From Halobacillus kuroshimensis DSM 18393 (lineage in GTDB: Bacteria > Bacillota > Bacilli > Bacillales > Halobacillaceae): a stretch of 64,000 bases of DNA. The stretch lies in NCBI RefSeq assembly GCF_000425705.1, contig NZ_AUDY01000013.1, positions 1 to 64,000 of the forward strand, read 5' to 3'. Position numbers and translations under genes: made by a program. A model generated the notes under the pieces. The model worked only from the letters and a program-made list of their open reading frames with translations, was not told the origin of the DNA and did not search any database. Shown here in pieces: positions 1-64,000 of this stretch (the first letter of the stretch is position 1; every line of letters begins with the position of its first letter).

Positions 1-182
1 AGCCCCGGTTTCCCGGGGTTATTCCGATCTTACAGGCAGGTTGCCCACGTGTTACTCACCCGTCCGCCGCTCGTTCCACGAGCTTCACCCCGAAGGGATC
101 CACTCGCTTCCCGCGCTCGACTTGCATGTATTAGGCACGCCGCCAGCGTTCGTCCTGAGCCAGGATCAAACTCTCCATAAAA
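1..182 (-). rRNA. rrs: 16S ribosomal RNA, 5' end (partial)
   Basis: Read on the minus strand the sequence begins GGAGAGTTTGATCCTGG, the universal 5' segment of bacterial 16S rRNA, and continues through GACGAACGCTGGCGGCG, the V1 loop and the ACGGGTGAGTAACACG segment before leaving the window at its left edge. About 180 of roughly 1550 nt are present. The V1 stem resembles moderately halophilic Bacillaceae such as Halobacillus. The gene is the first of an rrn operon transcribed leftwards, away from everything else in the window. Confidence 0.97.
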
Positions 183-266
183 GTAGTTTGACTTGCTCAT
201 TTGCACACCGAATGTGCTTTGTTTCAAATTTCTTCATTAAAGAAGAAATGTTTTGACGTACTGGTT

Positions 267-292
267 GGTTCGTTCAGTTTTCAAAGATCAAA
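267..292 (-). promoter_or_regulatory. rrn leader boxA-like antitermination segment
   Basis: On the minus strand the leader contains TGATCTTTGAAAACTGAAC about 90 nt before the 16S gene. The same kind of sequence precedes 16S genes in Bacillus rrn operons and is generally taken as part of the Nus-dependent antitermination signal. This is recognition by similarity only. Confidence 0.6.
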
Positions 293-325
293 TGTTGTCA
301 GCCGTTTGAAAACAGCGACTCAATC

Positions 326-354
326 ATCTTAACATGTGTCGTTTTTCATGTCAA
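326..354 (-). promoter_or_regulatory. rrn promoter, proximal (TTGACA-17-TAAGAT)
   Basis: On the minus strand TTGACA (349-354) is separated by 17 bp from TAAGAT (326-331). It is the closest of four tandem sigma-A promoters to the 16S gene, and the initiation region is followed by GTCGC. Confidence 0.88.
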
Positions 355-411
355 CAACTTTTTTCATTAAGTTGAGAAAGCGTTTCGTTTTCGTTTTTGG
401 CGACAAATACT

Positions 412-440
412 AGATTATCACGGGAAGTTGTTAGTGTCAA
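412..440 (-). promoter_or_regulatory. rrn promoter, second (TTGACA-17-TAATCT)
   Basis: On the minus strand TTGACA (435-440), 17 bp spacer, TAATCT (412-417). The spacer and upstream AAAAAAGTTGT repeat those of the neighbouring promoters, so the set probably arose by tandem duplication. Confidence 0.86.
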
Positions 441-507
441 CAACTTTTTTCGTGATTTGTTTTAGTGCTTTTCAGCACCATGCCGCTCTCTTAAAGCGAC
501 AAGTAAT

Positions 508-536
508 AATTTATCACGCAACGTTATTGAAGTCAA
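508..536 (-). promoter_or_regulatory. rrn promoter, third (TTGACT-17-TAAATT)
   Basis: On the minus strand TTGACT (531-536), 17 bp spacer, TAAATT (508-513). It shares the downstream GTCGC-TTAAGAG-GCGGC segment with the most distal promoter. Confidence 0.82.
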
Positions 537-603
537 TAACTTTTTTGCTGTTTTTTCACGGCGTCTCTTGCTCCGCTGAGCCGCTCTTAATGCGACGTTT
601 AAT

Positions 604-633
604 AATATAGCACGCCTGTTTAAGAACGGTCAA
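604..633 (-). promoter_or_regulatory. rrn promoter, distal (TTGACC-18-TATATT)
   Basis: On the minus strand TTGACC (628-633), 18 bp spacer ending in TGC (extended -10), TATATT (604-609). It lies directly downstream of the ygxA terminator, so the whole promoter array fits in the 460 bp between that terminator and 16S. Confidence 0.78.
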
Positions 634-644
634 TGGTTTTTATT

Positions 645-684
645 AAAAAAGTCCTCTTCCTTTAATAAATCGATGGAAGAGGAC
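645..684 (-). terminator. Terminator of ygxA
   Basis: Inverted arms GTCCTCTTCC and GGAAGAGGAC with an AT-rich loop, followed on the minus strand by TTTTTT. It insulates ygxA from the rrn promoters just beyond. Confidence 0.85.
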
Positions 685-705
685 ATTCAACTATAAATGG
701 TCGGG

Positions 706-1575
706 TTATTCTACAGGCTTATAGGTGCGGTGGAAAATCTGCGGTCCCTTCGTTTCCTGGGGGATCACCTCGATGGCTCCGTGCTCAACGAGATACTCGA
801 TCATCGAGGATAGATCCAGTATATATTCCTGAATTTCCGGATGGACTTTCAATTCGCCGAACGACCACGGCTCTTCCCTGTCGTTCATCAACTCCAACAA
901 ATGCCGGGCGCTGGAACGGGCTCGCTTGCTGATGGAATGTTCAACGGCCAGAATCATTAGCTGGATCCGTTTTTCCGTCGGCTCCCCACTCTCAATTAAC
1001 TCCTGATAGAGTTTATAGATTTCAGGCTCAATCCGTTTCACCTGATTCCATACGGTGACTTCCGGATGAAAACCTTTCTCTATAATGGACAACCGGGCTA
1101 AATAATGGAGCGAGCTCACCATTCTGCTGTAGGAATCCAAATATTGTTCAGAATCATAAAGATCCTTGGATTCACTGTAACTGCGTATCAGTTTGGCGAA
1201 TTCTATCGCTTTCTTCAGGCTGCGGTTCTTTTGAGGAAACTCGCGAAGGTGCTCTTTCATTAAAGTCACATATTCATTTCTTTCAAAGATGATGCTTCCA
1301 TTAATCACCCATTCCACCGCCCGCCGGTAGGAGCTGGTGTCAATCCAGTGATGGAGGAGGGTTTCATCCACAATATGCATTGCTGCTGATTTGTTCTCAA
1401 ATTCATAGTGCTTCACATACCACAGCTCTTCTGCATCCCGTACGATAATGAAGAGAATCACATCAAAGTTATCCGTGACCGGACTGATTGGTTTGTTCTT
1501 TTCCAGGATCAGGATCCCCAGGGTACTGCTCTGGCTGGCTCTTTCCTGATAAATCGGGCGTAATAAATCTTCCAT
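706..1575 (-). CDS. ygxA: YgxA-like nucleotidyltransferase-like protein
   Basis: A 289-residue soluble protein starting MEDLLRPIYQERASQS. Its sequence and its place directly upstream of an rrn operon match B. subtilis YgxA, annotated as nucleotidyltransferase-like with no proven reaction. An upstream in-frame start at 1632 is possible, but ATG at 1575 has a good ribosome site (GGGGGAAA, 6 nt spacer) and gives the N-terminus usual for the family. It is divergent from ygzB across about 135 bp and has its own terminator. I see no membrane segment. Function is unknown; the identification is strong because of the conserved neighbourhood. Confidence 0.85.
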   Translation of the reverse strand: MEDLLRPIYQERASQSSTLGILILEKNKPISPVTDNFDVILFIIVRDAEELWYVKHYEFENKSAAMHIVDETLLHHWIDTSSYRRAVEWVINGSIIFERNEYVTLMKEHLREFPQKNRSLKKAIEFAKLIRSYSESKDLYDSEQYLDSYSRMVSSLHYLARLSIIEKGFHPEVTVWNQVKRIEPEIYKLYQELIESGEPTEKRIQLMILAVEHSISKRARSSARHLLELMNDREEPWSFGELKVHPEIQEYILDLSSMIEYLVEHGAIEVIPQETKGPQIFHRTYKPVE

Positions 1576-1673
1576 TGTCTTTCCCCCATATTCAATTTCC
1601 CTTTCCTGTGTTAATTCGCTACGATGCGTCAAAATCCTTTTTCCGTATTGTATTTGTTCCTAGAAAAATATGC

Positions 1674-1679
1674 TATACT
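1674..1679 (+). promoter_or_regulatory. Extended -10 promoter of ygzB
   Basis: TGC-TATACT 31 bp before the ygzB start codon, with no good -35 at 17 bp (TATTTG). The extended -10 TG motif would compensate. Confidence 0.55.
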
Positions 1680-1709
1680 ACGTGGTAGATAAGTAAGGAG
1701 GGAGCCTTA

Positions 1710-2087
1710 GTGGCGTTAAAATACAGCAGTAAAATCAACAAGATCCGTTCTTTTGCTTTCTGGCTGATTTTTCTCGGTATCGGAGTCATGTACATCGGCC
1801 TGTTGTTCAAGGACATCGTCTGGCTTATGGCAACGTTCATGATTTTAGGGATGGGCTTTGTCGGACTAAGCACCGTCGTTTACTTCTGGATCGGCATGCT
1901 CTCCACCAGGACCATCCAGATCATCTGTCCTTCATGCGAGAAACCGACCAAGATGCTCGGACGGGTCGACGCCTGCATGCATTGTGATCAGCCGCTGACG
2001 ATGGACAAGTCCCTGGAAGGTAAAGATTTCGATGAGAAGTACAATAAGAAGAAATACCGAAACGAAAAGGCTCCTACACAGTCCTGA
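1710..2087 (+). CDS. ygzB: YgzB family membrane protein
   Basis: 125 residues with two hydrophobic segments (about 13-33 and 38-62), then a cytoplasmic tail with two CxxC pairs (CPSCEK near 73, CMHCDQ near 93) that could form a zinc ribbon. GTG start, with AAGGAGGG 9 nt upstream. B. subtilis has the homologous ygzB between perR and ygxA, exactly as here. Function is not established. The gene converges with perR and is separated from it by two terminators. Confidence 0.85.
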
Positions 2088-2094
2088 GCCGTCC

Positions 2095-2122
2095 GGACCC
2101 GTTATCCACGGGTCTTTTTTTG
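2095..2122 (+). terminator. Terminator of ygzB
   Basis: GACCCG-loop-CGGGTC followed by a run of seven T. Confidence 0.88.
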
Positions 2123-2147
2123 TATCCATTCATAAAAAATGCCATAA

Positions 2148-2177
2148 AAAAACTGAAAGCGCAGGGCTTTCAGTTTA
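2148..2177 (-). terminator. Terminator of perR
   Basis: AACTGAAAGC/GCTTTCAGTT stem, overlapping the perR stop codon and followed on the minus strand by a T run. Confidence 0.85.
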
Positions 2178-2612
2178 GTGGGCCATTTCTGATTGACATT
2201 TGGAACACGTTCCATAGACTTCCATACGATGATGGCTTACGTCAAATCCCGTCACCTGTTCAGCTAATGATTCAACTTCGTTAAGGCTTGGATAGTGGAA
2301 ATCCACGATTTTTCCGCAGTTGTTGCAGATCGCATGGTAGTGGTCACTCGTATTACAGTCGAACCGGCTTGAGGAGTCTCCATAAGTAAGCTCCCGGACC
2401 AATCCGATATCCTTGAACACGCGCAGGTTGTTATAAACAGTGGCCACACTCATGTTTGGGAATTTACTTTCCAGCGCTTTGTATATTTCATCAGCTGTAG
2501 GGTGGGTCATTGCATTAAGCAGGAATTCAAGCACCGCATGACGCTGTGGAGTGATTCGGACGCCGGATGATTTCAATGTATCAATCGCATCCTGGAGTCG
2601 ATGATCAGACAC
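2175..2612 (-). CDS. perR: Peroxide-sensing Fur-family repressor PerR
   Basis: 145 residues, the same length as B. subtilis PerR. All the metal ligands known for that protein can be read at the same positions: His37, Asp85, His91, His93 and Asp104 for the regulatory Fe/Mn site, and Cys96/Cys99 plus a C-terminal Cys pair for structural zinc. The winged-helix segment is [13 protein letters not shown]. PerR represses peroxide-defence genes until iron-catalysed histidine oxidation releases it. I chose GTG at 2612 because GAGGTG lies 7 nt upstream and the N-terminus then aligns without a gap; upstream ATG codons at 2618 and 2633 are possible. The bcp gene is nearby, as in B. subtilis. Confidence 0.95.
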
Positions 2613-2664
2613 GGTCATGCACCTCGCTTTCATAAAATGATTCTTGATTTATAAAATTATTACA

Positions 2665-2679
2665 TTAGAATGCTTACAA
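2665..2679. promoter_or_regulatory. Possible PerR box upstream of perR
   Basis: TTAGAATGCTTACAA matches 11 of 14 informative positions of the PerR consensus TTATAATnATTATAA, about 55 bp before the perR start. Autoregulation is known in B. subtilis. The surroundings are AT-rich, so a chance match is possible. Confidence 0.45.
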
Positions 2680-2737
2680 TTAGTGTAACCTTTCCGTAAA
2701 CCGGTTGTCAATATGGAAGCCCGCATTCCACGTTGGA

Positions 2738-3295
2738 TTACACATCGGGATGGAGGGGTGTTTCTTTTCCGCTCAGCTTCTTATTCACATATCTGGCCGC
2801 AACAAACAGGAAATCCGATAAGCGGTTCAGATAGGACACAACTAGCGGGTTGTTCAGTTCATCCTCCAGCGTAACGGCCAGTCGTTCTGCTCTGCGCACA
2901 ACGGTACGGGACAGATGGAGGGCGGCTGACGCTTCATGCCCTGATGGTAGTATGAAATTCTTCAACGGGTCAAGTTCCTGGTCCCACGTATCAATCTGCT
3001 GTTCAAGGTCTTCAATATGCTCCTGCTTCAGCTTCCAAGTGACATCCTTCCCCTTGGGTGTAGCAAGCTCCGCCCCAACATGAAAGAGAATCGTCTGGAT
3101 TTTCTCCATGGTCTGCATGAAAGCTGCCTTATTCGTCCAGTCTTCCTTCCTTAGATGACTGAGCGCAACGCCTATGGTTGAGTTAGCCTCATCACACGTT
3201 CCGTAGGCCTCCACTCTTACATCATTCTTCGCGACACGCTGGCCGTAAATCAAGGAGGTCTGCCCCTTATCACCGGATCTTGTATAAATACGCAT
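2738..3295 (-). CDS. ATP:cob(I)alamin adenosyltransferase, PduO type
   Basis: 185 residues beginning MRIYTRSGDKGQTSL, the N-terminal ATP-binding signature of PduO/YvqK-type corrinoid adenosyltransferases, with the C-terminal motif SRTVVRRAERLAV typical of the family. It makes adenosylcobalamin from cob(I)alamin and ATP. ATG at 3295 is preceded by GGGGG with a 7 nt spacer and lies 1 nt after the stop of the upstream dehydrogenase, so the two are probably co-transcribed and coupled. No B12-dependent enzyme or other cobalamin gene is visible in the window. Confidence 0.9.
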   Translation of the reverse strand: MRIYTRSGDKGQTSLIYGQRVAKNDVRVEAYGTCDEANSTIGVALSHLRKEDWTNKAAFMQTMEKIQTILFHVGAELATPKGKDVTWKLKQEHIEDLEQQIDTWDQELDPLKNFILPSGHEASAALHLSRTVVRRAERLAVTLEDELNNPLVVSYLNRLSDFLFVAARYVNKKLSGKETPLHPDV

Positions 3296-3296
3296 C

Positions 3297-4250
3297 TCAA
3301 TACCCCCGTTCTGGATCAATAATATTTCTCAACTCACCGTCTCCGTTCAGGAACACCTCAAGGTTTTCTTCAAAAATGGCAAAGCCGCGCGGCACATAAT
3401 GAGGAGAAATGCCTGAGATATGCGGCGTGACCGTCACATTTTCCTCTCCCCAGAATGGATGAGCCTCTGGAAGTGGCTCTTCTTCAAACACATCAAGCAC
3501 GGCATGAGCGATTTCATCGGTGGTTACAGCATCCATAATGACGTCAGCCGGAACAAGATCTCCTCTTCCCATGTTCAAAAAGACCGCATGATCGGGCATA
3601 GCAGCAAAATGGGCGTAAGTCAGCATGCCCCTCGTCTCTTCGGTGCTCGGCAGAACAGCAACCACAAAATCAGCTTTCGGAAGGACAAGGTGGATGTCGG
3701 AAATCGGGTACACCTGGTCAAAATGCTCCTTCGGCCGTCCGGATTTGGACAAGCCGATCGTTGTCATCCCGAAAGCTCCGGCGAGACGGGCCGTTTCCTG
3801 GGCGATGGCCCCTGTGCCGAGCAGCACCATCGTGCGTTCGCTGATTTCATTCATTTCAGCCCTCCGGCTCCATTCCCGCTTCTGTTCCTGCTTCATCAAC
3901 GTCTTGGCTTTTCTTGACACCTGCAGCAGCATGGATATCGCGTACTCCGCCATCGGCTTGGCATGAATGCCCCGGACGTTGGTCACAAGGATACCGCGCT
4001 TTTTGATTTCGTCAAAAGGCATCCGATCCATGCCTGCTGACAAGACCATGATCCATTTCAATTTCTTGGCCACCTGGATTTTTTCTTCATCCAGATCCTC
4101 CCCGTATGTAATGAACACATCGGCTTCTGCTAAATAATGCTGCGCCTCATGCATCCCGTGACAGAAAACGAAATCCACCCCGTCAAAACGACGGCTCAAA
4201 TGAATCCGGATTGATTCTGGAACCCTTTTAATAGCTGAAACAATCTTCAT
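3297..4250 (-). CDS. D-isomer-specific 2-hydroxyacid dehydrogenase
   Basis: 317 residues. The C-terminal NAD-binding domain has the dinucleotide motif GTGAIAQETA (about residue 146), and the catalytic triad can be read as Arg in NMGRGD, Glu in DVFEEEPLP and His in TPHISG. These features define NAD(P)-dependent D-2-hydroxyacid dehydrogenases/reductases. The substrate cannot be deduced. It is the first gene of a two-gene unit with the cobalamin adenosyltransferase, and the functional link is not obvious. The pair lies between perR and bcp, which in B. subtilis are adjacent, so it is an insertion relative to that order. Confidence 0.88.
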   Translation of the reverse strand: MKIVSAIKRVPESIRIHLSRRFDGVDFVFCHGMHEAQHYLAEADVFITYGEDLDEEKIQVAKKLKWIMVLSAGMDRMPFDEIKKRGILVTNVRGIHAKPMAEYAISMLLQVSRKAKTLMKQEQKREWSRRAEMNEISERTMVLLGTGAIAQETARLAGAFGMTTIGLSKSGRPKEHFDQVYPISDIHLVLPKADFVVAVLPSTEETRGMLTYAHFAAMPDHAVFLNMGRGDLVPADVIMDAVTTDEIAHAVLDVFEEEPLPEAHPFWGEENVTVTPHISGISPHYVPRGFAIFEENLEVFLNGDGELRNIIDPERGY

Positions 4251-4293
4251 CGTGTCCCCTCCATCCTCTTTTTCTTTATCTTAGCTTATAAAG

Positions 4294-4322
4294 AAACCAT
4301 AGTCACCTGTGGACTATGGTTT
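4294..4322 (-). terminator. Terminator-like hairpin after bcp
   Basis: Perfect stem AAACCATAGTC/GACTATGGTTT with a 7-nt loop just past the bcp stop. The T-run on the minus strand is weak (CTTTAT). Confidence 0.65.
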
Positions 4323-4332
4323 CAAGCTGTTC

Positions 4333-4803
4333 TTATTGAAGGTTTTCACGAATGTATTGAAGAGCCGCTTCCACGTGGCCCTCTACTTTCACTTTGCGGA
4401 ACTCCTCAGCAAGGTTTCCCTCTTTATCAATGATGAAAGTGGAGCGCTCGATGCCGTAATACTCCTTGCCGAAGTTTTTCTTCAGCTTCCATACGCCAAA
4501 CTCCTCGGAAACCTTGTGGTCTTCATCTGCAAGAAGCATAAACGGAAGGTCATGCTTGTTAATGAATTTCTCATGAGAATCAACCGGGTCCGGGCTGACA
4601 CCAAGAATAACCGCGTCCAGATCCTCGAAACTTTCATGATGATCACGGAAGTCACACGCTTCTGTCGTGCACCCCGGCGTCATATCTTTCGGATAAAAGT
4701 ACAGGACGACGTTCTTTCCTTTGTAATCAGACAAAGAAACGGATTCCCCGTTACTTGCCGGCAGTGTGAAATCTTCGACTTGCTTTCCTTTTTCTATAGA
4801 CAT
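4333..4803 (-). CDS. bcp: Thioredoxin-dependent thiol peroxidase Bcp (PrxQ family)
   Basis: 156 residues with the peroxiredoxin Q motif TPGCTTEACDFRD: the first Cys (about 45) is the peroxidatic residue and the second, five residues on, the resolving one. Start ATG with AAGGAGGG upstream. The family reduces peroxides using thioredoxin. B. subtilis ygaF occupies the same place near perR. No convincing PerR box was seen directly upstream. Confidence 0.93.
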   Translation of the reverse strand: MSIEKGKQVEDFTLPASNGESVSLSDYKGKNVVLYFYPKDMTPGCTTEACDFRDHHESFEDLDAVILGVSPDPVDSHEKFINKHDLPFMLLADEDHKVSEEFGVWKLKKNFGKEYYGIERSTFIIDKEGNLAEEFRKVKVEGHVEAALQYIRENLQ

Positions 4804-4867
4804 ATGAGCACCCTCCTTAAAGATATCTATCCTCTAGGGTACCTTACTCAGAAGGAAACTTCCAATC

Positions 4868-5278
4868 TCAGTCTCTTTTTTTGTTACTCTGCCATACTTT
4901 TGCAGCAAGAGCTGCGGGAAGGGTGTAACCGATCATAGCCTCTAGAATCGCCAGCCACTTCCCCACCCCTACAGGCAGCATATCTCCATAGCCGACGGTA
5001 AATAATGTGACACCGCTGAAATAGATACTACGTATGAATTCTTCGATCCATGATACCCGTCTGTAAGGGATGCCTGTCCGGTATACATCCACCCCCTCCA
5101 GAATCAGCACCGTATAAATGAGGCCGAAGCCAATCATCACGATGGTGTACAGAAGCATCACGGCAATGAACAGCTGACTCGAAAAAATCTTGTGCTCGAT
5201 TTCCAGGGAGTGAAAGATCTGCCGGAGACTCGCCCCCATCAGAAGCAGTAAAAGGATGCTGACGATAATCGTAATCAT
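4868..5278 (-). CDS. Small potassium channel (two-TM pore domain)
   Basis: 136 residues: an N-terminal hydrophobic segment (1-15), a second (37-61), then a pore loop with the K+ selectivity filter TLFTVGYGDMLP near residues 93-104, and a final hydrophobic helix. This is the ion-channel (pore) fold without a cytoplasmic RCK or cyclic-nucleotide domain, so gating cannot be inferred. It has no close operon partner: bcp is 64 bp downstream on the same strand. Confidence 0.85.
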   Translation of the reverse strand: MITIIVSILLLLLMGASLRQIFHSLEIEHKIFSSQLFIAVMLLYTIVMIGFGLIYTVLILEGVDVYRTGIPYRRVSWIEEFIRSIYFSGVTLFTVGYGDMLPVGVGKWLAILEAMIGYTLPAALAAKVWQSNKKRD

Positions 5279-5383
5279 AGCGTGCTCCTTCTTATCATCC
5301 AGGTGAAGATGGGTGACAGGCTTTACTTTTTCTTATGTCTTTTTCGAGTTGGATATGCCTCTACCCCACGAAGATATTTGCCG

Positions 5384-5415
5384 AAAAAACGGGCGGATGC
5401 ACAGCCCGTTTTTCA
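5384..5415. terminator. Orphan hairpin with A/T-run flanks
   Basis: AAAACGGGC/GCCCGTTTT stem with an 8-nt loop, in the 182-bp space between the divergent K+ channel and yjcZ-type genes. It looks like a bidirectional terminator, but no gene ends there. It may attenuate one of the divergent transcripts. Confidence 0.5.
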
Positions 5416-5460
5416 GGGGAAGGCATAAGATACTGTAAACCATGGAAAGGGGGAATTGTA

Positions 5461-5547
5461 ATGGGTTACGGATATGGCGGAGGCTTTGCGCTGATCGTTG
5501 TTCTTTTCATCCTTCTAATTATCGTTGGTGCAGCGTTCGTATACTAA
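5461..5547 (+). CDS. YjcZ-family small sporulation membrane peptide
   Basis: A 28-residue peptide: a Gly/Tyr-rich start (MGYGYGGGF) followed by one transmembrane helix ending AAFVY. This is the form of the YjcZ/sporulation peptide family common in Bacillaceae spores. GGAAAGGGGG is 7 nt before the ATG. CATAAGATA at 5424-5432 fits the sigma-K -10 pattern CATAnnnTA, though no clear -35 AC was found at the right spacing. Function is unknown. Confidence 0.8.
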   Translation: MGYGYGGGFALIVVLFILLIIVGAAFVY

Positions 5548-5643
5548 GATGAACATCAACTGATGGGATGACCATAAACCAGTGTATATTCCTCATGGGT
5601 TCGACCGGACAGTTGCATACGTTAGTGATGAAACACAGAGAAA

Positions 5644-5675
5644 GACCGGCCTGCTGAGACAGGGCGGTCCTTTTC
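5644..5675 (+). terminator. Terminator after the YjcZ-like gene
   Basis: GACCG-G-CCTG / CAGG-G-CGGTC imperfect stem followed by CTTTTCT. Confidence 0.7.
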
Positions 5676-5683
5676 TATCTTGT

Positions 5684-5706
5684 GACATGGACAAACATGC
5701 TACAAT
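5684..5706 (+). promoter_or_regulatory. Extended -10 promoter of gsaB
   Basis: TGC-TACAAT (5698-5706), 32 bp before the gsaB start. The -35 at 17 bp is TCTTGT, a weak match. Confidence 0.5.
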
Positions 5707-5738
5707 GAGAAAGTGAAACAGTTGTTAGGAGGTATAGC

Positions 5739-7034
5739 ATGAACATTCCACGTTCAGAACAATTATATAAAGAAGCCGAAGAGCACATCGTCGGCGGGGT
5801 GAACTCTCCTTCACGCGCCTATAAAGGTGTCGGAGGTGGGACACCGGTCTATATGGACAAAGCGGAAGGCTCCCGTTTCTATGATGTCGACGGCAACGAA
5901 TACATCGATTACCTTGGTGCCTACGGGCCGATCATCACCGGACATGCCCACCCGCATATTACGGAGGCGATTACGAAGGCAGCACAGAACGGCGTCCTGT
6001 ACGGCACACCGACGGTTCTCGAAAATCGGTTTGCTAAAATGTTGAAAGATGCCATCCCTTCCCTTGATAAAGTCCGGTTTGTAAACTCCGGAACGGAAGC
6101 GGTCATGACGACGATCCGTGTCGCGCGGGCATACACCGGCCGGAATAAAATCATTAAATTCGCCGGCTGTTACCACGGTCACTCCGACCTTGTCCTCGTC
6201 GCCGCTGGATCCGGACCTTCCACACTTGGCACACCGGATTCTGCAGGAGTACCGGCATCGATCGCCCAGGATGTCATTACCGTTCCATTCAACGATATTG
6301 AACCGTTCAAGGAAGCACTCCGCAAGTACGGCGATGAAATTGCAGGGGTTCTTGTTGAACCGATCGTCGGCAACTTCGGAATTGTTGAGCCAAAGCCTGG
6401 TTTCCTGGAAGCTGTGAATGAGCTGACCCATGAAGCAGGTGCGCTTGTCATTTATGATGAAGTCATCACGGCCTTCCGCTTTACATACGGAAGCGCCCAG
6501 CAGTTGTTGAACATCGAACCGGACATGACCGCGATGGGTAAAATCATCGGCGGCGGGCTTCCGATTGGTGCCTACGGCGGACGAGCCGATATTATGGAGC
6601 AGGTCGCACCGCTCGGACCGGCCTATCAGGCAGGAACAATGGCTGGTAACCCAGCTTCCATGTCAGCAGGAATCGCCTGTCTGGAAATCCTTCAACAGGA
6701 AGGTGTGTACGACGAGATGGACCGTCTCGGTCAAAAACTCGAAGAAGGCATCCTCCGGCACGCGGAACAGGCAGGCGTACAGATTCAGATCAACCGCCTT
6801 AAAGGAGCCTTAACGGTTTACTTTACAGATGAAAAGGTAGAAAACTACGAGCAGGCGGAAAACACAAATGGAGAACGGTTTGCCCGTTTCTTCAAACTGA
6901 TGCTAGCCGAGGGCATCAACCTCGCTCCATCTAAATATGAAGCCTGGTTCTTAACGACCGCTCATACGGACGAAGATATCGACCGGACACTCGAAGCGGT
7001 TGAGAAGACATTCAAAATTATGGCCGCTGAATAA
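5739..7034 (+). CDS. gsaB: Glutamate-1-semialdehyde 2,1-aminomutase (second copy type)
   Basis: 431-residue class III aminotransferase fold, PLP-dependent. The Schiff-base lysine is residue 268 in [29 protein letters not shown] (phosphate-binding region) and the YDEVITAFR segment with the cofactor Asp are present. It converts glutamate-1-semialdehyde to 5-aminolevulinate for tetrapyrrole synthesis. Position beside ygaE- and ygaD-like genes matches gsaB of B. subtilis rather than hemL of the hem operon. RBS TTAGGAGG before ATG. Confidence 0.93.
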
Positions 7035-7040
7035 ACACCA

Positions 7041-7075
7041 TCCCCTTCTTCCTATATAAGAAGGGGATTTTTTCT
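7041..7075 (+). terminator. Terminator of gsaB
   Basis: TCCCCTTCTT / AAGAAGGGGA stem followed by TTTTTTC. Confidence 0.9.
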
Positions 7076-7085
7076 GGAAAGGGAG

Positions 7086-7245
7086 TTGCCTAACCCGGTA
7101 TTCCATGCTATTATATATTTATAATTCTGAATATTCCCACGAATTATGATCTTTGTTTCATTTCTTTCCCTTTTCATAGGAACCAGCTCTTGGGACTGGT
7201 TCCCCTTGGGCTTATGCTGATTTCACGCATAAGCCTTTTTCTTTT
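7086..7245 (+). ncRNA. Candidate small RNA or leader: promoter, hairpin and terminator without an ORF
   Basis: TTGCCT (7086-7091), a 17 bp spacer ending TGC, and TATTAT (7109-7114) form a good sigma-A promoter. About 65 bp further lies a stem GGAACCAG/CTGGTTCC (7179-7203), followed at once by a terminator GGCTTATGC/GCATAAGCC with TTTTTCTTTT (7209-7245). The predicted transcript is roughly 125 nt and contains no ORF with a ribosome site. It could be a free small RNA, or an attenuating leader for the exporter gene at 7328, which also seems to have its own promoter (TATAAT at 7270-7275). No Rfam family was recognised. Confidence 0.5.
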
Positions 7246-7305
7246 GTTCTTCCTACCCTATTATCATGTATAATGATGGCAGTCCTCCTTTATCGAGGAG
7301 GTTTC

Positions 7306-7311
7306 ATGTAA
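7306..7311 (+). other. ATG-TAA start-stop with strong ribosome site
   Basis: ATGTAA follows GAGGAGG by a few bases, and that Shine-Dalgarno is itself half of a CCTCCT/AGGAGG hairpin. A minimal start-stop 17 bp before the real start of the exporter gene could act as a ribosome stand-by or translation modulator, or be coincidence. Confidence 0.3.
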
Positions 7312-7327
7312 AAAGGATGATGCTTGT

Positions 7328-8395
7328 ATGAAATTGGGCGCACGGATGATGAAGACAGGTCTGGCGGTCGGAATAGCTCTTTATTTCGGACACCTGATCG
7401 GCTTCATCTCCCCATTACTCGCTGCCATTGCTGTTGTTTTTTCCATTCAGCCTTCGATTTACCGTTCCTATCAGTCGATTATTGAACAACTGCAGGGGAA
7501 CATCATCGGGGCCATGATTGCCATCGTTGCCGTATTCACCCTCGGTAATGATCCTTTTGTCGTCGGCTTTGCGATTATCCTCGTCATCGGAGTCACATCG
7601 ACGATGAAGATGAACGAAAATACGATATCTCTTGCGGTCGTAGCAGTCATCGCTTTGATGGATGCCACCGACCAGACCTTTCTTTACTTCGCCGGCTCAC
7701 GACTCTCATCCATGATTCTCGGTATTCTGGCCGCTTTCATCGTGAATCTCGTCTTCCTGCCTCCAAGGTATGAGACACGGTTGTTCACGAAGATCGACAG
7801 TGCCACCAATGATATTCTGCAGTGGCTCCGCGTAACAACGAGACAGTTGTCGGACGAGCCCGCTTTAAAATATGAAATTACGAGGATTCAGGATGACATG
7901 CGCTGGGTAGATCACACGTACCTGCTGTATTCAGAGGAACGGACCTACTTCAAGGGCAGCCGATTTTCCAAAGGAAGGAAAATGGTGCTCTTCCGTCAGC
8001 TGATTACGACGACGAAAAAATCTTTTGATGTCCTGAAGGCCTTCTACAGGCTGGACCATAAGATCGAGCAGATTCCGGAGGATTTCCAGGATGCTGTCGT
8101 TCAGGAACTGGATAAGCTGATCAACGCCCACGAGAAACTGGTGTTGAGCTTGAAAGGAAGAATAAAACGAACGCACAAGCAGTCTCTGAGGCGGATCGAG
8201 GAACCGGATATTCCTTTATTGGTCGAGCGGCTGATGCATGTGTATGAAGAAAGCAACAATCCCGATAAGCTCGTTTTCCTTCCCCTCGCCTCCCAGCTGA
8301 TGGAATACCATTATCAGCTTGAACGGTTGAAGAGGCTGTTGAAAAGTTACCAGAACCATCATCAGGGTGACTTCATCCAGACATCAGACAAATAA
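7328..8395 (+). CDS. Aromatic-acid-exporter-like membrane protein (YgaE-like)
   Basis: 355 residues. The N-terminal 150 residues hold about five to six hydrophobic helices, including an LPPRYETRLF end typical of ArAE/FUSC-related proteins. The C-terminal 200 residues are charged and helical. The family is thought to export aromatic acids or act in envelope stress; no substrate is proven for this member. Its place between gsaB and the ABC exporter corresponds to ygaE of B. subtilis. ATG with AAGGA 10 nt upstream. Confidence 0.75.
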   Translation: MKLGARMMKTGLAVGIALYFGHLIGFISPLLAAIAVVFSIQPSIYRSYQSIIEQLQGNIIGAMIAIVAVFTLGNDPFVVGFAIILVIGVTSTMKMNENTISLAVVAVIALMDATDQTFLYFAGSRLSSMILGILAAFIVNLVFLPPRYETRLFTKIDSATNDILQWLRVTTRQLSDEPALKYEITRIQDDMRWVDHTYLLYSEERTYFKGSRFSKGRKMVLFRQLITTTKKSFDVLKAFYRLDHKIEQIPEDFQDAVVQELDKLINAHEKLVLSLKGRIKRTHKQSLRRIEEPDIPLLVERLMHVYEESNNPDKLVFLPLASQLMEYHYQLERLKRLLKSYQNHHQGDFIQTSDK

Positions 8396-8420
8396 AAAAA
8401 GCATCGCACACGCGGGCTTT

Positions 8421-8455
8421 AGACTGCCGGGAAGATTTCCGGCAGTCTTTTTTCG
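8421..8455 (+). terminator. Terminator of the YgaE-like gene
   Basis: ACTGCCGG-loop-CCGGCAGT followed by CTTTTTT. Confidence 0.88.
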
Positions 8456-8518
8456 TCAATTTCACTAAAAAAGGACATTCTCCAGCGGTTTTTAAGAGAA
8501 AATGATGTTCTTAGACAC

Positions 8519-8575
8519 ATCCATTGGGAGGTTACGCCTGCGGGTACAGCACGGACCAAGTCAGTTGAGGCCATA
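8519..8575 (+). repeat. Degenerate copy A of the dispersed intergenic repeat
   Basis: Contains ACGCCTGCGGGTACAGC and GACCAAGTCAGTTGAGGCC, recognisable fragments of the left arm and the inner arm of the repeat described at 32780-33208. Most of the right arm is missing. Confidence 0.65.
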
Positions 8576-8593
8576 CACTTTTTCTTAAAACAC

Positions 8594-8629
8594 AAAAAAG
8601 GCATCCGCACATGCGGACGCCTTTTTTTT
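8594..8629 (-). terminator. Bidirectional terminator of the ABC exporter
   Basis: GGC-TCCGCA/TGCGGA-GCC stem flanked by A and T runs, so it can work on both strands. Confidence 0.85.
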
Positions 8630-10397
8630 ACGTATGGGAAGAGGTGGCCGGCTCATCCAGCTCCTGAACCTGATAAAGATCATAATAATGACCTTTTTTC
8701 CTCATTAACTCGTGGTGGGGACCGACTTCAACGATTTCTCCGTTCTCAATGAGCACAATCCGATCCGCATGCGTGATTGTCGATAAGCGGTGGGCAACGA
8801 TGAATGTCGTCCGCGATGATGCGAGACGCTCCAGTGCCCCTTGGATGAGATGCTCACTTTCCAGATCAAGCGCACTCGTCGCTTCATCGAGCACTAACAA
8901 AGGCGGGTTTTTCAAAAAGACACGCGCAATGGCCACACGCTGCTTCTGTCCACCTGAAAGCTTCACTCCACGTTCACCGACGAGGGTATCGTAACCATTT
9001 GGAAGATCCATAATGAAGTCATGAGCATTAGCGGCTTTGGCAGCTTCAATCATTTCCTCATCTGTCGCATCAGGGTTCCCCATCCGGATATTCATCGCAA
9101 TGGATTCACTGAACAAAATGTTGTCCTGCAGCACCATCCCGATTTTATCACGGAGCGAACGAGCCTGAACCTCTCGGATATCCGTGCCATCCAACAGGAT
9201 TTTTCCTGCTGTCACGTCGTAAAACCTCGGGATCAAGCTGATCAGTGTAGACTTACCGCCTCCACTCATACCGACAAAGGCGATCGTTTCTCCTTTTTGG
9301 ATATGCAGATCGATGTCCTTCAGCACGAGTGGATCTTCTTCATCATAACGGAAGGAAACGCCCTCCAGGCGGACATCGCCCTCTACATGCTCCAGCTTCT
9401 TGGCCTCCGGCTCATCGACAATGTCATATTCCTCATCGACAAATTCAAAGACACGGTCCATGGAAGCAATCGACTGGGTCAGGACAGTGGCTGAGTTCAC
9501 AAGTCTGCGCAGCGGATTGTACACACGGTCCATGTAGCCAATGAACGCGACCATCGTACCGACCGTCAACGATCCAGTAATGACCTGATAGCCGGCAAAT
9601 GTGATGACAAGCAGCGGAGCCAGGTCTGTAATCGTGTTCGTCACGGTATACGTGTACGCATTCCAATTGGTGTGCGTAATCGCCTTATCCAGGAAGTTTT
9701 TGTTTTTCGTACCGAACTGGGCCTGCTCATGGTCTTCCAAAGCAAAGCTTCGAGTGACCGGAACACCCTGCACTCGTTCATGCAGATGCCCCTGGACTTC
9801 AGCAAGTGCCTGGGAACGATCGCGCGTCAACTGGCGGAGACGAGCGTAAAAGTATTTGACTGCAAACCCGTAAAACGGAAACAGAGCAATAGCTACAAGT
9901 GTGAGCCATGGGTCCATCGTCAGCATGATAATAACCGCAACAACAATCGTGATCATATCGAGCCAGATGTTCATTAAGCCTGTTATGACAAACGTCTTCG
10001 TCTGTTCAACGTCATGAATGACACGAGAAATGATCTCTCCTGTCTTTGTCCTGGAATAAAACCGCAGACTAAGACGCTGGATATGATCGAACAGCTTTTC
10101 ACGGATATCATAGAGGATGTGGCTCCCGATCCATTGGGCGAGATACTGGCGGATGTATTCCACCGGCGGTCTCAGGACGAGGAAAACGAAGAGCGCTCCG
10201 CCCATAAGCCAGAGCAGCTGATCCATTTTTTCCGACTGGGCCATCTGATCTGCATTAATGATGTCATCAATGACGTATTTCGTTATCAACGGCATCAGCA
10301 GCGGAATGGAGAATTTAATGATTCCAATAAGAACGGTTAAAATTATTTTTCCTTTATACGGTTTGACAAACTTCAAGTATCTCTTGATGCTGTCCAA
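8628..10397 (-). CDS. ygaD: ABC exporter, fused permease and ATPase (YgaD-like)
   Basis: 589 residues: six transmembrane helices in the first ~320 residues, then a nucleotide-binding domain with Walker [10 protein letters not shown], signature [10 protein letters not shown], Walker [13 protein letters not shown] and the switch His in VAHRLST. It is a half-transporter that would act as a homodimer; the exported substrate is unknown. The TTG start at 10397 follows AGGTGA. B. subtilis ygaD holds the same position next to ygaC. Confidence 0.9.
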
Positions 10398-10434
10398 AAA
10401 ATCACCTGCTTTCTTTCACCTGAACAACAAGAGA

Positions 10435-10455
10435 AGCGCACTCCTTAGAAGTGCG
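10435..10455 (-). terminator. Hairpin after ntdP
   Basis: GCGCACT/AGTGCGC stem with a 7-nt loop just downstream of the ntdP stop; only a weak T-run (CTTCTCTTG). Confidence 0.5.
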
Positions 10456-10465
10456 CATCCACTCA

Positions 10466-10993
10466 TTATCTATACGTTAAATATCTTTCGTACCACTGAT
10501 CAATAAACTCCGGCGAGAAAGGCCCCTTTCTCTGCCTGATCCATCTAAGTAAAATATCTACATTGTTATACAGAATACGGTCCAGCACGTGAGGATAGTT
10601 CATTCTTCTCTTATGAACTTCATACTCGTCCTCATCTAAAATCTTGTACGTCATATCCGGAAACACCTTCACATCGAGATCATAATCGATGTACTTGATG
10701 GTTCCGTCCTCATAGATGAAGGGAGAGCTGATATTACAGTAATAGTACACGCCGTCTGTCCGAATCATCCCGATGACGTTGAACCAGTACTTGGAATGGA
10801 AGTAACAGATGGCAGGCTCTCTGGTCACCCAGCGGCGGCCGTCGCTTTCTGTGACGGTCGTCCGGTCATTGGCACCAATGATGACGTGCCTCGTTCCTTT
10901 TAATATCGTTGTACTTTCCCAAACACGGTGTAAATGCCCATTATGCTTATAGCTTTGTATTTCAATCCGCTTCCCTGCTTCCGGGCCGGGCAT
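10466..10993 (-). CDS. ntdP: Nucleoside tri-/diphosphate phosphatase NtdP (DUF402)
   Basis: 175 residues, nearly full-length similarity to B. subtilis YgaC: the HSYKHNG-like N-terminus reads [11 protein letters not shown] here, followed by [21 protein letters not shown] and WFNVIG. The Asp-rich [10 protein letters not shown] segment carries the metal-binding residues of the DUF402 fold. The family hydrolyses nucleoside di- and triphosphates. ATG after GGGGGGAT. The gene lies between the ABC exporter and sspE, as in B. subtilis. Confidence 0.9.
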
Positions 10994-11155
10994 AAGATCC
11001 CCCCTTCCCTTTCATTACCGTATCACCTTCTGTCTATTATAACGACAAACGAAAGCGAATGAAAACAATTACTCTGAAAAGTGTGCCGGACGCTCCCATC
11101 TTTTTCAGGAAAACGGGTGGAGAATTCAAGGCGGCCATTATATAGGAAGAAATAG

Positions 11156-11192
11156 AAAAAAGAGCCGCCCGCTGCCGGGACGGCTCTTTCTC
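11156..11192 (-). terminator. Terminator of sspE
   Basis: AGAGCCG/CGGCTCT stem with GC-rich loop and TTTTTT on the minus strand. Confidence 0.88.
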
Positions 11193-11248
11193 ATGGGAGA
11201 TTGCAACAGGCTAATCAAACAGCCCGGCCAACCTGCCAAAGATTCAGG

Positions 11249-11425
11249 TTACTTTTTCTTCGCCTGAGATTTTTGGTTCTGCTCGATTACGTGCTGTGCA
11301 TCTGTTTGCTGGGCAAACTCAGCGCCGTATTGGGAATTCCCTTGAGCAGCTTGTTGGTTTTGTTGTTTTACGTGATTAACATCCGTACCAGCTGCTGTTT
11401 TGTTTTGTTTCGGTTGCTTAGCCAT
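11249..11425 (-). CDS. sspE: Gamma-type small acid-soluble spore protein
   Basis: 58 residues rich in Gln, Asn, Ala and Lys with no Cys or Trp. The segment QYGAEFAQQTDAQHV is the tandem repeat and germination-protease site seen in gamma-type SASP; here there is one clear copy, so the protein is shorter than B. subtilis SspE (84 residues). It stores amino acids in the spore core for outgrowth. GGAGGTG precedes ATG by 6 nt. Confidence 0.92.
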   Translation of the reverse strand: MAKQPKQNKTAAGTDVNHVKQQNQQAAQGNSQYGAEFAQQTDAQHVIEQNQKSQAKKK

Positions 11426-11498
11426 GTGTATCACCTCCGCAAAAATTATTGTGTACAGCGAGCCTTTGTTTCATTCCTCATCGACCGAAATTTTTCAC

Positions 11499-11534
11499 AA
11501 AAAAAAGAGCGGCCCTTGATGGGACGCTCTTTTC
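11499..11534 (-). terminator. Terminator of the LysM/NlpC-P60 gene
   Basis: AAAAGAGCG...CGCTCTTTT type stem with a long T-run on the minus strand. Confidence 0.85.
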
Positions 11535-11545
11535 TGATGCTTTGA

Positions 11546-12610
11546 TTAGTTGGCAAGACGCTTCGTACCGATGTAGCGGCTTCCCCAGTAGTTGCTGGAA
11601 AGGGAGCTGATTTCCACGCCGTTCGTAGAACCTGTGTGGATGAACTTGCCGTTTCCAAGGTAGATTCCTGCGTGAGAAGCTCCAGGCTTGTAAGTTTCAA
11701 AGAAGACAATGTCTCCAACCTGGCGCTGGGAATCACTGACAGACTGCATACGGCTGTCTGCATAAATGGTAGCTACTGTACGTGGAATGCTTACGCCTTC
11801 CTGTGCGAATACGTAGTTAAGGAATCCACTGCAGTCAAAACCGGATGGTGTGCTTCCTGCCCATACATATGGTGTACCGATGTGCTTTTTAGCTTCTGCA
11901 ACCAGTCCATCTACAAATCCAGAGTTTGAACTTGAAGAACTCGTGGTAGATGTATGACTAGAGGATGAAGATGAAGAAGAAGAAGATGATGTAGACGCTT
12001 CACCACTTACTTTCAACTTCTGACCTACATAAATCGTTGTACCGGACAAGCCGTTCAGGCTCTTAAGGCTGGATACGGATGTTCCGTACTTGTATGCAAT
12101 AACAGATAGGGAATCACCACTCTGAACTGTATACGTGCTTGTTGACTTAGATGAAGAAGAGCTTGAGCTGCTGGAAGAAGTAGACTTACTGGAGTTGGAA
12201 GAACTTCCAGATAGAGAAAGCTTCTGTCCAGGATGGATAACATCACTGGAAATATTGTTCATGCTCTTCAACTTAGAAACAGACATGCCGTGGTTTACTG
12301 CAATCGCCCAAAGGGAATCACCACTTTTAACAGTGTAGGATCCACTTCCGGAATTGGAAGACGACGTTGATTTCTGTGAAGATGATGCATCTTTTTCAAC
12401 AATCAAACTCTGACCAACGTAAATCATGCTGGAATTCAGACCATTCCATGATTTGATTTCTGAAACAGATCCGTCATACTGCCTGCTTAAATCCCAGATT
12501 GTATCCCCGGATTTAACCTTGTGCAATTCATCCGCAAAAACTGAAGTTCCCATAACAGATGCCCCAAGCAAAGCTCCACTGACCGCCGTAACCAATTTTT
12601 TCTTATTCAT
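11546..12610 (-). CDS. Secreted LysM x3 + NlpC/P60 D,L-endopeptidase (LytE/LytF-like)
   Basis: 354 residues: a Sec signal peptide (1 to about 26, ending SVFADE), three LysM repeats (about 29-72, 88-131, 159-202; each with a (K/Q)SGDS/T core), Ser-rich linkers, and an NlpC/P60 domain (about 237-354) with catalytic Cys in GFDCSGF and His in SHAGIYLG and FIHTGST. It cleaves the D-Glu/meso-Dap bond in peptide stems at the cell wall. I chose ATG at 12610, 10 nt after GGGGAGAG. A triple WalR-type operator lies 160 bp upstream, which fits control by WalRK as for lytE in B. subtilis. LytE, LytF and CwlS cannot be told apart here. Confidence 0.9.
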   Translation of the reverse strand: MNKKKLVTAVSGALLGASVMGTSVFADELHKVKSGDTIWDLSRQYDGSVSEIKSWNGLNSSMIYVGQSLIVEKDASSSQKSTSSSNSGSGSYTVKSGDSLWAIAVNHGMSVSKLKSMNNISSDVIHPGQKLSLSGSSSNSSKSTSSSSSSSSSSKSTSTYTVQSGDSLSVIAYKYGTSVSSLKSLNGLSGTTIYVGQKLKVSGEASTSSSSSSSSSSSHTSTTSSSSSNSGFVDGLVAEAKKHIGTPYVWAGSTPSGFDCSGFLNYVFAQEGVSIPRTVATIYADSRMQSVSDSQRQVGDIVFFETYKPGASHAGIYLGNGKFIHTGSTNGVEISSLSSNYWGSRYIGTKRLAN

Positions 12611-12771
12611 GTATTCTTTACTCTCCCCTATGTATGAATTGTTATAATTGTGCAATCAAATAACCTAAATCCCATTATTCATAAAAGACAATTGTTTGTA
12701 AATACTCCGAAACTTCTACAAATACCAACAAAGGCAGTCGAACCCTTTGATACCAAGGTTTTCCACACTTC

Positions 12772-12799
12772 GTTACATTTACTTTACAGGTTTGTTACA
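12772..12799 (-). promoter_or_regulatory. WalR (YycF) operator, three half-sites
   Basis: On the minus strand TGTAAC-N5-TGTAAA-N5-TGTAAC: three exact fits to the WalR half-site TGTWAH at 11-bp intervals (12794-12799, 12783-12788, 12772-12777), upstream of the autolysin gene. Confidence 0.75.
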
Positions 12800-12876
12800 T
12801 GTGTATTTGTCGAATTTTGTTTGTATGAGCAGGACAATTGTACATACATTAAGGAGGAAAAGGAGGCTGTTCTTTT

Positions 12877-13101
12877 ATGTATGTTGGAAGAGATTTAGCT
12901 GGATTGACGATGGAGCCTAAACAGAATTGGGAAGAAAAAGAGCTGGGGTATTTTCATACGTCCCTGTCGCAGGCCGCTCCCTATCTGAATGCAGAAGGGG
13001 TCACCCTGCTCAGGGAAATCAACAAAGAAATAGAGCGCCGCGGCGGTCTGGAAGCAAAGGAAGCTTCCTGGACCAGCGGCACTCATACAGTTACGGACTA
13101 A
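12877..13101 (+). CDS. Small YfhS-like protein of unknown function
   Basis: 74 soluble residues, charged, starting MYVGRDLAGLTMEPK and ending with a short acidic/Thr tail. AAAAGGAGG is about 11 nt before ATG. It lies beside mutY where B. subtilis has yfhS, a gene of similar size; the assignment is from position and length, not a recognised domain. Its 3' end overlaps the convergent mutY gene by 11 bp and no terminator fits between them. Confidence 0.65.
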   Translation: MYVGRDLAGLTMEPKQNWEEKELGYFHTSLSQAAPYLNAEGVTLLREINKEIERRGGLEAKEASWTSGTHTVTD

Positions 13102-14179
13102 TATACGGATGGGCTTTTTGATGGGATACGGGAAATGGATAATCAAACATTGCTTCACGGTCGACAAACCTCGCCCGCTCATGATCGAGACGGCCGCTTT
13201 TCACTACGGCTCTGACCACATCCATTTCCCAGATCAAATGGGAAAACACATGCCGGACGTGATCCACTTTTTCCCCAAGTTCTACCTTCAGACCATATTC
13301 CCCGTACATCCAGACCGGTACGGATTCCTGATCCACATCTTCCAGTGGAACCATCGGATACTGCCACAGCGAGGCCAGAAGCCCTTCTCCAGGACGCTGT
13401 TCGATCAATACCTCACCTTGGTCATTTTCAATTAAAAGCAGCAGGTAAGGGATTTTTTTCTGTTTTTTCTTCGACGCTTTAATAGGGAGTTCGGTTTCAG
13501 CTCCTTTTTCAAAGGCGCTGCAGTGATCCTGCACCGGACAAAGCATACAGGACGGTGTCTTCGGTGTGCAGATAAGGGCACCAAGCTCCATCAGCCCCTG
13601 ATTAAAGGCGGATGGATCCTCTTTGGAGATCAAGTGCCGGACGAGTTCTTCAAACAGCTTTCTTGTGCTCTGTTTACTGATATCATCCTCTACATAAAGA
13701 ATACGGGAAAGTACCCGCATCACATTTCCATCGACAGCCGGCTCCGGTGTATCATAAGCTATACTCAAGATCGCCCCTTTCGTATAGGGGCCGACGCCTT
13801 TCAGTTTCCCAAGTTCATCCGGGTCACTCGGTACTACGCCGTCATAGGATTCGACAACTTCTCTGACAGCGTTTTGCAAATTTCGAGCACGGGAATAGTA
13901 ACCTAACCCCTCCCATGCCTTTAAAACCTCCTGCTCATCGGCTTCGGCTAAGGCTTCCGGGCTTGGGAATCTGCTCATAAAATGGTTAAAATAAGGAATA
14001 ACCGTATCAACACGGGTCTGTTGGAGCATAATTTCTGATACCCAGACTCTGTATGGATCCTGATTTTCCCGCCAGGGCAGGATTCTCTGCTCTTTTTTAA
14101 ACCAGGATATAAGATCATCTCTAAAAGCATTTACATTGGTATGATTCAATAGGAAGGGAACTCTTTCTTTCGGTTTCAC
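13091..14179 (-). CDS. mutY: Adenine DNA glycosylase MutY
   Basis: 362 residues. The helix-hairpin-helix (LKGVGPYTKGAI) is followed by the catalytic Asp in AVDGNVMRV. Catalytic Glu is in EIMLQQTRVDTV, and the iron-sulfur cluster motif C-x6-C-x2-C-x5-C is in the segment beginning CTPKTPSCMLC. A NUDIX-like C-terminal domain (from about 235) reads 8-oxoG. It removes adenine mispaired with 8-oxoguanine. GTG at 14179 follows AAAGGTG by 6 nt; a GTG at 14188 is the alternative. It is divergent from yfhP as in B. subtilis (yfhQ). Confidence 0.95.
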   Translation of the reverse strand: MKPKERVPFLLNHTNVNAFRDDLISWFKKEQRILPWRENQDPYRVWVSEIMLQQTRVDTVIPYFNHFMSRFPSPEALAEADEQEVLKAWEGLGYYSRARNLQNAVREVVESYDGVVPSDPDELGKLKGVGPYTKGAILSIAYDTPEPAVDGNVMRVLSRILYVEDDISKQSTRKLFEELVRHLISKEDPSAFNQGLMELGALICTPKTPSCMLCPVQDHCSAFEKGAETELPIKASKKKQKKIPYLLLLIENDQGEVLIEQRPGEGLLASLWQYPMVPLEDVDQESVPVWMYGEYGLKVELGEKVDHVRHVFSHLIWEMDVVRAVVKSGRLDHERARFVDREAMFDYPFPVSHQKAHPYISP

Positions 14180-14233
14180 TGGAAACACCTTTCTTATTTA
14201 ACGTTTTCGTCACCCAAAAAGGAGGTTTGTACG

Positions 14234-15235
14234 TTGGATACTGGTACTCATGTGGTCATGGGCGTCGCTCTTGGCGGTATCGCTACGCTTGACCCAGCCG
14301 TAAGCTCTGACCCGGCTTTATTCAATGCTGTCCTGATCGGCACGCTCGTCGGGTCGCAGGCACCGGACATTGACACTGTTCTGAAACTGAAAAACAATGC
14401 CGTTTACATCCGCCATCACCGTGGAATTACCCACTCCATTCCGGCGGTCCTTTTATGGGGAATCAGTATCCCCGGCATCATATACCTATTTAACCCGGAG
14501 GTCAACTTTCTGCATTTGTGGCTGTGGAGCTTTTTGGCGGTCATTCTTCACGTATTCGTAGACATCTTCAACGCCTACGGAACCCAGGCCTACCGTCCGA
14601 TTTCGAAACGCTGGGTCGCTTATGGCTTCATCAACACCTTCGACCCTTATATTTTCATTCTGCATATCGCCGGGATCGTCGCATGGAACCTTGGGGCTTC
14701 ACCCGGAATGATGTGGCTGATCATTTACGGAGTTATTGCCATTTATTACGTGAAACGGTATTTCGATAAAAGGGAACTTGTCCGCCTCATTCATGAGAAT
14801 GTGGACGGAGTGACTCAGATCGCCACCTCCCCCACCATCAAGCAGAACATATGGCGGATTGCTATTACGACTCCGGAACATTATTACGTAGGAAGAGCCG
14901 AAAACGGACATTTGAAAATTCTGGACAGATTTGTGAATAAACCGATTGATTACGATGATCCGGTTGTTCAAAAAGCATTAACCGACCAGAACATCAAAGC
15001 CTTTCTGTCCTTCTCACCCGTCTACCGCTATGAATTAAGCTACTTTGACGAGTATACAGAAGTCCGTTTCATTGATCTGCGCTACCGCTCGCGCGGACGC
15101 TATCCTTTTGTAGCTGTTGCGCAGATTGATGATGAGCACGGAGACAACTTGAAGATTCTCAATTCCTATACCGGCTGGGTGTTCACGGAAGAAAAACTGC
15201 AGAATAAACTCAGTCCGATGGAATCAAAGTCGTAA
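14234..15235 (+). CDS. yfhP: YfhP family membrane-bound metal-dependent hydrolase
   Basis: 333 residues with an N-terminal membrane domain (about five helices to residue 175) carrying His-rich loops: MDTGTHVVMG, the DIDTV segment, YIRHHRGITHS and HVFVDIFNAYGTQ. These are the metal-binding motifs of the DUF457/LexA-binding membrane hydrolase family. The C-terminal half is soluble. TTG start 8 nt after AAGGAGG. In B. subtilis yfhP is likewise divergent from mutY. The substrate is unknown. Confidence 0.85.
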   Translation: MDTGTHVVMGVALGGIATLDPAVSSDPALFNAVLIGTLVGSQAPDIDTVLKLKNNAVYIRHHRGITHSIPAVLLWGISIPGIIYLFNPEVNFLHLWLWSFLAVILHVFVDIFNAYGTQAYRPISKRWVAYGFINTFDPYIFILHIAGIVAWNLGASPGMMWLIIYGVIAIYYVKRYFDKRELVRLIHENVDGVTQIATSPTIKQNIWRIAITTPEHYYVGRAENGHLKILDRFVNKPIDYDDPVVQKALTDQNIKAFLSFSPVYRYELSYFDEYTEVRFIDLRYRSRGRYPFVAVAQIDDEHGDNLKILNSYTGWVFTEEKLQNKLSPMESKS

Positions 15236-15246
15236 TGAGAAAAAAG

Positions 15247-15268
15247 GCCTCTTTGAAGTGAGGCCACC
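15247..15268 (+). terminator. Hairpin after yfhP
   Basis: GGCCTC/GAGGCC stem 11 bp after the stop; no T-run, so probably weaker than the next hairpin. Confidence 0.45.
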
Positions 15269-15306
15269 GAAAAACTAAGGATTTGTTAACGGTAAAGTTT
15301 AAAAAA

Positions 15307-15352
15307 GCGGATGGTATGGATAAAGTATTCCATGCCATCCGCTTTTTTTATA
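15307..15352 (+). terminator. Main terminator of yfhP
   Basis: Long stem GCGGATGG(T/C)ATGGA...TCCATGCCATCCGC followed by seven T. Confidence 0.9.
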
Positions 15353-15371
15353 TTCATGAAGCTTGTCCTTC

Positions 15372-15490
15372 CTATTCCTTCATTCGTTTCACATTCGTTG
15401 TAAAAATCGCAATGGCCCCTTGAGTCGCATGACTTCGAGCCCGAAAATGAGGCAGCCCCATATCCGTGTGTTTATGTATTCTTCTCATTG
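15372..15490 (-). pseudogene. C-terminal relic of a DDE transposase
   Basis: An open frame of about 39 codons ends in TAG at 15372. Its product, with GLPHFRARSHATQGAIAIF then TTNVKRMKE at the end, has the G-x-x-x-x-R-x-R...Q-x-A...N-x-KRM pattern seen at the C-terminus of IS5/IS1182-type transposases. No start codon, ribosome site or catalytic residues remain. It sits 40 bp left of repeat copy B. Recognition is by pattern only. Confidence 0.45.
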
Positions 15491-15530
15491 TACAAGAAAA
15501 ACACTTTTTCAGATGGGACACCGTTGATTC

Positions 15531-15660
15531 CACGATGAGCGTTCGATGGTGACGCCTGCGGGAACAGCGTGAGCCGTAGATCCACTTGGTCAAGTGATCT
15601 TCTTGACCAAGTTCGATGAGCCCGTGCCCGCGGCAAACATCCATCGACAAGCGATTCGTG
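15531..15660 (+). repeat. Copy B of the dispersed intergenic repeat
   Basis: Near-complete core: left arm GCGTTCGATGGTGACGCC, inner stem CTTGGTCAAG...CTTGACCAAG, right arm GCCCGCGGCAAACATCC and end ATTCGTG. Divergence of the right end suggests an older insertion. The transposase relic at 15372-15490 is next to it. Confidence 0.85.
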
Positions 15661-15731
15661 AGAATCAACATTAACCACTTCTCTTGATAGGAAGGAGTTT
15701 TTCAGTGGCCAACTTTGAAGTGGCTCCTTTT

Positions 15732-15998
15732 TTAATGCAGATCCCCTTTTTTCTCAAGCATCTTTTTGTATTTCGAATTGGTGGCCGCGAACTCATGAAG
15801 CCTTGGTCCGTAATTTTGGATCCATTGCGTGACAATCTGCTCCGTCACTTTCTTTCCTTCGTATTCACGGCCTGCCTTCGCCCGTGTCGTTTCGAAATCC
15901 TCCCACAGAAGCTCGACCCATGTAAGGGCCTCTTCCATTGTCAGATGTTCGTTCTGCTTATATAAGGTTTCAGCCAGACGCTGATAAATTTCATTCAT
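15732..15998 (-). CDS. yfhJ: YfhJ family protein (WVELL motif)
   Basis: 88 residues, soluble and helical, containing LTWVELLWEDFETTRAK, the WVELL motif that defines the YfhJ family of Bacillales. Function unknown. It is divergent from sspK across about 107 bp, the arrangement found in B. subtilis (yfhJ beside sspK). Confidence 0.85.
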   Translation of the reverse strand: MNEIYQRLAETLYKQNEHLTMEEALTWVELLWEDFETTRAKAGREYEGKKVTEQIVTQWIQNYGPRLHEFAATNSKYKKMLEKKGDLH

Positions 15999-16105
15999 GG
16001 TACCACTCCGTCTCTGCCATAGTTTACCCTTTATTATAACACATCATAGGCAGCAGTCGGGGTATACTAAGCCTGCCTCTTCCCGGAGGCATAGGAGGGT
16101 GACGA

Positions 16106-16279
16106 ATGCGTAACAAGGCCAAAAATTTCCCAAATGTTCATATGACCCACGCACCGGATGATCAGAGTGAATACTCAAACAAGCGTCCGAACGGAACGAT
16201 CAACAATAAGCCGCAGGAACGTGCGGCCCGATCGAGACACCGTGATGTCAACGACACAGGGAGGAATTACCATGGGTAA
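16106..16279 (+). CDS. sspK: Small acid-soluble spore protein K
   Basis: 57 residues beginning MRNKAKNFPN and containing SNKRPNGTINNKPQER, the conserved SspK features. It is a minor spore-core SASP. GGAGGGTGACG precedes ATG. The last 8 bp overlap the next gene in another frame (ATGGGTAA holds both its start and this stop), so the two are probably translated together. The tail after PQER is a few residues longer than in B. subtilis, created by the overlap. Confidence 0.87.
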   Translation: MRNKAKNFPNVHMTHAPDDQSEYSNKRPNGTINNKPQERAARSRHRDVNDTGRNYHG

Positions 16280-16412
16280 GCGTAATTTCAAAGCCGCTCC
16301 GGCTTCTCATTCCCATCGAAGCTCCAAGCACATGAGCCGACGTGTCAATGGAGAAACAGAGCAGACGCAGGCGAACCAGATCACTGAAATTCAAATGAGA
16401 AAAAGAAACTAA
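16272..16412 (+). CDS. YpzG-like small protein
   Basis: 46 residues, Lys/Arg/His-rich, with RVNGETEQTQANQIT and a basic RKRN end, resembling the small YpzG family of Bacillus. GGGAGG lies 7 nt upstream, inside sspK. It is probably a spore-related basic peptide by association with sspK, but no function is known. Confidence 0.7.
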   Translation: MGKRNFKAAPASHSHRSSKHMSRRVNGETEQTQANQITEIQMRKRN

Positions 16413-16442
16413 AGAAACCAGGTACCTCATATACCCGGTTCA

Positions 16443-16474
16443 GGCTGTCGAGAATGACTCGACAGTCTTTTTTA
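16443..16474 (+). terminator. Terminator of sspK and the YpzG-like gene
   Basis: GGCTGTCGAG/CTCGACAGTC stem and T-run. Confidence 0.9.
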
Positions 16475-16524
16475 ATTGATGCTGTACCGTTTCTGTGAAT
16501 GCGTGGCTTCACCTGTTATTTAAA

Positions 16525-16567
16525 AGGCGCTGATAAAGGAAAAGCATCCTTTACCAGCGCCTTTTTG
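16525..16567. terminator. Second terminator hairpin
   Basis: GGCGCTGATAAAGGA / TCCTTTACCAGCGCC imperfect stem with T-run on the plus strand and A/T-rich flank on the other; it can serve yfhH on the minus strand only weakly. Confidence 0.7.
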
Positions 16568-16584
16568 TAATATGTCTACTCCCT

Positions 16585-16650
16585 GTGCACGATGGCGAGG
16601 AGCGTTCGGTGGTGACGCCTGCGGCAAGCATCCACCGATAAGCGGAGCGG
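16585..16650 (+). repeat. Copy C of the dispersed repeat, internally deleted
   Basis: The left arm (GGAGCGTTCGGTGGTGACG) runs straight into the right arm (GCGGCAAGCATCCACCGA), losing about 75 bp of inner stem. The junction lies at GCGG, which occurs in both arms, as expected for deletion between short direct repeats. Confidence 0.85.
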
Positions 16651-16703
16651 TATACATACGCAATAAGGCCAACACCATTGCTGGTGTGAAATCCCCATAC
16701 TTT

Positions 16704-17039
16704 CTATTCCTGCACTTGACGGCCGAGCATGGAAATCGGCAGGGCCTCTTCCTCTGTGCTCACCTTCTGCCCCTGCTGCTTCCGGTAACCCCAGGCAAAA
16801 ATACCATTCATATATTGGATGTAAAACGTGTGCACATAGTCCCCGTCCATTTCGTAGGTTTCCCCTGCCGAGAAATCGTCCGGATTCATCATATAGGCTT
16901 TAGCCATAATGATTTTCCGTTCATGAACAGCGTATTCATTGACCATGCCGAGCTGCTCCGCCTTCTGGGCTTTTTCTGTCAGCCGTGCGATTTCATCCCT
17001 TAATTCTTTCTCTGAATAGTCACTGTATCTCCGTTCCAT
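16704..17039 (-). CDS. yfhH: YfhH family protein (DUF1811)
   Basis: 111 residues: an N-terminal charged helix (RYSDYSEKELRDEIARL) and a C-terminal SH3-like segment with GDYVHTFYIQYMNGIFAWG, as in the YfhH/DUF1811 family. Function unknown. B. subtilis yfhH is also near recX, sspK and yfhJ. Confidence 0.85.
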   Translation of the reverse strand: MERRYSDYSEKELRDEIARLTEKAQKAEQLGMVNEYAVHERKIIMAKAYMMNPDDFSAGETYEMDGDYVHTFYIQYMNGIFAWGYRKQQGQKVSTEEEALPISMLGRQVQE

Positions 17040-17125
17040 CCTTCTCCCCCTTATCTTTCCTTTCTTTACATTCTAACAGGCTTTAGGGACAATGGATATA
17101 TGACAGGACAAGGAGGCTGGTTTCA

Positions 17126-17785
17126 TTGTTGAAGATTTGGATTACAGGTGCCGGAACCGGACTGGGAAGGGCTCTTGCCCATACCTATGCCAGGGAAGGA
17201 AACCATATATTGTTGAGCGGCAGGAAATATGAACCTTTAGCTGCTGTACAGAGAGAAATTGAACAGAATGGAGGAAGCGCGGAGATCATCGTATGCGATA
17301 TTACAACCCCTTCCTCCATCGCTTCAGCTGTAGAAAATATTGACCACGTCGATGTATTGATCAATAACGCCGGAATCGGTATTTTCGGAGAGCTGTCCTC
17401 CTACTCTGAGAGCGATATAGAGCAATTGCTGGGAACCAACGTCAAAGGTACGGTCCTTATGACACAGGCAGCTCTTTCCCTTCTGCAGCAGTCTGAAGGC
17501 CGTGTTTTGAATATCATCTCCACAGCCGGCCTGCGCGGGAAAAAGAACGAAAGCATTTACTGCGCCAGTAAATTTGCTCTCAGAGGCTTCACAGAGAGTC
17601 TGCAGAAGGAATGGGAAGAAGAAAGCATCACAGCGACCGCTGTCTACATGGGCGGGATGAATACACCATTCTGGAAGGAGACGGACCACGTCAAACACCC
17701 GGAGAAGATGAAGAGCCCGGAAATCGCAGCAGATCAAATTTACAAAGAGGATGACGGCCGCGCCGAAATATTTGTTGACCGTTAA
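17126..17785 (+). CDS. Short-chain dehydrogenase/reductase (SDR)
   Basis: 219 residues with the classical SDR signatures: cofactor motif TGAGTGLG (residues 7-14), NNAGIG near 87, catalytic Ser in IISTAGLRG, and YCASK. Substrate not deducible. TTG start after AAGGAGG. The C-terminus is slightly short for the family. The stop TAA overlaps the 8-bp target duplication of the MITE that follows, but the pre-insertion sequence would have had the same stop, so the protein is not truncated by it. Confidence 0.85.
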   Translation: MLKIWITGAGTGLGRALAHTYAREGNHILLSGRKYEPLAAVQREIEQNGGSAEIIVCDITTPSSIASAVENIDHVDVLINNAGIGIFGELSSYSESDIEQLLGTNVKGTVLMTQAALSLLQQSEGRVLNIISTAGLRGKKNESIYCASKFALRGFTESLQKEWEEESITATAVYMGGMNTPFWKETDHVKHPEKMKSPEIAADQIYKEDDGRAEIFVDR

Positions 17786-18060
17786 AAAATAGGCTTTGTT
17801 ATTGCTTGGTGTTGTTATTTAACATGTGAGCTCAAGTCACCCCTTTCTGTCATGGGATTTGTATGAGGCGGCCTTGGGAATGACTCCCTTTCCGTGGGGT
17901 ACCGTGAGCCTCCTCAAACTTCGTTCCCGAGAAAAGCGGACGGTTTTCCCTGCCATCCCATGCTCTGAGTAAATAACGGACCGGACCCTTAATTCCAGAC
18001 GGAGACGATTTAGTAATCGTTTAAAATATCAACAACAGACTTTAACAGAGCTAAAAAATA
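17784..18060. mobile_element. MITE with ISL3-like ends (261 bp plus 8-bp target duplication)
   Basis: Terminal inverted repeats of about 32 bp: left GGCTTTGTTATTGCTTGG at 17792, right end (inverted) AGCTCTGTTAAAGTCTG ending at 18052; the arms continue TGTTG-TATTT-AA. The element is flanked by an exact 8-bp direct repeat AAAAAATA (17784-17791 and 18053-18060). An 8-bp duplication and ends of this sort are typical of ISL3-family elements. There is no ORF; the interior has an inner stem GAGGCGG.../...GAGCCTC. It is therefore a non-autonomous derivative. It sits between the SDR stop and a shared terminator. Confidence 0.85.
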
Positions 18061-18098
18061 AAAAGACAGCCTGCCGGATCGGCAGGCTGTCTTTTTTA
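18061..18098. terminator. Bidirectional terminator, SDR and ptsGH
   Basis: AAAGACAGCCTGCCG/CGGCAGGCTGTCTTT near-perfect stem with A and T runs on both sides. Confidence 0.92.
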
Positions 18099-18102
18099 TG
18101 AA

Positions 18103-18369
18103 TTACTCACCAAGGTTTTCTTCTTTTGCTTTTGCCACAACGGCGTTTACTGCTTCTTCTTCGTCTGCACCTTCAGCAGAGAACGTTACTTCAGCCCCGC
18201 TTGGAATTCCAAGGGACATGACGCCCATGATGGATTTCATGTTAACGGACTTGCCATTGTACTCAAGGTTTACGTCAGATTCAAATTTACCGGCTACTTG
18301 TACAAGTGCTGTGGCTGGACGTGCGTGTACACCGTCCGCAGATGTGATTTTCATTGTTTGTTGTGCCAT
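18103..18369 (-). CDS. ptsH: PTS phosphocarrier protein HPr
   Basis: 88 residues. His15 in GVHARPAT is the phosphotransfer site, and Ser46 in KSIMGVMSLG is the HPr-kinase target used in CcpA catabolite repression. It carries phosphate from enzyme I to sugar-specific EIIA domains. It lies 15 bp after ptsG in the same orientation. No ptsI follows: the unit ends here with a terminator, unlike the ptsGHI order of B. subtilis. Confidence 0.96.
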   Translation of the reverse strand: MAQQTMKITSADGVHARPATALVQVAGKFESDVNLEYNGKSVNMKSIMGVMSLGIPSGAEVTFSAEGADEEEAVNAVVAKAKEENLGE

Positions 18370-18384
18370 GATACATTCTCCTTT

Positions 18385-20421
18385 TTATTCAGTGATTTCT
18401 ACAATATCCGGCTGGTTATGATTCACTTCACCAGACGCTTTCAGGCTGACGCTCTGGCCTTCCTGAAGGTTTGTAAAGATAATCGGTGTCACAATAGACG
18501 GAGCGTTTTCCTTAACGAAGTCCAGATCGACTTCCATTAACGCCTGCCCCTGCTTCACTTCGTCTCCTTCAGCTATTTTAGCTGTAAATCCTTCACCTTT
18601 CAATCCTACCGTATCAATTCCGATATGAAGCAGGATTTCCATGCCATTATCAGCTTCAAGACCGATCGCATGTTTTGTAGGGAATACGTTCAGCACTTTA
18701 CCATTGATCGGTGATACAACTTTTCCGTCAACCGGCTCGATGGCAAAACCGTCTCCCATCATTTTACCAGAGAAGACCTGATCCGGCACTTCTGTAATCG
18801 GCATGATGTTCCCTTTCAGCGGGCTGACAAACGCAAGCTCGCCTTTAGACACAGGGGCTTCTGCCTGTTTCTTTTCATTCATAATTTCAGCTACATCTTC
18901 CTTAGAACGTGGTGTTTTACCATCAATGATGTCCTGCATTTGTCCACGCAGTGTATCAGAGACAGGGCCGAAGATAGCCTGGATGTTGTTTCCAACTTCC
19001 ATGACCCCGGAAGCACCTAGTTTTTTCAGACGGTTTTTGTTTACATCATTTTTATCGTTTACAGAGACACGGAGTCTTGTGATACAAGCATCCAGGTGGT
19101 CGATGTTTTTCTGACCGCCCATCGCCTCAAGAATTTCAAATGGCAGGTCGCCCACTTCTCCATCCTCTTCTTCATCTTCTGCTTCGTCTTCACGGCCTGG
19201 AGTAGCCAGGTTGAACTTAAGGATCGCCCAGCGGAACCCGAAGTAGTAGATGACGGAGAAGACAAGTCCGACGATGATGACCCACCACCAGTCTGTACGG
19301 TTGGGAAGGACACCAAAGAGAATAAAGTCAATCAGACCACCGGAGAAGGTCTGTCCGATTTTCACCCCAAGGATCTCCATGATCATGAAGGAGAATCCTG
19401 CAAATACAGCGTGAATAGCGAAAAGGATCGGTGCTACGAACAAGAATGAGAATTCAATCGGTTCTGTAATCCCTGTAAGGAAAGAAGTCAAGGCAGCAGA
19501 AGCCATGATTCCTCCGACCACTTTTTTACGTTCCGGCTTCGCTGTGTGATAAATGGCAAGCGCTGCTGCTGGAAGACCGAACATCATGAACGGGAATTTA
19601 CCGACCATGAAAGTACCAGCAGTAAAATCAACGCCGTCTTTCAGCTGTTCAAAGAAAATCGTCTGGTCACCACGGATAATTTCACCGGCCGCGTTGGTAT
19701 AAGAACCAAATTCAAACCAGAATGGTGAATAGAAAATGTGGTGCAGACCAAATGGAATCATGGATCGCTCAATCAGGCCGAAGAAGAAAGCAGAGATGGT
19801 CTGGTTTCCTTCAAGCATCAGCTGGGAAAGAGCATTCAGACCGGCTTGTGCAAACGGCCATACCCAAAGCATAATGACACCCAGGATCAAGGACGTAAAC
19901 GCCGTGATAATTGGAACGAAACGTTTACCGGCAAAGAACCCGAGGAATTGTGGTAGTTCTATATTGAAATACCGGTTGTACATCGATGCTGCTAATATAC
20001 CGACGATAATACCACCAAAGACTCCGGTCTGGAGCGTTGGTATACCGAGTACTTCCGCATAAGCGGGATCAGAGACCATGTCGGCATCGACATTTCCGAG
20101 CACGCCCATAACAACGTTCATAATTAAGTAACCGATAATCGCAGCAAGACCTGCAACACCATCGCCTTTAGCAAGACCAATGGCAACACCTACAGCGAAA
20201 AGAAGCGGCAGGTTGGCAAAGACTATTCCACCAGCTTCAGCCATCACCTGGAGCAGTGTCTGCACCCAGTCGGTACCGAAGAATGGAACTTTGTCGACAA
20301 AGCTGTCCTGTGCAAAACTTGTACCAAAAGCGAGAAGAATACCGGCTGCAGGCAGGAGTGCCACAGGGGTCATCAACGCTTTACCGACTTTTTGCAGTGT
20401 GCCGAAAGCATTCTTAAACAT
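18385..20421 (-). CDS. ptsG: PTS glucose permease EIICBA
   Basis: 678 residues: an EIIC membrane domain (1 to about 390, ~10 helices, with the [15 protein letters not shown] substrate loop), an EIIB domain with phosphocysteine in DACITRLRV (about 455), and an EIIA domain with the active His in [13 protein letters not shown] (about 607). Slightly shorter than B. subtilis PtsG (699). It imports and phosphorylates glucose. Expression appears controlled by a GlcT antiterminator site just upstream. Confidence 0.95.
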
Positions 20422-20543
20422 AAGTATTTCCTCCTTTTTGTTTGTGGCAGAAATGCCGGAGCAATCAAACTAAAACGGTTTCAGTCTTAAACAGATGATG
20501 ACCAGGTAGGAATGATGACTTGAAGCCGATCTGTTTATGGACA

Positions 20544-20653
20544 TAAAAAAGGCATGAGCACAGCAGGCCAAAGTGGCATAAGGATAGACCTATCCCTATG
20601 ATAACCACTTCCCCTGCATGTACTCATGCCTGATCGTGTCAGTAACACGTACG
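20544..20653 (-). promoter_or_regulatory. GlcT RAT site and overlapping terminator in the ptsG leader
   Basis: On the minus strand an ACGTGTTACTGA...CAGGCATGAG segment (20622-20653) matches the GlcT RNA antiterminator of B. subtilis ptsG. Its 3' part, GGCATGAGTACATGCAGG, is also the 5' arm of a long terminator whose other arm ends CTCATGCC followed by TTTTTT (20544-20560). Folding of one excludes the other. The site starts only 3 nt after the glcT stop codon. Confidence 0.85.
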
Positions 20654-20655
20654 TT

Positions 20656-21498
20656 TTAGGATTTATGGGTTAAACGCTGCAGATGAATCGTCAGATAAAC
20701 GGCTTCTGATTCATCCACGGGTTTATTCAGCTGTTTCTGCATCACTTTAATCAACTTCCAAGCAAGATTATAGCATACCGGGTACTCCTGTTTCAACATC
20801 TCAGCGAGACGAATTTCATCCCCTGCCGATTCCCCCTGGTAGACACGGTCGATCGCTCTGTGAAGGTGCTGGACAAGCCGATGATAATCGACACTTTTTT
20901 TGTCGATCTCAACGTCCATGGTTTTCTCCACAATTCCTACAAGCCGGGTGATCAACTGGTTATGCCGGTTGATTTCCCGCAGCGTCTTATCCGTGACCGC
21001 ACTATGAATATGCAGCGCAATAAAACCGGTTTCCCCTTCCGGAAAATGAATGCCCATCTGGTCGTAAATCATCGTCACCACTTCTGTCGCCACCTGGTAT
21101 TCCTTCGGATAAAGCGATTCGATTTCGAACAGGAACGGGTTCGAGAACTGCATTTCTTTTTTGGCCCGGTTGATGGCGAAAGCAATGTGGTCAGTCAGAG
21201 CCACGTGGATATGCTGGTTCAGCTCCTGTCCCATCCTCGCTTCGATATGGTGCAGGATATCATTCATAAAATCAATCAGCGCTTCATCAATGTGAGGCAG
21301 CAGATTGACATACTGTTCCTTTTCCTGTTCATTGCTCAAAAGAAAGGTTTTGTCGGCTTTGTCGAAGGAGACGTCCTCCCCTGTGGACTTGTTGAAGCCG
21401 ATTCCTTTTCCGATCAGCACCACTTCCTCGTAGGACGGGTGGGCAGCAATGATGACGTTATTATTCAATACTTTTTTTATTGTTAATTGCTGTTCCAT
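20656..21498 (-). CDS. glcT: Transcription antiterminator GlcT (BglG family)
   Basis: 280 residues: an N-terminal RNA-binding CAT domain (about 1-60), then two PTS regulation domains (about 65-170 and 172-280) with conserved His in HIHVALTDHIAFA, LHIHSAVTD and LVQHLHRAIDR. GlcT binds the RAT in ptsG mRNA when glucose is transported, preventing termination; PtsG-mediated phosphorylation of PRD1 inactivates it. It lies directly upstream of its target. A cre-like site is upstream of this gene. Confidence 0.93.
   Translation of the reverse strand: MEQQLTIKKVLNNNVIIAAHPSYEEVVLIGKGIGFNKSTGEDVSFDKADKTFLLSNEQEKEQYVNLLPHIDEALIDFMNDILHHIEARMGQELNQHIHVALTDHIAFAINRAKKEMQFSNPFLFEIESLYPKEYQVATEVVTMIYDQMGIHFPEGETGFIALHIHSAVTDKTLREINRHNQLITRLVGIVEKTMDVEIDKKSVDYHRLVQHLHRAIDRVYQGESAGDEIRLAEMLKQEYPVCYNLAWKLIKVMQKQLNKPVDESEAVYLTIHLQRLTHKS
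20767..20796 (-). promoter_or_regulatory. Probable ptsG promoter inside glcT
   Basis: On the minus strand TTGAAA (20791-20796), an 18 bp spacer ending TGC, and TATAAT (20767-20772) lie within the last 40 codons of glcT. There is no room for a promoter between the glcT stop and the RAT, so this is the best candidate for ptsG. Confidence 0.65.
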
Positions 21499-21522
21499 AA
21501 CGGTCCCCCACTAACATCACAC

Positions 21523-21536
21523 TAAAAGCGTTTTCA
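21523..21536 (-). promoter_or_regulatory. cre-like site upstream of glcT
   Basis: TGAAAACGCTTTTA on the minus strand differs from the cre core TGnAAnCGnTnnCA at one conserved position. It lies between a candidate promoter (TTGTAA-17-TAGGAT) and the glcT start, a road-block position for CcpA. Confidence 0.5.
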
Positions 21537-21616
21537 GTCATCTCATAACTTCTATCCTATAGTTGATTTGTATTTTTTACAAGAGGTTAAACTACGGGCA
21601 GGTATTCTCCTTTGTG

Positions 21617-21630
21617 TGTAAGCGATTACG
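21617..21630 (+). promoter_or_regulatory. cre-like site at the Cof phosphatase promoter
   Basis: TGTAAGCGATTACG fits the cre core except for its last base and overlaps the spacer of TTGTGT-18-TACAAT (21613-21642), suggesting CcpA control of the HAD gene. Confidence 0.5.
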
Positions 21631-21682
21631 TCGTGTACAATCATGAAGGTACTTGATAAATGCCAAAGGAAGGAGCATTTCC

Positions 21683-22501
21683 ATGATCAAATTGTTTGTT
21701 ACAGACCTTGATGGCACCCTGCTCGGCCAGGACCATTATATAAAGAATGAAGATGTAGATGCCTTAAAAAAGATGATCGACCACGGGACTCCGCTTGCCG
21801 TAGCCTCCGGACGTATGGACCATGAAATCAGCGAGGTGCTGAAACGTGTAGGCGTCAACGGACACCGCGTCAGCCAGAACGGCGCTTTCGTCTTTGACAG
21901 TCAGAACAAGCCGGTCCTCGCAAAGACGTTCGACCCTGAGCTTGCCCACCGGATTGTCAGAGAAATTGATGACGAACCGATGGTTAAAACGGTGTCGACA
22001 GCTGATGAAACCTTTACAAAGGAACACAGCCACTGGATCGACCTCATTTCCGAGCAGATGTTCCATGACATCATCGTTAAGCCGGAACTGAATGAGGTAA
22101 TCGGTACAAAAGTGACCCCGTCCAAGATTACCCTGCACGGAGAGGAAGCCGATGTCATCAAGGCTGCTGATAAAGTCGCAAGCACCTTCGGCGAAGAAAT
22201 CGACAGCTTCATCTCCCACGAATCCTGCGTGGATATGATGCCTAAAAACATCAATAAGCAGAGTGGTCTGAAAAAGTTGATCGAAGGACTCGGCCTTGCC
22301 CCTGAAGAAGTCGCCTGTGTCGGGGATTCCTTTAATGATGTAAGCATGTTTGAAATGACACCGCACAGCTACGTCATGTCCACAGCACGTGATGAAGTGA
22401 AAGCGAAAGCCGGTACGGTTGTCGATCATGTTCACGAAGCCATTGAAGACCTTGATAAAAAAGGCCTGCTCAGAAAACAAGAACAAGTAGTTGACGTTTA
22501 A
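21683..22501 (+). CDS. HAD superfamily phosphatase, Cof type
   Basis: 272 residues with HAD motif I DLDGTLLG (nucleophile Asp), motif II in VASGR, motif III Lys in SGLKKLIE, and motif IV VGDSFNDVSMFE. The large cap between motifs II and III puts it in the Cof/type IIB group, which dephosphorylates sugar phosphates, flavin mononucleotide and similar metabolites. ATG at 21683 follows GGAAGGAG. A cre-like site at the promoter suggests a role in sugar metabolism. Confidence 0.85.
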   Translation: MIKLFVTDLDGTLLGQDHYIKNEDVDALKKMIDHGTPLAVASGRMDHEISEVLKRVGVNGHRVSQNGAFVFDSQNKPVLAKTFDPELAHRIVREIDDEPMVKTVSTADETFTKEHSHWIDLISEQMFHDIIVKPELNEVIGTKVTPSKITLHGEEADVIKAADKVASTFGEEIDSFISHESCVDMMPKNINKQSGLKKLIEGLGLAPEEVACVGDSFNDVSMFEMTPHSYVMSTARDEVKAKAGTVVDHVHEAIEDLDKKGLLRKQEQVVDV

Positions 22502-22526
22502 GTCACCTGCTTGTTCTTTTTTCATG

Positions 22527-23342
22527 CTAGCTTTCTTCGATATATTCCTCCATGAACCTGTCGATGGAATCGAATGCAAACCCTTTTCGGTACAGGCCCG
22601 CTTTCACCTTCTGTTTTAATTCATAGCCTTCCGCCTTGGAAGAATACTTCCGGAGCAGCTTCTCCCCCTGGTGGACGACGGCCTGCCATTCCGCATCCTC
22701 ATTCTCTTCATCGGGAAGCTGTGCGATCACTTCCTGAATGACATCCCCTGTAAAGCCCTTCTGCATCAGCGTCTGCTGTACCTGTTGGACCTGCTGTTTA
22801 TGAGACTTCCTGCCATCGTTCCTCATTTTCTTTTCTGCAAATTTCAAGGCTTTTTCAATCTGCTCGTCGAAAGAATAATGATGAAGCGCATCTGCTGCGG
22901 TCTGCGCATGGACTCCTTTTTCAATCAGTTCCTTTTTCACCATGAGCGGACCTTTACTGGAAGTCGTCACCCTCGTCCGGACGAGGGAGCGGGCAAATTC
23001 CTGATCATTCAGCAGCCGCTCGTTTTTCAACCGCTTGATGATTTCATCGATCTGCTCCGGATCGGTTTCCTTTTCCCTGAGATAGTCGCGGATCTCCTTT
23101 TCCGAACGCATGCGGTAGCTTAAATAATTGATGGCAAGGGTATAGGATTTATGCAGGTTATCACTCTGAATCAGTGCCTGGACAGCGGCATCATCAAGCT
23201 CCATATTTTTCTGGAGCTTGTGCTTGATGAGGACATCTTCATCAACACTGAATCCGTACTCTTCTCCCTGGCCTTTATCCAGAAAAATATTGTACCGCGC
23301 CTTATTTTTTTTCTGCGTTGTAATTTTTGTCAATTTAGCCAT
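22527..23342 (-). CDS. recX: Recombination regulator RecX
   Basis: 271 residues beginning MAKLTKITTQKKNKARYN, as in Bacillus RecX, followed by three-helix repeats with the family signature YRMRSEKEIRDYLREK. RecX modulates RecA filaments. ATG at 23342 has GGGGTG 6 nt upstream and I preferred it to ATG 23351. It is divergent from yfhF, as in B. subtilis (yfhG/recX). Confidence 0.92.
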   Translation of the reverse strand: MAKLTKITTQKKNKARYNIFLDKGQGEEYGFSVDEDVLIKHKLQKNMELDDAAVQALIQSDNLHKSYTLAINYLSYRMRSEKEIRDYLREKETDPEQIDEIIKRLKNERLLNDQEFARSLVRTRVTTSSKGPLMVKKELIEKGVHAQTAADALHHYSFDEQIEKALKFAEKKMRNDGRKSHKQQVQQVQQTLMQKGFTGDVIQEVIAQLPDEENEDAEWQAVVHQGEKLLRKYSSKAEGYELKQKVKAGLYRKGFAFDSIDRFMEEYIEES

Positions 23343-23438
23343 TCGCTTCACCCCAATGCGTTTATTTTACCACGACTCCACCTTGGATACATGATAAAGG
23401 ACCGGAGACAGCCTATCCATAGAACAGGAGGAATAGAA

Positions 23439-24344
23439 ATGAAAATTGCCGTTACTGGTGGGACAGGGTTTGTAGGACAGAAACTCGTACAAGCGTTGAA
23501 AAAGGAAGGTCATGACATCTACATACTGACCCGCAGCCCCGAGAAGCATCAAAATACAGATCAGGTCACTTATGTTGGATGGTTGAAGGAATCCTTCTCC
23601 CCGGAAAAGAAACTGCCTGTGCTGGACGCCATCGTAAACCTGGCCGGCGAATCATTGAACAGCGGACGATGGACAGAAGAAAAGAAACAGACCATCCTCC
23701 AGAGCCGGATCGAAGCCACTGAGGGCGTTCTTGATCTGATCGATGCCCTTCCTGAAAAGCCGGATGTACTTGTCAATGCGTCAGCTGTCGGATTTTATGG
23801 ACAATCCAAAACGAAAACGTTCACGGAAGAAACGACAAAGGCAGGGAACGATTTTCTTGCTAGTGTCGTCGTGGAATGGGAGGAAAGGGCGGCTAAAGCC
23901 AAGGAAAAAGGGGTGCGAACCGTTTATGTGCGCTTCGGAATTATCTTAGGTGAGGAAGGCGCCCTTCCTAAAATGGTCCTCCCTTACAAAATGATGGTCG
24001 GCGGAAACCTCGGCTCCGGTGAACAGTGGATGTCCTGGATCCACGTCCAGGACGTTGTCGGCCTCATTCAATTTGCGCTCATTCACCCCGACCTTGAGGG
24101 CCCGTTGAATGGAACGGCTCCCAATCCGAAGCGAAACAAGGATTTCGGACAGACATTGGGGGATGTTCTCAACCGGCCGCACTGGCTCCCGGCTCCGGCC
24201 TTCGCATTGAAGGCAGCGCTTGGAGATATGAGTACCCTGCTCCTTGATGGTCAGGCCGTTATTCCGAAAAAAGCACTCCGAGAAGGGTACAGCTTCAAGT
24301 ATCCCGAACTAGAGCCGGCTCTTGCCTCTATTCTGGAAAACTAA
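23439..24344 (+). CDS. yfhF: TIGR01777 family epimerase-like protein (YfhF)
   Basis: 301 residues of extended SDR type: NAD(P)-binding GGTGFVGQKL at the N-terminus, then NASAVGFYG and YVRFGIILG, and a C-terminal substrate domain as in the TIGR01777/YfcH-YfhF family. The reaction is unknown. ATG at 23439 is 6 nt after CAGGAGGA. Neighbour of recX as in B. subtilis. Confidence 0.9.
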   Translation: MKIAVTGGTGFVGQKLVQALKKEGHDIYILTRSPEKHQNTDQVTYVGWLKESFSPEKKLPVLDAIVNLAGESLNSGRWTEEKKQTILQSRIEATEGVLDLIDALPEKPDVLVNASAVGFYGQSKTKTFTEETTKAGNDFLASVVVEWEERAAKAKEKGVRTVYVRFGIILGEEGALPKMVLPYKMMVGGNLGSGEQWMSWIHVQDVVGLIQFALIHPDLEGPLNGTAPNPKRNKDFGQTLGDVLNRPHWLPAPAFALKAALGDMSTLLLDGQAVIPKKALREGYSFKYPELEPALASILEN

Positions 24345-24350
24345 CAAACA

Positions 24351-24380
24351 AGGACCAAAGTTCCCCACTTTGGTCCTTTC
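24351..24380 (+). terminator. Terminator of yfhF
   Basis: GGACCAAAGT/ACTTTGGTCC stem and TTTC. The end motif AGCTTGTAGAGAAAC that follows also occurs at the left end of repeat copy E. Confidence 0.8.
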
Positions 24381-24549
24381 AGCTTGTAGAGAAACGTCTG
24401 ATTCTCTGCCCTGTTGTTCATTCGAATTTGTGTAGGTATGCTCCACTTTTTTGATGTATTAAAAAATCGGCTTGTTCCCTGTGGATGTAAGAACAATTCC
24501 AAGAGAAACGGTTTGTATATCGACCGATTTCCGGCCCGTGATCTGTTGC

Positions 24550-24632
24550 GGTCACGAGGGGCCTTCGGTGGTGACGCCTGCGGGAACAGCCTAAGTTAGC
24601 TGAGGCCTTACCCACGGCAAAAGCGGAACGTG
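24550..24632 (+). repeat. Copy D of the dispersed repeat, partly deleted
   Basis: Contains TTCGGTGGTGACGCCTGCGG, AAGTTAGCTGAGGCC and GCGGAACGTG but lacks the inner stem. Together with the left-end motif at 24381-24397 and a loosely similar hairpin (24691-24718) to the right, the 440-bp gap between yfhF and the amidohydrolase looks like a decayed long copy. Confidence 0.7.
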
Positions 24633-24690
24633 AATATCCAAATAATAAGGACAGCCCCACGAAAAAAAAGTACTTTTATTCAGTTTAGAA

Positions 24691-24720
24691 GAAACAAAGT
24701 CCTGGGCTTTGTTCTTTTTT
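24691..24720 (+). terminator. Hairpin with T-run before the amidohydrolase gene
   Basis: AACAAAG/CTTTGTT stem with TTTTTTT. It terminates transcripts from the left, or is the decayed partner of the hairpin at 24351. Confidence 0.65.
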
Positions 24721-24783
24721 TAGAGCCAACAGGAAAGAATAACCGTATAATAAAAGTATAACTATTGGAAAGGCTGTATGTTT

Positions 24784-25905
24784 ATGATGACTGTCATTAA
24801 GAATGTCCATATTCACCCGATCACCTCTCCATCTATTCCGAACGGCTCTGTCCACATTGTCGACGGAAAAATTCAGGATTATGGAGCGGACCTCCAAATT
24901 CCTGAACAAGCGGAATGCATTGATGGAAAAGGAATGGATCTGTATCCCGGCTTTATTGACGTCCACACCCACCTCGGATTATATGATGAAGGTACAGGCT
25001 GGGCAGGCAGTGATGCCAACGAAACGATTGAAGCCATCACTCCCCATTTAAGAGCTATCGACGGCGCTCACCCGCTGGATCCTGCTTTCTTCAATGCGCG
25101 CAAAGCCGGTGTCACGACCGCCCACATTATGCCGGGGAGCGCCAATATGATCGGTGGGATGACGTCGGTTATAAAGACCGTGGGCCATACCATCAACCAT
25201 ATGATTCTACGCCAGACGGCCGGGCTGAAGCTGGCTCTCGGTGAAAACCCGAAACGCATTCACTCCCAGTCCAAAAATGCATCCATCACCCGTCTTGGCA
25301 TCATGGGGACGCTGCGGGAAACATTTTATGCTGCCATGAAAGATCCTGACCCAGGCCTCCGTGTCCAGCCGATACTTAAAGCTCTCAACAAGGAAATCCC
25401 TGTCCGGATCCACGCACACAGAGCGGATGACATTGTTACAGCGCTCCGGTTTGCAGATGAATTCGATCTTGATTTAAGAATCGAACACTGTACAGAAGGG
25501 CACCTGATCGCAGACGAGCTGGCCGGCCGTGATCTCCAGGTATCTGTCGGACCCACCTTTACACGAGCGTCTAAAATTGAACTGCGCAACAAAACGTGGC
25601 AGACGTATAAAATTCTGCATGACTACGGCATTAAAGTATCGATTACGACCGATCACCCCTACACCCCTATCCAATACTTAAACATCTGCGCAGCCCTGGC
25701 GGCCAGAGAAGGAATGGAAATTGAGGATGCCCTGCGCGGCATTACCATTACTCCAGCGAAAAACCTCGGCGTGGATGACCGGGTAGGATCTATCGAAAAA
25801 GGCAAGGATGCCGATCTTGTCCTATGGAGCGGTCACCCTTTCGAGTATCTCTCCAAGCCGATATGGACAATGATCAACGGAAAAATGGTTTACTACCAGG
25901 AATAA
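24784..25905 (+). CDS. Amidohydrolase family protein (imidazolonepropionase-like)
   Basis: 373 residues. The metal-dependent hydrolase barrel shows FIDVHTHLGLYDEG (HxH), His in VRIHAHRADD, IEHCTEGH and the catalytic Asp in ITTDHPYTP, followed by the terminal KGKDADLVLWSGHPFE strand typical of cyclic amidohydrolases and D-aminoacylase-like enzymes. Substrate unknown. Three in-frame ATG codons (24778, 24784, 24787) follow AAAGG; I chose 24784 for spacing. It stands alone, with a terminator on each side. Confidence 0.85.
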   Translation: MMTVIKNVHIHPITSPSIPNGSVHIVDGKIQDYGADLQIPEQAECIDGKGMDLYPGFIDVHTHLGLYDEGTGWAGSDANETIEAITPHLRAIDGAHPLDPAFFNARKAGVTTAHIMPGSANMIGGMTSVIKTVGHTINHMILRQTAGLKLALGENPKRIHSQSKNASITRLGIMGTLRETFYAAMKDPDPGLRVQPILKALNKEIPVRIHAHRADDIVTALRFADEFDLDLRIEHCTEGHLIADELAGRDLQVSVGPTFTRASKIELRNKTWQTYKILHDYGIKVSITTDHPYTPIQYLNICAALAAREGMEIEDALRGITITPAKNLGVDDRVGSIEKGKDADLVLWSGHPFEYLSKPIWTMINGKMVYYQE

Positions 25906-25907
25906 AA

Positions 25908-25945
25908 AAACAAGCCTCTCCCATTTGGAAGAGGCTTGTTTTCAT
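25908..25945. terminator. Bidirectional terminator, amidohydrolase and hxlAB
   Basis: CAAGCCTCT/AGAGGCTTG stem with A-run left and T-run right. Confidence 0.9.
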
Positions 25946-26503
25946 TTATTCAAGATTGGCATGCTTTCCGTACATCATCTCTGAATCCAGGCCTTTTTTC
26001 TCCATCAGACCTAAAATTAAAGCATCATATAAGACGAGCATCGTTTGTTCAAATAAGGATCCCATCGGCTGGATCGTGCGGAACTCTTCCTGACCACGGT
26101 CTTTGGGAGCTCCCGGCATTTGAACCGTCAGATCCGCTGTTTTACCGATGGTAGAATCAGGATTGATCGTAACAGCCGCCACTTTTCCACCTAAACGCTT
26201 TGCCTTTTCTGCCACAGCCGCAAGCGAAACGGTTTCTCCAGAGCCTGTACCGATGATCAAAAGGTCCCCTTCTTCCAGTCCAGCTGTGACGGTCTCACCT
26301 ACCGCATAAGCGTCCAGCCCTATATGCATGAGACGCATGACAAAAGATTTTCCCATTAAGCCGGAACGGCCGGCGCCCGCAACGAAAATTCTCCTGGACT
26401 GAAGCATCTGGGTGATTAGTGCTTCTGTTTCTTCACGGGAGATAAGTGAAATACTTTCTTCCAGCTCAGCAGTAATCTTCTTCATATACGCTTGTGCATT
26501 CAT
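25946..26503 (-). CDS. hxlB: 6-phospho-3-hexuloisomerase
   Basis: 185-residue SIS-domain protein: FVAGAGRSGLMGKSFVMRL at about residues 37-55 is the phosphosugar-binding start, and a second glycine-rich IIGTGSGETVS follows at about 90-100. It converts 3-hexulose-6-phosphate to fructose-6-phosphate, the second step of the ribulose monophosphate route. It lies 8 bp after hxlA in one operon under HxlR. Confidence 0.94.
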   Translation of the reverse strand: MNAQAYMKKITAELEESISLISREETEALITQMLQSRRIFVAGAGRSGLMGKSFVMRLMHIGLDAYAVGETVTAGLEEGDLLIIGTGSGETVSLAAVAEKAKRLGGKVAAVTINPDSTIGKTADLTVQMPGAPKDRGQEEFRTIQPMGSLFEQTMLVLYDALILGLMEKKGLDSEMMYGKHANLE

Positions 26504-26511
26504 AAAGCACC

Positions 26512-27144
26512 TCAGCCTTGGGTAATGAGTTCTTTGATTTGCTTGGCTGCTGATGCTTTGTCTTCCTGGCCGGTAATTCCTCCGCCGACGATGATCAAAT
26601 CAGGGTTATGGCTGATCACTTCCGGAAGGGTTTCGAGCTTGATGCCGCCCGCAATGGCCGTCTTCGCGTTCTTGACTACTTTCTTAATAGCAGCAAGGTC
26701 TGCAAAGGAATCTTTTCCAACGGCTTGGAGATCATAACCCGTGTGTACACAAATATAATCCACACCGAGCTGATCCAGTTCCCCGGCACGTGCTTCAATA
26801 TCCTGAACAGCGATCATGTCGGCAAGAATTTCTTTCCCCTGTTTTTTCGCTTCCTTTACGGCTCCTTTGATGGATTCATCTTCAGCAGCTCCAAGAATGG
26901 TAACGATGTCTGCTCCTGACGCAGACGCCTGGCTGACCTCGTAACCGGCCGCATCCATAATTTTAAGATCGGCAAGAACGGTCATATCAGGGAAGGCTTT
27001 CTTCATTTCTTTCACAGCCTTCAATCCTTCATTAATGACGACCGGCGTGCCGATTTCCACCACGTCGACATGGTTCTCCACTTCCTTCACCACTTCAATG
27101 GCACCGTTAATATCTACAAGATCTAAAGCAAGTTGTAATTTCAT
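26512..27144 (-). CDS. hxlA: 3-hexulose-6-phosphate synthase
   Basis: 210-residue OMP-decarboxylase-fold protein: QLALDLVDINGAI, the active-site DLKIMDAAGYE motif, HTGYDLQA and the phosphate-binding IVGGGITGQED end. It fixes formaldehyde onto ribulose-5-phosphate. In Bacillus this pair detoxifies formaldehyde. GAAGGAG precedes ATG. Confidence 0.95.
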   Translation of the reverse strand: MKLQLALDLVDINGAIEVVKEVENHVDVVEIGTPVVINEGLKAVKEMKKAFPDMTVLADLKIMDAAGYEVSQASASGADIVTILGAAEDESIKGAVKEAKKQGKEILADMIAVQDIEARAGELDQLGVDYICVHTGYDLQAVGKDSFADLAAIKKVVKNAKTAIAGGIKLETLPEVISHNPDLIIVGGGITGQEDKASAAKQIKELITQG

Positions 27145-27228
27145 ATATCTTCGACTCCTTCTTCTTTGAGTTGGATAAGCCCCAGGTTAAAAACTTTACG
27201 CTGTGGCACAGGGATTAGTATACTCAGC

Positions 27229-27286
27229 CTAGTGAAACAAAAAAAGTACGCATTTTTTTCACACGTAGTGAAAAAAAGTATACTGC
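27229..27286 (-). promoter_or_regulatory. HxlR operator region
   Basis: Two direct repeats of the form TAGTGAAA(C)AAAAAAAGTA lie 36 bp apart (27230-27249 and 27266-27281). Between and within them a perfect palindrome, TTTTTTTCAC-N5-GTGAAAAAAA, spans 27253-27277. In B. subtilis HxlR activates hxlAB from two direct repeats upstream of its promoter, so this is the likely equivalent. It lies between the divergent hxlA and hxlR. Confidence 0.7.
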
Positions 27287-27316
27287 CCCCTCGACTTTTA
27301 TATAGAAAGGAAGAGC

Positions 27317-27694
27317 ATGATGCCGAATTTGGGAGAACGATCATTCAACTGTGAAAAAGAATTAACTTTAGCCATTATAGGTGGAAAGTGGAAAATGCTG
27401 ATTCTCTGGCATTTAGGAAAAGAAGGAACGAAACGCTTCGGAGAACTGAAGACCCTTATGCCGGGAATTACCCAGCGGATGCTCGTCAACCAGCTGCGTG
27501 AACTTGAAGCCCACGATATCATTCACCGGGAAGTGTACCCGGTCGTTCCCCCCAAAGTGGAATATTCGCTGACCAAACACGGGGAAAGCCTGCTCCCGAT
27601 TCTGGAAGCGATGTACGCCTGGGGAAGAAATTATGTCGATGAGGTGCTCGATGGTAAAGATGACTTCACTATCGCCGGGGATCACAGCGGATAA
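27317..27694 (+). CDS. hxlR: HxlR-type transcriptional activator
   Basis: 125 residues, a DUF24/HxlR winged-helix protein: the N-terminal [19 protein letters not shown] has the conserved Cys of the family, followed by [14 protein letters not shown] (recognition helix) and a beta-wing [12 protein letters not shown]. In B. subtilis it activates hxlAB in response to formaldehyde. Divergent from hxlAB here; its operators lie in between. ATG 27317 or 27320. Confidence 0.92.
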
Positions 27695-27727
27695 CGCATA
27701 ACATCCATCCATAGCAAGGCAGTAAAA

Positions 27728-27757
27728 AGGGCACCGATTCATCCCGGTGCTTTTTTT
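27728..27757 (+). terminator. Terminator of hxlR
   Basis: GGGCACCG/CGGTGC stem followed by seven T. Confidence 0.9.
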
Positions 27758-27910
27758 GCACATTCATTACAAATATAATGTTTCGAATTCAAACTTTACG
27801 GTAATAGGTAGACTGTAACAAAACTTGTACAAGTGTTACACAGCGTTGTATGAATTCGATATTTTTTGCCTTCCCGGCAATGAATATAAAAAATCAAGGG
27901 AGTGGAATGA

Positions 27911-28705
27911 ATGAAGAAATTGTTATCAAGTCTTGCTGCTGTTGTTTTGATTTTTGGAATGTTCGCCCCGGCTGTTTTCGCAGATCATCACGAGGAAGCT
28001 ATGCTCCGTGTCGTCCATGCTTCACCTGATGCGCCTGCGGTTGACGTATACTTAAATGATGAAGCCGCTGTTGAAGGTGCTGAGTTCAAAGCAGCTACCG
28101 ACTATATGAAAGTTCCTGCAGGAGAACATACCGTTGAAATTTATGCAGCCGGTACAAAAGGTGAACAGGATCCTGTTATTTCAACAAATGTTACAGTAGA
28201 AGCTGGTAAAGCTTATACAGCAGCAGCTGTTGATAACCTGGAGAACCTGCAGTTGAAAGCTCTTGAAGATTCCATGGAAGCAAGTGAAGATATGGCTAAA
28301 ATCCGCGTTGGACACTTCATTCCAGAAGCTCCAGCTGTTGATGTAGGACCTATCGATGGAGACGCTGTCTTCTCTGGCGCCGAATTCCCGATGGTAACCG
28401 ATTATAAGGAACTTGAAGCTGGAACATATGACCTGGAAGTCCGCACAACAGATGGGACACAGCTGATTGACCTTTCCGGAACAGCTCTGGAAGCAGGTAA
28501 TGTCTATAGTGCATTCGCTGTAGGGACTGCTGATAATCCTGAAGTAATCCTTCTTCAAGATTCATCCGCTATGCCTTCTGATATGCCTGAAACTGGTTTT
28601 GGTGGAACAAACCAGACATCCAATGCCCTTCTATATGCCGGTATCCTGGGTCTGGCAGCAGCAGGTGCTGGTGTATTCCTTACACGCAGAAAATCTGAAG
28701 CGTAA
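27911..28705 (+). CDS. Cell-wall-anchored DUF4397 protein
   Basis: 264 residues: Sec signal peptide (1 to about 25, ...PAVFADHHE), two DUF4397 repeats (starting MLRVVHASPDAPAVDVY near 31 and KIRVGHFIPEAPAVDVG near 129), then a sorting signal: MPETG near 227, a hydrophobic stretch LLYAGILGLAAAGAGVFL and the basic tail TRRKSEA. Overall acidic. It would be displayed on the surface; its ligand is unknown. A class F-like sortase starts 7 bp downstream, so this is likely its substrate. The motif has Met in place of the usual Leu. RBS AAGGGAGTGG. Confidence 0.88.
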   Translation: MKKLLSSLAAVVLIFGMFAPAVFADHHEEAMLRVVHASPDAPAVDVYLNDEAAVEGAEFKAATDYMKVPAGEHTVEIYAAGTKGEQDPVISTNVTVEAGKAYTAAAVDNLENLQLKALEDSMEASEDMAKIRVGHFIPEAPAVDVGPIDGDAVFSGAEFPMVTDYKELEAGTYDLEVRTTDGTQLIDLSGTALEAGNVYSAFAVGTADNPEVILLQDSSAMPSDMPETGFGGTNQTSNALLYAGILGLAAAGAGVFLTRRKSEA

Positions 28706-28712
28706 GTAAGAT

Positions 28713-29399
28713 ATGAAAAGAATCTTAACCCCTGTGATCCTCGGTCTCTTCGTTTTCTTCGCAAGCTATTTCCTGCTTAGCGAAGAACCCTTGAAAGAGG
28801 CCGGGGTTCTTTCTACCTCCAGCCAGGATGAGTTTATGAAAGAAACACACGCAGGAGAAAAAGAAACCAGAGACGCCCTTGAAAACGAGCCGATCCAGCA
28901 GAATTACACACCTGCCGCCACCGTATCTCCTGACAAACAGGAGGGCATCGTACCGAATCGGTTGGAAATCCCCGCCATCGACGTCGACGCCCCTGTCCAG
29001 TCACTCGGGTATACCGATGAAGGTGGAATGGCGGTTCCTGCTAACTTGACGGACACCGGATGGTTTGAGCCTGGGACAAAACCAGGGAACCAGGGGAATT
29101 CCGTCATCGCTGGTCATGTAGATGGGAGAAGCGGCCCCGCCGTATTTTTTGATTTAAAAGAACTGTCAGAGGGCGATGAGATTTATCTTTATGATGATGA
29201 AGGAACCCGCCTAACGTTCACAGTGGAAAAAATGGCGTCCTACCCTTTTCAAGATTCACCCATCCGTGAACTTTTCGGTCCTTCCAGCGGACAGAGGTTA
29301 AACTTAATTACCTGTACAGGATCGTACAACCAGGAAGCCTCCACTTATTCCGAGCGCCTCGTTGTCTTTACTGTGCTGACAGAAGTAGAGGACGTTTAA
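28713..29399 (+). CDS. Class F-like sortase
   Basis: 228 residues: an N-terminal membrane anchor (4-22), a linker, and a sortase barrel from about residue 80 with RLEIPAIDVDAPV, catalytic His in IAGHVDG, Cys in NLITCTGSYN and Arg in SERLVV. It cleaves sorting signals and joins proteins to peptidoglycan. No good Shine-Dalgarno precedes ATG (AAGTAAGAT), and the start lies 7 bp after the DUF4397 stop, so translation is probably coupled to it. Confidence 0.87.
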   Translation: MKRILTPVILGLFVFFASYFLLSEEPLKEAGVLSTSSQDEFMKETHAGEKETRDALENEPIQQNYTPAATVSPDKQEGIVPNRLEIPAIDVDAPVQSLGYTDEGGMAVPANLTDTGWFEPGTKPGNQGNSVIAGHVDGRSGPAVFFDLKELSEGDEIYLYDDEGTRLTFTVEKMASYPFQDSPIRELFGPSSGQRLNLITCTGSYNQEASTYSERLVVFTVLTEVEDV

Positions 29400-29401
29400 T
29401 A

Positions 29402-29436
29402 GGCACCCAGCCTTCACGGTAAGGGTGCCTTTTTAT
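29402..29436 (+). terminator. Terminator of the sortase unit
   Basis: GGCACCC/GGGTGCC stem and TTTTTAT. Confidence 0.88.
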
Positions 29437-29572
29437 GTTTTACATAAAGGCTGGAGGGTGACGAAACAAGGAAAAAATTTCATCGCAACTTTACAATTAT
29501 TTTATTCACTTTTTTACGGTTTTGGATTATTATAAGTTTAGATGATTCTTTATAAGTTTCTGTTTTAGGGAA

Positions 29573-29735
29573 GGCAAATGGTGCGCCACCAGTAGCTGTA
29601 CTGGTTCTAGTGGGTTCGATTCCCACCCCGGATTTTTGTGAGCAATTGATAAAAATTCGAGGGGGGTTCGAACCAGCCAGGAATGGTTCTTTCCTATGCA
29701 TACGACCCCCCTCCTCATCCAAGGAGGGATTTTTT
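29573..29735 (+). ncRNA. Structured tRNA-like leader of the GNAT gene
   Basis: A perfect tRNA T-arm, GTGGG-TTCGATT-CCCAC (29610-29626, loop fits TTCRAnY), is preceded by a CCAGT/ACTGG stem with a 6-nt loop (29589-29604) and a 5-nt linker, exactly the layout of the 3' half of a tRNA. No matching 5' acceptor arm (TCCGGGG) or normal D-arm exists. Downstream CACCCCGGATTTTT can instead pair with AAAAATTCGAGGGG (29650-29664), a structure exclusive with the T-arm. A further GGGGGG...CCCCCC helix encloses GAACCA/TGGTTC (29661-29712). It ends at the ribosome site of the GNAT gene. Either a tRNA relic or a cis-regulatory RNA. Confidence 0.5.
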
Positions 29736-30284
29736 ATGCTGAAAAAGCGTGAACTGCATGACGCCCCGGTTTTGTTTGATTTGATGAATCACCCTGAAGT
29801 TTTTCCATATGTCCGCCATAAAGCTTCATCAAGTGATGAGTTTTACTTTTTGACAAAGCAGACCATAGAAGCAGAAGATCGGGGTGAATTGGTTTCACGT
29901 ACGATCCTGGATGAGTGGGCCCAGCCAATCGGAACGATCAATCTTTTTGATATACAAGAAGGAAGAGGATTTTTAGCCACTTGGATCGGCCGTCCTTATT
30001 TCGGTATGGGGTACAACAAGCCTGCCAAGGAAGCGTTTTTTGAAGAGTTGTTCTTCCAGTTGGATGTTCAGGCGGTCTTTATGAAAATCCGCCGTACCAA
30101 TGTCCGTTCCATGAAAGCCGCACTCAAAATTCCGTATGTATCCTCTGCCAACGAGGATTATCCGGACGTCTACGAATGGATCAACCGTAACGAGGATGTG
30201 TATGATCTTTACGTCATTACGAAAGACCAGTATTTATTCCACTATTATGGTGAGCAGAATAATGAGGAAATGATGGAAGCATAA
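29736..30284 (+). CDS. GNAT family acetyltransferase
   Basis: 182 residues starting MLKKRELHDAPVLFDLMNH, the RimJ/RimL-like opening of the GNAT fold. GTINLF and the acetyl-CoA-binding loop IGRPYFGMGYNKPAKEAFF follow, then FMKIRRTNVRSMKAALKIP, the usual last motif of these enzymes. Substrate unknown. ATG 7 nt after AAGGAGGG. The long structured leader suggests regulation at the RNA level. Confidence 0.85.
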   Translation: MLKKRELHDAPVLFDLMNHPEVFPYVRHKASSSDEFYFLTKQTIEAEDRGELVSRTILDEWAQPIGTINLFDIQEGRGFLATWIGRPYFGMGYNKPAKEAFFEELFFQLDVQAVFMKIRRTNVRSMKAALKIPYVSSANEDYPDVYEWINRNEDVYDLYVITKDQYLFHYYGEQNNEEMMEA

Positions 30285-30311
30285 GCAGAACGCTTATGCT
30301 TCTTTTTTGTG
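30277..30311 (+). terminator. Terminator of the GNAT gene
   Basis: AGCATAAGC/GCTTATGCT stem overlapping the stop codon, followed by TCTTTTTTG. Confidence 0.88.
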
Positions 30312-30436
30312 GAGAAAACTATCCACAGCATTGTGCACAGTGTGAATAACTTTCTGAATAATCAGCGAATACACAACTTTCACATAACCGCTCATGTGTA
30401 CAAAAACCACACCACCGCTGTGGATCATGTGCACAA
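30308..30436. promoter_or_regulatory. Cluster of DnaA-box-like sequences
   Basis: Between two convergent genes lie TTCTCCACA (minus, 30308-30316), CTATCCACA (30319-30327), TTGTGCACA (30331-30339), TTATTCACA (minus, 30341-30349), TGATCCACA (minus, 30419-30427) and TTGTGCACA (minus, 30428-30436). Four differ from TTATCCACA at one position and two at two. B. subtilis has several intergenic DnaA-box clusters outside oriC that titrate DnaA. No oriC genes are near, so this is not an origin. Confidence 0.55.
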
Positions 30437-30438
30437 AC

Positions 30439-31101
30439 TCATGTAACCGATGGAATGGGAACTTGGGGGGCGTTGATTTCTGTTTTCAGAAGACCCTTCA
30501 TCGGAACCGGCACTTCTGGTGTGCCGTGAACACCTGCCGCTACTTCAAATTTATTGAATACAAGCACCAGATGATCATCCTTAATGTAAAAAGCTGTGTT
30601 CTCACGGACACCCGCAAATGGCTGTTCAGCACGAAGATCCGGATCAGCATCCAATACTTTTTTCACTTCCTTATTCAACTTGGCCATATCAAAGAGATCC
30701 TGCAGCTTCTTCACTTCCCCGCCTGTCCTGTCTTCAAAGTTCACCGATGTGACCGTAGAATTGTAACGGTCCCCCCTTGATATGTGGGAAATCATAACAA
30801 CAGAATAGAAATGTTTTTCCTGGTAAACAGCGGACTCTTCATAATACAAATAAGGAACTCCGCTGAAATCAGCTGCCCCCTTCTGCACCCGCCCGGCCGT
30901 ATGCTCCAGCTTTTGAACAATCCTGTGATTGACGATGTTCTGCAGTTCTTCATTTTCCAAATTCGTAAACAAAGGATAGTCGGCATGTACCTCCCAATCC
31001 TCCGCCACTTTATCTTTGTGCATGATTTTATACATACTTTCCGCCGAAACAGCTTCTGATGTGATCAGGATCACCATCAAAGCCACCACCCATAGTCGCA
31101 T
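30439..31101 (-). CDS. Secreted DUF3298/DUF4163 protein
   Basis: 220 residues: signal peptide (MRLWVVALMVILITSEAVSAES), then a DUF4163-like region and DUF3298 (about 120-210, with FVFNKFEVAAGVHGTPEVPVP reading LVFNKFEVAAGVHGTPEVP here). This module occurs extracellularly in RsiV-type anti-sigma factors and in stand-alone secreted proteins. No membrane anchor other than the signal and no sigma gene adjacent, so it is not an anti-sigma factor by context. ATG 31101 or GTG 31104 follow GGAGGG. Confidence 0.75.
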   Translation of the reverse strand: MRLWVVALMVILITSEAVSAESMYKIMHKDKVAEDWEVHADYPLFTNLENEELQNIVNHRIVQKLEHTAGRVQKGAADFSGVPYLYYEESAVYQEKHFYSVVMISHISRGDRYNSTVTSVNFEDRTGGEVKKLQDLFDMAKLNKEVKKVLDADPDLRAEQPFAGVRENTAFYIKDDHLVLVFNKFEVAAGVHGTPEVPVPMKGLLKTEINAPQVPIPSVT

Positions 31102-31251
31102 CACTGTCCATCCCTCCTGTACCATTAGTTTGACCTAAATAGGCGAAACTAATGGACGGGAGTGAAATTTTTATCCGCTGATCTTTGTCCATATCCTTTC
31201 CGGAGCGTCTGGAACCTGTGATACCATACAAGAAGAAAGGTGGGAAATGAT

Positions 31252-31611
31252 ATGGATCAACTTATGTTTATACAAACCGGAATGGGAACAGATGTACACG
31301 GACAGAATGTGACAAAGGCAGCTGTCCGAGCAGTCAAGAATGCCATCCACACCAATTCCATGCCGGGCATCCGGACCGTTCTTCCTGAACAATCTCTGGA
31401 CAATATGAAAATTAACGTCAAACTGGCCGTCCCCTGCGATTTCGATCAGCTGGATCATGAGGAAGTGAAAAAAGCCATTCCATTTGGCGAAGTGAACATC
31501 ACCGTCATGGAGGGTGGAATGGTTACAACCAGCGGCATTTTTCTTGAAGAGAAAGAAGACAAAAATGATTTGATGTACATCGTAAATGCAGCCGTTGAAG
31601 TCGGTTATTAA
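31252..31611 (+). CDS. Lin0512 family protein
   Basis: 119 residues starting MDQLMFIQTGMGTDVHGQN and containing TKAAVRAVKNAI and NVKLAVPCDFDQLD, the features of the small Lin0512/TIGR02058 family of Firmicutes. No known function. ATG 31252 has GGTGGG 7 nt upstream; GTG at 31240 is less well placed. No obvious operon partner. Confidence 0.8.
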   Translation: MDQLMFIQTGMGTDVHGQNVTKAAVRAVKNAIHTNSMPGIRTVLPEQSLDNMKINVKLAVPCDFDQLDHEEVKKAIPFGEVNITVMEGGMVTTSGIFLEEKEDKNDLMYIVNAAVEVGY

Positions 31612-31620
31612 TCAGAAGAA

Positions 31621-32034
31621 GGCCCGGGACACTCCCGGGCCTAAGCTTGTAGAGAAACCTTTTTTCTAATAACTGCAAAGGGCGGGCCAATTCTTGGTCA
31701 CGGATAGAATTTTTCCAACGCAAGCAGTAGTAACGCAGCCAGTACTGTTCTTTTAAAACGGCGAAAGAGCTATGCTCAACGTTCTCTTTTATCATAGGGT
31801 AAAGCTGTTTCCACACAGGCATCGGCACGAGGAGCGTTCGGTGGTGACGCCTGCGGGAACAGTGCGAGCCGAAGATCCACTTGGTCCAATGGTTTTCTTG
31901 ACCAAGTTAGCTGAGGCCGTGCCCGCGGCAAGCATCCACCGATAAGTGGAACGTGCCCCCTCATCACGACAGGACAACTCTAACTGGATAACACGGATTT
32001 TTCTACAGCCTTAGGCCCGGGATGCTCCCGGGCC
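31621..32034 (+). mobile_element. Copy E of the dispersed repeat, long form, flanked by duplicated terminator hairpin
   Basis: The palindromic core (31822-31957) has left arm GGAGCGTTCGGTGGTGACG and right arm CAAGCATCCACCGATAAG. A further ~180 bp on the left is shared with copy F. Left end CTTGTAGAGAAA and right end TTTTTCTACAG are inverted repeats. Outside them lie two copies of a GC-rich terminator hairpin, GGCCCGGG-N5-CCCGGGCC (31621-31641 and 32014-32034; 19 of 21 bp equal). Confidence 0.85.
31642..31828 (-). pseudogene. Short degenerate ORF in the long arm of copy E
   Basis: Within copy E about 62 codons stay open (starting MPVWKQLYPMIKENVEH, containing KEQYWLRYYCLRWKNSI). The corresponding part of copy F has the same start, MPVGKQLYAMINEK, but is shifted by 2 nt after about 17 codons. 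There is no ribosome site. It looks like a relic of a coding region carried by the element; no family recognised. Confidence 0.3.
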
Positions 32035-32042
32035 TTTCTCGT

Positions 32043-32717
32043 TTACTGCTCCTCTTCCCTTTCATCCATTTCATCCATGTACTTATCATAATGCTCATTT
32101 CTTTGGAAGGAGACACCATCCGCTCCCGTATAGCCGTTCATATCCGTCGAAACAAACGACTCGAATTCTTCTGCATAGCCGACACCGTCCTGATTGTCCA
32201 TAAGGGATGAATCATCATAGGTCATGCTGCTTTGATTGAAGGAAGCCACCTGCTCATAAGCATTCTGTTCATTATATTCAGGATCATCCGAGTCTCTTCC
32301 GTAGTCATTCTCAAGATGAGTCAACACGTCCTGTTCGACCGGAGGGTCAGAGGGAACCTCCTCATTCGGTGATGCATCCGCAACGGTCCGTGCTGTCGGG
32401 AGAGCTTCCAGTCGCTCCGCAGGAATCTGCTGCCCCGTTACTTCACAAATGCCGTACGTCCCGTCTTTTATCTGCTGAAGCGAATATTCAATGTCCTGTA
32501 ATTCTTCTTTAAAATGAGCAAGCAGGGCCATATCCTTTTCCCTTTCATACAACTCTGTCCCTGAATCCGCGGGATGATTGTCGTACTGTGACAATTCACC
32601 CGAGGCCATATCACTCGCAAATCCCCGCTTCAGGCCATACTGGTCATCATCCATCATCTGCTGTTCCAATTCCTTCTTTCGGTCTTCCAACTGCTTTTTA
32701 TATTGAATATAATCCAT
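32043..32717 (-). CDS. YteA-like DksA/TraR family protein lacking zinc ligands
   Basis: 224 residues: a coiled-coil N-terminus (QYKKQLEDRKKELEQQMM), then the DksA/TraR finger region GTYGICEVTGQQIPAERLEALPTA (about 88-111). The usual C-x2-C pair is reduced to one Cys (CEVTG) and no second pair follows, so zinc cannot bind as in classical DksA. The C-terminal half is acidic and Gln/Asp-rich. Similar YteA/YocK-type proteins occur in Bacillaceae, some sporulation-linked. Function unknown. GGAG precedes ATG by 9 nt. Confidence 0.8.
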   Translation of the reverse strand: MDYIQYKKQLEDRKKELEQQMMDDDQYGLKRGFASDMASGELSQYDNHPADSGTELYEREKDMALLAHFKEELQDIEYSLQQIKDGTYGICEVTGQQIPAERLEALPTARTVADASPNEEVPSDPPVEQDVLTHLENDYGRDSDDPEYNEQNAYEQVASFNQSSMTYDDSSLMDNQDGVGYAEEFESFVSTDMNGYTGADGVSFQRNEHYDKYMDEMDEREEEQ

Positions 32718-32779
32718 GTCATTCCACTCCTGATTGATAGTCCCTGTTAGTTTGACACTCCCTTCTTTTCCTATACAAA

Positions 32780-33208
32780 AAGGGAGTGCTCTAATAAGAG
32801 CACTCCCTCAGCTAGAAACCCTTTTTCTAGTGACTCCAAAGGAGCGGGCACCAATACTTGATCATGGATAGGATCTTTCCCACGCAAGCGGCAGTAACGC
32901 AGCCTGTACTGTTCTTTTGAAATGGCGAAGGAGCTATATGCTCATCTTTCTCATTTATCATAGCGTAAAGCTGTTTTCCCACAGGCATCGGCACGTGGAG
33001 CGTTCGGTGGTGACGCCTGCGGGAACAGCGCGGGCCTCAGCTAACTTGGTCCAATGGTTTTCTTGACCAAGTTGCTGAGGCCGTGCCCGCGGCAAGCATC
33101 CGCCGATAAGCGGAACGTGCCTTCTCAACACGACATACGGACAACTCTAACTGGATAGGACGAGATTTTTCTACAGACTAAGGGAGTGCTCTAATAAGAG
33201 CACTCCCT
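32780..33208 (+). mobile_element. Copy F of the dispersed repeat, long form, with exact hairpin duplication
   Basis: An identical 29-bp segment, a terminator hairpin GGGAGTGCTC-N6-GAGCACTCCC, flanks the element (32780-32808 and 33180-33208). The left copy keeps the A-run on its left (CAAAAA) and the right copy the T-run on its right, as if one bidirectional terminator had been copied and pushed apart. The 371 bp between them carry a left arm homologous to copy E, the palindromic core (32988-33121) and the right end TTTTTCTACAG. No intact ORF. Confidence 0.9.
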
Positions 33209-33217
33209 TTTTTCTTG

Positions 33218-34354
33218 TTATTTTCTTAAGGCTTGGAGGAAATCTTCCTTCAAATCTTCAATATCTTCCAACCCGATGGACACGCGGACAAGACCCTCCG
33301 TAATGCCAAGCTCTGCCCGGCGGTCTTCAGGGATGGACGCGTGAGTCATTTGGGCAGGTACAGAAATGAGACTTTCCACAGCTCCAAGACTTTCCGCCAG
33401 CGTAAAATAGTTCACATGGCGGAGCACCTTGTCGGCTTTTTCAGCGGTGCCGACGTCAAAACTGATCATACCACCGTTTCCGCCTGCCTGTTTCGTGTGT
33501 ACATCATGACCATTATGCGAAGGAAGCCCTGGGTAGTAAATGTCCGTGACTTCCGGAAGTTCCTGAAGAAACTCGACAAACTGCCGGGTATTCTCTTCAA
33601 TTTCCTCCATGCGGATACCGAGGGTTTTGATTCCTCTCATTAACAGCCAGGAATCTTGAGGTCCGAGGATTCCACCTGAAGAATTCAACACAAAATGAAC
33701 GTCTTCTGCCAGCTGTTCGGAATTTACTACGACAAGCCCGGCGACGACATCGCTATGGCCGCCCAGATATTTCGTCGCGCTGTGCAGGACGATATCCGCG
33801 CCGTGCTCCAGTGGATTCTGCCAGTATGGTGTACTGAAGGTATTATCCACGATGAACGTTAAGTCATGCTTTTTCGCAAGCTCTGCCGTTTGATTAAGGT
33901 CGGTAATTTTCAGCAGTGGATTGGTCGGCGTTTCGACGTAGACCGCTTTCGTACGATCCGTGACTGCCGCTTCGATATTCGCCGTATCACTCGTGTCCAC
34001 AAAACTCGCTTCCAGGCCGAAGCGGTTGATCACTTTGGACACGAGACGGTACGTACCGCCGTACACATCGTCGGTAAAAATGATGTGATCTCCGTGATTG
34101 AAAGTCATCAGGACCGCCGTAATAGCAGCCATCCCAGAACCGAAGGCAAAACCGCGGTGCCCGCCTTCCAGATCTTTAATCAGTTCTTCCAAGGCAAAAC
34201 GGGTCGGGTTGCCTGTCCGCGAATATTCATACCCGCGGTGCTGCCCCACGCCATCCTGAGCATACGTGCTGACCTGGTAAATCGGCACACTGACCGCTCC
34301 TGTTTTTTCATCTCCTGTAATACCACCGTGAATCAACTGCGTTTTTTTCCTCAT
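33218..34354 (-). CDS. mccB: Cystathionine gamma-lyase / homocysteine gamma-lyase
   Basis: 378 residues, Cys/Met metabolism PLP enzyme: YEYSRTGNPTRFALE at the N-terminus, AFGSGMAAI, and the PLP lysine in SATKYLGGHSDVVAG (about residue 195). In B. subtilis MccB (YrhB) cleaves cystathionine to cysteine in the reverse transsulfuration pathway. It lies 4 bp after mccA and is the last gene of the operon; the bidirectional terminator follows. Confidence 0.93.
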   Translation of the reverse strand: MRKKTQLIHGGITGDEKTGAVSVPIYQVSTYAQDGVGQHRGYEYSRTGNPTRFALEELIKDLEGGHRGFAFGSGMAAITAVLMTFNHGDHIIFTDDVYGGTYRLVSKVINRFGLEASFVDTSDTANIEAAVTDRTKAVYVETPTNPLLKITDLNQTAELAKKHDLTFIVDNTFSTPYWQNPLEHGADIVLHSATKYLGGHSDVVAGLVVVNSEQLAEDVHFVLNSSGGILGPQDSWLLMRGIKTLGIRMEEIEENTRQFVEFLQELPEVTDIYYPGLPSHNGHDVHTKQAGGNGGMISFDVGTAEKADKVLRHVNYFTLAESLGAVESLISVPAQMTHASIPEDRRAELGITEGLVRVSIGLEDIEDLKEDFLQALRK

Positions 34355-34358
34355 GCTT

Positions 34359-35276
34359 TCACTCCTCGTAAATTCCTTGGCTTAAATACCGTTCACTGCT
34401 GTCGGGAAAAATAGTTACAATCCGGGTCCCGGGTTCTGCCTGCTCCGCTTCCCGGAGGGCGGCCTCAAACACTGCACCGGAAGAACTCGCTACAAGCAGC
34501 CCCTCATTGAGAGCCAGCTCTTTCACACGGGCAAAGGCATCTTCATCTGCAATCGTGTGAATGGCATCAAAATAGTCTGTATCCATATAAAAAGGTAGAA
34601 ATTCCATACCGATACCTTCCGTACGATGAGACCCCGCTTCTCCACCATTCAGGATCGATCCTTCCGGTTCAACGATGACCGTCTTGACAGCAGGGTTCTG
34701 TTCTTTCAAGTATCGTGCTGTCCCCATAAAGGTCCCTCCTGTACCGGCTCCTGCCACGAAAACATCGACGTCACCATCAAGATCAGCATAAATTTCCGGA
34801 CCAATGGATTCATAATAAGCATCCGGGTTTGCCTGATTGTTAAACTGCTGAGGACTGAAGGCGTCCGGAATCTGTTCACACAGCTCCTGCGCTTTATCAA
34901 TCGCGCCTCGCATTCCCTGGTCCGTCGGCGTGTTAATCACTTCTGCTCCAAGGGCCCTCATCAGCGTCTGTTTTTCAACACTGAATTTTTCGGGTGTCAC
35001 GAAAATCACCCGGAACCCTTTTCCAATAGCAGCAAGAGCGACACCGATCCCTGTATTGCCTGCGGTCGGTTCTACAATCGTCCCGCCAGGCTTCAGAAGA
35101 TTACGTGTTAAAGCATCCTCAATCAGTTTTAAACCCAGGCGGTCTTTGATACTACCGCCTGGGTTCATGAATTCAAGCTTGGCAAATATACGGGCTTGAT
35201 TCGGGATCGCTGAATGAGTGAGTTCAATCATAGGTGTCTGCCCAATCAAAGATTGGATATTCTTCACGTACCCCAT
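34359..35276 (-). CDS. mccA: Cystathionine beta-synthase (O-acetylserine-dependent)
   Basis: 305 residues, PLP fold type II: PLP lysine in GGSIKDRLGL (about 43), phosphate loop EPTAGNTGIG, and AGAGTGGTFMGTARYL. In this operon setting it matches MccA (YrhA), which joins homocysteine to O-acetylserine to form cystathionine. Sequence alone would also fit a cysteine synthase; the neighbours favour MccA. Confidence 0.9.
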   Translation of the reverse strand: MGYVKNIQSLIGQTPMIELTHSAIPNQARIFAKLEFMNPGGSIKDRLGLKLIEDALTRNLLKPGGTIVEPTAGNTGIGVALAAIGKGFRVIFVTPEKFSVEKQTLMRALGAEVINTPTDQGMRGAIDKAQELCEQIPDAFSPQQFNNQANPDAYYESIGPEIYADLDGDVDVFVAGAGTGGTFMGTARYLKEQNPAVKTVIVEPEGSILNGGEAGSHRTEGIGMEFLPFYMDTDYFDAIHTIADEDAFARVKELALNEGLLVASSSGAVFEAALREAEQAEPGTRIVTIFPDSSERYLSQGIYEE

Positions 35277-35297
35277 CGCATTCTCATCTCCCGTTTT

Positions 35298-35753
35298 TTA
35301 AAAAACTTCCGTCCATTCGTCACGCTTGTTCAGCAGCTCGCGGGCAAGCTCCTGAGCACCTTCCAGGCTGTGGCTGGCTGCAAAACCGCACTGCACTTCG
35401 TTGCAGGCCGGTACTTCTTCTGCTTCCAATACATCCTGAAGCGTTTTTTCGATCACATTCAGAATATTTTCGTAGCTGTCATCATTCAGTACTGCAATAT
35501 AAAAACCTGTCTGGCATCCCATCGGTCCAATATCGACGATACGCTCATGATGGTTTCGGCTGTTTTCTGCCATCAGATGTTCAAGAGAATGAAGCGCAGG
35601 CATATTCATGTGTTCCTGGTTCGGCTGCTTGATACGCAGATCATATTTATAGATCTTATCTCCCTTTTCCCCTTCGGTCACACCAACAAGACGTACATAA
35701 GGCGCTTTGACTTTCGTATGGTCAAGGTTAAAGCTTTCTACGTTCATAGGCAT
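35298..35753 (-). CDS. luxS: S-ribosylhomocysteine lyase LuxS
   Basis: 151 residues with the iron/zinc ligands of Lux[10 protein letters not shown] (His-x-x-Glu-His) and Cys in [10 protein letters not shown], plus [13 protein letters not shown]. It splits S-ribosylhomocysteine into homocysteine and the AI-2 precursor DPD. ATG at 35753 lies 5 nt after the yrrT stop with its Shine-Dalgarno GGAG inside that gene. B. subtilis has mtnN in this operon and luxS elsewhere. If mtnN is present in this genome it must be elsewhere. Confidence 0.95.
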
Positions 35754-35757
35754 AAGA

Positions 35758-36399
35758 TCATTCTCCTTTTTCCGCCTGGATAAGCCAGGCATATTTGTTA
35801 ATTTGTTCAAACGATACCTCAAATCCTGCTTCGACAAACATTTCTTTTATCTCTTCTAGATAGGGGTAGTATTCTTCCTGCAGATCTTGAGCTAAATTTA
35901 AAAATCCTGCCTGCTCGGCTTCTTTGATCAACATGCTCTTATGATCTTTATCCTTAAACAGGGTATCAATAAATATCACCTGGCCATCTTCTTCGAGACG
36001 CTGATGAAAGTCGACAATGGCCGCTTTCTTCTCTGAACTAGTCAGGTGATGAAAAGCAAACGAGCTGACAATGGAACGGATTGGCGACTGAAGCATAGGG
36101 TATTCAAGGAAATTCCCTTCGTATATTGCTGCTTCAGGACATTTCACTTTGGCAATTCTCCGCATTTCCGAAGAAGGCTCAACGCCCAGGACCACTTTGT
36201 TCTGATCGACCATTTTTCTTGTAAGGTTGGCCGTTCCTACTCCGAACTCCAATACGGGAGATAATGAGAGCTTGGCTAAACGCTCCAGCATTTCCTCATA
36301 ACCGTCGAAGACTTCTCTATATTCTGGATCTTTTCCTGCTACTGTATCATCATATGAACTCGCCCATTGGTTAAATAGGTCGACGAATTCCATTCCCAT
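35758..36399 (-). CDS. yrrT: SAM-dependent methyltransferase YrrT
   Basis: 213 residues, class I methyltransferase: [15 protein letters not shown] (motif I, about 43-57), [10 protein letters not shown] (post I) and SSFAFHHLT (motif IV). It matches YrrT, the first gene of the B. subtilis methionine-to-cysteine operon. Its substrate is not known; it may feed S-adenosylhomocysteine into the pathway. ATG 36399 follows GGGAGAG by 8 nt. Confidence 0.88.
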
Positions 36400-36423
36400 C
36401 GCTTCATCTCTCCCCATAATTTA

Positions 36424-36450
36424 TAATCCCAATGCGTTTACTCGGAATTA
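36424..36450. promoter_or_regulatory. Possible CymR box upstream of yrrT
   Basis: A 27-bp dyad TAATCCC-N13-GGAATTA lies 25 bp before the yrrT start. CymR represses the homologous operon in B. subtilis through a dyad of this size with TAAT..CC arms. I judged the match by eye. Confidence 0.45.
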
Positions 36451-36595
36451 CATTAATAATGTATCATATTTCTGAAGATTCTACAACGGTATAGGTCTAT
36501 GACCCATTTTTTAGCAGCTGCTTATCCATCCACCGGTTTACTTCACCCACAGAAGTGCCACTGTTCCTGAAAAAATGAAGGAAGGATGGCATGAA

Positions 36596-36628
36596 AAAAG
36601 CGAAGGATGCCTTTCAGCATCCTTCGCT
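36596..36628 (-). terminator. Terminator of the DEAD-box helicase
   Basis: AGCGAAGGATGC/GCATCCTTCGCT perfect stem, T-run on the minus strand, starting at the stop codon. Confidence 0.92.
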
Positions 36629-37768
36629 CTATTCTTTTTCTCTTTTGCCTGGGGAAAGTGTATCGAGTGTACGGCGTTCGAGTTTTTGTTTGGTTTGTTT
36701 TTCTATAATGCTCAGCATCTGCTTATCCTTCGGCGAGGCGAAGGTGATGGCGAGCCCTTTGCCGCCCGCTCTTCCCGTACGGCCGATGCGGTGGATGTAG
36801 CTGTCCGCATCCTGGGGAATGTCGTAGTTGAAGACATGAGTGACTCCTTCTACATCCAACCCCCGGGCTGCTACATCGGTAGCCACTAAATATTGGATAT
36901 CCGCTTCACGGAACCTTTTCATGACTTTCTGCCGTTTGGCCTGGGTAAGATCACCATGAAGTTCGTCGCTGAGGAATCCTTTGGCGAGGAGCGCATCATT
37001 CAACTTCTTCGCCCGGCGTTTGGTCCGGCAGAAGATGACAGCTAAAAATGGCCGATGCTCGTGCATAATTGTCATCAACGCATCCTGTTTGGCTCTGTCT
37101 GTCGTTTGATACAGCAGCTGTTTAATGTGGCCGATTGTTTCTTTCTCGGGCTTCACATGAATGGTTCTGGGCTCGCGGAGCATTTCCCGTCCGAGTTTTT
37201 TCACCGAAGACGGCAGTGTAGCAGAAAACAGCATGGACTGCCTATCCGGATTCGTTTGATCAAGGATGTCCATCACATCTGGATAAAAGCCGGCTTCCAG
37301 CATTTGATCCGCTTCATCAATGACAAGGTACTCAACCTGGGTAAGGTCGACGGTTTCCCGGCGCAGATGATCAAGCAGCCGACCAGGAGTCGCTACAATA
37401 ATATGAACCGTCCCTTCCAGCTTATGCAGCTGTTTGATCGTATCCTGCCCGCCATAAACCGGCAGAACATGAATCTCCTCCGGGGCAAGGCGCTTCGTCT
37501 CCTCCGTAATCTGCAGTGCCAATTCCCTTGTCGGTGATATGATGAGCGCCTGCACGTGAGGCTTGGATGGATCGATTTTTTCTAATATCGGTACAGCAAA
37601 AGCAAACGTTTTTCCCGTGCCTGTCTGTGCCTGTCCCATGACATCCTGTCCGTCCATGATTACAGGGACCGCCTGCTCCTGAATAGGAGTGGGTACGGTA
37701 ATTCCCTGTTTCTTCAATCGATCAATCATTTCCCGGGACATACCCAGTTGTTCAAAAGTTTTTTTCAC
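36629..37768 (-). CDS. DEAD-box RNA helicase, short form
   Basis: 379 residues with the full motif set: Q motif (TPIQEQAVP), I AQTGTGKT, Ia [43 protein letters not shown]. There is almost nothing after the helicase core, unlike CshA or DbpA with long C-terminal RNA-binding domains, so it is a minimal helicase, perhaps for ribosome assembly or cold adaptation. GTG start 6 nt after AAGGA. Confidence 0.92.
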
Positions 37769-37990
37769 TACTTATCCTTCTTCCTTCAATAAGATCTTCC
37801 TGTATACATACCTTCCCGTAGTATACCTGAAAATACACCGTTCCACCTCCTTCTTCATGAAAAACTATAAAAATTCTGTGCTCATTCGACAGGGCAGACT
37901 TTTGATTCATTCTTTCCCAAAAAAGATTAAGCGCTCTCATTTGTGGTAAGAGACATACAGAAACGAAATTCCTATCAAGGAGGAGAAATA

Positions 37991-38653
37991 ATGGCTCAGT
38001 TTGATACAGAAGTTTCTCAAGTCACAATGCCGAGAATCGGGGACCGTGCTCCTTATTTTGAAGCACCCACCAACCACGGAAATATCAGCCTGAAGGATTA
38101 TAAAGGAAAATGGCTCGTGCTGTTTTCCCATCCTTCCGATTTCACGCCGGTCTGTACGACAGAGTTTGTCGGCTTTCAGGAGATTTATCCTGAACTTCAT
38201 CAACTTAACACCGAGCTGCTTGGCTTAAGCGTTGATTCCGTAAACTCCCACATTGCCTGGATCCGCAGCATTGAAGAAAATTTCAACACGTCCATCGAAT
38301 TTCCCGTCATTGCCGATCTGGATAAGGAAGTCTCAATGAAATACGGCATGATTATGCCTGGAGAAAGTCAGGTAGAGACGAGCCGGGCTGTCTTTGTTAT
38401 TGATGATCAGCAGAAGATTCGCTCGATCATCTATTATCCACTTACGACAGGACGGAATATGCAGGAAATTCTACGTCTCGTCAAAGCTTTACAGACGACC
38501 GATGAGCACGGGGTCTCCACCCCTGCGAACTGGCAGGAAGGAGACAAGGCCGTCGTTTCTCCACCAAAATCCCAGGAGGAAGCCGCCAAACGTTCTGAAC
38601 AGGAGGATATTGATTATATCGACTGGTACATTTCCAAAAAAGACATTACGTAA
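37991..38653 (+). CDS. Peroxiredoxin (AhpC/TSA, 1-Cys/Prx6-like)
   Basis: 220 residues: peroxidatic Cys in FTPVCTTEFVGF (about 52), the Arg-containing SRAVFVID segment, and the longer C-terminal arm (TGRNMQEILRLVKALQT) of the Prx6-like group, with no second Cys near the C-terminus. It reduces peroxides. AAGGAGGAG before ATG. No clear PerR box upstream. Confidence 0.9.
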   Translation: MAQFDTEVSQVTMPRIGDRAPYFEAPTNHGNISLKDYKGKWLVLFSHPSDFTPVCTTEFVGFQEIYPELHQLNTELLGLSVDSVNSHIAWIRSIEENFNTSIEFPVIADLDKEVSMKYGMIMPGESQVETSRAVFVIDDQQKIRSIIYYPLTTGRNMQEILRLVKALQTTDEHGVSTPANWQEGDKAVVSPPKSQEEAAKRSEQEDIDYIDWYISKKDIT

Positions 38654-38660
38654 GGATCGA

Positions 38661-38690
38661 GCTGCCCACGCCGGGCAGTTTTTTTCTTGA
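38661..38690 (+). terminator. Terminator of the peroxiredoxin gene
   Basis: CTGCCC/GGGCAG stem followed by seven T. Confidence 0.9.
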
Positions 38691-38711
38691 GAGCGTCCTT
38701 TTTCATGCCGG

Positions 38712-38738
38712 ACGGGGACAATCCATATACATAGAATA
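38712..38738 (+). promoter_or_regulatory. Possible sigma-K promoter
   Basis: AC (38712-38713), a 16-bp spacer and CATAGAATA (38730-38738) fit the sigma-K pattern AC-N16/17-CATAnnnTA, 24 bp before the M14 peptidase start. Confidence 0.5.
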
Positions 38739-38762
38739 AAGATGTATCGGTAAGGGGGAATT

Positions 38763-39953
38763 GTGTTGGACGTACAAGTAAGAAAAGGGGATTCGCTCTG
38801 GTACTATGCCGGACTTTTCAATCTTCCCCTCCCACTGCTCATGGATTCCAATCCCGGCCTCGCGCCTGAAGCTCTTCAGATTGGTCAGACCATCAAAATT
38901 CCCGGCTGGCGTACTTCTACGTATACGATAGCGCAGGGGGACACGTTGTGGAAGCTGGCCGGTGAACACCGTCTCTCATTAGATGCACTGTTTCTTTTAA
39001 ACCCGGACGCAGATCCCGAAGCGCTCCAGATCGGCGGCTCCCTGCTCATCCCGGCACGTGTATCGATCCGGATTGTTAATGGAAACCGCCCCTACACGTC
39101 TGCTGTATTATCAGAGGACCTTCGTGCCCTGTTTGACCTTTATCCGTTCATACAACGGTCCGGCATCGGACAGTCGGTCATGGGAAAAGAGCTTCAGGAA
39201 CTGCGGATCGGCCGAGGGAACGAGTACGTGCACTGGAACGGATCCTTTCATGCCAATGAGTGGATTACAACCGGAGTCATCATGCAGTTTCTGAATGATT
39301 ATTTACTTGCGCTCACCAACAAAGAACCGATCCGCGGCATGGATGTCCAGCCATTTTACAACCGGATTACCCTGTCTATCGTACCGATGGTGGATCCGGA
39401 TGGCGTAGATCTTGTCCTGAACGGTCCTCCTGAAGGAGAGTTTGGAGAAGCAGCGCTTGCTATTAATGAAGGAAGCCGGGACTTTTCCGGATGGAAAGCG
39501 AATATCCGTGGTGTGGATTTGAATAATCAATTCCCCGCCAAATGGGAAGTTGAAGCAGAGCGTAAACCTGAAGAACCTGCGTTCAGGGATTTTCCAGGCT
39601 ATCAACCTTTAAGTGAACCGGAGGCTGTGGCAATGGCGGAGCTTGCCAGGCAGAGAAAGTTTTCTAAAATGCTTGCTTTTCATACGCAGGGAGAGGTCAT
39701 TTACTGGGGATATGAAGGGCTTGAACCTCCTCGGTCCATGTCCATAGTTAAAGAATTCAGCCGGGTGAGCGGCTATGAACCGATTCGTTTCGTGGACAGT
39801 TATGCCGGCTACAAAGACTGGTTCATCCAGGATTTCCGCCAGCCGGGATTCACCGTGGAACTCGGTCAGGGGGTCAATCCGCTCCCTCTCGAGCAATTTG
39901 ATGAAATCTATCAGGAAACCATCGGTATTTTCCTTGCCAGTCTCTATATGTAA
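38763..39953 (+). CDS. LysM x2 + M14 gamma-D-glutamyl-diaminoacid endopeptidase
   Basis: 396 residues: two N-terminal LysM repeats (about 4-48 and 53-96) and an M14 zinc carboxypeptidase domain (about 105-396) with zinc ligands in GSFHANEW (His, Glu) and the His of LAFHTQG, and catalytic Glu in GFTVELGQG. The architecture equals endopeptidase I of Lysinibacillus sphaericus, a sporulation enzyme that cleaves the gamma-D-Glu-Dap bond in spore peptidoglycan. No signal peptide, as for mother-cell enzymes. GTG start after GGGGG; a sigma-K-like promoter precedes it. Confidence 0.88.
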   Translation: MLDVQVRKGDSLWYYAGLFNLPLPLLMDSNPGLAPEALQIGQTIKIPGWRTSTYTIAQGDTLWKLAGEHRLSLDALFLLNPDADPEALQIGGSLLIPARVSIRIVNGNRPYTSAVLSEDLRALFDLYPFIQRSGIGQSVMGKELQELRIGRGNEYVHWNGSFHANEWITTGVIMQFLNDYLLALTNKEPIRGMDVQPFYNRITLSIVPMVDPDGVDLVLNGPPEGEFGEAALAINEGSRDFSGWKANIRGVDLNNQFPAKWEVEAERKPEEPAFRDFPGYQPLSEPEAVAMAELARQRKFSKMLAFHTQGEVIYWGYEGLEPPRSMSIVKEFSRVSGYEPIRFVDSYAGYKDWFIQDFRQPGFTVELGQGVNPLPLEQFDEIYQETIGIFLASLYM

Positions 39954-39954
39954 A

Positions 39955-39988
39955 AATCCCGTGCGGGGAAAGCCCCGCATGGGATTTA
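39955..39988 (+). terminator. Terminator of the M14 gene
   Basis: ATCCCGTGCGGGG/CCCCGCATGGGAT stem with short T-run; on the other strand it overlaps the stop of the next gene. Confidence 0.8.
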
Positions 39989-40333
39989 TTGATCATCCAG
40001 TTCGTTTCGATCCATATGTCCATCATGATCTTTAATCACCGCAACCGCCCGTTCATACTCTTCTTCCTTCACGGAAAAATGGAGCACATGAGTCAAATGC
40101 CTTTTATCGGATAAGGCTTCCTCACGGTCGTGCTTTGGAGTGATGACCTCTGTAAAATTAAATGTCCCGCCGCCCGTATTGGCAGAGCCCGCTACAGGAA
40201 CGACCGGTGTCAAGTCCGCATCTTCCGGGATGGCCTCCACCATTTCCTGTTGAATGGACAACGACTGCAGATCGGCTTTAGCGCTTTCGGCATCATTTTC
40301 TGTCTGGAAATAGGCTTGAACAGTTTTAGGCAT
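39986..40333 (-). CDS. Conserved hypothetical, YflT/stress-protein-like small protein
   Basis: 115 residues starting MPKTVQAYFQTENDAESAK: an N-terminal segment predicted as a ferredoxin-like strand-helix (a heavy-metal-like or general-stress fold), a Gly/Thr-rich middle (AGSANTGGGTFNFTEV) and an acidic C-terminus with HVLHFSVKEEEYERA. Similar short proteins in Bacillales are annotated as general-stress or hypothetical. No function assigned. Confidence 0.65.
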   Translation of the reverse strand: MPKTVQAYFQTENDAESAKADLQSLSIQQEMVEAIPEDADLTPVVPVAGSANTGGGTFNFTEVITPKHDREEALSDKRHLTHVLHFSVKEEEYERAVAVIKDHDGHMDRNELDDQ

Positions 40334-40410
40334 TGTTTTCTTCCTTTCTCAATAGAGTTGGTATGAGTATAGTATCCTTAAGGAAACCCTTTCAAACCTC
40401 CATACAAAAA

Positions 40411-40588
40411 GAGCACCTGTCATCTCGACAAGCGGCCCTATGTCGTTGTGAATGGTCACGAGCCGTTTATCGGTGGATGCTTGCCGCGGGCACGGCTTCA
40501 GCTAACTTGGTCAAAAAGATCACTTGACCAAGTGGATCTTCAGCCCGTGCTGTTCCCGCAGGCGTCACCACCAAACACTCTTCGTAAC
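40411..40588 (-). repeat. Copy G of the dispersed repeat (inverted orientation)
   Basis: The core lies on the minus strand (40455-40588): right arm TTATCGGTGGATGCTTGCCG first, inner stem CTTGGTCAAA...TTGACCAAG, then GTGCTGTTCCCGCAGGCGTC. GAGCACCT at 40411 repeats the first half of the argH terminator hairpin at 40769, a possible decayed flank duplication. The rest of the gap to argH (40589-40768) has one hairpin (40667-40704) and no ORF. Confidence 0.85.
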
Positions 40589-40666
40589 CTGATCGAATGA
40601 TGAACAGAAAACCCTCTATACATCATGCATCATCACAGGAGAAAAAAACTGGAGCCCTGAAGTCCA

Positions 40667-40704
40667 TCAAAAAAGGCTGCCGAAAAAGTCTTCGACAGCT
40701 TTTT
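40667..40704 (-). terminator. Terminator-like hairpin downstream of argH
   Basis: AAAGGCTG(C)CGAA/TTCG(A)CAGCTTT stem with A and T runs on both sides. Confidence 0.7.
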
Positions 40705-40768
40705 TCAATAGGATTCAAAAATGTGCACAAGTACAACACTTTGAAAACAAAAATGTTCTCTACGGGCT

Positions 40769-40796
40769 GAGCACCTCTTACTCGTAGAGGTGCTCT
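40769..40796 (-). terminator. Terminator overlapping the argH stop
   Basis: GAGCACCTCT/AGAGGTGCTC stem; the first arm encodes the last codons of argH. The following T-run on the minus strand is poor, so the hairpin at 40667 may complete termination. Confidence 0.7.
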
Positions 40797-42154
40797 TTTG
40801 CCGTTTTAATCTGAACATGAACCTGTTCAAAGCCGGTGCCGCCTTCACTGTTCCTTGCAGCGACCACGTGTTCCGGAGCGAGCTTGTCATAAATATCCGC
40901 TTCGAACAACTCGGAAAACTGCTGGTACTCTTCCAGAGAAAGATCAAGCAGATAGCGCCCTTCCTGAATGGCGTACAGCACGATCTTTCCGATCACTTCA
41001 TGCGCCTGACGGAAAGGCATGCCTTTCACAGCCAGATAGTCGGCAATGTCGGTGGCGTTGGAGTAATCTTCCTTCACCGCTTTTTTCATTTCTCCTGCCT
41101 TCACTTCCATGGAATCCAGCATCGGGGCAAGCAGAGCGAGCGCCCCTTCGAGAGTATCCACAGTGTCGAACATGCCTTCCTTATCCTCCTGCATATCCTT
41201 GTTGTAGGCGAGCGGCAGCCCTTTCAAGAGGGTCAGCAGTCCCATCAGGTTTCCATAAATACGTCCTGTTTTCCCACGAAGCAGCTCCGGCACATCCGGG
41301 TTTTTCTTCTGTGGCATGATGCTTGATCCTGTACAGAATTCATCATCAAGCTCAACAAAGTTGAATTCTTCACTGCTCCATAAAATCAATTCCTCAGAAA
41401 GGCGGGAAATGTGGGTAATCATAATTGATGCGATCGACAGAAACTCTAGAATAAAGTCACGATCGCTCACCGCATCCAGAGAGTTTGGATATACCTTTTC
41501 AAATCCGAGGAGATCCGCACTCATCTGCCGGTCGATCGGGTAAGGCGTTCCGGCAAGCGCTGCAGCTCCAAGGGGAGACCAGTTGATCCGCTTCAAGCTG
41601 TCCTGCAGACGGTCTTTGTCACGTTCAAACATCCAGAAGTAGGCGAGCACATGGTGGGCGAAGGAAATCGGCTGGGCCCGCTGCAGATGGGTATAGCCCG
41701 GCAGGATCGTTTCTACATTCGATTCCGCCTGCCCCAGCAGAGCCGTCTGGACTTTTTCCACAAGCTCAATGATGGCCTCCGTTTTTTCACGGAGGTAAAG
41801 ATGCATATCGGTGGCGACCTGGTCATTCCGGCTTCTTCCGGTGTGGAGCTTCCCTCCGACAGGACCGATTTCTTCTATTAAAAGCTTTTCGATATTCATA
41901 TGAATGTCTTCATCCGCTACGGAATATTCCACATCATCATTTTCGATTTTCCCTTGGATGGTGTGGAGCCCGCGGATGATCTGGTTTTTCTCTTCATTGG
42001 AAATAATGTCACAGTGAGCGAGCATCTCCACGTGAGCGAGACTTCCTTTGATATCCTGGAGGGCCAGCTTTTGATCAAAGCCGATCGAAGAGGTATACTC
42101 TTCGACCAGCTGATTGGTTGGTTTCGTAAAGCGTCCGCCCCACAGCTTACTCAT
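40778..42154 (-). CDS. argH: Argininosuccinate lyase
   Basis: 458 residues, fumarase/aspartase superfamily: [14 protein letters not shown] start, [16 protein letters not shown] and the signature loop [12 protein letters not shown] with the catalytic Ser. It splits argininosuccinate into arginine and fumarate, the last step of arginine synthesis. Its ATG overlaps the argG stop by 8 nt (ATGAGTAA), so translation is coupled. Confidence 0.96.
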
Positions 42155-43379
42155 TGACCTTCACCGCTGCCTGATCGATCAACTTCTTTTTATGCACATC
42201 AGCGTGGACTTTTGTCGGCAGTCCCCACAGCTTGATGAAACCGACCGCTGCGTTGTGATCAAACGCGTCTTCCTTGGAATACGTGGACAACTCTTCATTG
42301 TAAAGACTAACCGGTGACTTCTTCCCGATGACGATGGCATGGCCTTTAAATAATTTCACTTTCACTGTTCCAGTGACCACCTGCTGGGTCGTTTCCACGA
42401 AGGCGGACAGTGCCGGCTGAAGCGGAGAATACCAAAGACCGTCATAAATCATCTTGGACAACTGCTGATCCACGTTCGTTTTGTACTGGGATACTTCACG
42501 GGTCAGTGTAAGGAATTCCAGTTCTTTATGGGCGTTGATCAAAATCATCGCTGCCGGATTTTCGTACACTTCTCTTGATTTGATTCCGACTAAACGGTTT
42601 TCGGTATGGTCGATTCTTCCGACACCATGCAGACCACCGAGTTCATTCAGCTTTTCAATCAATGGCACAATGTCCATTTCTTCCCCGTTCAGGGCAACCG
42701 GCTTCCCTTCCTTGAAATCGATATCAAGGATTTCAGGTGTATCCGGTGTTTTTTCCAGCGGGTTGGTCCAGGCGTAAGCTGCTTCCGGTGCTTCCTCCCA
42801 TGGATCCTCCAGGACACCGGCTTCGCAGGCACGGCCCCAGATGTTGGCATCGATGGAAAACGGATTCTCCAGATTCACAGGAACCGGAATCCCTTTTTCC
42901 TCTGCATAAACGATCTGCTCATCACGGGTCATCCCCCACTCTCTGACAGGAGCAATGACTTCAAGCTCTGGATTCAGAGCCTGGATGGAAACTTCAAAAC
43001 GAACCTGATCGTTCCCTTTGCCTGTACAACCGTGAGCGACTGCCACTGCCCCTTCCTGTTCCGCAACCTCTACGAGAAGCTTGGAAATAAGTGGACGGGA
43101 CAAGGCAGAAGATAACGGATATTTACCTTCATACAAGGCATTGGCTTTCAAGGCAGGCATCAAATATTCTTCTGCAAGGATTTCTTTGGCATTGACCATG
43201 ATGGCCTTGATTGCTCCGACATCCAGCGCTTTCTGACGGATGGCCTCAAGATCCTTCCCTTCTCCAACATCCAGCCCGAGTGCAATCACATCATATCCAT
43301 ATTTCTCCTGGATCCATTTCACTGAAATCGAAGTATCCAATCCACCAGAATAAGCTAATACAACCTTTGGTTTTGTCAT
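42147..43379 (-). CDS. argG: Argininosuccinate synthase
   Basis: 410 residues beginning [17 protein letters not shown] with the N-type ATP pyrophosphatase loop SGGLDTS, then [12 protein letters not shown]. It joins citrulline and aspartate. ATG at 43379 follows GGAGG by 8 nt; upstream in-frame ATG codons lie in the leader. Expression is probably controlled by the T-box upstream. Confidence 0.96.
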
Positions 43380-43410
43380 TATAACGTCCTCCTTCATATT
43401 TTTGTCCATA

Positions 43411-43660
43411 AAAAAACCCGTCTCCTACTAATCGTAAGAGACGGATTTTATCGTTCACATCCGCGGTGCCACTCTCATTGTCTATGAAACATAGACCAGC
43501 TCAATACTGATAACGGGGGATCCCGGTTCCGGCTACTCGCGTTCACCAAACTTCTCGGAAGTGCGTTTCCCTATGAATGGCCATCAGGCTTCCACCAACC
43601 CCGACTCGCTGTAAGACCAGCATCCATACGTACTTTCTTCGTCTTCGAATGTATTTTTAT
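43411..43660 (-). promoter_or_regulatory. T-box riboswitch of argGH
   Basis: On the minus strand the leader has the stem I distal motif GCGAGTCGGGGTTGGTGG, a stem III-like ACCGGGATCCCCCGTT region and the T-box sequence GAGAGTGGCACCGCGG (43461-43476). A terminator CCGTCTC-loop-GAGACGG with TTTTTTT follows (43412-43442). An Arg codon CGC occurs in GGGAAACGCACTTCC on the 3' side of stem I and is a plausible specifier, fitting control by uncharged tRNA-Arg. Specifier placement is my guess. Confidence 0.9.
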
Positions 43661-43675
43661 TATTTATTGTTTATA

Positions 43676-43703
43676 ATTATACAAAATATACAGAGGAAGT
43701 CAA
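43676..43703 (-). promoter_or_regulatory. Promoter of argGH
   Basis: TTGACT (43698-43703), 16 bp, TATAAT (43676-43681) on the minus strand, just upstream of the T-box. Confidence 0.85.
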
Positions 43704-43738
43704 CAAGCAAATCTTAAAAACTTTACTTTTATTCTTTG

Positions 43739-43772
43739 AAAACGGCCCGCTTTCCGGCGGACCGTTTTCACA
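43739..43772 (-). terminator. Terminator of the lactate permease
   Basis: GAAAACGG-CCGC/GCGG-CCGTTTTC stem right after the stop codon. Confidence 0.8.
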
Positions 43773-43784
43773 ACCACACACGAA

Positions 43785-45440
43785 TTAAAAGAGATAAACA
43801 GCGGCCATTCCAAGCATCCCCGCCATTGCTACATAGAGGAGCATCGGAATCATCGTCAGGCGTATAATCGTCCCTTCCTCGCCAACGAGGTTTACGACAG
43901 AAGCCGCGGCAACGACATTAAGGATACACACCATATTCCCCGCATTGGAACCGAGCACTTGAAGAGCTGTCACCTGCTGCGGAGCCACTTGGATCTGATC
44001 CGCTACGCTGAATTGGAATAAAGAAAACATCATATTGCTGAATGTCGCACTGCCGGATATGAAGGAACCGAGCGCACCAATTACAGGCGCGGCCAGCGGC
44101 CAGGCTTCTCCGACAGAAGCAGAAACAATCTCGGCAAGCTCCATCGGCATACTGGCAAGCCCCGCATCGTTCACGCCGGAGTTGATGAAGATCCGCACCA
44201 TCGGAACAGCTGTGCCCAGTGCTACAGCACTCCCAACCATGGTATGCGCAGACGTTTTCAATGTTTCCAGCACTTCCTGTTTTCTCATCCTGTGATAAAA
44301 AATAGTGAACAGGACAGCAGCGGCAAAAATCGTTCCGGGCAGATAGAATGGCTGGAAGGATGTCGTAATGCCTGTCCCTAAAATATCGTTCCACGTAACA
44401 GATACAGAGGTCAGCCACCCCTTCAGAGGAAGAACGTTCACACGAGTCAGAACGAGCAGGACAGCAACAACGATATAAGGAACCCATGCTTTGTATAAAG
44501 GCATTGTTACAGCGTTGGCGCTGATTTCCTCCACCTCTTCATCTTCCTCTCTTTTTCCGAAATCCCATGGTTCATCCGGGAGAAGAAATCCTTTTTTAGC
44601 CGCCGGGACGACGACCGCTAAACCGACAAGGCCGCCGATGATGGACGGAAATTCCGGTCCAAGCAGATGAACGACAAGTAAAGCAGGAAGCGTAAAGCTT
44701 ACCCCGGCGAAAAGGGCAAACTTCCAAATCTGAAGACCTTCTCTTAAGGAGCGGTTTTCACCGAAAAGCTTCGTAAGAATCAATACGAGCACAAGGGGGA
44801 TAAAACTCCCGATAAACAAGTCCATTAGAACGGCAGATTGAGCGACCTCATATACAAATTGTGTTAACGTCTGACTCCCAAGGGCCTGCTGGACTGGTTC
44901 GGCCACCGCTTCTCCCTGTCTCAACCCTTGATCCACTCCTACAATTAACGGTGTCCCTACGGCTCCAAAGGATACTGCACTGCTGTCCGCAATCAAAGCA
45001 AGAGAAACTGCAGCGAGTGCCGGAAATCCGAGTGTCAGAAGCAAAGGCGCAGCAATCGCGGCAGGCGTTCCAAATCCGGCCGCTCCTTCAATGAAGGACC
45101 CGAACAGCCAGGCGATAATAATCAGCTGGACCCTGCGGTCACTCGTAATCCCGGAAAAACCGGTACGAATCACTCCGAGAGCGCCGCTGTTTTTCAAAGT
45201 ATTCAAAAGAAGCACCGCGCCAAATACAATCCATAATATAGACGCAGCGATCATGATTCCTTCAAGGGACGCCGCAGCCGCCCTGATCAAAGGCACCTTC
45301 CAAATGAAGACGGCGGATAAAGCAACGACAAGGAGACTGACCGGCATGGCACGCACGGCCGGAAAACGGAATAAGACCAATAGAATAAAGACGGCAGCCA
45401 CCGGCATCAGCGCCGTAAGTAATTGAAGAATTGTCATCAT
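43785..45440 (-). CDS. L-lactate permease (LctP family)
   Basis: 551 residues with about 13 hydrophobic segments, [21 protein letters not shown] and [18 protein letters not shown], both signatures of the LctP/LldP family of lactate:H+ symporters (also glycolate). A cytoplasmic acidic loop ([12 protein letters not shown]) lies in the middle. It is a single gene, not next to ldh or lutABC. A Rex operator lies upstream, indicating NADH-linked control. Start: ATG 45440 or GTG 45446. Confidence 0.92.
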
Positions 45441-45505
45441 ACCCACACCCTTACCTCTTGATACTTTTATTATAAGGGAAAAGACTGGGAAAGAGAGTGA
45501 CTACT

Positions 45506-45523
45506 TTGTGAAACATTTCACAA
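45506..45523. promoter_or_regulatory. Rex operator upstream of the lactate permease
   Basis: TTGTGAA-ACAT-TTCACAA is a perfect Rex dyad (TTGTGAAnnnnTTCACAA), 66 bp before the start codon. Rex is the NADH-sensing repressor; lctP is a known Rex target in B. subtilis. The same bases also satisfy TGTGA-N6-TCACA (Fnr/Crp type), so Fnr is the alternative reader. Confidence 0.8.
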
Positions 45524-45617
45524 TATGCATCTTTATGAATCTCAGAAATTTCTGTAACCCTGCTTTCAGATGTGATACAATGGCAGGTAGTTTCATAAAA
45601 TCTGCTGAATAAGCAGG

Positions 45618-45653
45618 AGAGGTTCTAGCGACACCCTCTATAAAAAACTAAGG
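45618..45653 (+). promoter_or_regulatory. preQ1-I riboswitch
   Basis: AGAGGTTCTAGC-(GA)-CACCCTCTATAAAAAACTAAGG is the complete type I preQ1 aptamer: P1 stem AGAGG/CCTCT, the CTAGC loop and the A-rich tail whose CTAAGG closes the pseudoknot. It precedes queCDE. Confidence 0.97.
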
Positions 45654-45688
45654 ATGGAACTGTACCTTGCCTTAGGTGCGGTTTTTTT
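45648..45688 (+). terminator. preQ1-controlled terminator
   Basis: CTAAGG (45648-45653, part of the aptamer tail) pairs with CCTTAG (45670-45675) and is followed by GTGCGGTTTTTTT. The shared CTAAGG couples ligand binding to attenuation. Confidence 0.75.
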
Positions 45689-45742
45689 ATGGTTTTGGGT
45701 GTGTAGAATTCTCTTTTTCATGATTGAAAGGAGAATTTTTTT

Positions 45743-46405
45743 ATGGAAAAAAATAAGAAAGCCGTCGTCGTGTTCAGCGGCGGGCAAGACAGCACGACCT
45801 GCCTTTTCTGGGCTTTAGAACAGTTTGATCACGTGGAAGTGGTCACTTTTGACTATAATCAGCGTCATAAACAGGAAATCGAAGTGGCAGAGGAGATCGC
45901 CGGAGACCTGGGTGTCCGACAGCATGTGCTCGACATGTCCCTGTTAAATCAGCTTGCACCAAACGCTCTGACCCGGGACGATATCGAAGTGAAGGACGGA
46001 GAAGACGGAGAACTTCCTTCCACGTTCGTACCAGGAAGAAATCTTCTTTTCCTATCTTTCGCTACCATTCTCGCACGTCAGATTGGTGCCAAGCACATTA
46101 TTACTGGTGTATGTGAAACGGACTTCAGCGGGTATCCCGACTGCCGCGATGTGTTTGTTAAATCGTTGAACGTTTCCCTTAACCTGTCGATGGACGATGA
46201 ATTCGTCATCCATACCCCGCTCATGTGGCTGGATAAAGCGCAGACGTGGAAAATGGCCGATGACCTGGACGCCTTTTCCTACGTACGCGAAAAAACACTC
46301 ACCTGCTATAACGGTGTCCGTGGTGACGGATGCGGAGAGTGCCCGGCCTGCCAGCTGCGCAGACAGGGACTTGAAAATTACCTCACTGAGCGGAAGGAGG
46401 CGTGA
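45743..46405 (+). CDS. queC: 7-cyano-7-deazaguanine synthase QueC
   Basis: 220 residues: ATP-binding [12 protein letters not shown] at the N-terminus and a zinc site of four Cys in the C-terminal segment ([16 protein letters not shown]). It converts 7-carboxy-7-deazaguanine to preQ0 with ammonia and ATP. First gene of the queCDE operon. RBS GAAAGGAG. Confidence 0.97.
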
Positions 46406-46407
46406 CG

Positions 46408-46875
46408 ATGTACGGATTTACAATTGTGGAAAACCTGCAGAAAATCGATGAAGATATTAAGCGCCATGAGTTGAAATACCACCAGAAGCGGGTGATGGTC
46501 AGCAAGGAGTTCACGTTCGACGCTGCCCACCACCTGCACTGTTATGAAGGGAAATGTAAAAACCTTCACGGCCACACGTACAAAGTCATCTTCGGTATCA
46601 GCGGCTATACGGATGAGATCGGCCTTGTGATTGACTTCGGAGATATCAAGAAAATCTGGAAGGATGAAATTGAAATCCACCTCGATCACAGATACTTGAA
46701 CGATACCCTTCCGCAGATGAATACAACGGCGGAGAACATGGTCGTCTGGATTTATGAAAAAATGCAGGAGTCGCTTCGTTCCTACCCGAATGATTACCGC
46801 GTTGAATTTGTAAAGCTGTATGAAACGCCGACAAGTTATGCGGAAGCACGACGGGAGTGGATGAATGATGCATAA
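46408..46875 (+). CDS. queD: 6-carboxytetrahydropterin synthase QueD
   Basis: 155 residues of the PTPS family: zinc-binding His in FDAAHHL and LHGHTYKV, catalytic Cys in YEGKCKNLHG. It makes 6-carboxy-5,6,7,8-tetrahydropterin from dihydroneopterin triphosphate. ATG 46408 is 7 nt after GGAGG and 2 nt past the queC stop. It carries a longer N-terminus (ENLQKIDEDIKRHELKYHQ) than E. coli QueD. Confidence 0.95.
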   Translation: MYGFTIVENLQKIDEDIKRHELKYHQKRVMVSKEFTFDAAHHLHCYEGKCKNLHGHTYKVIFGISGYTDEIGLVIDFGDIKKIWKDEIEIHLDHRYLNDTLPQMNTTAENMVVWIYEKMQESLRSYPNDYRVEFVKLYETPTSYAEARREWMNDA

Positions 46876-47596
46876 GTTCCCTGTGCTCGAAATTTTCGGA
46901 CCGACCATCCAGGGCGAAGGGATGGTCGTCGGCCGGAAAACAATGTTCGTCCGGACAGCCGGCTGTGATTACAGCTGCGCCTGGTGCGACTCTGCCTTCA
47001 CGTGGGATGGCAGTGCCAAAGAGGATATCGAACGCCTGACAGCTGATGACATCATCGACAGACTTGTAGAAGCAGGCGGTGACTGCTTCGATCACGTCAC
47101 CGTCTCCGGCGGAAACCCTGCCCTTTTGAAAAACCTGCATGAGCTTATTGAGCCGCTCCACGAACGCGGCATTGAAGTGGCCCTTGAAACACAGGGAAGC
47201 CGCTGGCAGGACTGGTTTGTGGACATCGATGATTTAACCATTTCACCAAAACCGCCGAGCTCGCTGATGACAACAAATTGGGACATATTGGATGACATCA
47301 TCCAGCGGCTGGAGCAAAACAAACGCTCCTCCCACGTAAGTTTGAAAGTCGTCATTTTTAACGACGAGGATCTGACGTATGCGGAAACCGTGCATCAGCG
47401 GTACCCGGACGTCCCCTTCTTTTTACAGGTCGGCAATGATGACCTTGTAGAAGAGAAACCGGGGAACCTTGCCTCCCACCTGCTTGACCAGTATGAATGG
47501 CTGATCGACAAAGTGACGGCTTCGAAAAACCTGAATCATGTACGCGTGCTGCCTCAAGTGCACGCCCTCGTCTGGGGAAACAAACGAGGCGTATAA
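46865..47596 (+). CDS. queE: 7-carboxy-7-deazaguanine synthase QueE (radical SAM)
   Basis: 243 residues: FGPTIQGEG, then the iron-sulfur motif C-x3-C-x2-C in AGCDYSCAWCDS (about 33-40), VSGGNPAL and the SAM-binding LETQGSRW. It rearranges carboxytetrahydropterin to CDG. The start overlaps queD by 11 nt with its Shine-Dalgarno inside that gene. queF, which makes preQ1, is not in the operon. Confidence 0.96.
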   Translation: MMHKFPVLEIFGPTIQGEGMVVGRKTMFVRTAGCDYSCAWCDSAFTWDGSAKEDIERLTADDIIDRLVEAGGDCFDHVTVSGGNPALLKNLHELIEPLHERGIEVALETQGSRWQDWFVDIDDLTISPKPPSSLMTTNWDILDDIIQRLEQNKRSSHVSLKVVIFNDEDLTYAETVHQRYPDVPFFLQVGNDDLVEEKPGNLASHLLDQYEWLIDKVTASKNLNHVRVLPQVHALVWGNKRGV

Positions 47597-47598
47597 AA

Positions 47599-47632
47599 CA
47601 AGCGTCCGCTATTGAAGCGGGCGCTTGTTTCC
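47599..47632 (+). terminator. Terminator of queCDE
   Basis: AAGCG(T)CCGCT/AGCGG(G)CGCTT stem followed by GTTTCC; T-run weak. Confidence 0.7.
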
Positions 47633-47640
47633 GTAGTTCT

Positions 47641-47757
47641 GATGCCGGATATCGGTCAATCAGATCGATATATCGGTCTTTTCTTGAATATATCGATCCA
47701 TATTAGTGAGATATCAACTTTTTTCCGGATATATCAGCCAAATCTGCATGATATCGA
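47641..47757. repeat. Cluster of GATAT/ATATATC motifs
   Basis: In 117 bp between queE and the BASS gene the motifs GATATCGGTC, GATATATCGGTC-like, ATATATCGATC, GATATC, GGATATATCAG and GATATCGAT recur about every 15-20 bp. They are self-complementary around ATAT. No ORF or promoter seen; purpose unknown. Confidence 0.55.
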
Positions 47758-48711
47758 TTAACCGGCCTCTTTTACCCGTACCGCCCGCTTTTCGAAAAAT
47801 TTCCCGGCAAACGAAGCGAGCACCTGCTGAAACAGCATTCCGACGATGACCGGCACAGCGGCCGCTGCGGGAAAGTATGTAATCGCGATAACGGCTCCTC
47901 CACTTATGTTGCGCATACCACTGTTGAACGTAAGCGATAGGACACTCTCGTTTTCAAGCTTCGCAAGCTTTGCCGCCCAGAAACCGAGTGTGTAGGCCGC
48001 TACTGCGAGAAGGAAGACGGTCAGCGCTGTCGCTGCCAGCTTGCCGTTCATTTCTTTCAAGTAAGGAGCGACCGCTGAACTGTTGATCATCACGACAGAA
48101 GCAATGCCAAGTTTGGTTGTGGGAGCCAGGCTCCTCTCCAAACGCTCCGTCCACTCCCTTTTTCCCCACTGGTTCACACACATCCCGGCTATGGACGGGA
48201 TCACAATCATCCAAAGCAGCCCCATCATAATCGCCAGAGCATCCATTTCCACCGCATTCCCGACAAGCAGTTTCATGACGATCGGAACGATAAATGGAGC
48301 AAGCATCGTGTCGACCAGAATAATCGACAGCGTCAGCACGACATTTCCTTTATAGATCGATACCCAGATCAGCGACGTAATCCCGGTTGGAATGACAAAG
48401 GATAAAACAAGCCCGATGGTTGTGTTCACATCCCCGCTGAAAAATAACGTTCCTGTTCCAAGGGCAATGACAGGCATGAGAATATGTAAAACGAAGAGAC
48501 AGATGATTAACCCTAAAGGGTGACGCAGCACCTTTTTCAAATCTGTAAAATTGGAACCAAGACTGCCGGCAAAGGTCATGACAGCAAAGATCCATGGTAC
48601 AAGAAAAACAAGCGGTTCAAGCCACCTGGCGAAAATCACACCGAAAACGACAGCTACAGGTGTGATGGAGGGCATCAGCTTCTGCAGCAGCCGGTTCAAC
48701 CTCTGAATCAT
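47758..48711 (-). CDS. Bile acid:sodium symporter (BASS) family transporter
   Basis: 317 residues with about ten hydrophobic helices. FVIPTGITSLIW and TFNSGMRNISGGAV correspond to the two conserved crossover-helix regions of BASS proteins. In bacteria these carry pantoate, keto acids or arsenite-like solutes; no specific substrate can be read here. Monocistronic. Confidence 0.85.
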   Translation of the reverse strand: MIQRLNRLLQKLMPSITPVAVVFGVIFARWLEPLVFLVPWIFAVMTFAGSLGSNFTDLKKVLRHPLGLIICLFVLHILMPVIALGTGTLFFSGDVNTTIGLVLSFVIPTGITSLIWVSIYKGNVVLTLSIILVDTMLAPFIVPIVMKLLVGNAVEMDALAIMMGLLWMIVIPSIAGMCVNQWGKREWTERLERSLAPTTKLGIASVVMINSSAVAPYLKEMNGKLAATALTVFLLAVAAYTLGFWAAKLAKLENESVLSLTFNSGMRNISGGAVIAITYFPAAAAVPVIVGMLFQQVLASFAGKFFEKRAVRVKEAG

Positions 48712-48772
48712 CCTGCTCTCCCCCCTGACCTATCTATATATGAATTCCATTCTACGCCTCCCACTAAAAAAA

Positions 48773-48803
48773 GGAAACCCGGAGAATGAGTCTCCAAGTT
48801 TCC
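48773..48803 (-). terminator. Terminator of the OFA transporter gene
   Basis: GGAAACyyGGAGA/TCTCCrrGTTTCC imperfect stem (GGAAACCCGGAGA...TCTCCAAGTTTCC). Confidence 0.75.
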
Positions 48804-48809
48804 TCTCCA

Positions 48810-50069
48810 TTACGCTGTACGTGATTCTTCCTTCAGTGCTTGGCGTTTCTGTTTTTCGTCACGCTTCGTTAAGATCGAAACGACGAGGGCGATCACAAAC
48901 AGGCCGGCAAAATAGATCAGGCTGTTTTCATAACTGCCTGTCGTATCCTTCATCCATGCTGCAAACACAGGTCCGGCAAGGCCCGCAGCCGCCCACGCGG
49001 TCAAAATGTACCCGTGAATGGCGCCAAGCTCCTTCGTTCCGAACAGGTCGCCGATAAAGGCCGGCATCGCTGCAAATCCTCCACCGTAACAGGTGTAAAT
49101 GACCGAAAACGCCACGACGAACACCCATGTAATGGATGTATAAGGCACAATCAGGAAAAGACCAATCTGCAGAACGAAAAATGCTAAGTACGTATTTCCG
49201 CGGCCGATATAGTCCGACGCACTCGCCCAGCCGATCCGGCCGAGACCGTTAAAGATCCCCATCACGCCCACAAGTGTCGCTGCTGTCCCAGCTGCTACAC
49301 CGACACTTTCCTCAAGCAGCGGCTTGGCGGCGGAGATGACGGCGATCCCGCACGTCACATTAATAAAGAGCATCACCCATAAGTAATAAAAACGCTTCGT
49401 CTTGACCGCTTCCTTCGCCCGCATATTGGCGAGGTCCTGTTTATCCGAAGACTCCTGTTCCTCCGGGTCGTAGCCTTCCGGAACCCAGTCCTCCGGCGGA
49501 CGGGACAGATACAGGGAAGAACCAATCATAACGACAAAATAAGAGATACCGAGAATGTAGAAGGTTGCGGCAATGCCTGTTTGATTGATAAAAAAGTTCA
49601 TCAGCGGACTGGCAATCGCAGCGGCGAAGCCAAAGCCCATAATCGCCATGCCGGTCGCCAGTCCACGACGGTCCGGGAACCATTTAACAAGCGTGGATAC
49701 CGGTGCGATATAGCCCACTCCAAGACCGATCCCACCAAGAACCCCATAAAAAAAGTACAGCAGCCAGAGCGATCCGGCCTGTACCGCAATCCCTGAACCT
49801 GCGACACCGATTCCGAAGAAAATCGCTGCTGTTATACCGGCCACCCGCGGACCGTATTTTTCTACAAACCAGCCAAGAAAAGCAGCAGATAAACCTAAAA
49901 ATAAGATTGCGACACTGAACGTAAACTGCACCTGGCTGGCCGACCAGCCGAATTCCTCACTCAACGGCCCCGTAAAGTTACTCCACGCATACACCGATCC
50001 GATGGAAATATGGATGCCGACGGCACATAAAGCGATGAGCCATCTGTTTTTCACTTTCCTTTTCCCCAT
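48810..50069 (-). CDS. MFS transporter, oxalate:formate antiporter (OFA) type
   Basis: 419 residues with 12 predicted helices, GSVYAWSNFTGPLSEEFGWS at the start, an acidic/Gln linker (EGYDPEEQESSDKQD) between halves, and TYGGGF-like CYGGGFAAMPAFIGDLFG. This is the OFA group of the major facilitator superfamily, which exchanges small carboxylates. Substrate not determined. ATG at 50069 follows GGGGTGA; the upstream in-frame region overlaps a terminator and is not coding. Confidence 0.88.
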   Translation of the reverse strand: MGKRKVKNRWLIALCAVGIHISIGSVYAWSNFTGPLSEEFGWSASQVQFTFSVAILFLGLSAAFLGWFVEKYGPRVAGITAAIFFGIGVAGSGIAVQAGSLWLLYFFYGVLGGIGLGVGYIAPVSTLVKWFPDRRGLATGMAIMGFGFAAAIASPLMNFFINQTGIAATFYILGISYFVVMIGSSLYLSRPPEDWVPEGYDPEEQESSDKQDLANMRAKEAVKTKRFYYLWVMLFINVTCGIAVISAAKPLLEESVGVAAGTAATLVGVMGIFNGLGRIGWASASDYIGRGNTYLAFFVLQIGLFLIVPYTSITWVFVVAFSVIYTCYGGGFAAMPAFIGDLFGTKELGAIHGYILTAWAAAGLAGPVFAAWMKDTTGSYENSLIYFAGLFVIALVVSILTKRDEKQKRQALKEESRTA

Positions 50070-50127
50070 GCTGTCACCCCAATTTGTTAGATTAAAGGTC
50101 TTTTTCCTAAATTCTACATTTTCAAAC

Positions 50128-50165
50128 AAAAAAACCCTTCTTACTACTGTAAGAAGGGTTTTAAT
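50128..50165 (-). terminator. Terminator of tRNA-Ala
   Basis: AACCCTTCTTA/TAAGAAGGGTT stem with seven T on the minus strand, 14 bp past the tRNA 3' end. Confidence 0.9.
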
Positions 50166-50178
50166 TGTACTGTATAAG

Positions 50179-50251
50179 TGGAGCATAGCGGGCTCGAACC
50201 GCTGACCTCTACACTGCCAGTGTAGCGCTCTCCCAGCTGAGCTAATGCCCC
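50179..50251 (-). tRNA. tRNA-Ala (anticodon GGC)
   Basis: 73 nt on the minus strand: acceptor GGGGCAT/ATGCTCC, D-arm AGCTCAGCTGGGAGAGC, anticodon stem CTACA/TGTAG with loop CTGGCAG (anticodon GGC), T-arm AGCGG-TTCGAGC-CCGCT, discriminator A. The CCA end is not encoded. It is a single tRNA gene with its own terminator. Confidence 0.97.
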
Positions 50252-50329
50252 GTATTTATTGAAGACAAGTATGATAATAGCATGTCCGTATTTCTTTATC
50301 AATACTTTTTGACAAAAAAATTCAAAAAA

Positions 50330-50596
50330 GACCTTCTGATTAAGATCAGAAGGTCTTTCCGTTCGCATATAGTGTATCGTTGTCACAAGGAGCGTTCGGT
50401 GGTGACGCCTGCGGGAACAGCGCGAGCCGAAGATCCACTTGGGCAGGTGATCTTCCTGCCCAAGTTAGCTGAGGCCGTGACCGCGGCAGGCATCCACCGA
50501 TAAGCGGAACGTGACCACGTGACCTACGAAAAGCTATACTGGGAGACATGTTCTTTTTCTACAGCATGAAGACCTTCTGATTACAATCAGAAGGTC
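50330..50596 (+). mobile_element. Copy H of the dispersed repeat, flanked by duplicated terminator hairpin
   Basis: The hairpin GACCTTCTGAT...ATCAGAAGGTC occurs at 50330-50355 and again at 50571-50596 (24 of 26 bp equal, differences only in the loop). The left copy has an A-run on its left, the right copy TTCT on its right. Between them lies the palindromic core (50385-50517) with inner stem CTTGGGCAGGTGATC...CCTGCCCAAG and the right end TTTTTCTACAG. The inner stem has compensating changes (GGGCAG/CTGCCC instead of GGTC/GACC). Confidence 0.9.
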
Positions 50597-50604
50597 TTCT
50601 AGAA

Positions 50605-52017
50605 TTAGGATGCACGCACGTCTGCGGCAGCCTGTCCTTTTTTCGATGTCACAAGGGTAACGATAATGAGTACGAGAACGGCTACAGGAACAGCGATAAC
50701 GACACTATTGACGTCAAACGGCTTCTGCAGGACGATCTCCCATACAAGCGTTGTGACAACACCAGCAACCATGGAAGATACGCCACCCGCTGCGTTTACG
50801 CGTTTCCAGAAGAAAACGGCGAGAACAGCCGGCGTCAATCCGGCACCGTACACGGTATAAGCGTACATCTGCACACTCAGCACGGTTGGGAAATAGCTGA
50901 TAATGATAAAAGCGAACAATCCAAGAGCTACGATAAAAATCCGCGTCATCGTGAGCAGCTTTTTATCGGAAGCGTCTTTATTTACATACTTGCCATACAA
51001 GTCGTAGGTTAAGTTGGTCGCTGCCGACAAAAGATACGAGTTTCCGGTCGTAATGATAAAGGACGCGGCAGCTGCCAGCAGGACTCCGCCGATAGCCATA
51101 GGCATAGCTACGGTTGTAGCCATAAGGGCCATTCCAGGATCAATGTCCGGGAATAAGGAACGGGAGGCAAAGGCGATGATAGAAATGGACGGCGAAATGA
51201 TCAGCATCGCAATCAACCAGCCGATTTGAGCTCGTTTGGCTGACTTGTCCCCTTTGGATGAGGCAAGCCGCTGGTACATGTTCTGGTCACCAAGCAGAAG
51301 GAATAACGAAGGCAGCAGATAACCGATCATCTGCACGGTCGTCAATCCGCCTGTGGATGTCATGTGGCTTTCCGGAACATTGGCGACGATTTCACTCCAC
51401 CCGCCGGCAACCATGATGATCGTAGGAACGGTCACAATCAGACCACCCACCATCAAGAAACCACTGATGGCATCTGTTTGGGAAACGGAGCGAAGTCCAC
51501 CGATCATCGCAAGGAAAATGATCATTCCTGCACCGATGATTGTTCCTGCCTGAACGGTCATCCCTGTCGTCAAGTTCAAGATAAAGCCGAAGCCTTTCAT
51601 CTGATAAGATACAATTCCTACATAAGCTAGAATGATAATGACACTCGCAAGGTTTCGGGACGTTCGTCCGTATTTCGCTTCCAAAATTCCTGACACGGTA
51701 AATTTCCCGTAGGCACGGATTTTAGGAGCTACGACATAAAGAATAATAATTCCGACCAACGTTGGGAGCATCATCATCAAGGAAGGCAGAATACCGTAAG
51801 AGAACGCCATCGACGTCTCCCCACCGGAAATACTTCCACTTCCTGTCCACGTAGCGAGAAGGGTTCCCATAAGAACAAAAGGTCCCAGACTTTTACCGGC
51901 AAGGACAAAGTCCTCACTTCCGGATACTTTCTTCGACATGAATACACCGATGCCGATCATTACAATCCCATAGATAGCAATAAACCATAGTAAAGTTGGA
52001 TCTTGTTGCAATTCCAT
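50605..52017 (-). CDS. Sodium:solute symporter (SSS family)
   Basis: 470 residues with about 13 hydrophobic helices. GTLLATWTGSGSISGGETS at the first helices and GGLRSVSQTDAISGFLM are SSS/SLC5 features of Na+-coupled uptake; the substrate is not evident. Short charged ends. ATG follows CAGGAGATG. Two CTAACACA direct repeats lie 87 bp upstream. It is a stand-alone gene between repeat copy H and the trp operon. Confidence 0.87.
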   Translation of the reverse strand: MELQQDPTLLWFIAIYGIVMIGIGVFMSKKVSGSEDFVLAGKSLGPFVLMGTLLATWTGSGSISGGETSMAFSYGILPSLMMMLPTLVGIIILYVVAPKIRAYGKFTVSGILEAKYGRTSRNLASVIIILAYVGIVSYQMKGFGFILNLTTGMTVQAGTIIGAGMIIFLAMIGGLRSVSQTDAISGFLMVGGLIVTVPTIIMVAGGWSEIVANVPESHMTSTGGLTTVQMIGYLLPSLFLLLGDQNMYQRLASSKGDKSAKRAQIGWLIAMLIISPSISIIAFASRSLFPDIDPGMALMATTVAMPMAIGGVLLAAAASFIITTGNSYLLSAATNLTYDLYGKYVNKDASDKKLLTMTRIFIVALGLFAFIIISYFPTVLSVQMYAYTVYGAGLTPAVLAVFFWKRVNAAGGVSSMVAGVVTTLVWEIVLQKPFDVNSVVIAVPVAVLVLIIVTLVTSKKGQAAADVRAS

Positions 52018-52103
52018 ACTGACTGAATCATCTCCTGATGTTTTTTTACTGCTGGATTTCCTAGAGCATATGAATACCTATCCACCGGCCGGTGACTGCC
52101 CGT

Positions 52104-52131
52104 CTAACACAACACTTTATAACCTAACACA
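52104..52131 (-). promoter_or_regulatory. Direct repeat CTAACACA x2, possible operator of the SSS gene
   Basis: CTAACACA at 52104-52111 and 52124-52131, two helical turns apart, flanking a TTATAA that could be a -10 on the minus strand. No regulator recognised. The rest of 52132-52335 is AT-rich with no ORF or clear element. Confidence 0.4.
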
Positions 52132-52335
52132 GTTTCAGCATTTGTGAAAACGCATTACCCCTTGGGAAAAAAGCGTTAATTCCAGGCGTTTCGGCGCTTG
52201 TTTCATCTTTCACAATCTTCGATAAGCGGGTTAAGGACACCATCTCAAAAAGTTGTCTTTTTGTTATGAAAGTTCAGTTAAAAAAGAAAAAGAGCGACAG
52301 AATTTTGTAGTAAAATTAGTTCTATAGTCCCAAAT

Positions 52336-52373
52336 AAAAAGCCGGTATGAATGGACATACCGGCTTTCCTCTT
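52336..52373 (-). terminator. Terminator of the trp operon
   Basis: AAAGCCGGTATG/CATACCGGCTTT perfect stem, T-run on the minus strand, right after trpG. Confidence 0.92.
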
Positions 52374-52375
52374 TA

Positions 52376-52957
52376 TTATAATAAAGCTTTCATCCGCTGT
52401 TCGATGACATTTTTAAGAAGCTGCATGCCATCATTCGTACCGATGGATTCGGGATGGAACTGCACGCCTTCCACAGGATATTCCAGATGGCGGATCCCCA
52501 TGATTTCTCCTTCAACGGTGGTGGAGCTGATTTCGAAACAATCAGGAAGGGAATCCAGTTCGACAATCAGGGAGTGATAACGCATCGCTTCCATTGGATT
52601 ATTCAATCCCTCATAAATGCCCCGCCCGTCGTGAAAGACGCGGGAGGACTTGCCGTGCATCAGGCGTTCCGCCCGGATGACGTTGCCACCGAATACCTGG
52701 GCAATCGACTGATGGCCCAGGCAGACGCCGAAGATTGGTGTCTTCGCCTTGAAATGGTCGATCACTTCAAGGGTGGCCCCCGTCTCATCAGGCGAGCACG
52801 GCCCGGGTGACAGGAATATCAACTCTGGATCCAGCTCTTCTATTTCTTCTATCGATGCTTCATCATTTCTGCGGACGACAACCTCTTTGCCGAGCTCCCC
52901 CAGGTACTGGACGAGATTGTACGTAAATGAATCATAATGGTCGATCATATAAATCAC
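52376..52957 (-). CDS. trpG: Anthranilate synthase glutamine amidotransferase
   Basis: 193 residues, class I glutamine amidotransferase: SPGPCSPDE, nucleophile Cys in GVCLGHQSIA (about 79), and the His-Glu pair in GVQFHPESIGT. GTG at 52957, 8 nt after GAGGAGG, gives the usual MIYMIDHYDSFTYN start. It supplies ammonia to TrpE (and possibly PabB). It lies 32 bp after trpA as the last gene of the operon; in B. subtilis trpG (pabA) is in the folate operon. Confidence 0.93.
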   Translation of the reverse strand: MIYMIDHYDSFTYNLVQYLGELGKEVVVRRNDEASIEEIEELDPELIFLSPGPCSPDETGATLEVIDHFKAKTPIFGVCLGHQSIAQVFGGNVIRAERLMHGKSSRVFHDGRGIYEGLNNPMEAMRYHSLIVELDSLPDCFEISSTTVEGEIMGIRHLEYPVEGVQFHPESIGTNDGMQLLKNVIEQRMKALL

Positions 52958-52989
52958 TCTGCTCACCTCCTCTCTGCTCAATCTGCATC

Positions 52990-53793
52990 TCAATCTCTGA
53001 CGAGTTCCTGAATGCCTTTCGTAAAGCTCTCCAGGGCTTCTTCCTTCTGCCCTTTCTCTATAACATCAAGCTCCGCTTCGATAAGCCGGATAATCTTACT
53101 GCCGATAATGACACCGTCGGCATGTTCACGAACAAGCTTCACGTCCTCATTCGTAGAAATTCCAAATCCGACCGCCACAGGGACCTGGCTGTGCTCCTTC
53201 ACTTTTTTAATGAAGGTTAACGCTTCTGCGGACATTCCGCTGCTTCCGCCGGTCACACCAAGGGAGGACACACAATACAGGAAGCCGCGGGCATGTTCTG
53301 CGATCTGCTGGATACGTGTATCTGAATTCGGCGCGACGAGGGAAATGAATTCGACATCCTTCTTAACAGCCATATTCCGCACTTCTTCACTCTCTTCAAA
53401 AGGAAGGTCCGGAATCAAAACGCCTTCCACGCCGTTTTCTTCAAGCAGGTTGAAGAAGTCCTGATGGCCGATCTGCAGCACAGGGTTGTAGTACGTGAAG
53501 ATTACAACAGGAATCTCCACTCCGTGTTTCCGGAGTTCCGGAACAAGCTGGATCGCTTTTCTCAGAGACATGCCGGCGTTCAACGCCCGTTTGGCCGCCC
53601 GCTGGATCGTCGGCCCGTCAGCAAGCGGGTCGGAGTAAGGAACACCGAGTTCCAGAACGTCCGCTCCCTGCTCCTGCAGCCTCAGCGCAAATTCAATCGT
53701 ATATTCCGGAGAAGGGTCTCCTGCTACGACGAACGGGATGAACAAGTTTTCGGTTTTGTTAAGCTTCCCTTGAAACGATGTTTTCGTCAGCAT
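52990..53793 (-). CDS. trpA: Tryptophan synthase alpha chain
   Basis: 267-residue TIM barrel: catalytic Glu in LELGVPYSDPLADGPTIQ (Glu and Asp of the active site), FVSSLGVTGGSSG-like YCVSSLGVTGGSSGM, and VGFGIST. It cleaves indole-glycerol phosphate. One base separates it from the trpB stop. Confidence 0.97.
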   Translation of the reverse strand: MLTKTSFQGKLNKTENLFIPFVVAGDPSPEYTIEFALRLQEQGADVLELGVPYSDPLADGPTIQRAAKRALNAGMSLRKAIQLVPELRKHGVEIPVVIFTYYNPVLQIGHQDFFNLLEENGVEGVLIPDLPFEESEEVRNMAVKKDVEFISLVAPNSDTRIQQIAEHARGFLYCVSSLGVTGGSSGMSAEALTFIKKVKEHSQVPVAVGFGISTNEDVKLVREHADGVIIGSKIIRLIEAELDVIEKGQKEEALESFTKGIQELVRD

Positions 53794-53794
53794 G

Positions 53795-54988
53795 TTAAAC
53801 CTCCTCCTGGAAATGTTCCATCAGTGTTGCCATGTCCTTATCCCCGCGTCCGGACAAGTTGATAAGAATAGTCTCATCCGCTTCCATGCTTCCGGCTTCC
53901 TTGAAAGCCTGAGCAAGAGCGTGGGCACTTTCAATGGCCGGGATAATGCCTTCTGTCTGCGTGAGAAGCTTCAGAGCGTCCAAAGCCTCCTGATCCGTCA
54001 CAGCTTCATAGCGGACCTGCTTTGTCTGGAAAAGGTGTGCATGTTCAGGTCCGATACCCGGATAGTCAAGGCCTGCAGAGATGGAATACGGTTCGGTAAT
54101 CTGTCCGTTATCATCCTGCATCAAGTATGTCAGCGATCCATGAATGACGCCTGGTGTCCCTTTGGAAAGAGTCGCTGCATGTTCCGGCGTATCGATGCCT
54201 TTTCCTGCTGCCTCCACCCCGACAAGGGCACTGTCGTCCTGGAGGAATGGGTAGAACATGCCCATTGCATTACTTCCACCGCCGACACAGGCGTAAATGC
54301 GGTCCGGAAGATTTTCTTCCACCTCAAGAAACTGCCGTCTTGATTCGTCTCCGATGATGCGTTGGAAATCGCGGACCATCCGAGGATACGGGTGCGGCCC
54401 GACGACAGAACCAATCAGGTAGAAGTGATCTTCACAATTGGCTACCCAGTAGCGGATGGCTTCGTTCGTTGCATCCTTCAGTGTTCCGTTCCCACTGGAA
54501 ACAGATACAACTTCAGCACCGAGAAGCTTCATGCGGAAAACGTTCAGCTCCTGCCTGCGGATATCCTCCTCACCCATAAATACGATACATTCCAGACCGA
54601 ATTTGGCTGCGACAGTGGCAGAAGCGACACCGTGCTGGCCGGCTCCGGTTTCAGCGATGATTTTTTCCTTGCCCATCCGCTTAGCCAGAAGAGCCTGTCC
54701 GATTGCATTGTTCAGTTTGTGGGCGCCTGTATGGTTCAAATCCTCACGCTTCAAATAGATCTTCGCTCCGCCGAGATGCTCAGAGATTTTATCGGCATAC
54801 GTCAGGGAAGTCGGACGTCCCGCGTATTCTTTGAGCACATGATGGTATTCATTTTGGAATTCAGGATCCGCCATAGCTTCGTCCAGAGCTTCTTCAAGCT
54901 CCTGGAGCGGGCCCATCAACGTTTCCGGTACGTATTTGCCCCCGAAGTCACCGAATCGGCCTTTAATATCAGGAAATGCTTGCAACAT
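53795..54988 (-). CDS. trpB: Tryptophan synthase beta chain
   Basis: 397 residues, PLP enzyme: PLP lysine in [13 protein letters not shown] (about 88), [10 protein letters not shown] and the phosphate-binding [10 protein letters not shown]. It condenses indole with serine. Its start overlaps the end of trpF by 20 bp. Confidence 0.97.
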
Positions 54989-55610
54989 TTGCTTCCACCT
55001 CTTTCATAATCGCTTGTATGTTACCAATGTCTTTTTTATTTTCTCGTTCAATCCCGCTGGAAATATCGATGCCTTCCGGCTGATAATTCAACAGTTCTCC
55101 AACGTTTTGGGGCTTGATGCCTCCAGCGATCAGACAGGGCACTCCCTGGTCAAAAGCGGCATCCCTGTAGGCAGGGACCGCTTCCCAGTCAAATCGGACA
55201 CCTGTGCCTCCGGATGCCCCCTCGACTTTACTGTCCACGATAAAACCGTCAGCTACACCTTTAAACACATCCATCTGTTCAAGACCTCCATCCTGATGAT
55301 GGATGACCTTCCAGACAGGAAGACCAAAAGCCTCTTTGATCTGCAGCAGCTGGGAAACGGTCTCGTTCCCGTGCAGCTGAATGACATCCAGCGGCACGAA
55401 ATGGAGAATTTCCTCCAATTCATCTATTGTGGGGTCAATGAACACCCCGACGAGCTTCTGTCGCGGACGGATTTTCTGAATCCAGCGACCTACACGCTCA
55501 GGGCGCACATAGCGCTTCGTCCGCTTCACAAAAATGAAGCCGAGATGAGAGGCTTTGGAGGAAGCCGTTTTCGCTGTGTCAGAAAGAGACTGGTTGCCGC
55601 ACAATTTCAC
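54969..55610 (-). CDS. trpF: Phosphoribosylanthranilate isomerase
   Basis: 213 residues, TIM barrel: KLCGNQSL (catalytic Cys), VGVFIDP, QLHGNE and the Asp of FIVDSK, ending with [12 protein letters not shown] at 55610 has GAGGGAG 6 nt upstream; a GTG at 55625 overlapping trpC is the alternative. Confidence 0.94.
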
Positions 55611-55621
55611 AATAGGCTCCC

Positions 55622-56383
55622 TCACCGGACCTCCACTCCTTCAAGTAGTGTATGCACTGCTTTTTTGATGTCATTCTGCCTCATCAGAGATTCTCCAACA
55701 AGGACACCCTTCGCCCCATACCCGGCGGCTTGTTGAACATCTTCGTTTGTGAAAATGCCGCTTTCCGAAACGAGCAGTGATTCCTCCGGCGCCAGAGCCG
55801 CCATCCGTTGGGTCTGCTTCAAGGATGTCTCAAACGTATGCAGGTTGCGGTTGTTGATGCCCAGGATTTTCGGTGTGAACTGGTTCAGTACTTTTTCAAG
55901 GGTCTCTTCACTGTGCACTTCCACAAGCACTTCCATCCCCAGCTCATAGGCCTGTTTATAAAGCTCGTGAAGCTTCTCCGCTTCCAGCGCCTCGCCGATC
56001 AGAAGGATGGCATCGGCACCAATATACGCACTTTCGACCACCTGAGCGGAATCGATAATAAAATCTTTTCTCATGACAGGAATGTCCACGACCTGCTTGA
56101 TCTGTGTCAAATAATCGCGATGCCCCTGGAAAAAGTGCTGATCAGTCAAAACAGATATGGCATGGGCGCCTGCTTCGGCGTAATCATGCGCAATGCGGAC
56201 AGGATTGAAGTCCTCACGGATGATTCCCTTGGAAGGAGAAGCCTTCTTCACTTCGGCGATCAGTCCGGATGGATCAGCCCCGTTCAACGCTTCATATAAG
56301 GAATGCCTTGGGAAGGACTGTTCCTCAGGCAGGTATATTTTTTCAATTTCCTGATGTTTAACGGCTAAGATGGTTTCAAGCAT
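55622..56383 (-). CDS. trpC: Indole-3-glycerol-phosphate synthase
   Basis: 253-residue TIM barrel: [13 protein letters not shown] (catalytic Lys), [23 protein letters not shown] and [16 protein letters not shown]. It closes the indole ring. ATG at 56383 overlaps the trpD stop by 8 nt. Confidence 0.96.
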
Positions 56384-57398
56384 ACTGGCGATTCTCCCTT
56401 TCTGACGCAATAGATTCATAGTACTCTTTGGTCCTGCCGGATTGAATGGCCTGCCGGACCTGCATAACACCGTCTTCCAGCGTTTCAGCTCTACCAGCCA
56501 CATAAAGCCCTGCAGCGGCGTTCAACGTCACAATCGATGCGGCTGTCTCTCCTGCCCGGTTATACAGGACATCTTTAATGATGGCGGCACTTTCCTCGGT
56601 TTCTGTAATTTGAATGTCTTCAATGTTTCCTCTGGCCATACCGAAGTCTTCCGGTTTGACTGTAAAGCGGCGGATGTTCCCGCTCTTCATTTCCACAAGA
56701 TCGGTTTCACCGGTAATTGTAATTTCGTCCAGACCGTCACGGCCGGTGGCGAGCAGGACGTGTTCGGAACCCAGCTTATAAAGGGTTTCAGCCATTTTTT
56801 CGGCATACGCTGTGTCATAGATTCCGATCAACTGACGTCTCGCATTGGCCGGATTGGACATCGGTCCAAGCAGATTGAACACCGTACGGAACCCAAGCTC
56901 CTGACGTGCTGGACCGGCATGCTTCATAGCCTGATGATAGAGAGGAGCAAACATGAAGGTCATTCCCTTTTCCTCGAGGGCTTTTGCCCCCTGCTCCGGT
57001 GTCGTATCAATCGGAACACCGAGAGATTCCAGAACATCGGCGCTTCCACTTTTGGAGGAAACTTTCCGATTGCCATGCTTGGCGACCTTTACGCCCATAC
57101 TGGCAAGAACGAGCGATACCGCCGTTGAAATGTTAAAGGTGGACGCACCATCGCCGCCGGTCCCGCACGTATCTACGATGGAAGCATCGTCTACGTCCAT
57201 CTTTGTCATGTTCTCACGCATGGCGCGGACGAACCCTGTCATCTCCTCGACGGTTTCCCCGCGGTAGCTCATGACACTCAGCATACTCATCAACTGTCCG
57301 GTTGTGGCTCCTCCATTCATGATCGTGTTCATCGTTTCAAAGGCTTCCTGCTCGCTCATGGACTCTCCGGCTACAACCCGGCTCAACGTTTGTTTCAT
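56376..57398 (-). CDS. trpD: Anthranilate phosphoribosyltransferase
   Basis: 340 residues: [18 protein letters not shown] (PRPP loop), [15 protein letters not shown] and the [14 protein letters not shown] segment. It transfers the phosphoribosyl group to anthranilate. ATG overlaps the trpE stop by 4 nt. Confidence 0.97.
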
Positions 57399-58900
57399 CT
57401 CGTCTCCACTCCTTCTCGGCTCGAAAATACCTGCTCTGCTAACTCGATCGTTCTCTTCAAGGCACTGGCTTTGTTCAATGTTTCCTGATATTCAGCCTCA
57501 GGATCGGAATCGGCAACCACACCGGCTCCGGCCTGAATATATAAATTTTTATTCGTTAAAGTCATTGTACGGATGGTAATGCAGGAATCGATATTCCCAT
57601 CAAAGCCAAGATAAAGGATGCCGCCGCCGTAAAGATTACGCGGTGTAGGCTCCAGTTCACGAAGGATCTGCATGGCCCTGACCTTCGGTGCTCCGGATAA
57701 CGTTCCGGCCGGGAAGGAGGAAATAAGGGCATCGATGGGTGAAACCCCTTCCTTCAACTGCCCCGTCACCTTACTGATGATATGCATCACCTTCGAGAAA
57801 CGCCCGATCGTCATATACTCACGAACTTCCACGCTTCCGAATTCAGCGACACGGCCGATATCGTTTCTGGCAAGATCGACAAGCATCCGGTGCTCGGCCA
57901 GTTCTTTTTCATCTGCAAGGAGTTCCTCTGCCAGCTGGTCATCCTCCTCCTGGGTCTGTCCGCGCCTGCGTGTTCCGGCAATGGGATGGATTTCAAGCTG
58001 TCCGTTCTGTACTTCCAGCAGCCGCTCCGGCGAACTTCCGATCACTTCGACATCCTCCATATTCAAGTAGAACATATAAGGAGATGGGTTCACTTTTCGA
58101 AGCACCCGGTAAAGCTCGAAGCCTGTACGGTCTGTAATGGTGTGGAACCGCTGGGATAAAACAGCCTGGAAAACGTCGCCGGCGCGGATGTACTCTTTGA
58201 TTGTTTCCACATCCTGCTTGAATTTTTCCGGCTCATAGTTGCTGGAAAGGACGAGTTCCTGCTCCTCTCCCGATTCTTCACCAAGCATCAAATCTTCCAA
58301 ATCACTGCCTTTTCTCAAACGGCTTGTAATCTCTTTGATGCGTGCCTTCGTCGTATCATAAACTTCCCGGGAGGATGATGGATCGTCGACCCTTCCGAAT
58401 GAAAGAATCGTCGTTTCTTTCGTTTTATGATGATATGCGATCAAGGTCTGGCAGAACAGCAGATGGTAGCGGGCAAGATTCAAATCGTCCTGTTCTGCTG
58501 GTTCCACCGGCTCAAAATCTGAAATGGCATCATAGCTGATGTAACCGACACCGCCTCCTTTAAATGGAAGATCGATATCCGGCTGCTTCACCTCCAGATC
58601 GCGCACTACTTTTTCATAAGCGGCCTTGAAGGTCTCTTGGTATTCTTTTGTCTGAAGACGGTAATCTTCAATAAGAAACCGGCCGCTCTTCTCTTTCACC
58701 TGGACCATGGGATCGAGTCCAATGAATGAAAAATTCGACCACGGGGATTCCGGGTCCTGGCTTTCAAGCATAAAGACAGCTTCATCTTTCAATGCATGAA
58801 ACATATGAATGGGTGTAATCGTATCTGTAAAAAAGGATTGACTGATGGGAATGGTGCGGTACGCTTCCGCATCGGTTTGAAATGTTTCGTAAGTGGTCAT
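57395..58900 (-). CDS. trpE: Anthranilate synthase component I
   Basis: 501 residues, chorismate-binding family: GAGVVADSDPEAEYQET at the C-terminus, PAGTLSGAPKVRAM and HMLVDLARND-like HRMLVDLARNDIGR. First enzyme of the pathway. ATG at 58900 follows GGAGAGGTGA. A hairpin just upstream (58911-58931) takes up part of this ribosome site. Confidence 0.96.
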   Translation of the reverse strand: MTTYETFQTDAEAYRTIPISQSFFTDTITPIHMFHALKDEAVFMLESQDPESPWSNFSFIGLDPMVQVKEKSGRFLIEDYRLQTKEYQETFKAAYEKVVRDLEVKQPDIDLPFKGGGVGYISYDAISDFEPVEPAEQDDLNLARYHLLFCQTLIAYHHKTKETTILSFGRVDDPSSSREVYDTTKARIKEITSRLRKGSDLEDLMLGEESGEEQELVLSSNYEPEKFKQDVETIKEYIRAGDVFQAVLSQRFHTITDRTGFELYRVLRKVNPSPYMFYLNMEDVEVIGSSPERLLEVQNGQLEIHPIAGTRRRGQTQEEDDQLAEELLADEKELAEHRMLVDLARNDIGRVAEFGSVEVREYMTIGRFSKVMHIISKVTGQLKEGVSPIDALISSFPAGTLSGAPKVRAMQILRELEPTPRNLYGGGILYLGFDGNIDSCITIRTMTLTNKNLYIQAGAGVVADSDPEAEYQETLNKASALKRTIELAEQVFSSREGVETR

Positions 58901-58910
58901 TCGCTCACCT

Positions 58911-58931
58911 CTCCATAAAGGGTTTATGGAG
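58911..58931 (-). promoter_or_regulatory. Hairpin at the trpE ribosome site
   Basis: CTCCATAAA/TTTATGGAG perfect 9-bp stem with a 3-nt loop, directly followed on the minus strand by AGGTGAGCG-ATG. Part of the Shine-Dalgarno lies in the stem, so it could lower trpE translation. Confidence 0.6.
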
Positions 58932-58963
58932 AACGAGACGTTGAGGAATGAAAAAATGAGTGG

Positions 58964-59018
58964 ATGAAATAAAGGGGTTCGGCCAGGCAACCAACCAGCT
59001 CCGTACGTCCAGCGGTTC
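58964..59018 (-). terminator. Attenuator and competing antiterminator of the trp operon
   Basis: On the minus strand AACCGCT can pair with AGCTGGTT (antiterminator, 58994-59016). GGTTGG just after it can instead pair with CC(G)AACC (58975-58997), followed by CCTTTATTTC (terminator). The antiterminator's 5' arm abuts the last triplets of the TRAP site. The terminator stem is short, so this is a proposal. Confidence 0.55.
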
Positions 59019-59084
59019 CTCGCTCTTACTCGGCTCTGCTCTGCTCATCCTATTCCTCAACTCAACTCATTCTCTTCTCAACTA
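59019..59084 (-). promoter_or_regulatory. TRAP binding site in the trp leader
   Basis: On the minus strand twelve GAG/TAG triplets start every 5 or 6 nt (from TAG at 59084-59082 to GAG at 59025-59023); a thirteenth GAG follows 4 nt later. This is the repeat pattern bound by the TRAP ring in Bacillus trp leaders (11 triplets in B. subtilis). It implies tryptophan-dependent attenuation. Confidence 0.93.
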
Positions 59085-59116
59085 ACTTTGTATTCATTTA
59101 TAAAATACTTTCTCAC

Positions 59117-59145
59117 AGTCTATAAAATTCAGATAATAAAGTCAA
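59117..59145 (-). promoter_or_regulatory. trp operon promoter
   Basis: TTGACT (59140-59145), 17 bp, TAGACT (59117-59122) on the minus strand, about 25 bp before the TRAP repeats. Confidence 0.82.
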
Positions 59146-59273
59146 CCGGAGAATTTCCAGCAACTCTATTTCTACCCTAACAAACCGATGATGTTCTTTA
59201 AAGCTATCTGTTTATAAAAAAAGATACTGAACGGTGCCAGGAAAAGCACACCAAAAAAAGCCGGGATTTCTTT

Positions 59274-59299
59274 TGAACGCATCCGCATCCAGAGACGTC
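59274..59299 (+). promoter_or_regulatory. Sigma-Y-type autoregulated promoter
   Basis: TGAACG (59274-59279), 16 bp, CGTC (59296-59299), 30 bp before the sigY start. It is the ECF promoter form reported for the B. subtilis sigY operon. Confidence 0.8.
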
Positions 59300-59329
59300 T
59301 TATATACAGGCGGGAAGAGAGGAATGATT

Positions 59330-59848
59330 ATGGAAGCCAACGATTTGACACGTGCCAGGAATGGAGATGAAGAAAGTCTTGCCCGGATCCTGAAGGAACA
59401 CTACTCCTTTGTGATGAAATATGTGTGGAAAATGTGCGGCGACGAACAGCTGGCCTATGATGTCACCCAGGACACACTCATGAAAGCCGTCCAAAAAATC
59501 GATCAATACCGGGGAACGTCCAAATTCTCTACTTGGCTGATCCGAATCGCCACCCATACGTATATCGATACACGACGAAAACAAAAGAGGAACGAAAGAC
59601 TGGAGCAGCAGGAAAGAGAACGACTAAAGCAGCAGACGACGCATCAGCTTCCTGAAGAATGGTTTGACGTGCAGGAGGCTCTCTGGAACCTTGAGGAAAA
59701 GTACCGGATCCCCGTCCTCTTGAAACATTATTATGGGTTTGAATACAGGGAAATCGCTGACATGACGAAATCCAGAACCGGAACGGTGAAATCACGGGTG
59801 CATTATGGTATGGAGAAGCTGCGAAAGGAGTTGAATGAACATGGATGA
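59330..59848 (+). CDS. sigY: ECF RNA polymerase sigma factor SigY
   Basis: 172 residues: region 2 (about 25-90, with AYDVTQDTLMKA and FSTWLIRIATHTYID) and region 4 (about 110-165, with LLKHYYGFEYREIADM and a helix-turn-helix GTVKSRVHYGMEKL). The gene set that follows identifies it as SigY. ATG at 59330 follows AGAGGA by 6 nt; ATG 59324 is possible. It overlaps yxlC by 14 bp. Confidence 0.92.
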   Translation: MEANDLTRARNGDEESLARILKEHYSFVMKYVWKMCGDEQLAYDVTQDTLMKAVQKIDQYRGTSKFSTWLIRIATHTYIDTRRKQKRNERLEQQERERLKQQTTHQLPEEWFDVQEALWNLEEKYRIPVLLKHYYGFEYREIADMTKSRTGTVKSRVHYGMEKLRKELNEHG

Positions 59849-60158
59849 CAAGAAGAACCTTTCTTTGGAGGAAAAGCTGAAGCAGGGATTGCAGCAGATG
59901 GATCAGCAGCTGGATACGGAGGAACCACCTCTCCTGTACTTCGAAACGCTTGTGAGAGAGGAAAGAAAAGCATGGCATCAAAGGCTGTGGAAGGAATTGA
60001 TGCTGTTATGGACGGCCGCTCTTTTGATGATCACTGGACTCGCGCTCAGCTTTTATTTCGTACCGGCCTTGTTCATCATCATTCAAGTAACAGCCGCTGC
60101 CGTGCTGCTTGGGTATGTGTGGAAGGAGAAAAGAGAAATGGTGATGATCAATAAATGA
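59835..60158 (+). CDS. yxlC: YxlC-like negative regulator of SigY
   Basis: 107 residues: soluble N-terminus (about 1-55, acidic) and two transmembrane helices (about 58-94). In B. subtilis YxlC with YxlD acts as the anti-sigma-Y factor in the membrane. ATG 59835 or 59841. The gene overlaps sigY and yxlD, so all are translated together. Confidence 0.83.
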   Translation: MNMDDKKNLSLEEKLKQGLQQMDQQLDTEEPPLLYFETLVREERKAWHQRLWKELMLLWTAALLMITGLALSFYFVPALFIIIQVTAAAVLLGYVWKEKREMVMINK

Positions 60159-60367
60159 AGCATTATGGACCTGAAGAAATCCCTGTCTGGGGGTGGGGAA
60201 TCATTGCCGCCATCCTGATCACCCAGAGCACCCTGTTGTTCATCCAGGCGAAAAAACGCGGGCGGACCCCCTGGCTGTGGGGCCTTGTCGGACTAATCCA
60301 ATTCCCTGTCCCAACCATCGTGTTCATCATCCTGTGCAAAACAATCTGGAAGGATCCAACAGGATGA
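60155..60367 (+). CDS. yxlD: YxlD-like membrane protein
   Basis: 70 residues, two hydrophobic helices (12-31, 42-61) around a basic loop KKRGRTPW. In B. subtilis YxlD is needed with YxlC to hold sigma-Y. Starts within the yxlC stop (ATGA). Confidence 0.82.
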   Translation: MKHYGPEEIPVWGWGIIAAILITQSTLLFIQAKKRGRTPWLWGLVGLIQFPVPTIVFIILCKTIWKDPTG

Positions 60368-60561
60368 AGATGATCCTCATTGCGGCAGGTACAGCCGCTC
60401 AACTGGCAGCTTACGCTCTTATCCTGTTTGTGTCCATCTGGACGGGAATCGCTTTTCTACTCATCTCTTATGCAGCTTTCACACTCGTGATCATAAAGCT
60501 GTGGAAGGAAGCACAGGAAGAAAAAAAGGAGGAACATTGGAATGATTATCGTGACTACTGA
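60364..60561 (+). CDS. Small two-helix membrane protein in the sigY operon
   Basis: 65 residues: two hydrophobic helices (4-22, 25-46) and a charged tail KEAQEEKKEEHWNDYRDY. Starts in the yxlD stop (ATGA) and overlaps the next gene by 20 bp. I know of no counterpart in the B. subtilis operon. Function unknown; the position suggests a membrane partner of YxlCD or of the ABC transporter. Confidence 0.7.
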   Translation: MKMILIAAGTAAQLAAYALILFVSIWTGIAFLLISYAAFTLVIIKLWKEAQEEKKEEHWNDYRDY

Positions 60562-60868
60562 ATTTGTACCTGGATATGACGTTCAGGAAGTGAAAGGATT
60601 TGTGCGCGGCAGTACAGTCCAGTCGAAAAACGTGGGAAAAGATATTCTGGCGGGATTGAAGAATCTTGTCGGAGGAGAAATTAAAGATTATACAAGCATG
60701 ATGGACAGTGCCCGTCAGCAGGCGATCGGCCGGTTGATTCAACATGCAGAGGAAAAAGGAGCGGATGCTGTCATCGCTGTCCGCCTGGAAACATCCTCCA
60801 TCACGAATGCCGCTTCTGAAATTATGGCGTACGGAACAGCTGTCACTCTTTCAGTAAGGAGTTCGTGA
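60542..60868 (+). CDS. YbjQ family (UPF0145) protein
   Basis: 108 residues beginning MIIVTTEFVPGYDV with GLKNLVGGEIKDYTSMMD and ADAVIAVRLETSSI, the signatures of the YbjQ/UPF0145 pentameric family. Function unknown. AAGGAGG lies 9 nt before ATG. It is inserted between yxlD and yxlE, unlike in B. subtilis. Confidence 0.88.
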   Translation: MIIVTTEFVPGYDVQEVKGFVRGSTVQSKNVGKDILAGLKNLVGGEIKDYTSMMDSARQQAIGRLIQHAEEKGADAVIAVRLETSSITNAASEIMAYGTAVTLSVRSS

Positions 60869-61083
60869 TGATGTCAGGGGTTGTGCATATGCTCACTGAA
60901 AACCTTCCTGTCCTCCTCCCTCTAGTTGTCATTCAAATCATTTTGATGGCGGCAGCACTTATCAGCCTGACAAGGACAAAAGAAACACGCGGGCCGAAGT
61001 GGATGTGGGTACTGCTGATTATTTTCGTCAACACGCTCGGACCTGTCGCCTACTTTATTTTCGGAAGGAGTGAGGAAAGATGA
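60868..61083 (+). CDS. yxlE: YxlE-like membrane protein (phospholipase D N-terminal-like)
   Basis: 71 residues: an N-terminal helix (about 12-33) and a second with KWMWVLLIIFVNTLGPVAYFIFGR, the PLDc_N (PLD N-terminal) motif shared with YxlE and with many short membrane proteins. ATG at 60868, 6 nt after AAGGAG, overlapping the ybjQ stop. Probably a small partner of the ABC transporter. Confidence 0.85.
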   Translation: MMSGVVHMLTENLPVLLPLVVIQIILMAAALISLTRTKETRGPKWMWVLLIIFVNTLGPVAYFIFGRSEER

Positions 61084-61997
61084 TGAAGGTGGACAAACTT
61101 ACGAAATCATTCGGGAAACACCATGTTGTTGACGGCTTGTCCTTTCAATTGGAAACGGGCAGATGCATGGCGCTTCTCGGTCCGAACGGCGCAGGTAAAA
61201 CGACAACCCTGCGTCTGATGTCCGGGCTGCTTCTTCCTGATTCCGGAACGGTCCACCTGGAGGAATCACCAGGGGATATCCGTGCCCATATCGGCTATCT
61301 CCCCCAGCACCCTCAATTTCACGGCTGGATGACAGGCAGGGAATTCCTCCTTTATGCCGCAAGACTATCCGGTCTATCCAAACAGGAGGCCGGACGTCGT
61401 GCGGACTTGATGATGGACCGGGTCGGTCTGAAAGATTTCCAAAGCAAAAGAGTCAGCCGATACTCCGGAGGGATGAAGCAGCGCCTCGGCATTGCCCAGG
61501 CCATCATCCACCAGCCAAAGGTGCTGCTGCTTGATGAACCGGTATCTGCCTTAGATCCGATCGGCCGCCGGGAAGTCCTCGATTTAATGGAAGAGCTGAA
61601 AAAGGAAACCATCCTTCTCTATTCCACCCATATCCTGAATGATGCAGAAGAAGTCAGTGACGAAATCCTGCTCATGCATGAAGGAAAAGTTATCGAGTCA
61701 GGAACCATTGATGAGGTGAAATCCCGTCACCATATGGAGAAGCTCACTTTGAAATATTCAATCGACGGTGAAAAATGGAGGGACTATCTCAGCACATGGC
61801 CGGAGGTCAATCGTGTGGAGACGCACAAACAAACCCTTCACGTATATGTCACTGACAGCGGAACAGTCAGGAAGAGAGTGCTCGATGAAGCTTCCCGGAA
61901 TGAGTGGCCGCTTGTCCACTTCGAAGTCGGACGGCCGACGTTGGAAGATTTATTTATAAAGGCGGTGAAAAATCATGCAGTGGATCACCATCTATAA
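61080..61997 (+). CDS. yxlF: ABC transporter ATP-binding protein YxlF
   Basis: 305 residues: Walker A GPNGAGKTT, Q-loop LPQHPQFH, signature YSGGMKQRLG, Walker B VLLLDEPVSALD and switch His in STHILND, then a C-terminal extension (about 215-305) of the type found in NatA-like exporters. It powers YxlG. Overlaps yxlE by 4 bp and yxlG by 23 bp. Confidence 0.93.
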   Translation: MMKVDKLTKSFGKHHVVDGLSFQLETGRCMALLGPNGAGKTTTLRLMSGLLLPDSGTVHLEESPGDIRAHIGYLPQHPQFHGWMTGREFLLYAARLSGLSKQEAGRRADLMMDRVGLKDFQSKRVSRYSGGMKQRLGIAQAIIHQPKVLLLDEPVSALDPIGRREVLDLMEELKKETILLYSTHILNDAEEVSDEILLMHEGKVIESGTIDEVKSRHHMEKLTLKYSIDGEKWRDYLSTWPEVNRVETHKQTLHVYVTDSGTVRKRVLDEASRNEWPLVHFEVGRPTLEDLFIKAVKNHAVDHHL

Positions 61998-62751
61998 AAA
62001 GGAATGGCTTGAAATGCTCAGGAATTACAAATGGATATGGGTGCCCCTTGTCTTTGTTCTTTTCTGTATCATCGACCCCCTTACCACTTATTATCTTCCG
62101 GTTATTATTGAAGCCACCGGAGGTCTTCCGGAAGGGGCAGTTTTTGACATGCCCACCCCGCCGCCTTCCGAGGTATTCATGATGAGCATTGCCCAGCTGA
62201 ATACGCTTGGCGTCCTCGTGCTTGCGCTCATGACCATGGGGACCATTTCCGGAGAAAAGAAATCAGGGGTAGCGGAGCTGATTCTCGTGAAGCCGGTTTC
62301 TTACTTTTCCTATTTGACGGCAAAGTGGGCGGCGGCTTCCACCCTATTGATTCTTTCTGCTGCCATCGGCCTCACAGCGAGCTGGTATTACGTCCAGCTC
62401 CTTTTTGGAGATGTCTCCTTTTCGGCCGCAGTTGGAGTGATCTTCTTCTACAGTTTATGGATCGCATTTCTTACGAGCATCAGTCTATTTATGAATGCCT
62501 GGTCGCGCCTCCCCGGCCTCGTCTTATTTTTTACGCTGGCGTCGCTTATGATCATGAGCCTTGTTACCAGCTTGTTTTCCAACGACCTTGCCTGGAGTCC
62601 GGCACGGCTGTCCTCCTACCTTCGTTCTCTTCTCATTACGGGAGAAGTGCCTGTGGATTTATGGTACACCAGTCTGGTCACAGCCGCTCTTACCATCCTT
62701 CTCCTTTATGCAGGAACGAAACGTTTGAAGAAAAGCTCCAGGCTCTCCTGA
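61975..62751 (+). CDS. yxlG: ABC transporter permease YxlG
   Basis: 258 residues with six hydrophobic helices and the ABC-2 type layout: a first helix, a large extracellular loop (about 45-75), then five helices. KKSGVAELILVKPVSYFSYLTAKW is the conserved coupling region. With YxlF it forms the exporter of the sigY operon; its substrate is unknown. Last gene of the operon; no strong terminator seen before the next gene. Confidence 0.9.
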   Translation: MQWITIYKKEWLEMLRNYKWIWVPLVFVLFCIIDPLTTYYLPVIIEATGGLPEGAVFDMPTPPPSEVFMMSIAQLNTLGVLVLALMTMGTISGEKKSGVAELILVKPVSYFSYLTAKWAAASTLLILSAAIGLTASWYYVQLLFGDVSFSAAVGVIFFYSLWIAFLTSISLFMNAWSRLPGLVLFFTLASLMIMSLVTSLFSNDLAWSPARLSSYLRSLLITGEVPVDLWYTSLVTAALTILLLYAGTKRLKKSSRLS

Positions 62752-62856
62752 ATGTCAAAGGAAGACGAATGACAAGGAAGAAGAGTTGTACTCCTTTCCA
62801 ATAGGGTATAGACTATTGTCAATAAAACTATTGGATTGTCTAAAGGAGAGATTTGC

Positions 62857-63627
62857 ATGAAGCCGACTGCACTGATTACCGGAGCTTCCGGGGGAATTGG
62901 GTATGAACTTTCCCTGCTTTTCGCGAAGGCTGGTTATAACTTGATCGTTGTAGCAAGATCTGAAGATAAACTCGAGGATTTGCGAAATGAATTGGACGGC
63001 CACCCCGTTACCATTCTTCCACAGGATCTGTCTGAGCCGGGAGCTGCACAGGTTGTGTATGACAAAGTCAAAGAACTCGGCCTGAATGTGACTGTGCTCG
63101 TGAACAATGCAGGGTTCGGCCTGAACGGCCTGTTTGAGGAGCTGCCGCTTTTAGACCAACAGAAAATGCTGCAAGTCAACGTCAATGCACTCACAGAGCT
63201 CACCCACCTGTTTCTGCCGGAAATCAAAGCGGCCCGATTCCGCTCTATTCCAAAAGGGGTCCTGAATATCGCCAGCACTGCTGCGTTTCAGCCGGGACCG
63301 AAAATGGCCGTATATTATGCATCCAAAGCCTACGTCCTTTCCTTCTCCGAAGCCCTTGTTGAAGAATTGAAGGACACGAACGTCACGATCTCGGCGCTGT
63401 GCCCGGGCGCAACAGAAACCAACTTCTTCAAAACAGCTCAGGCAGAGCATACGAAGCTGGTCAAACAGACGATGACGCCGGAAGCTGTGGCCAAATCCGG
63501 GTTTGTCGGATTTGTCAAAGGCCGCCGTGTCATCATTCCCGGTCCTGCCAACCAGACGATGGCTTATGCGGCGAAACTGCTTCCTCGTTCCTGGGCTGCA
63601 AAAGCCGCTCATTATATGGATCAATAA
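62857..63627 (+). CDS. Short-chain dehydrogenase/reductase (SDR)
   Basis: 256 residues: cofactor motif TGASGGIG (8-15), NNAGFG (about 83), catalytic Ser in NIASTAAF and Tyr-Lys in YYASKAYV. DltE/YqjQ-like classical SDR; substrate unknown. ATG at 62857 follows AAAGGAGAG. Promoter-like TTGTCA-17-TATTGG type sequences upstream were not convincing. Confidence 0.88.
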   Translation: MKPTALITGASGGIGYELSLLFAKAGYNLIVVARSEDKLEDLRNELDGHPVTILPQDLSEPGAAQVVYDKVKELGLNVTVLVNNAGFGLNGLFEELPLLDQQKMLQVNVNALTELTHLFLPEIKAARFRSIPKGVLNIASTAAFQPGPKMAVYYASKAYVLSFSEALVEELKDTNVTISALCPGATETNFFKTAQAEHTKLVKQTMTPEAVAKSGFVGFVKGRRVIIPGPANQTMAYAAKLLPRSWAAKAAHYMDQ

Positions 63628-63713
63628 TTCTTATGTCCCAGACCTTTCCTCCTGCCGGTATCTCCTTTATACTTGATATATTGGAATAAAATTCTTAAAC
63701 AGGGGGCAGAGGT

Positions 63714-64000
63714 ATGAAGAAATGGATCCTATCCACCGCCCTTCTTCTGCTCGCAGCGGCCGGCACAGGCTGGTATTTGATGAGCACTCAGGCTGAAGCT
63801 ATGACAGAACAAGAAGTCAAGGAAGCCGTAGAAAAATCCGCCGAGGAAGCGGAGGAAAAGCTTCAGACCTATGAGGAAGAAGGGAAAAATCCGTTCGGCA
63901 ATGAAAAAAGACAAAACGAACTGACAGATTCCGATTATCAAAGCTACATCCACTCCATGTCCCACCAGAAAGTGAAAGCCGATAAAAAGTGGGGATTTAC
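63714..64000 (+). CDS. Secreted or membrane-anchored protein (partial, runs off the window)
   Basis: The first 95 residues are present: an N-terminal hydrophobic signal/anchor (3-22, MKKWILSTALLLLAAAG), an acidic coiled segment (TEQEVKEAVEKSAEEAEEK), then NPFGNEKRQNELTDSDYQ and HSMSHQKVKADKKWGF. The last part resembles a conserved domain of Bacillus proteins annotated DUF6241; this is from memory and uncertain. GGGGGCAGAGGT precedes ATG. Confidence 0.6.
   Translation, partial: MKKWILSTALLLLAAAGTGWYLMSTQAEAMTEQEVKEAVEKSAEEAEEKLQTYEEEGKNPFGNEKRQNELTDSDYQSYIHSMSHQKVKADKKWGF

Follow-up and report, generated by a model that had tools for sequence, protein, structure and literature searches.

The element that lies between mccB and a yteA-family gene in the window (the 64,000-nt stretch analysed here, positions 1 to 64,000 of contig NZ_AUDY01000013.1 of Halobacillus kuroshimensis DSM 18393) is a miniature, non-autonomous derivative (MITE) of an insertion sequence (IS) of the IS1182 family. 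We consider it very probable that this element was inserted at the mccB terminator and that the whole terminator hairpin was duplicated as its target-site duplication, the target presumably having been recognized in a folded state and the transposase having acted in trans.

An exact 29-bp repeat (32780-32808 and 33180-33208) flanks a body of 371 bp (32809-33179). The two copies cannot be extended by a single base on either side, and the 29-mer occurs twice on the plus strand of the window and never on the minus strand. Each copy is a complete hairpin with a 12-bp stem and a 4-nt loop, AGGGAGTGCTCT-AATA-AGAGCACTCCCT, which folds as DNA at -13.7 kcal/mol (z = -8.0 versus shuffled sequences). The AATA loop is asymmetric, which makes the two copies genuine direct repeats. 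AAAA directly precedes the left hairpin, which starts at 32781, and TTTTT directly follows the right one, which ends at 33208. Both the identical hairpin segments around a 371-bp element and the A-run and T-run retained at the left and right copy, respectively, had been described in the earlier note and are borne out. Its observation of a repeat element is confirmed as well and is completed here by the name of the IS family, IS1182, which it did not give. The hairpin had also been taken for a bidirectional terminator of mccB and the YteA-like gene, which proved to be wrong: it sits just past the mccB stop codon, upstream of the yteA-family gene, and since both genes are on the minus strand, it terminates mccB and is not shared by convergent genes. 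The features are listed in Table 1.

Table 1 Features of both element copies and of the adjacent genes in the window
Feature	Position	Strand	Remarks
Left hairpin, second element copy	31620..31642	.	Loop ACACT
Body of the second element copy	31643..32012	.	Between convergent genes
Transposase C-terminal remnant in second copy	31688..31804	-	51% identity, E 0.002
Right hairpin, second element copy	32013..32035	.	Stem same as left, loop changed
yteA-family regulatory protein gene, downstream of mccB in the same direction	32043..32717	-	TIGR02890
mccB terminator hairpin, left duplicate	32781..32808	.	Within exact repeat 32780-32808
Body, IS1182-derived non-autonomous element	32809..33180	.	Decayed left end CAGCTAGAAACC; CTACAGACTA at the right; final base possibly part of the repeat
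Transposase C-terminus remnant, with stops	32822..32968	-	Residues 403-447 of T. devorans IS1182 transposase, 47% identity, E 1.2e-6
Palindromic core, approx. 128 bp	32992..33119	.	Present without IS ends at many places in this genome and its family
Right terminal inverted repeat	33166..33179	-	Matches AGNYTGTAGARAAA
Right copy of the duplicated hairpin, then T-run	33181..33208	.	Within exact repeat 33180-33208
Bifunctional cystathionine gamma-lyase gene (mccB-like), own terminator is the target	33218..34354	-	NF005810

The origin of the element can be read from an intact IS of Thalassobacillus devorans (G027), which belongs to another genus of the same family as the window's organism. This IS is 1660 bp long, is present in three copies and encodes a 456-aa transposase with a TTG start; its terminal inverted repeats CAGCTTGTAGAGAAAC / CAGGCTGTCGAGAAAG lie at the 1660-bp boundaries common to the three copies. 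The transposase of this intact relative contains the domains PF05598 and PF13751 (DUF772 and DDE_Tnp_1_6). Three copies of the element (L004, L005 and L006) are identical to the T. devorans IS over 16-18 terminal bp, and the main window copy has a good right IS end and a decayed left one. The window element was derived from a transposase gene by deletion, and the C-terminal residues 403-447 were kept at 32968-32822. IS ends and a transposase remnant, yet no intact transposase gene, identify the element as a miniature non-autonomous derivative. A PF13751 search of the window's genome found no intact transposase gene; in place of an autonomous partner, five fragments with open frames of 55-66 aa were detected. 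Since this draft genome yielded transposase fragments only, the element would have been moved by a transposase acting in trans. It resembles bacterial MITEs in being short, non-coding and present in many copies, with the ends of a full IS and a remnant of its transposase gene. It differs in its duplications, which are hairpin-sized and variable here but as a rule short and of fixed length in MITEs.

A second copy of the element in the window (31620-32035) is located between convergent genes. Its flanking hairpins have the stem AGGCCCGGG / CCCGGGCCT on both sides, the left loop being ACACT and the right one ATGCT, and their sequence differs from that of the hairpin at mccB. The sister genome G014 also has two hairpins around an element at this site. 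All four stems of the two genomes are intact and all the loops are different, which is expected if the hairpins stay in use. In 13 relatives, a terminator-like hairpin (judged by eye) follows the yteA-family gene at this site, and no element was recognized in the 150 nt examined. In this bacterial family, the element's palindromic core is also abundant as a repeat by itself, with many copies lacking IS ends both in the window's genome and in several relatives. It seems that either a miniature IS absorbed the palindromic core or the core absorbed IS ends. The sole Rfam match over the core was a weak one to tsr24 of Staphylococcus aureus (31837-31944; 26.2 bits, gathering threshold 50); a structured RNA was considered and not adopted.

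The intact relatives show the same arrangement as the window element. All three IS copies of T. devorans lie between exact direct repeats of a whole hairpin with three different sequences and lengths of 28-31, 28-30 and 22 bp (ranges are due to ambiguous border bases). In G046, a genome from another family of the same order, a related IS of 1551 bp is flanked by a hairpin duplication of 21-26 bp in nine of ten copies, and the tenth is without its left end. For a broader survey, genome contigs were scanned with the transposases of T. devorans and G046, and the best 80 of 495 confirmed stretches were used. Both IS ends were located by motif in 76 of these 80 loci, 8 of the 76 running off the contig on one side. 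Hairpins were found at both junctions in 54/76 copies, and they formed a matching pair in 44/76. These 44 copies, one of which (L179) is also among the three of T. devorans, come from 26 source organisms of the Bacillota, Pseudomonadota, Lentisphaerota, Ignavibacteriota and Thermodesulfobacteriota (phyla partly taken from record titles). The duplication was exact in 41 of the 44, measured 15-35 bp and equalled the hairpin length within -2 to +2 bp (r = 0.98). Since the hairpin itself constitutes the target-site duplication, the length of the latter depends on the hairpin and is not fixed by the enzyme. Hairpins at random positions were found in 135 of 2280 cases and like hairpins in cross-paired loci in 10 of 2862, and none of the 1501 combinations of left flanks with the right flanks of other loci gave a repeat of at least 14 bp adjoining inverted ends. 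In Bacillus sp. OV166, 11 copies of one IS have duplications of 19-33 bp, a spread unlike that of a fixed stagger.

The ISs themselves often end in a hairpin. A strong one was found at the IS end on the transposase start side in 34/76 loci and at the other end in 9/76 (control, 40/2400), and hairpin ends of this kind fit recognition of a structure. Many ISs of this group have such a hairpin at one end, among them L139, L180, L219, L222 and L245. Several of the end hairpins are followed by T's, so that the IS seems to carry a terminator of its own.

The duplications made by cut-and-paste transposases are mostly short and constant in length. In order to duplicate a hairpin, both transferred ends would have to be joined to the 5' side of the duplicated stretch, each on its own strand, and for this stretch to be a hairpin whatever its length, the hairpin's feet must be sensed by the enzyme. 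We suppose that the target is recognized in folded form, an extruded cruciform being the likeliest state, and that the two IS ends are joined to the hairpin at its 5' foot, one per strand. The 5' feet are 20-30 bp apart in linear DNA, yet they would be adjacent at a four-way junction, and gap repair would then copy the hairpin to both sides. Such a geometry could reconcile a variable duplication of 15-35 bp with an enzyme of fixed geometry. The outcome leaves coding sequence intact and a hairpin on either side. In the cruciform model drawn for IS1272 (Wan et al. 2017; PMC5678879), the stem-loop is deleted when the ends are joined to the 3' feet, whereas it would be duplicated by joining to the 5' feet, and joining in the loop would duplicate the loop. 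Duplication of the whole stem-loop on both sides, which characterizes the second of these branches (pathway b), was found in the 41 exact cases. Our data are natural cases of this branch, and the outcome suggests that the strands are transferred to the 5' feet of a cruciform in its extruded state.

The same element with the same duplication could also have arisen if the hairpin were recognized as single-stranded DNA, either on the lagging strand at a replication fork or in the transcription bubble at a terminator. Hairpins fold on single-stranded DNA at replication forks, and RNA polymerase opens DNA at terminators. Nearly all targets are indeed terminator-like: in 43 of the 44 matching pairs, an A-run precedes or a T-run follows the hairpin (at least 5 of 9 bases; 509/2400 at random places), and such runs beside hairpins are a mark of intrinsic terminators. 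Symmetric joining at both 5' feet is, however, simplest if both strands are folded at once, and the same outcome was drawn from a cruciform in the published model (Wan et al. 2017; PMC5678879). We regard a single-stranded target as unlikely, though as the only alternative of real weight, and prefer the cruciform.

Empty sites provided direct evidence of duplication by insertion. In the sister genome G022, the sites L140 and L141 are empty and hold exactly one hairpin each, and T. devorans has the order hairpin-IS-hairpin there. These filled and empty pairs show that insertion of the intact relatives duplicates the hairpin, i.e. that the hairpin is a target-site duplication. The interval between mccB and yteA was also compared among relatives: 30 loci were fetched, of which 27 had a yteA-family gene in range, and direct repeats with at least 16 of 20 identical bases were searched for. 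They were found in 3/27 intervals, which are the only ones holding an element, namely those of the window's genome and of G014 (20/20; the same insertion with both hairpins kept) and that of G020 (18/20); the best direct repeat in the other 24 intervals reached at most 15/20. G020 (L087) has a different terminator hairpin twice around an element whose ends resemble, by eye, decayed IS1182 ends. This insertion is an independent event at the orthologous mccB terminator, and the same site was thus targeted repeatedly. A hairpin with a T-run lies within 110 nt of the mccB stop codon in 22 of the 24 element-free intervals (G024 and G028 being the exceptions), and a stricter hairpin finder, which turned out to be too strict, found exactly one hairpin in 11/27 intervals. 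The near hairpin has no T-run behind it in all three intervals containing an element, as the duplication model demands.

Insertion between tandem hairpins that already existed, or a second hairpin gained by later gene conversion, is hardly credible in view of these results. Tandem terminators do exist in bacteria. However, long direct repeats in the mccB-yteA interval occur exclusively with an element between them, the repeats of the 41 exact duplications are direct and lie next to the IS ends, and the single hairpin at the empty sites refutes this explanation for those sites; pre-existing tandem terminators were rejected on these grounds. Both the long target-site duplication and the targeting of terminator hairpins which the earlier note had proposed are supported. 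The comparison with empty sites that it suggested gave long direct repeats around elements alone and single hairpins in G022, and the hairpins, whose variation between copies it had asked about, are not the same in different copies, but the two that flank one copy are mostly alike.

Other members of the IS1182 family are known to act on hairpins. IS1272 and TnSha1 delete a stem-loop (Furi et al. 2016; PMC4923244), and they share with the element described here the transposase family and a hairpin target which is often a terminator and has no primary sequence consensus (PMC4923244, PMC5678879). Unlike in IS1272, where the stem-loop is deleted or replaced and no duplication is made, the whole stem-loop is kept and duplicated in our case; loss of the target hairpin without duplication, as in IS1272, was not observed, the hairpin being present twice at the filled sites and once at the empty ones. 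What the accessible text of Wan et al. (2017; PMC5678879) reports is replacement and some non-palindromic targets, not duplication. ISPse1 and ISCaa15 of the same family are listed with 4-bp duplications (PMC3281130, PMC3196728), which means that not all members of the family duplicate hairpins. The family is described as mixed, with or without duplication or deletion and with targets defined by sequence or by structure (PMC12056078). It is also one of ten families over-represented between convergent genes (PMC9208149), which is expected for terminator targeting.

Long duplications of inverted repeats have a precedent in IS1630, an element with an IS30-type transposase, and the duplication length that the earlier note called unusual is in this respect less exceptional, while its main inference of a long duplication stands. 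According to the title of Calcutt 1999 (cited in PMC3317919), IS1630 targets and duplicates inverted repeats, and duplications of 16, 23, 25 and 26 bp were given for four of seven copies in Mycoplasma fermentans M64 (PMC3317919). An IS30-type element like IS1630 as the source of the duplication at mccB is nevertheless very improbable: against NF033551 (IS1182 type; cut-off 270), the transposases of T. devorans and G046 scored 487.4 and 485.6 bits, respectively, and no IS30 model was among the NCBIfam matches of the intact relative, so that an IS30 origin was rejected. IS1630 further differs in that the description available to us mentions neither a miniature form nor a link to terminators. Duplication of inverted repeats (IS1630) and duplication of a whole stem-loop as a drawn branch of a model (Wan et al. 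2017) are thus already known. In the parts of the literature consulted, no IS1182 element was described as duplicating a whole hairpin; such a case may be mentioned in Calcutt 1999, in IS reviews or in ISfinder.

At least 49 matches to the element with hairpins were found in the window's genome among the 40 of 111 candidates that were scored; some of these are the palindromic core alone and two are the hairpin itself. Perfect IS ends occur 53 times (once with the reversed pattern as a control), and 38 of the 53 adjoin a hairpin (random, 181/2880). Eight of the 15 ends without a hairpin belong to short palindromes in which two IS ends face each other; these palindromes are similar to the hairpin that forms the left end of the intact IS. 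When miniature copies were paired automatically, two ends were assigned in 22/31 loci, with hairpins at both in 14 and matching ones in 10; in one of the 22 (L133), the ends were wrongly paired from two neighbouring copies. The main window copy was not paired because its left end is decayed. The notion that the hairpin is a part of the element and travels along with it, which the hairpins at both junctions in 54/76 related ISs and at 38/53 ends in this genome might favour, can practically be dismissed, since the hairpin sequence differs among copies of one IS and the G022 sites, empty and already holding a single hairpin, refute it. Matching hairpins with element halves were also seen at contig ends (end of C12 and start of C9; end of C2 and start of C7). 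This suggests that C12 and C9, and likewise C2 and C7, are neighbours split by copies of the element.

Not all relatives follow the pattern. Hairpins were missing at one or both junctions in 22/76 copies, 8 of which run off a contig, and the hairpins on the two sides did not match in 10 of the 54 copies with hairpins at both junctions. Three of these 10 are the Dechloromonas copies L213-L215, in which the left and right hairpins are permuted; this suggests recombination between the copies or misassembly, a reading that covers only these three and not the other seven. Flanking hairpin pairs could serve as detectors of rearrangements. In L194, the loops of the two hairpins are reverse complements and so inverted relative to each other, and in L255 and L192 the two hairpin copies have drifted apart. 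Seven loci (L196, L197, L200 and L202-L205) have duplications of just 6-9 bp. Five of them, from Paenibacillus apiarius (L200, L202-L205), display a loop-only pattern with an ACTGC-N6-GCAGT palindrome in three sites and a partial one in two. Loop duplication (pathway c) fits these sites; as three of the five share the arms ACTGC and GCAGT and two have part of them, they are explained equally well by a common target defined by its sequence and duplicated over 6 bp.

Other IS1182-type elements gave results resembling replacement or no clear picture. L206 looks like a hairpin replacement. At least five contiguous complementary bases were present just outside the ends in 5/9 copies of G048 (a further copy, L169, is outside the nine tested) and in 3/9 tested copies of G027b, some of them being A-runs or T-runs, so that replacement by these two groups is only suggestive. 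The five G027c copies showed no clear pattern. Hairpin duplication is accordingly not family-wide. In a transposase tree of 41 rows (11 of 52 rows were left out for internal stops), the loop-type rows, four in number, group in a single clade (100/100), four of the five replacement-type rows lie across one long branch of unsure position, and the hairpin-duplicating rows need three changes and are not one clean clade.

As a tentative generalization, which is plausible to us but somewhat less likely than not, IS1182 transposases may be integrases directed by structure, with a four-way junction as the feature they read and a stagger that depends on the target hairpin. The branches of the family would differ in the feet of the cruciform that they attack and so replace the hairpin (IS1272), duplicate it whole (the large branch described here) or duplicate its loop (P. 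apiarius and its kin), and since many members have a strong hairpin at one of their own ends, donor end and target may be seen as one kind of structure. The duplications of 19-33 bp made by one IS and dictated by the target hairpin are strong natural evidence for integration into folded DNA, and the intact ISs together with the pairs of empty and filled sites make the mechanism of hairpin duplication testable. For annotation, an insert that has the same terminator hairpin on both sides is suggestive of insertion by an IS1182-type element. The finding also explains a class of repeats that are located at the ends of genes without breaking them.
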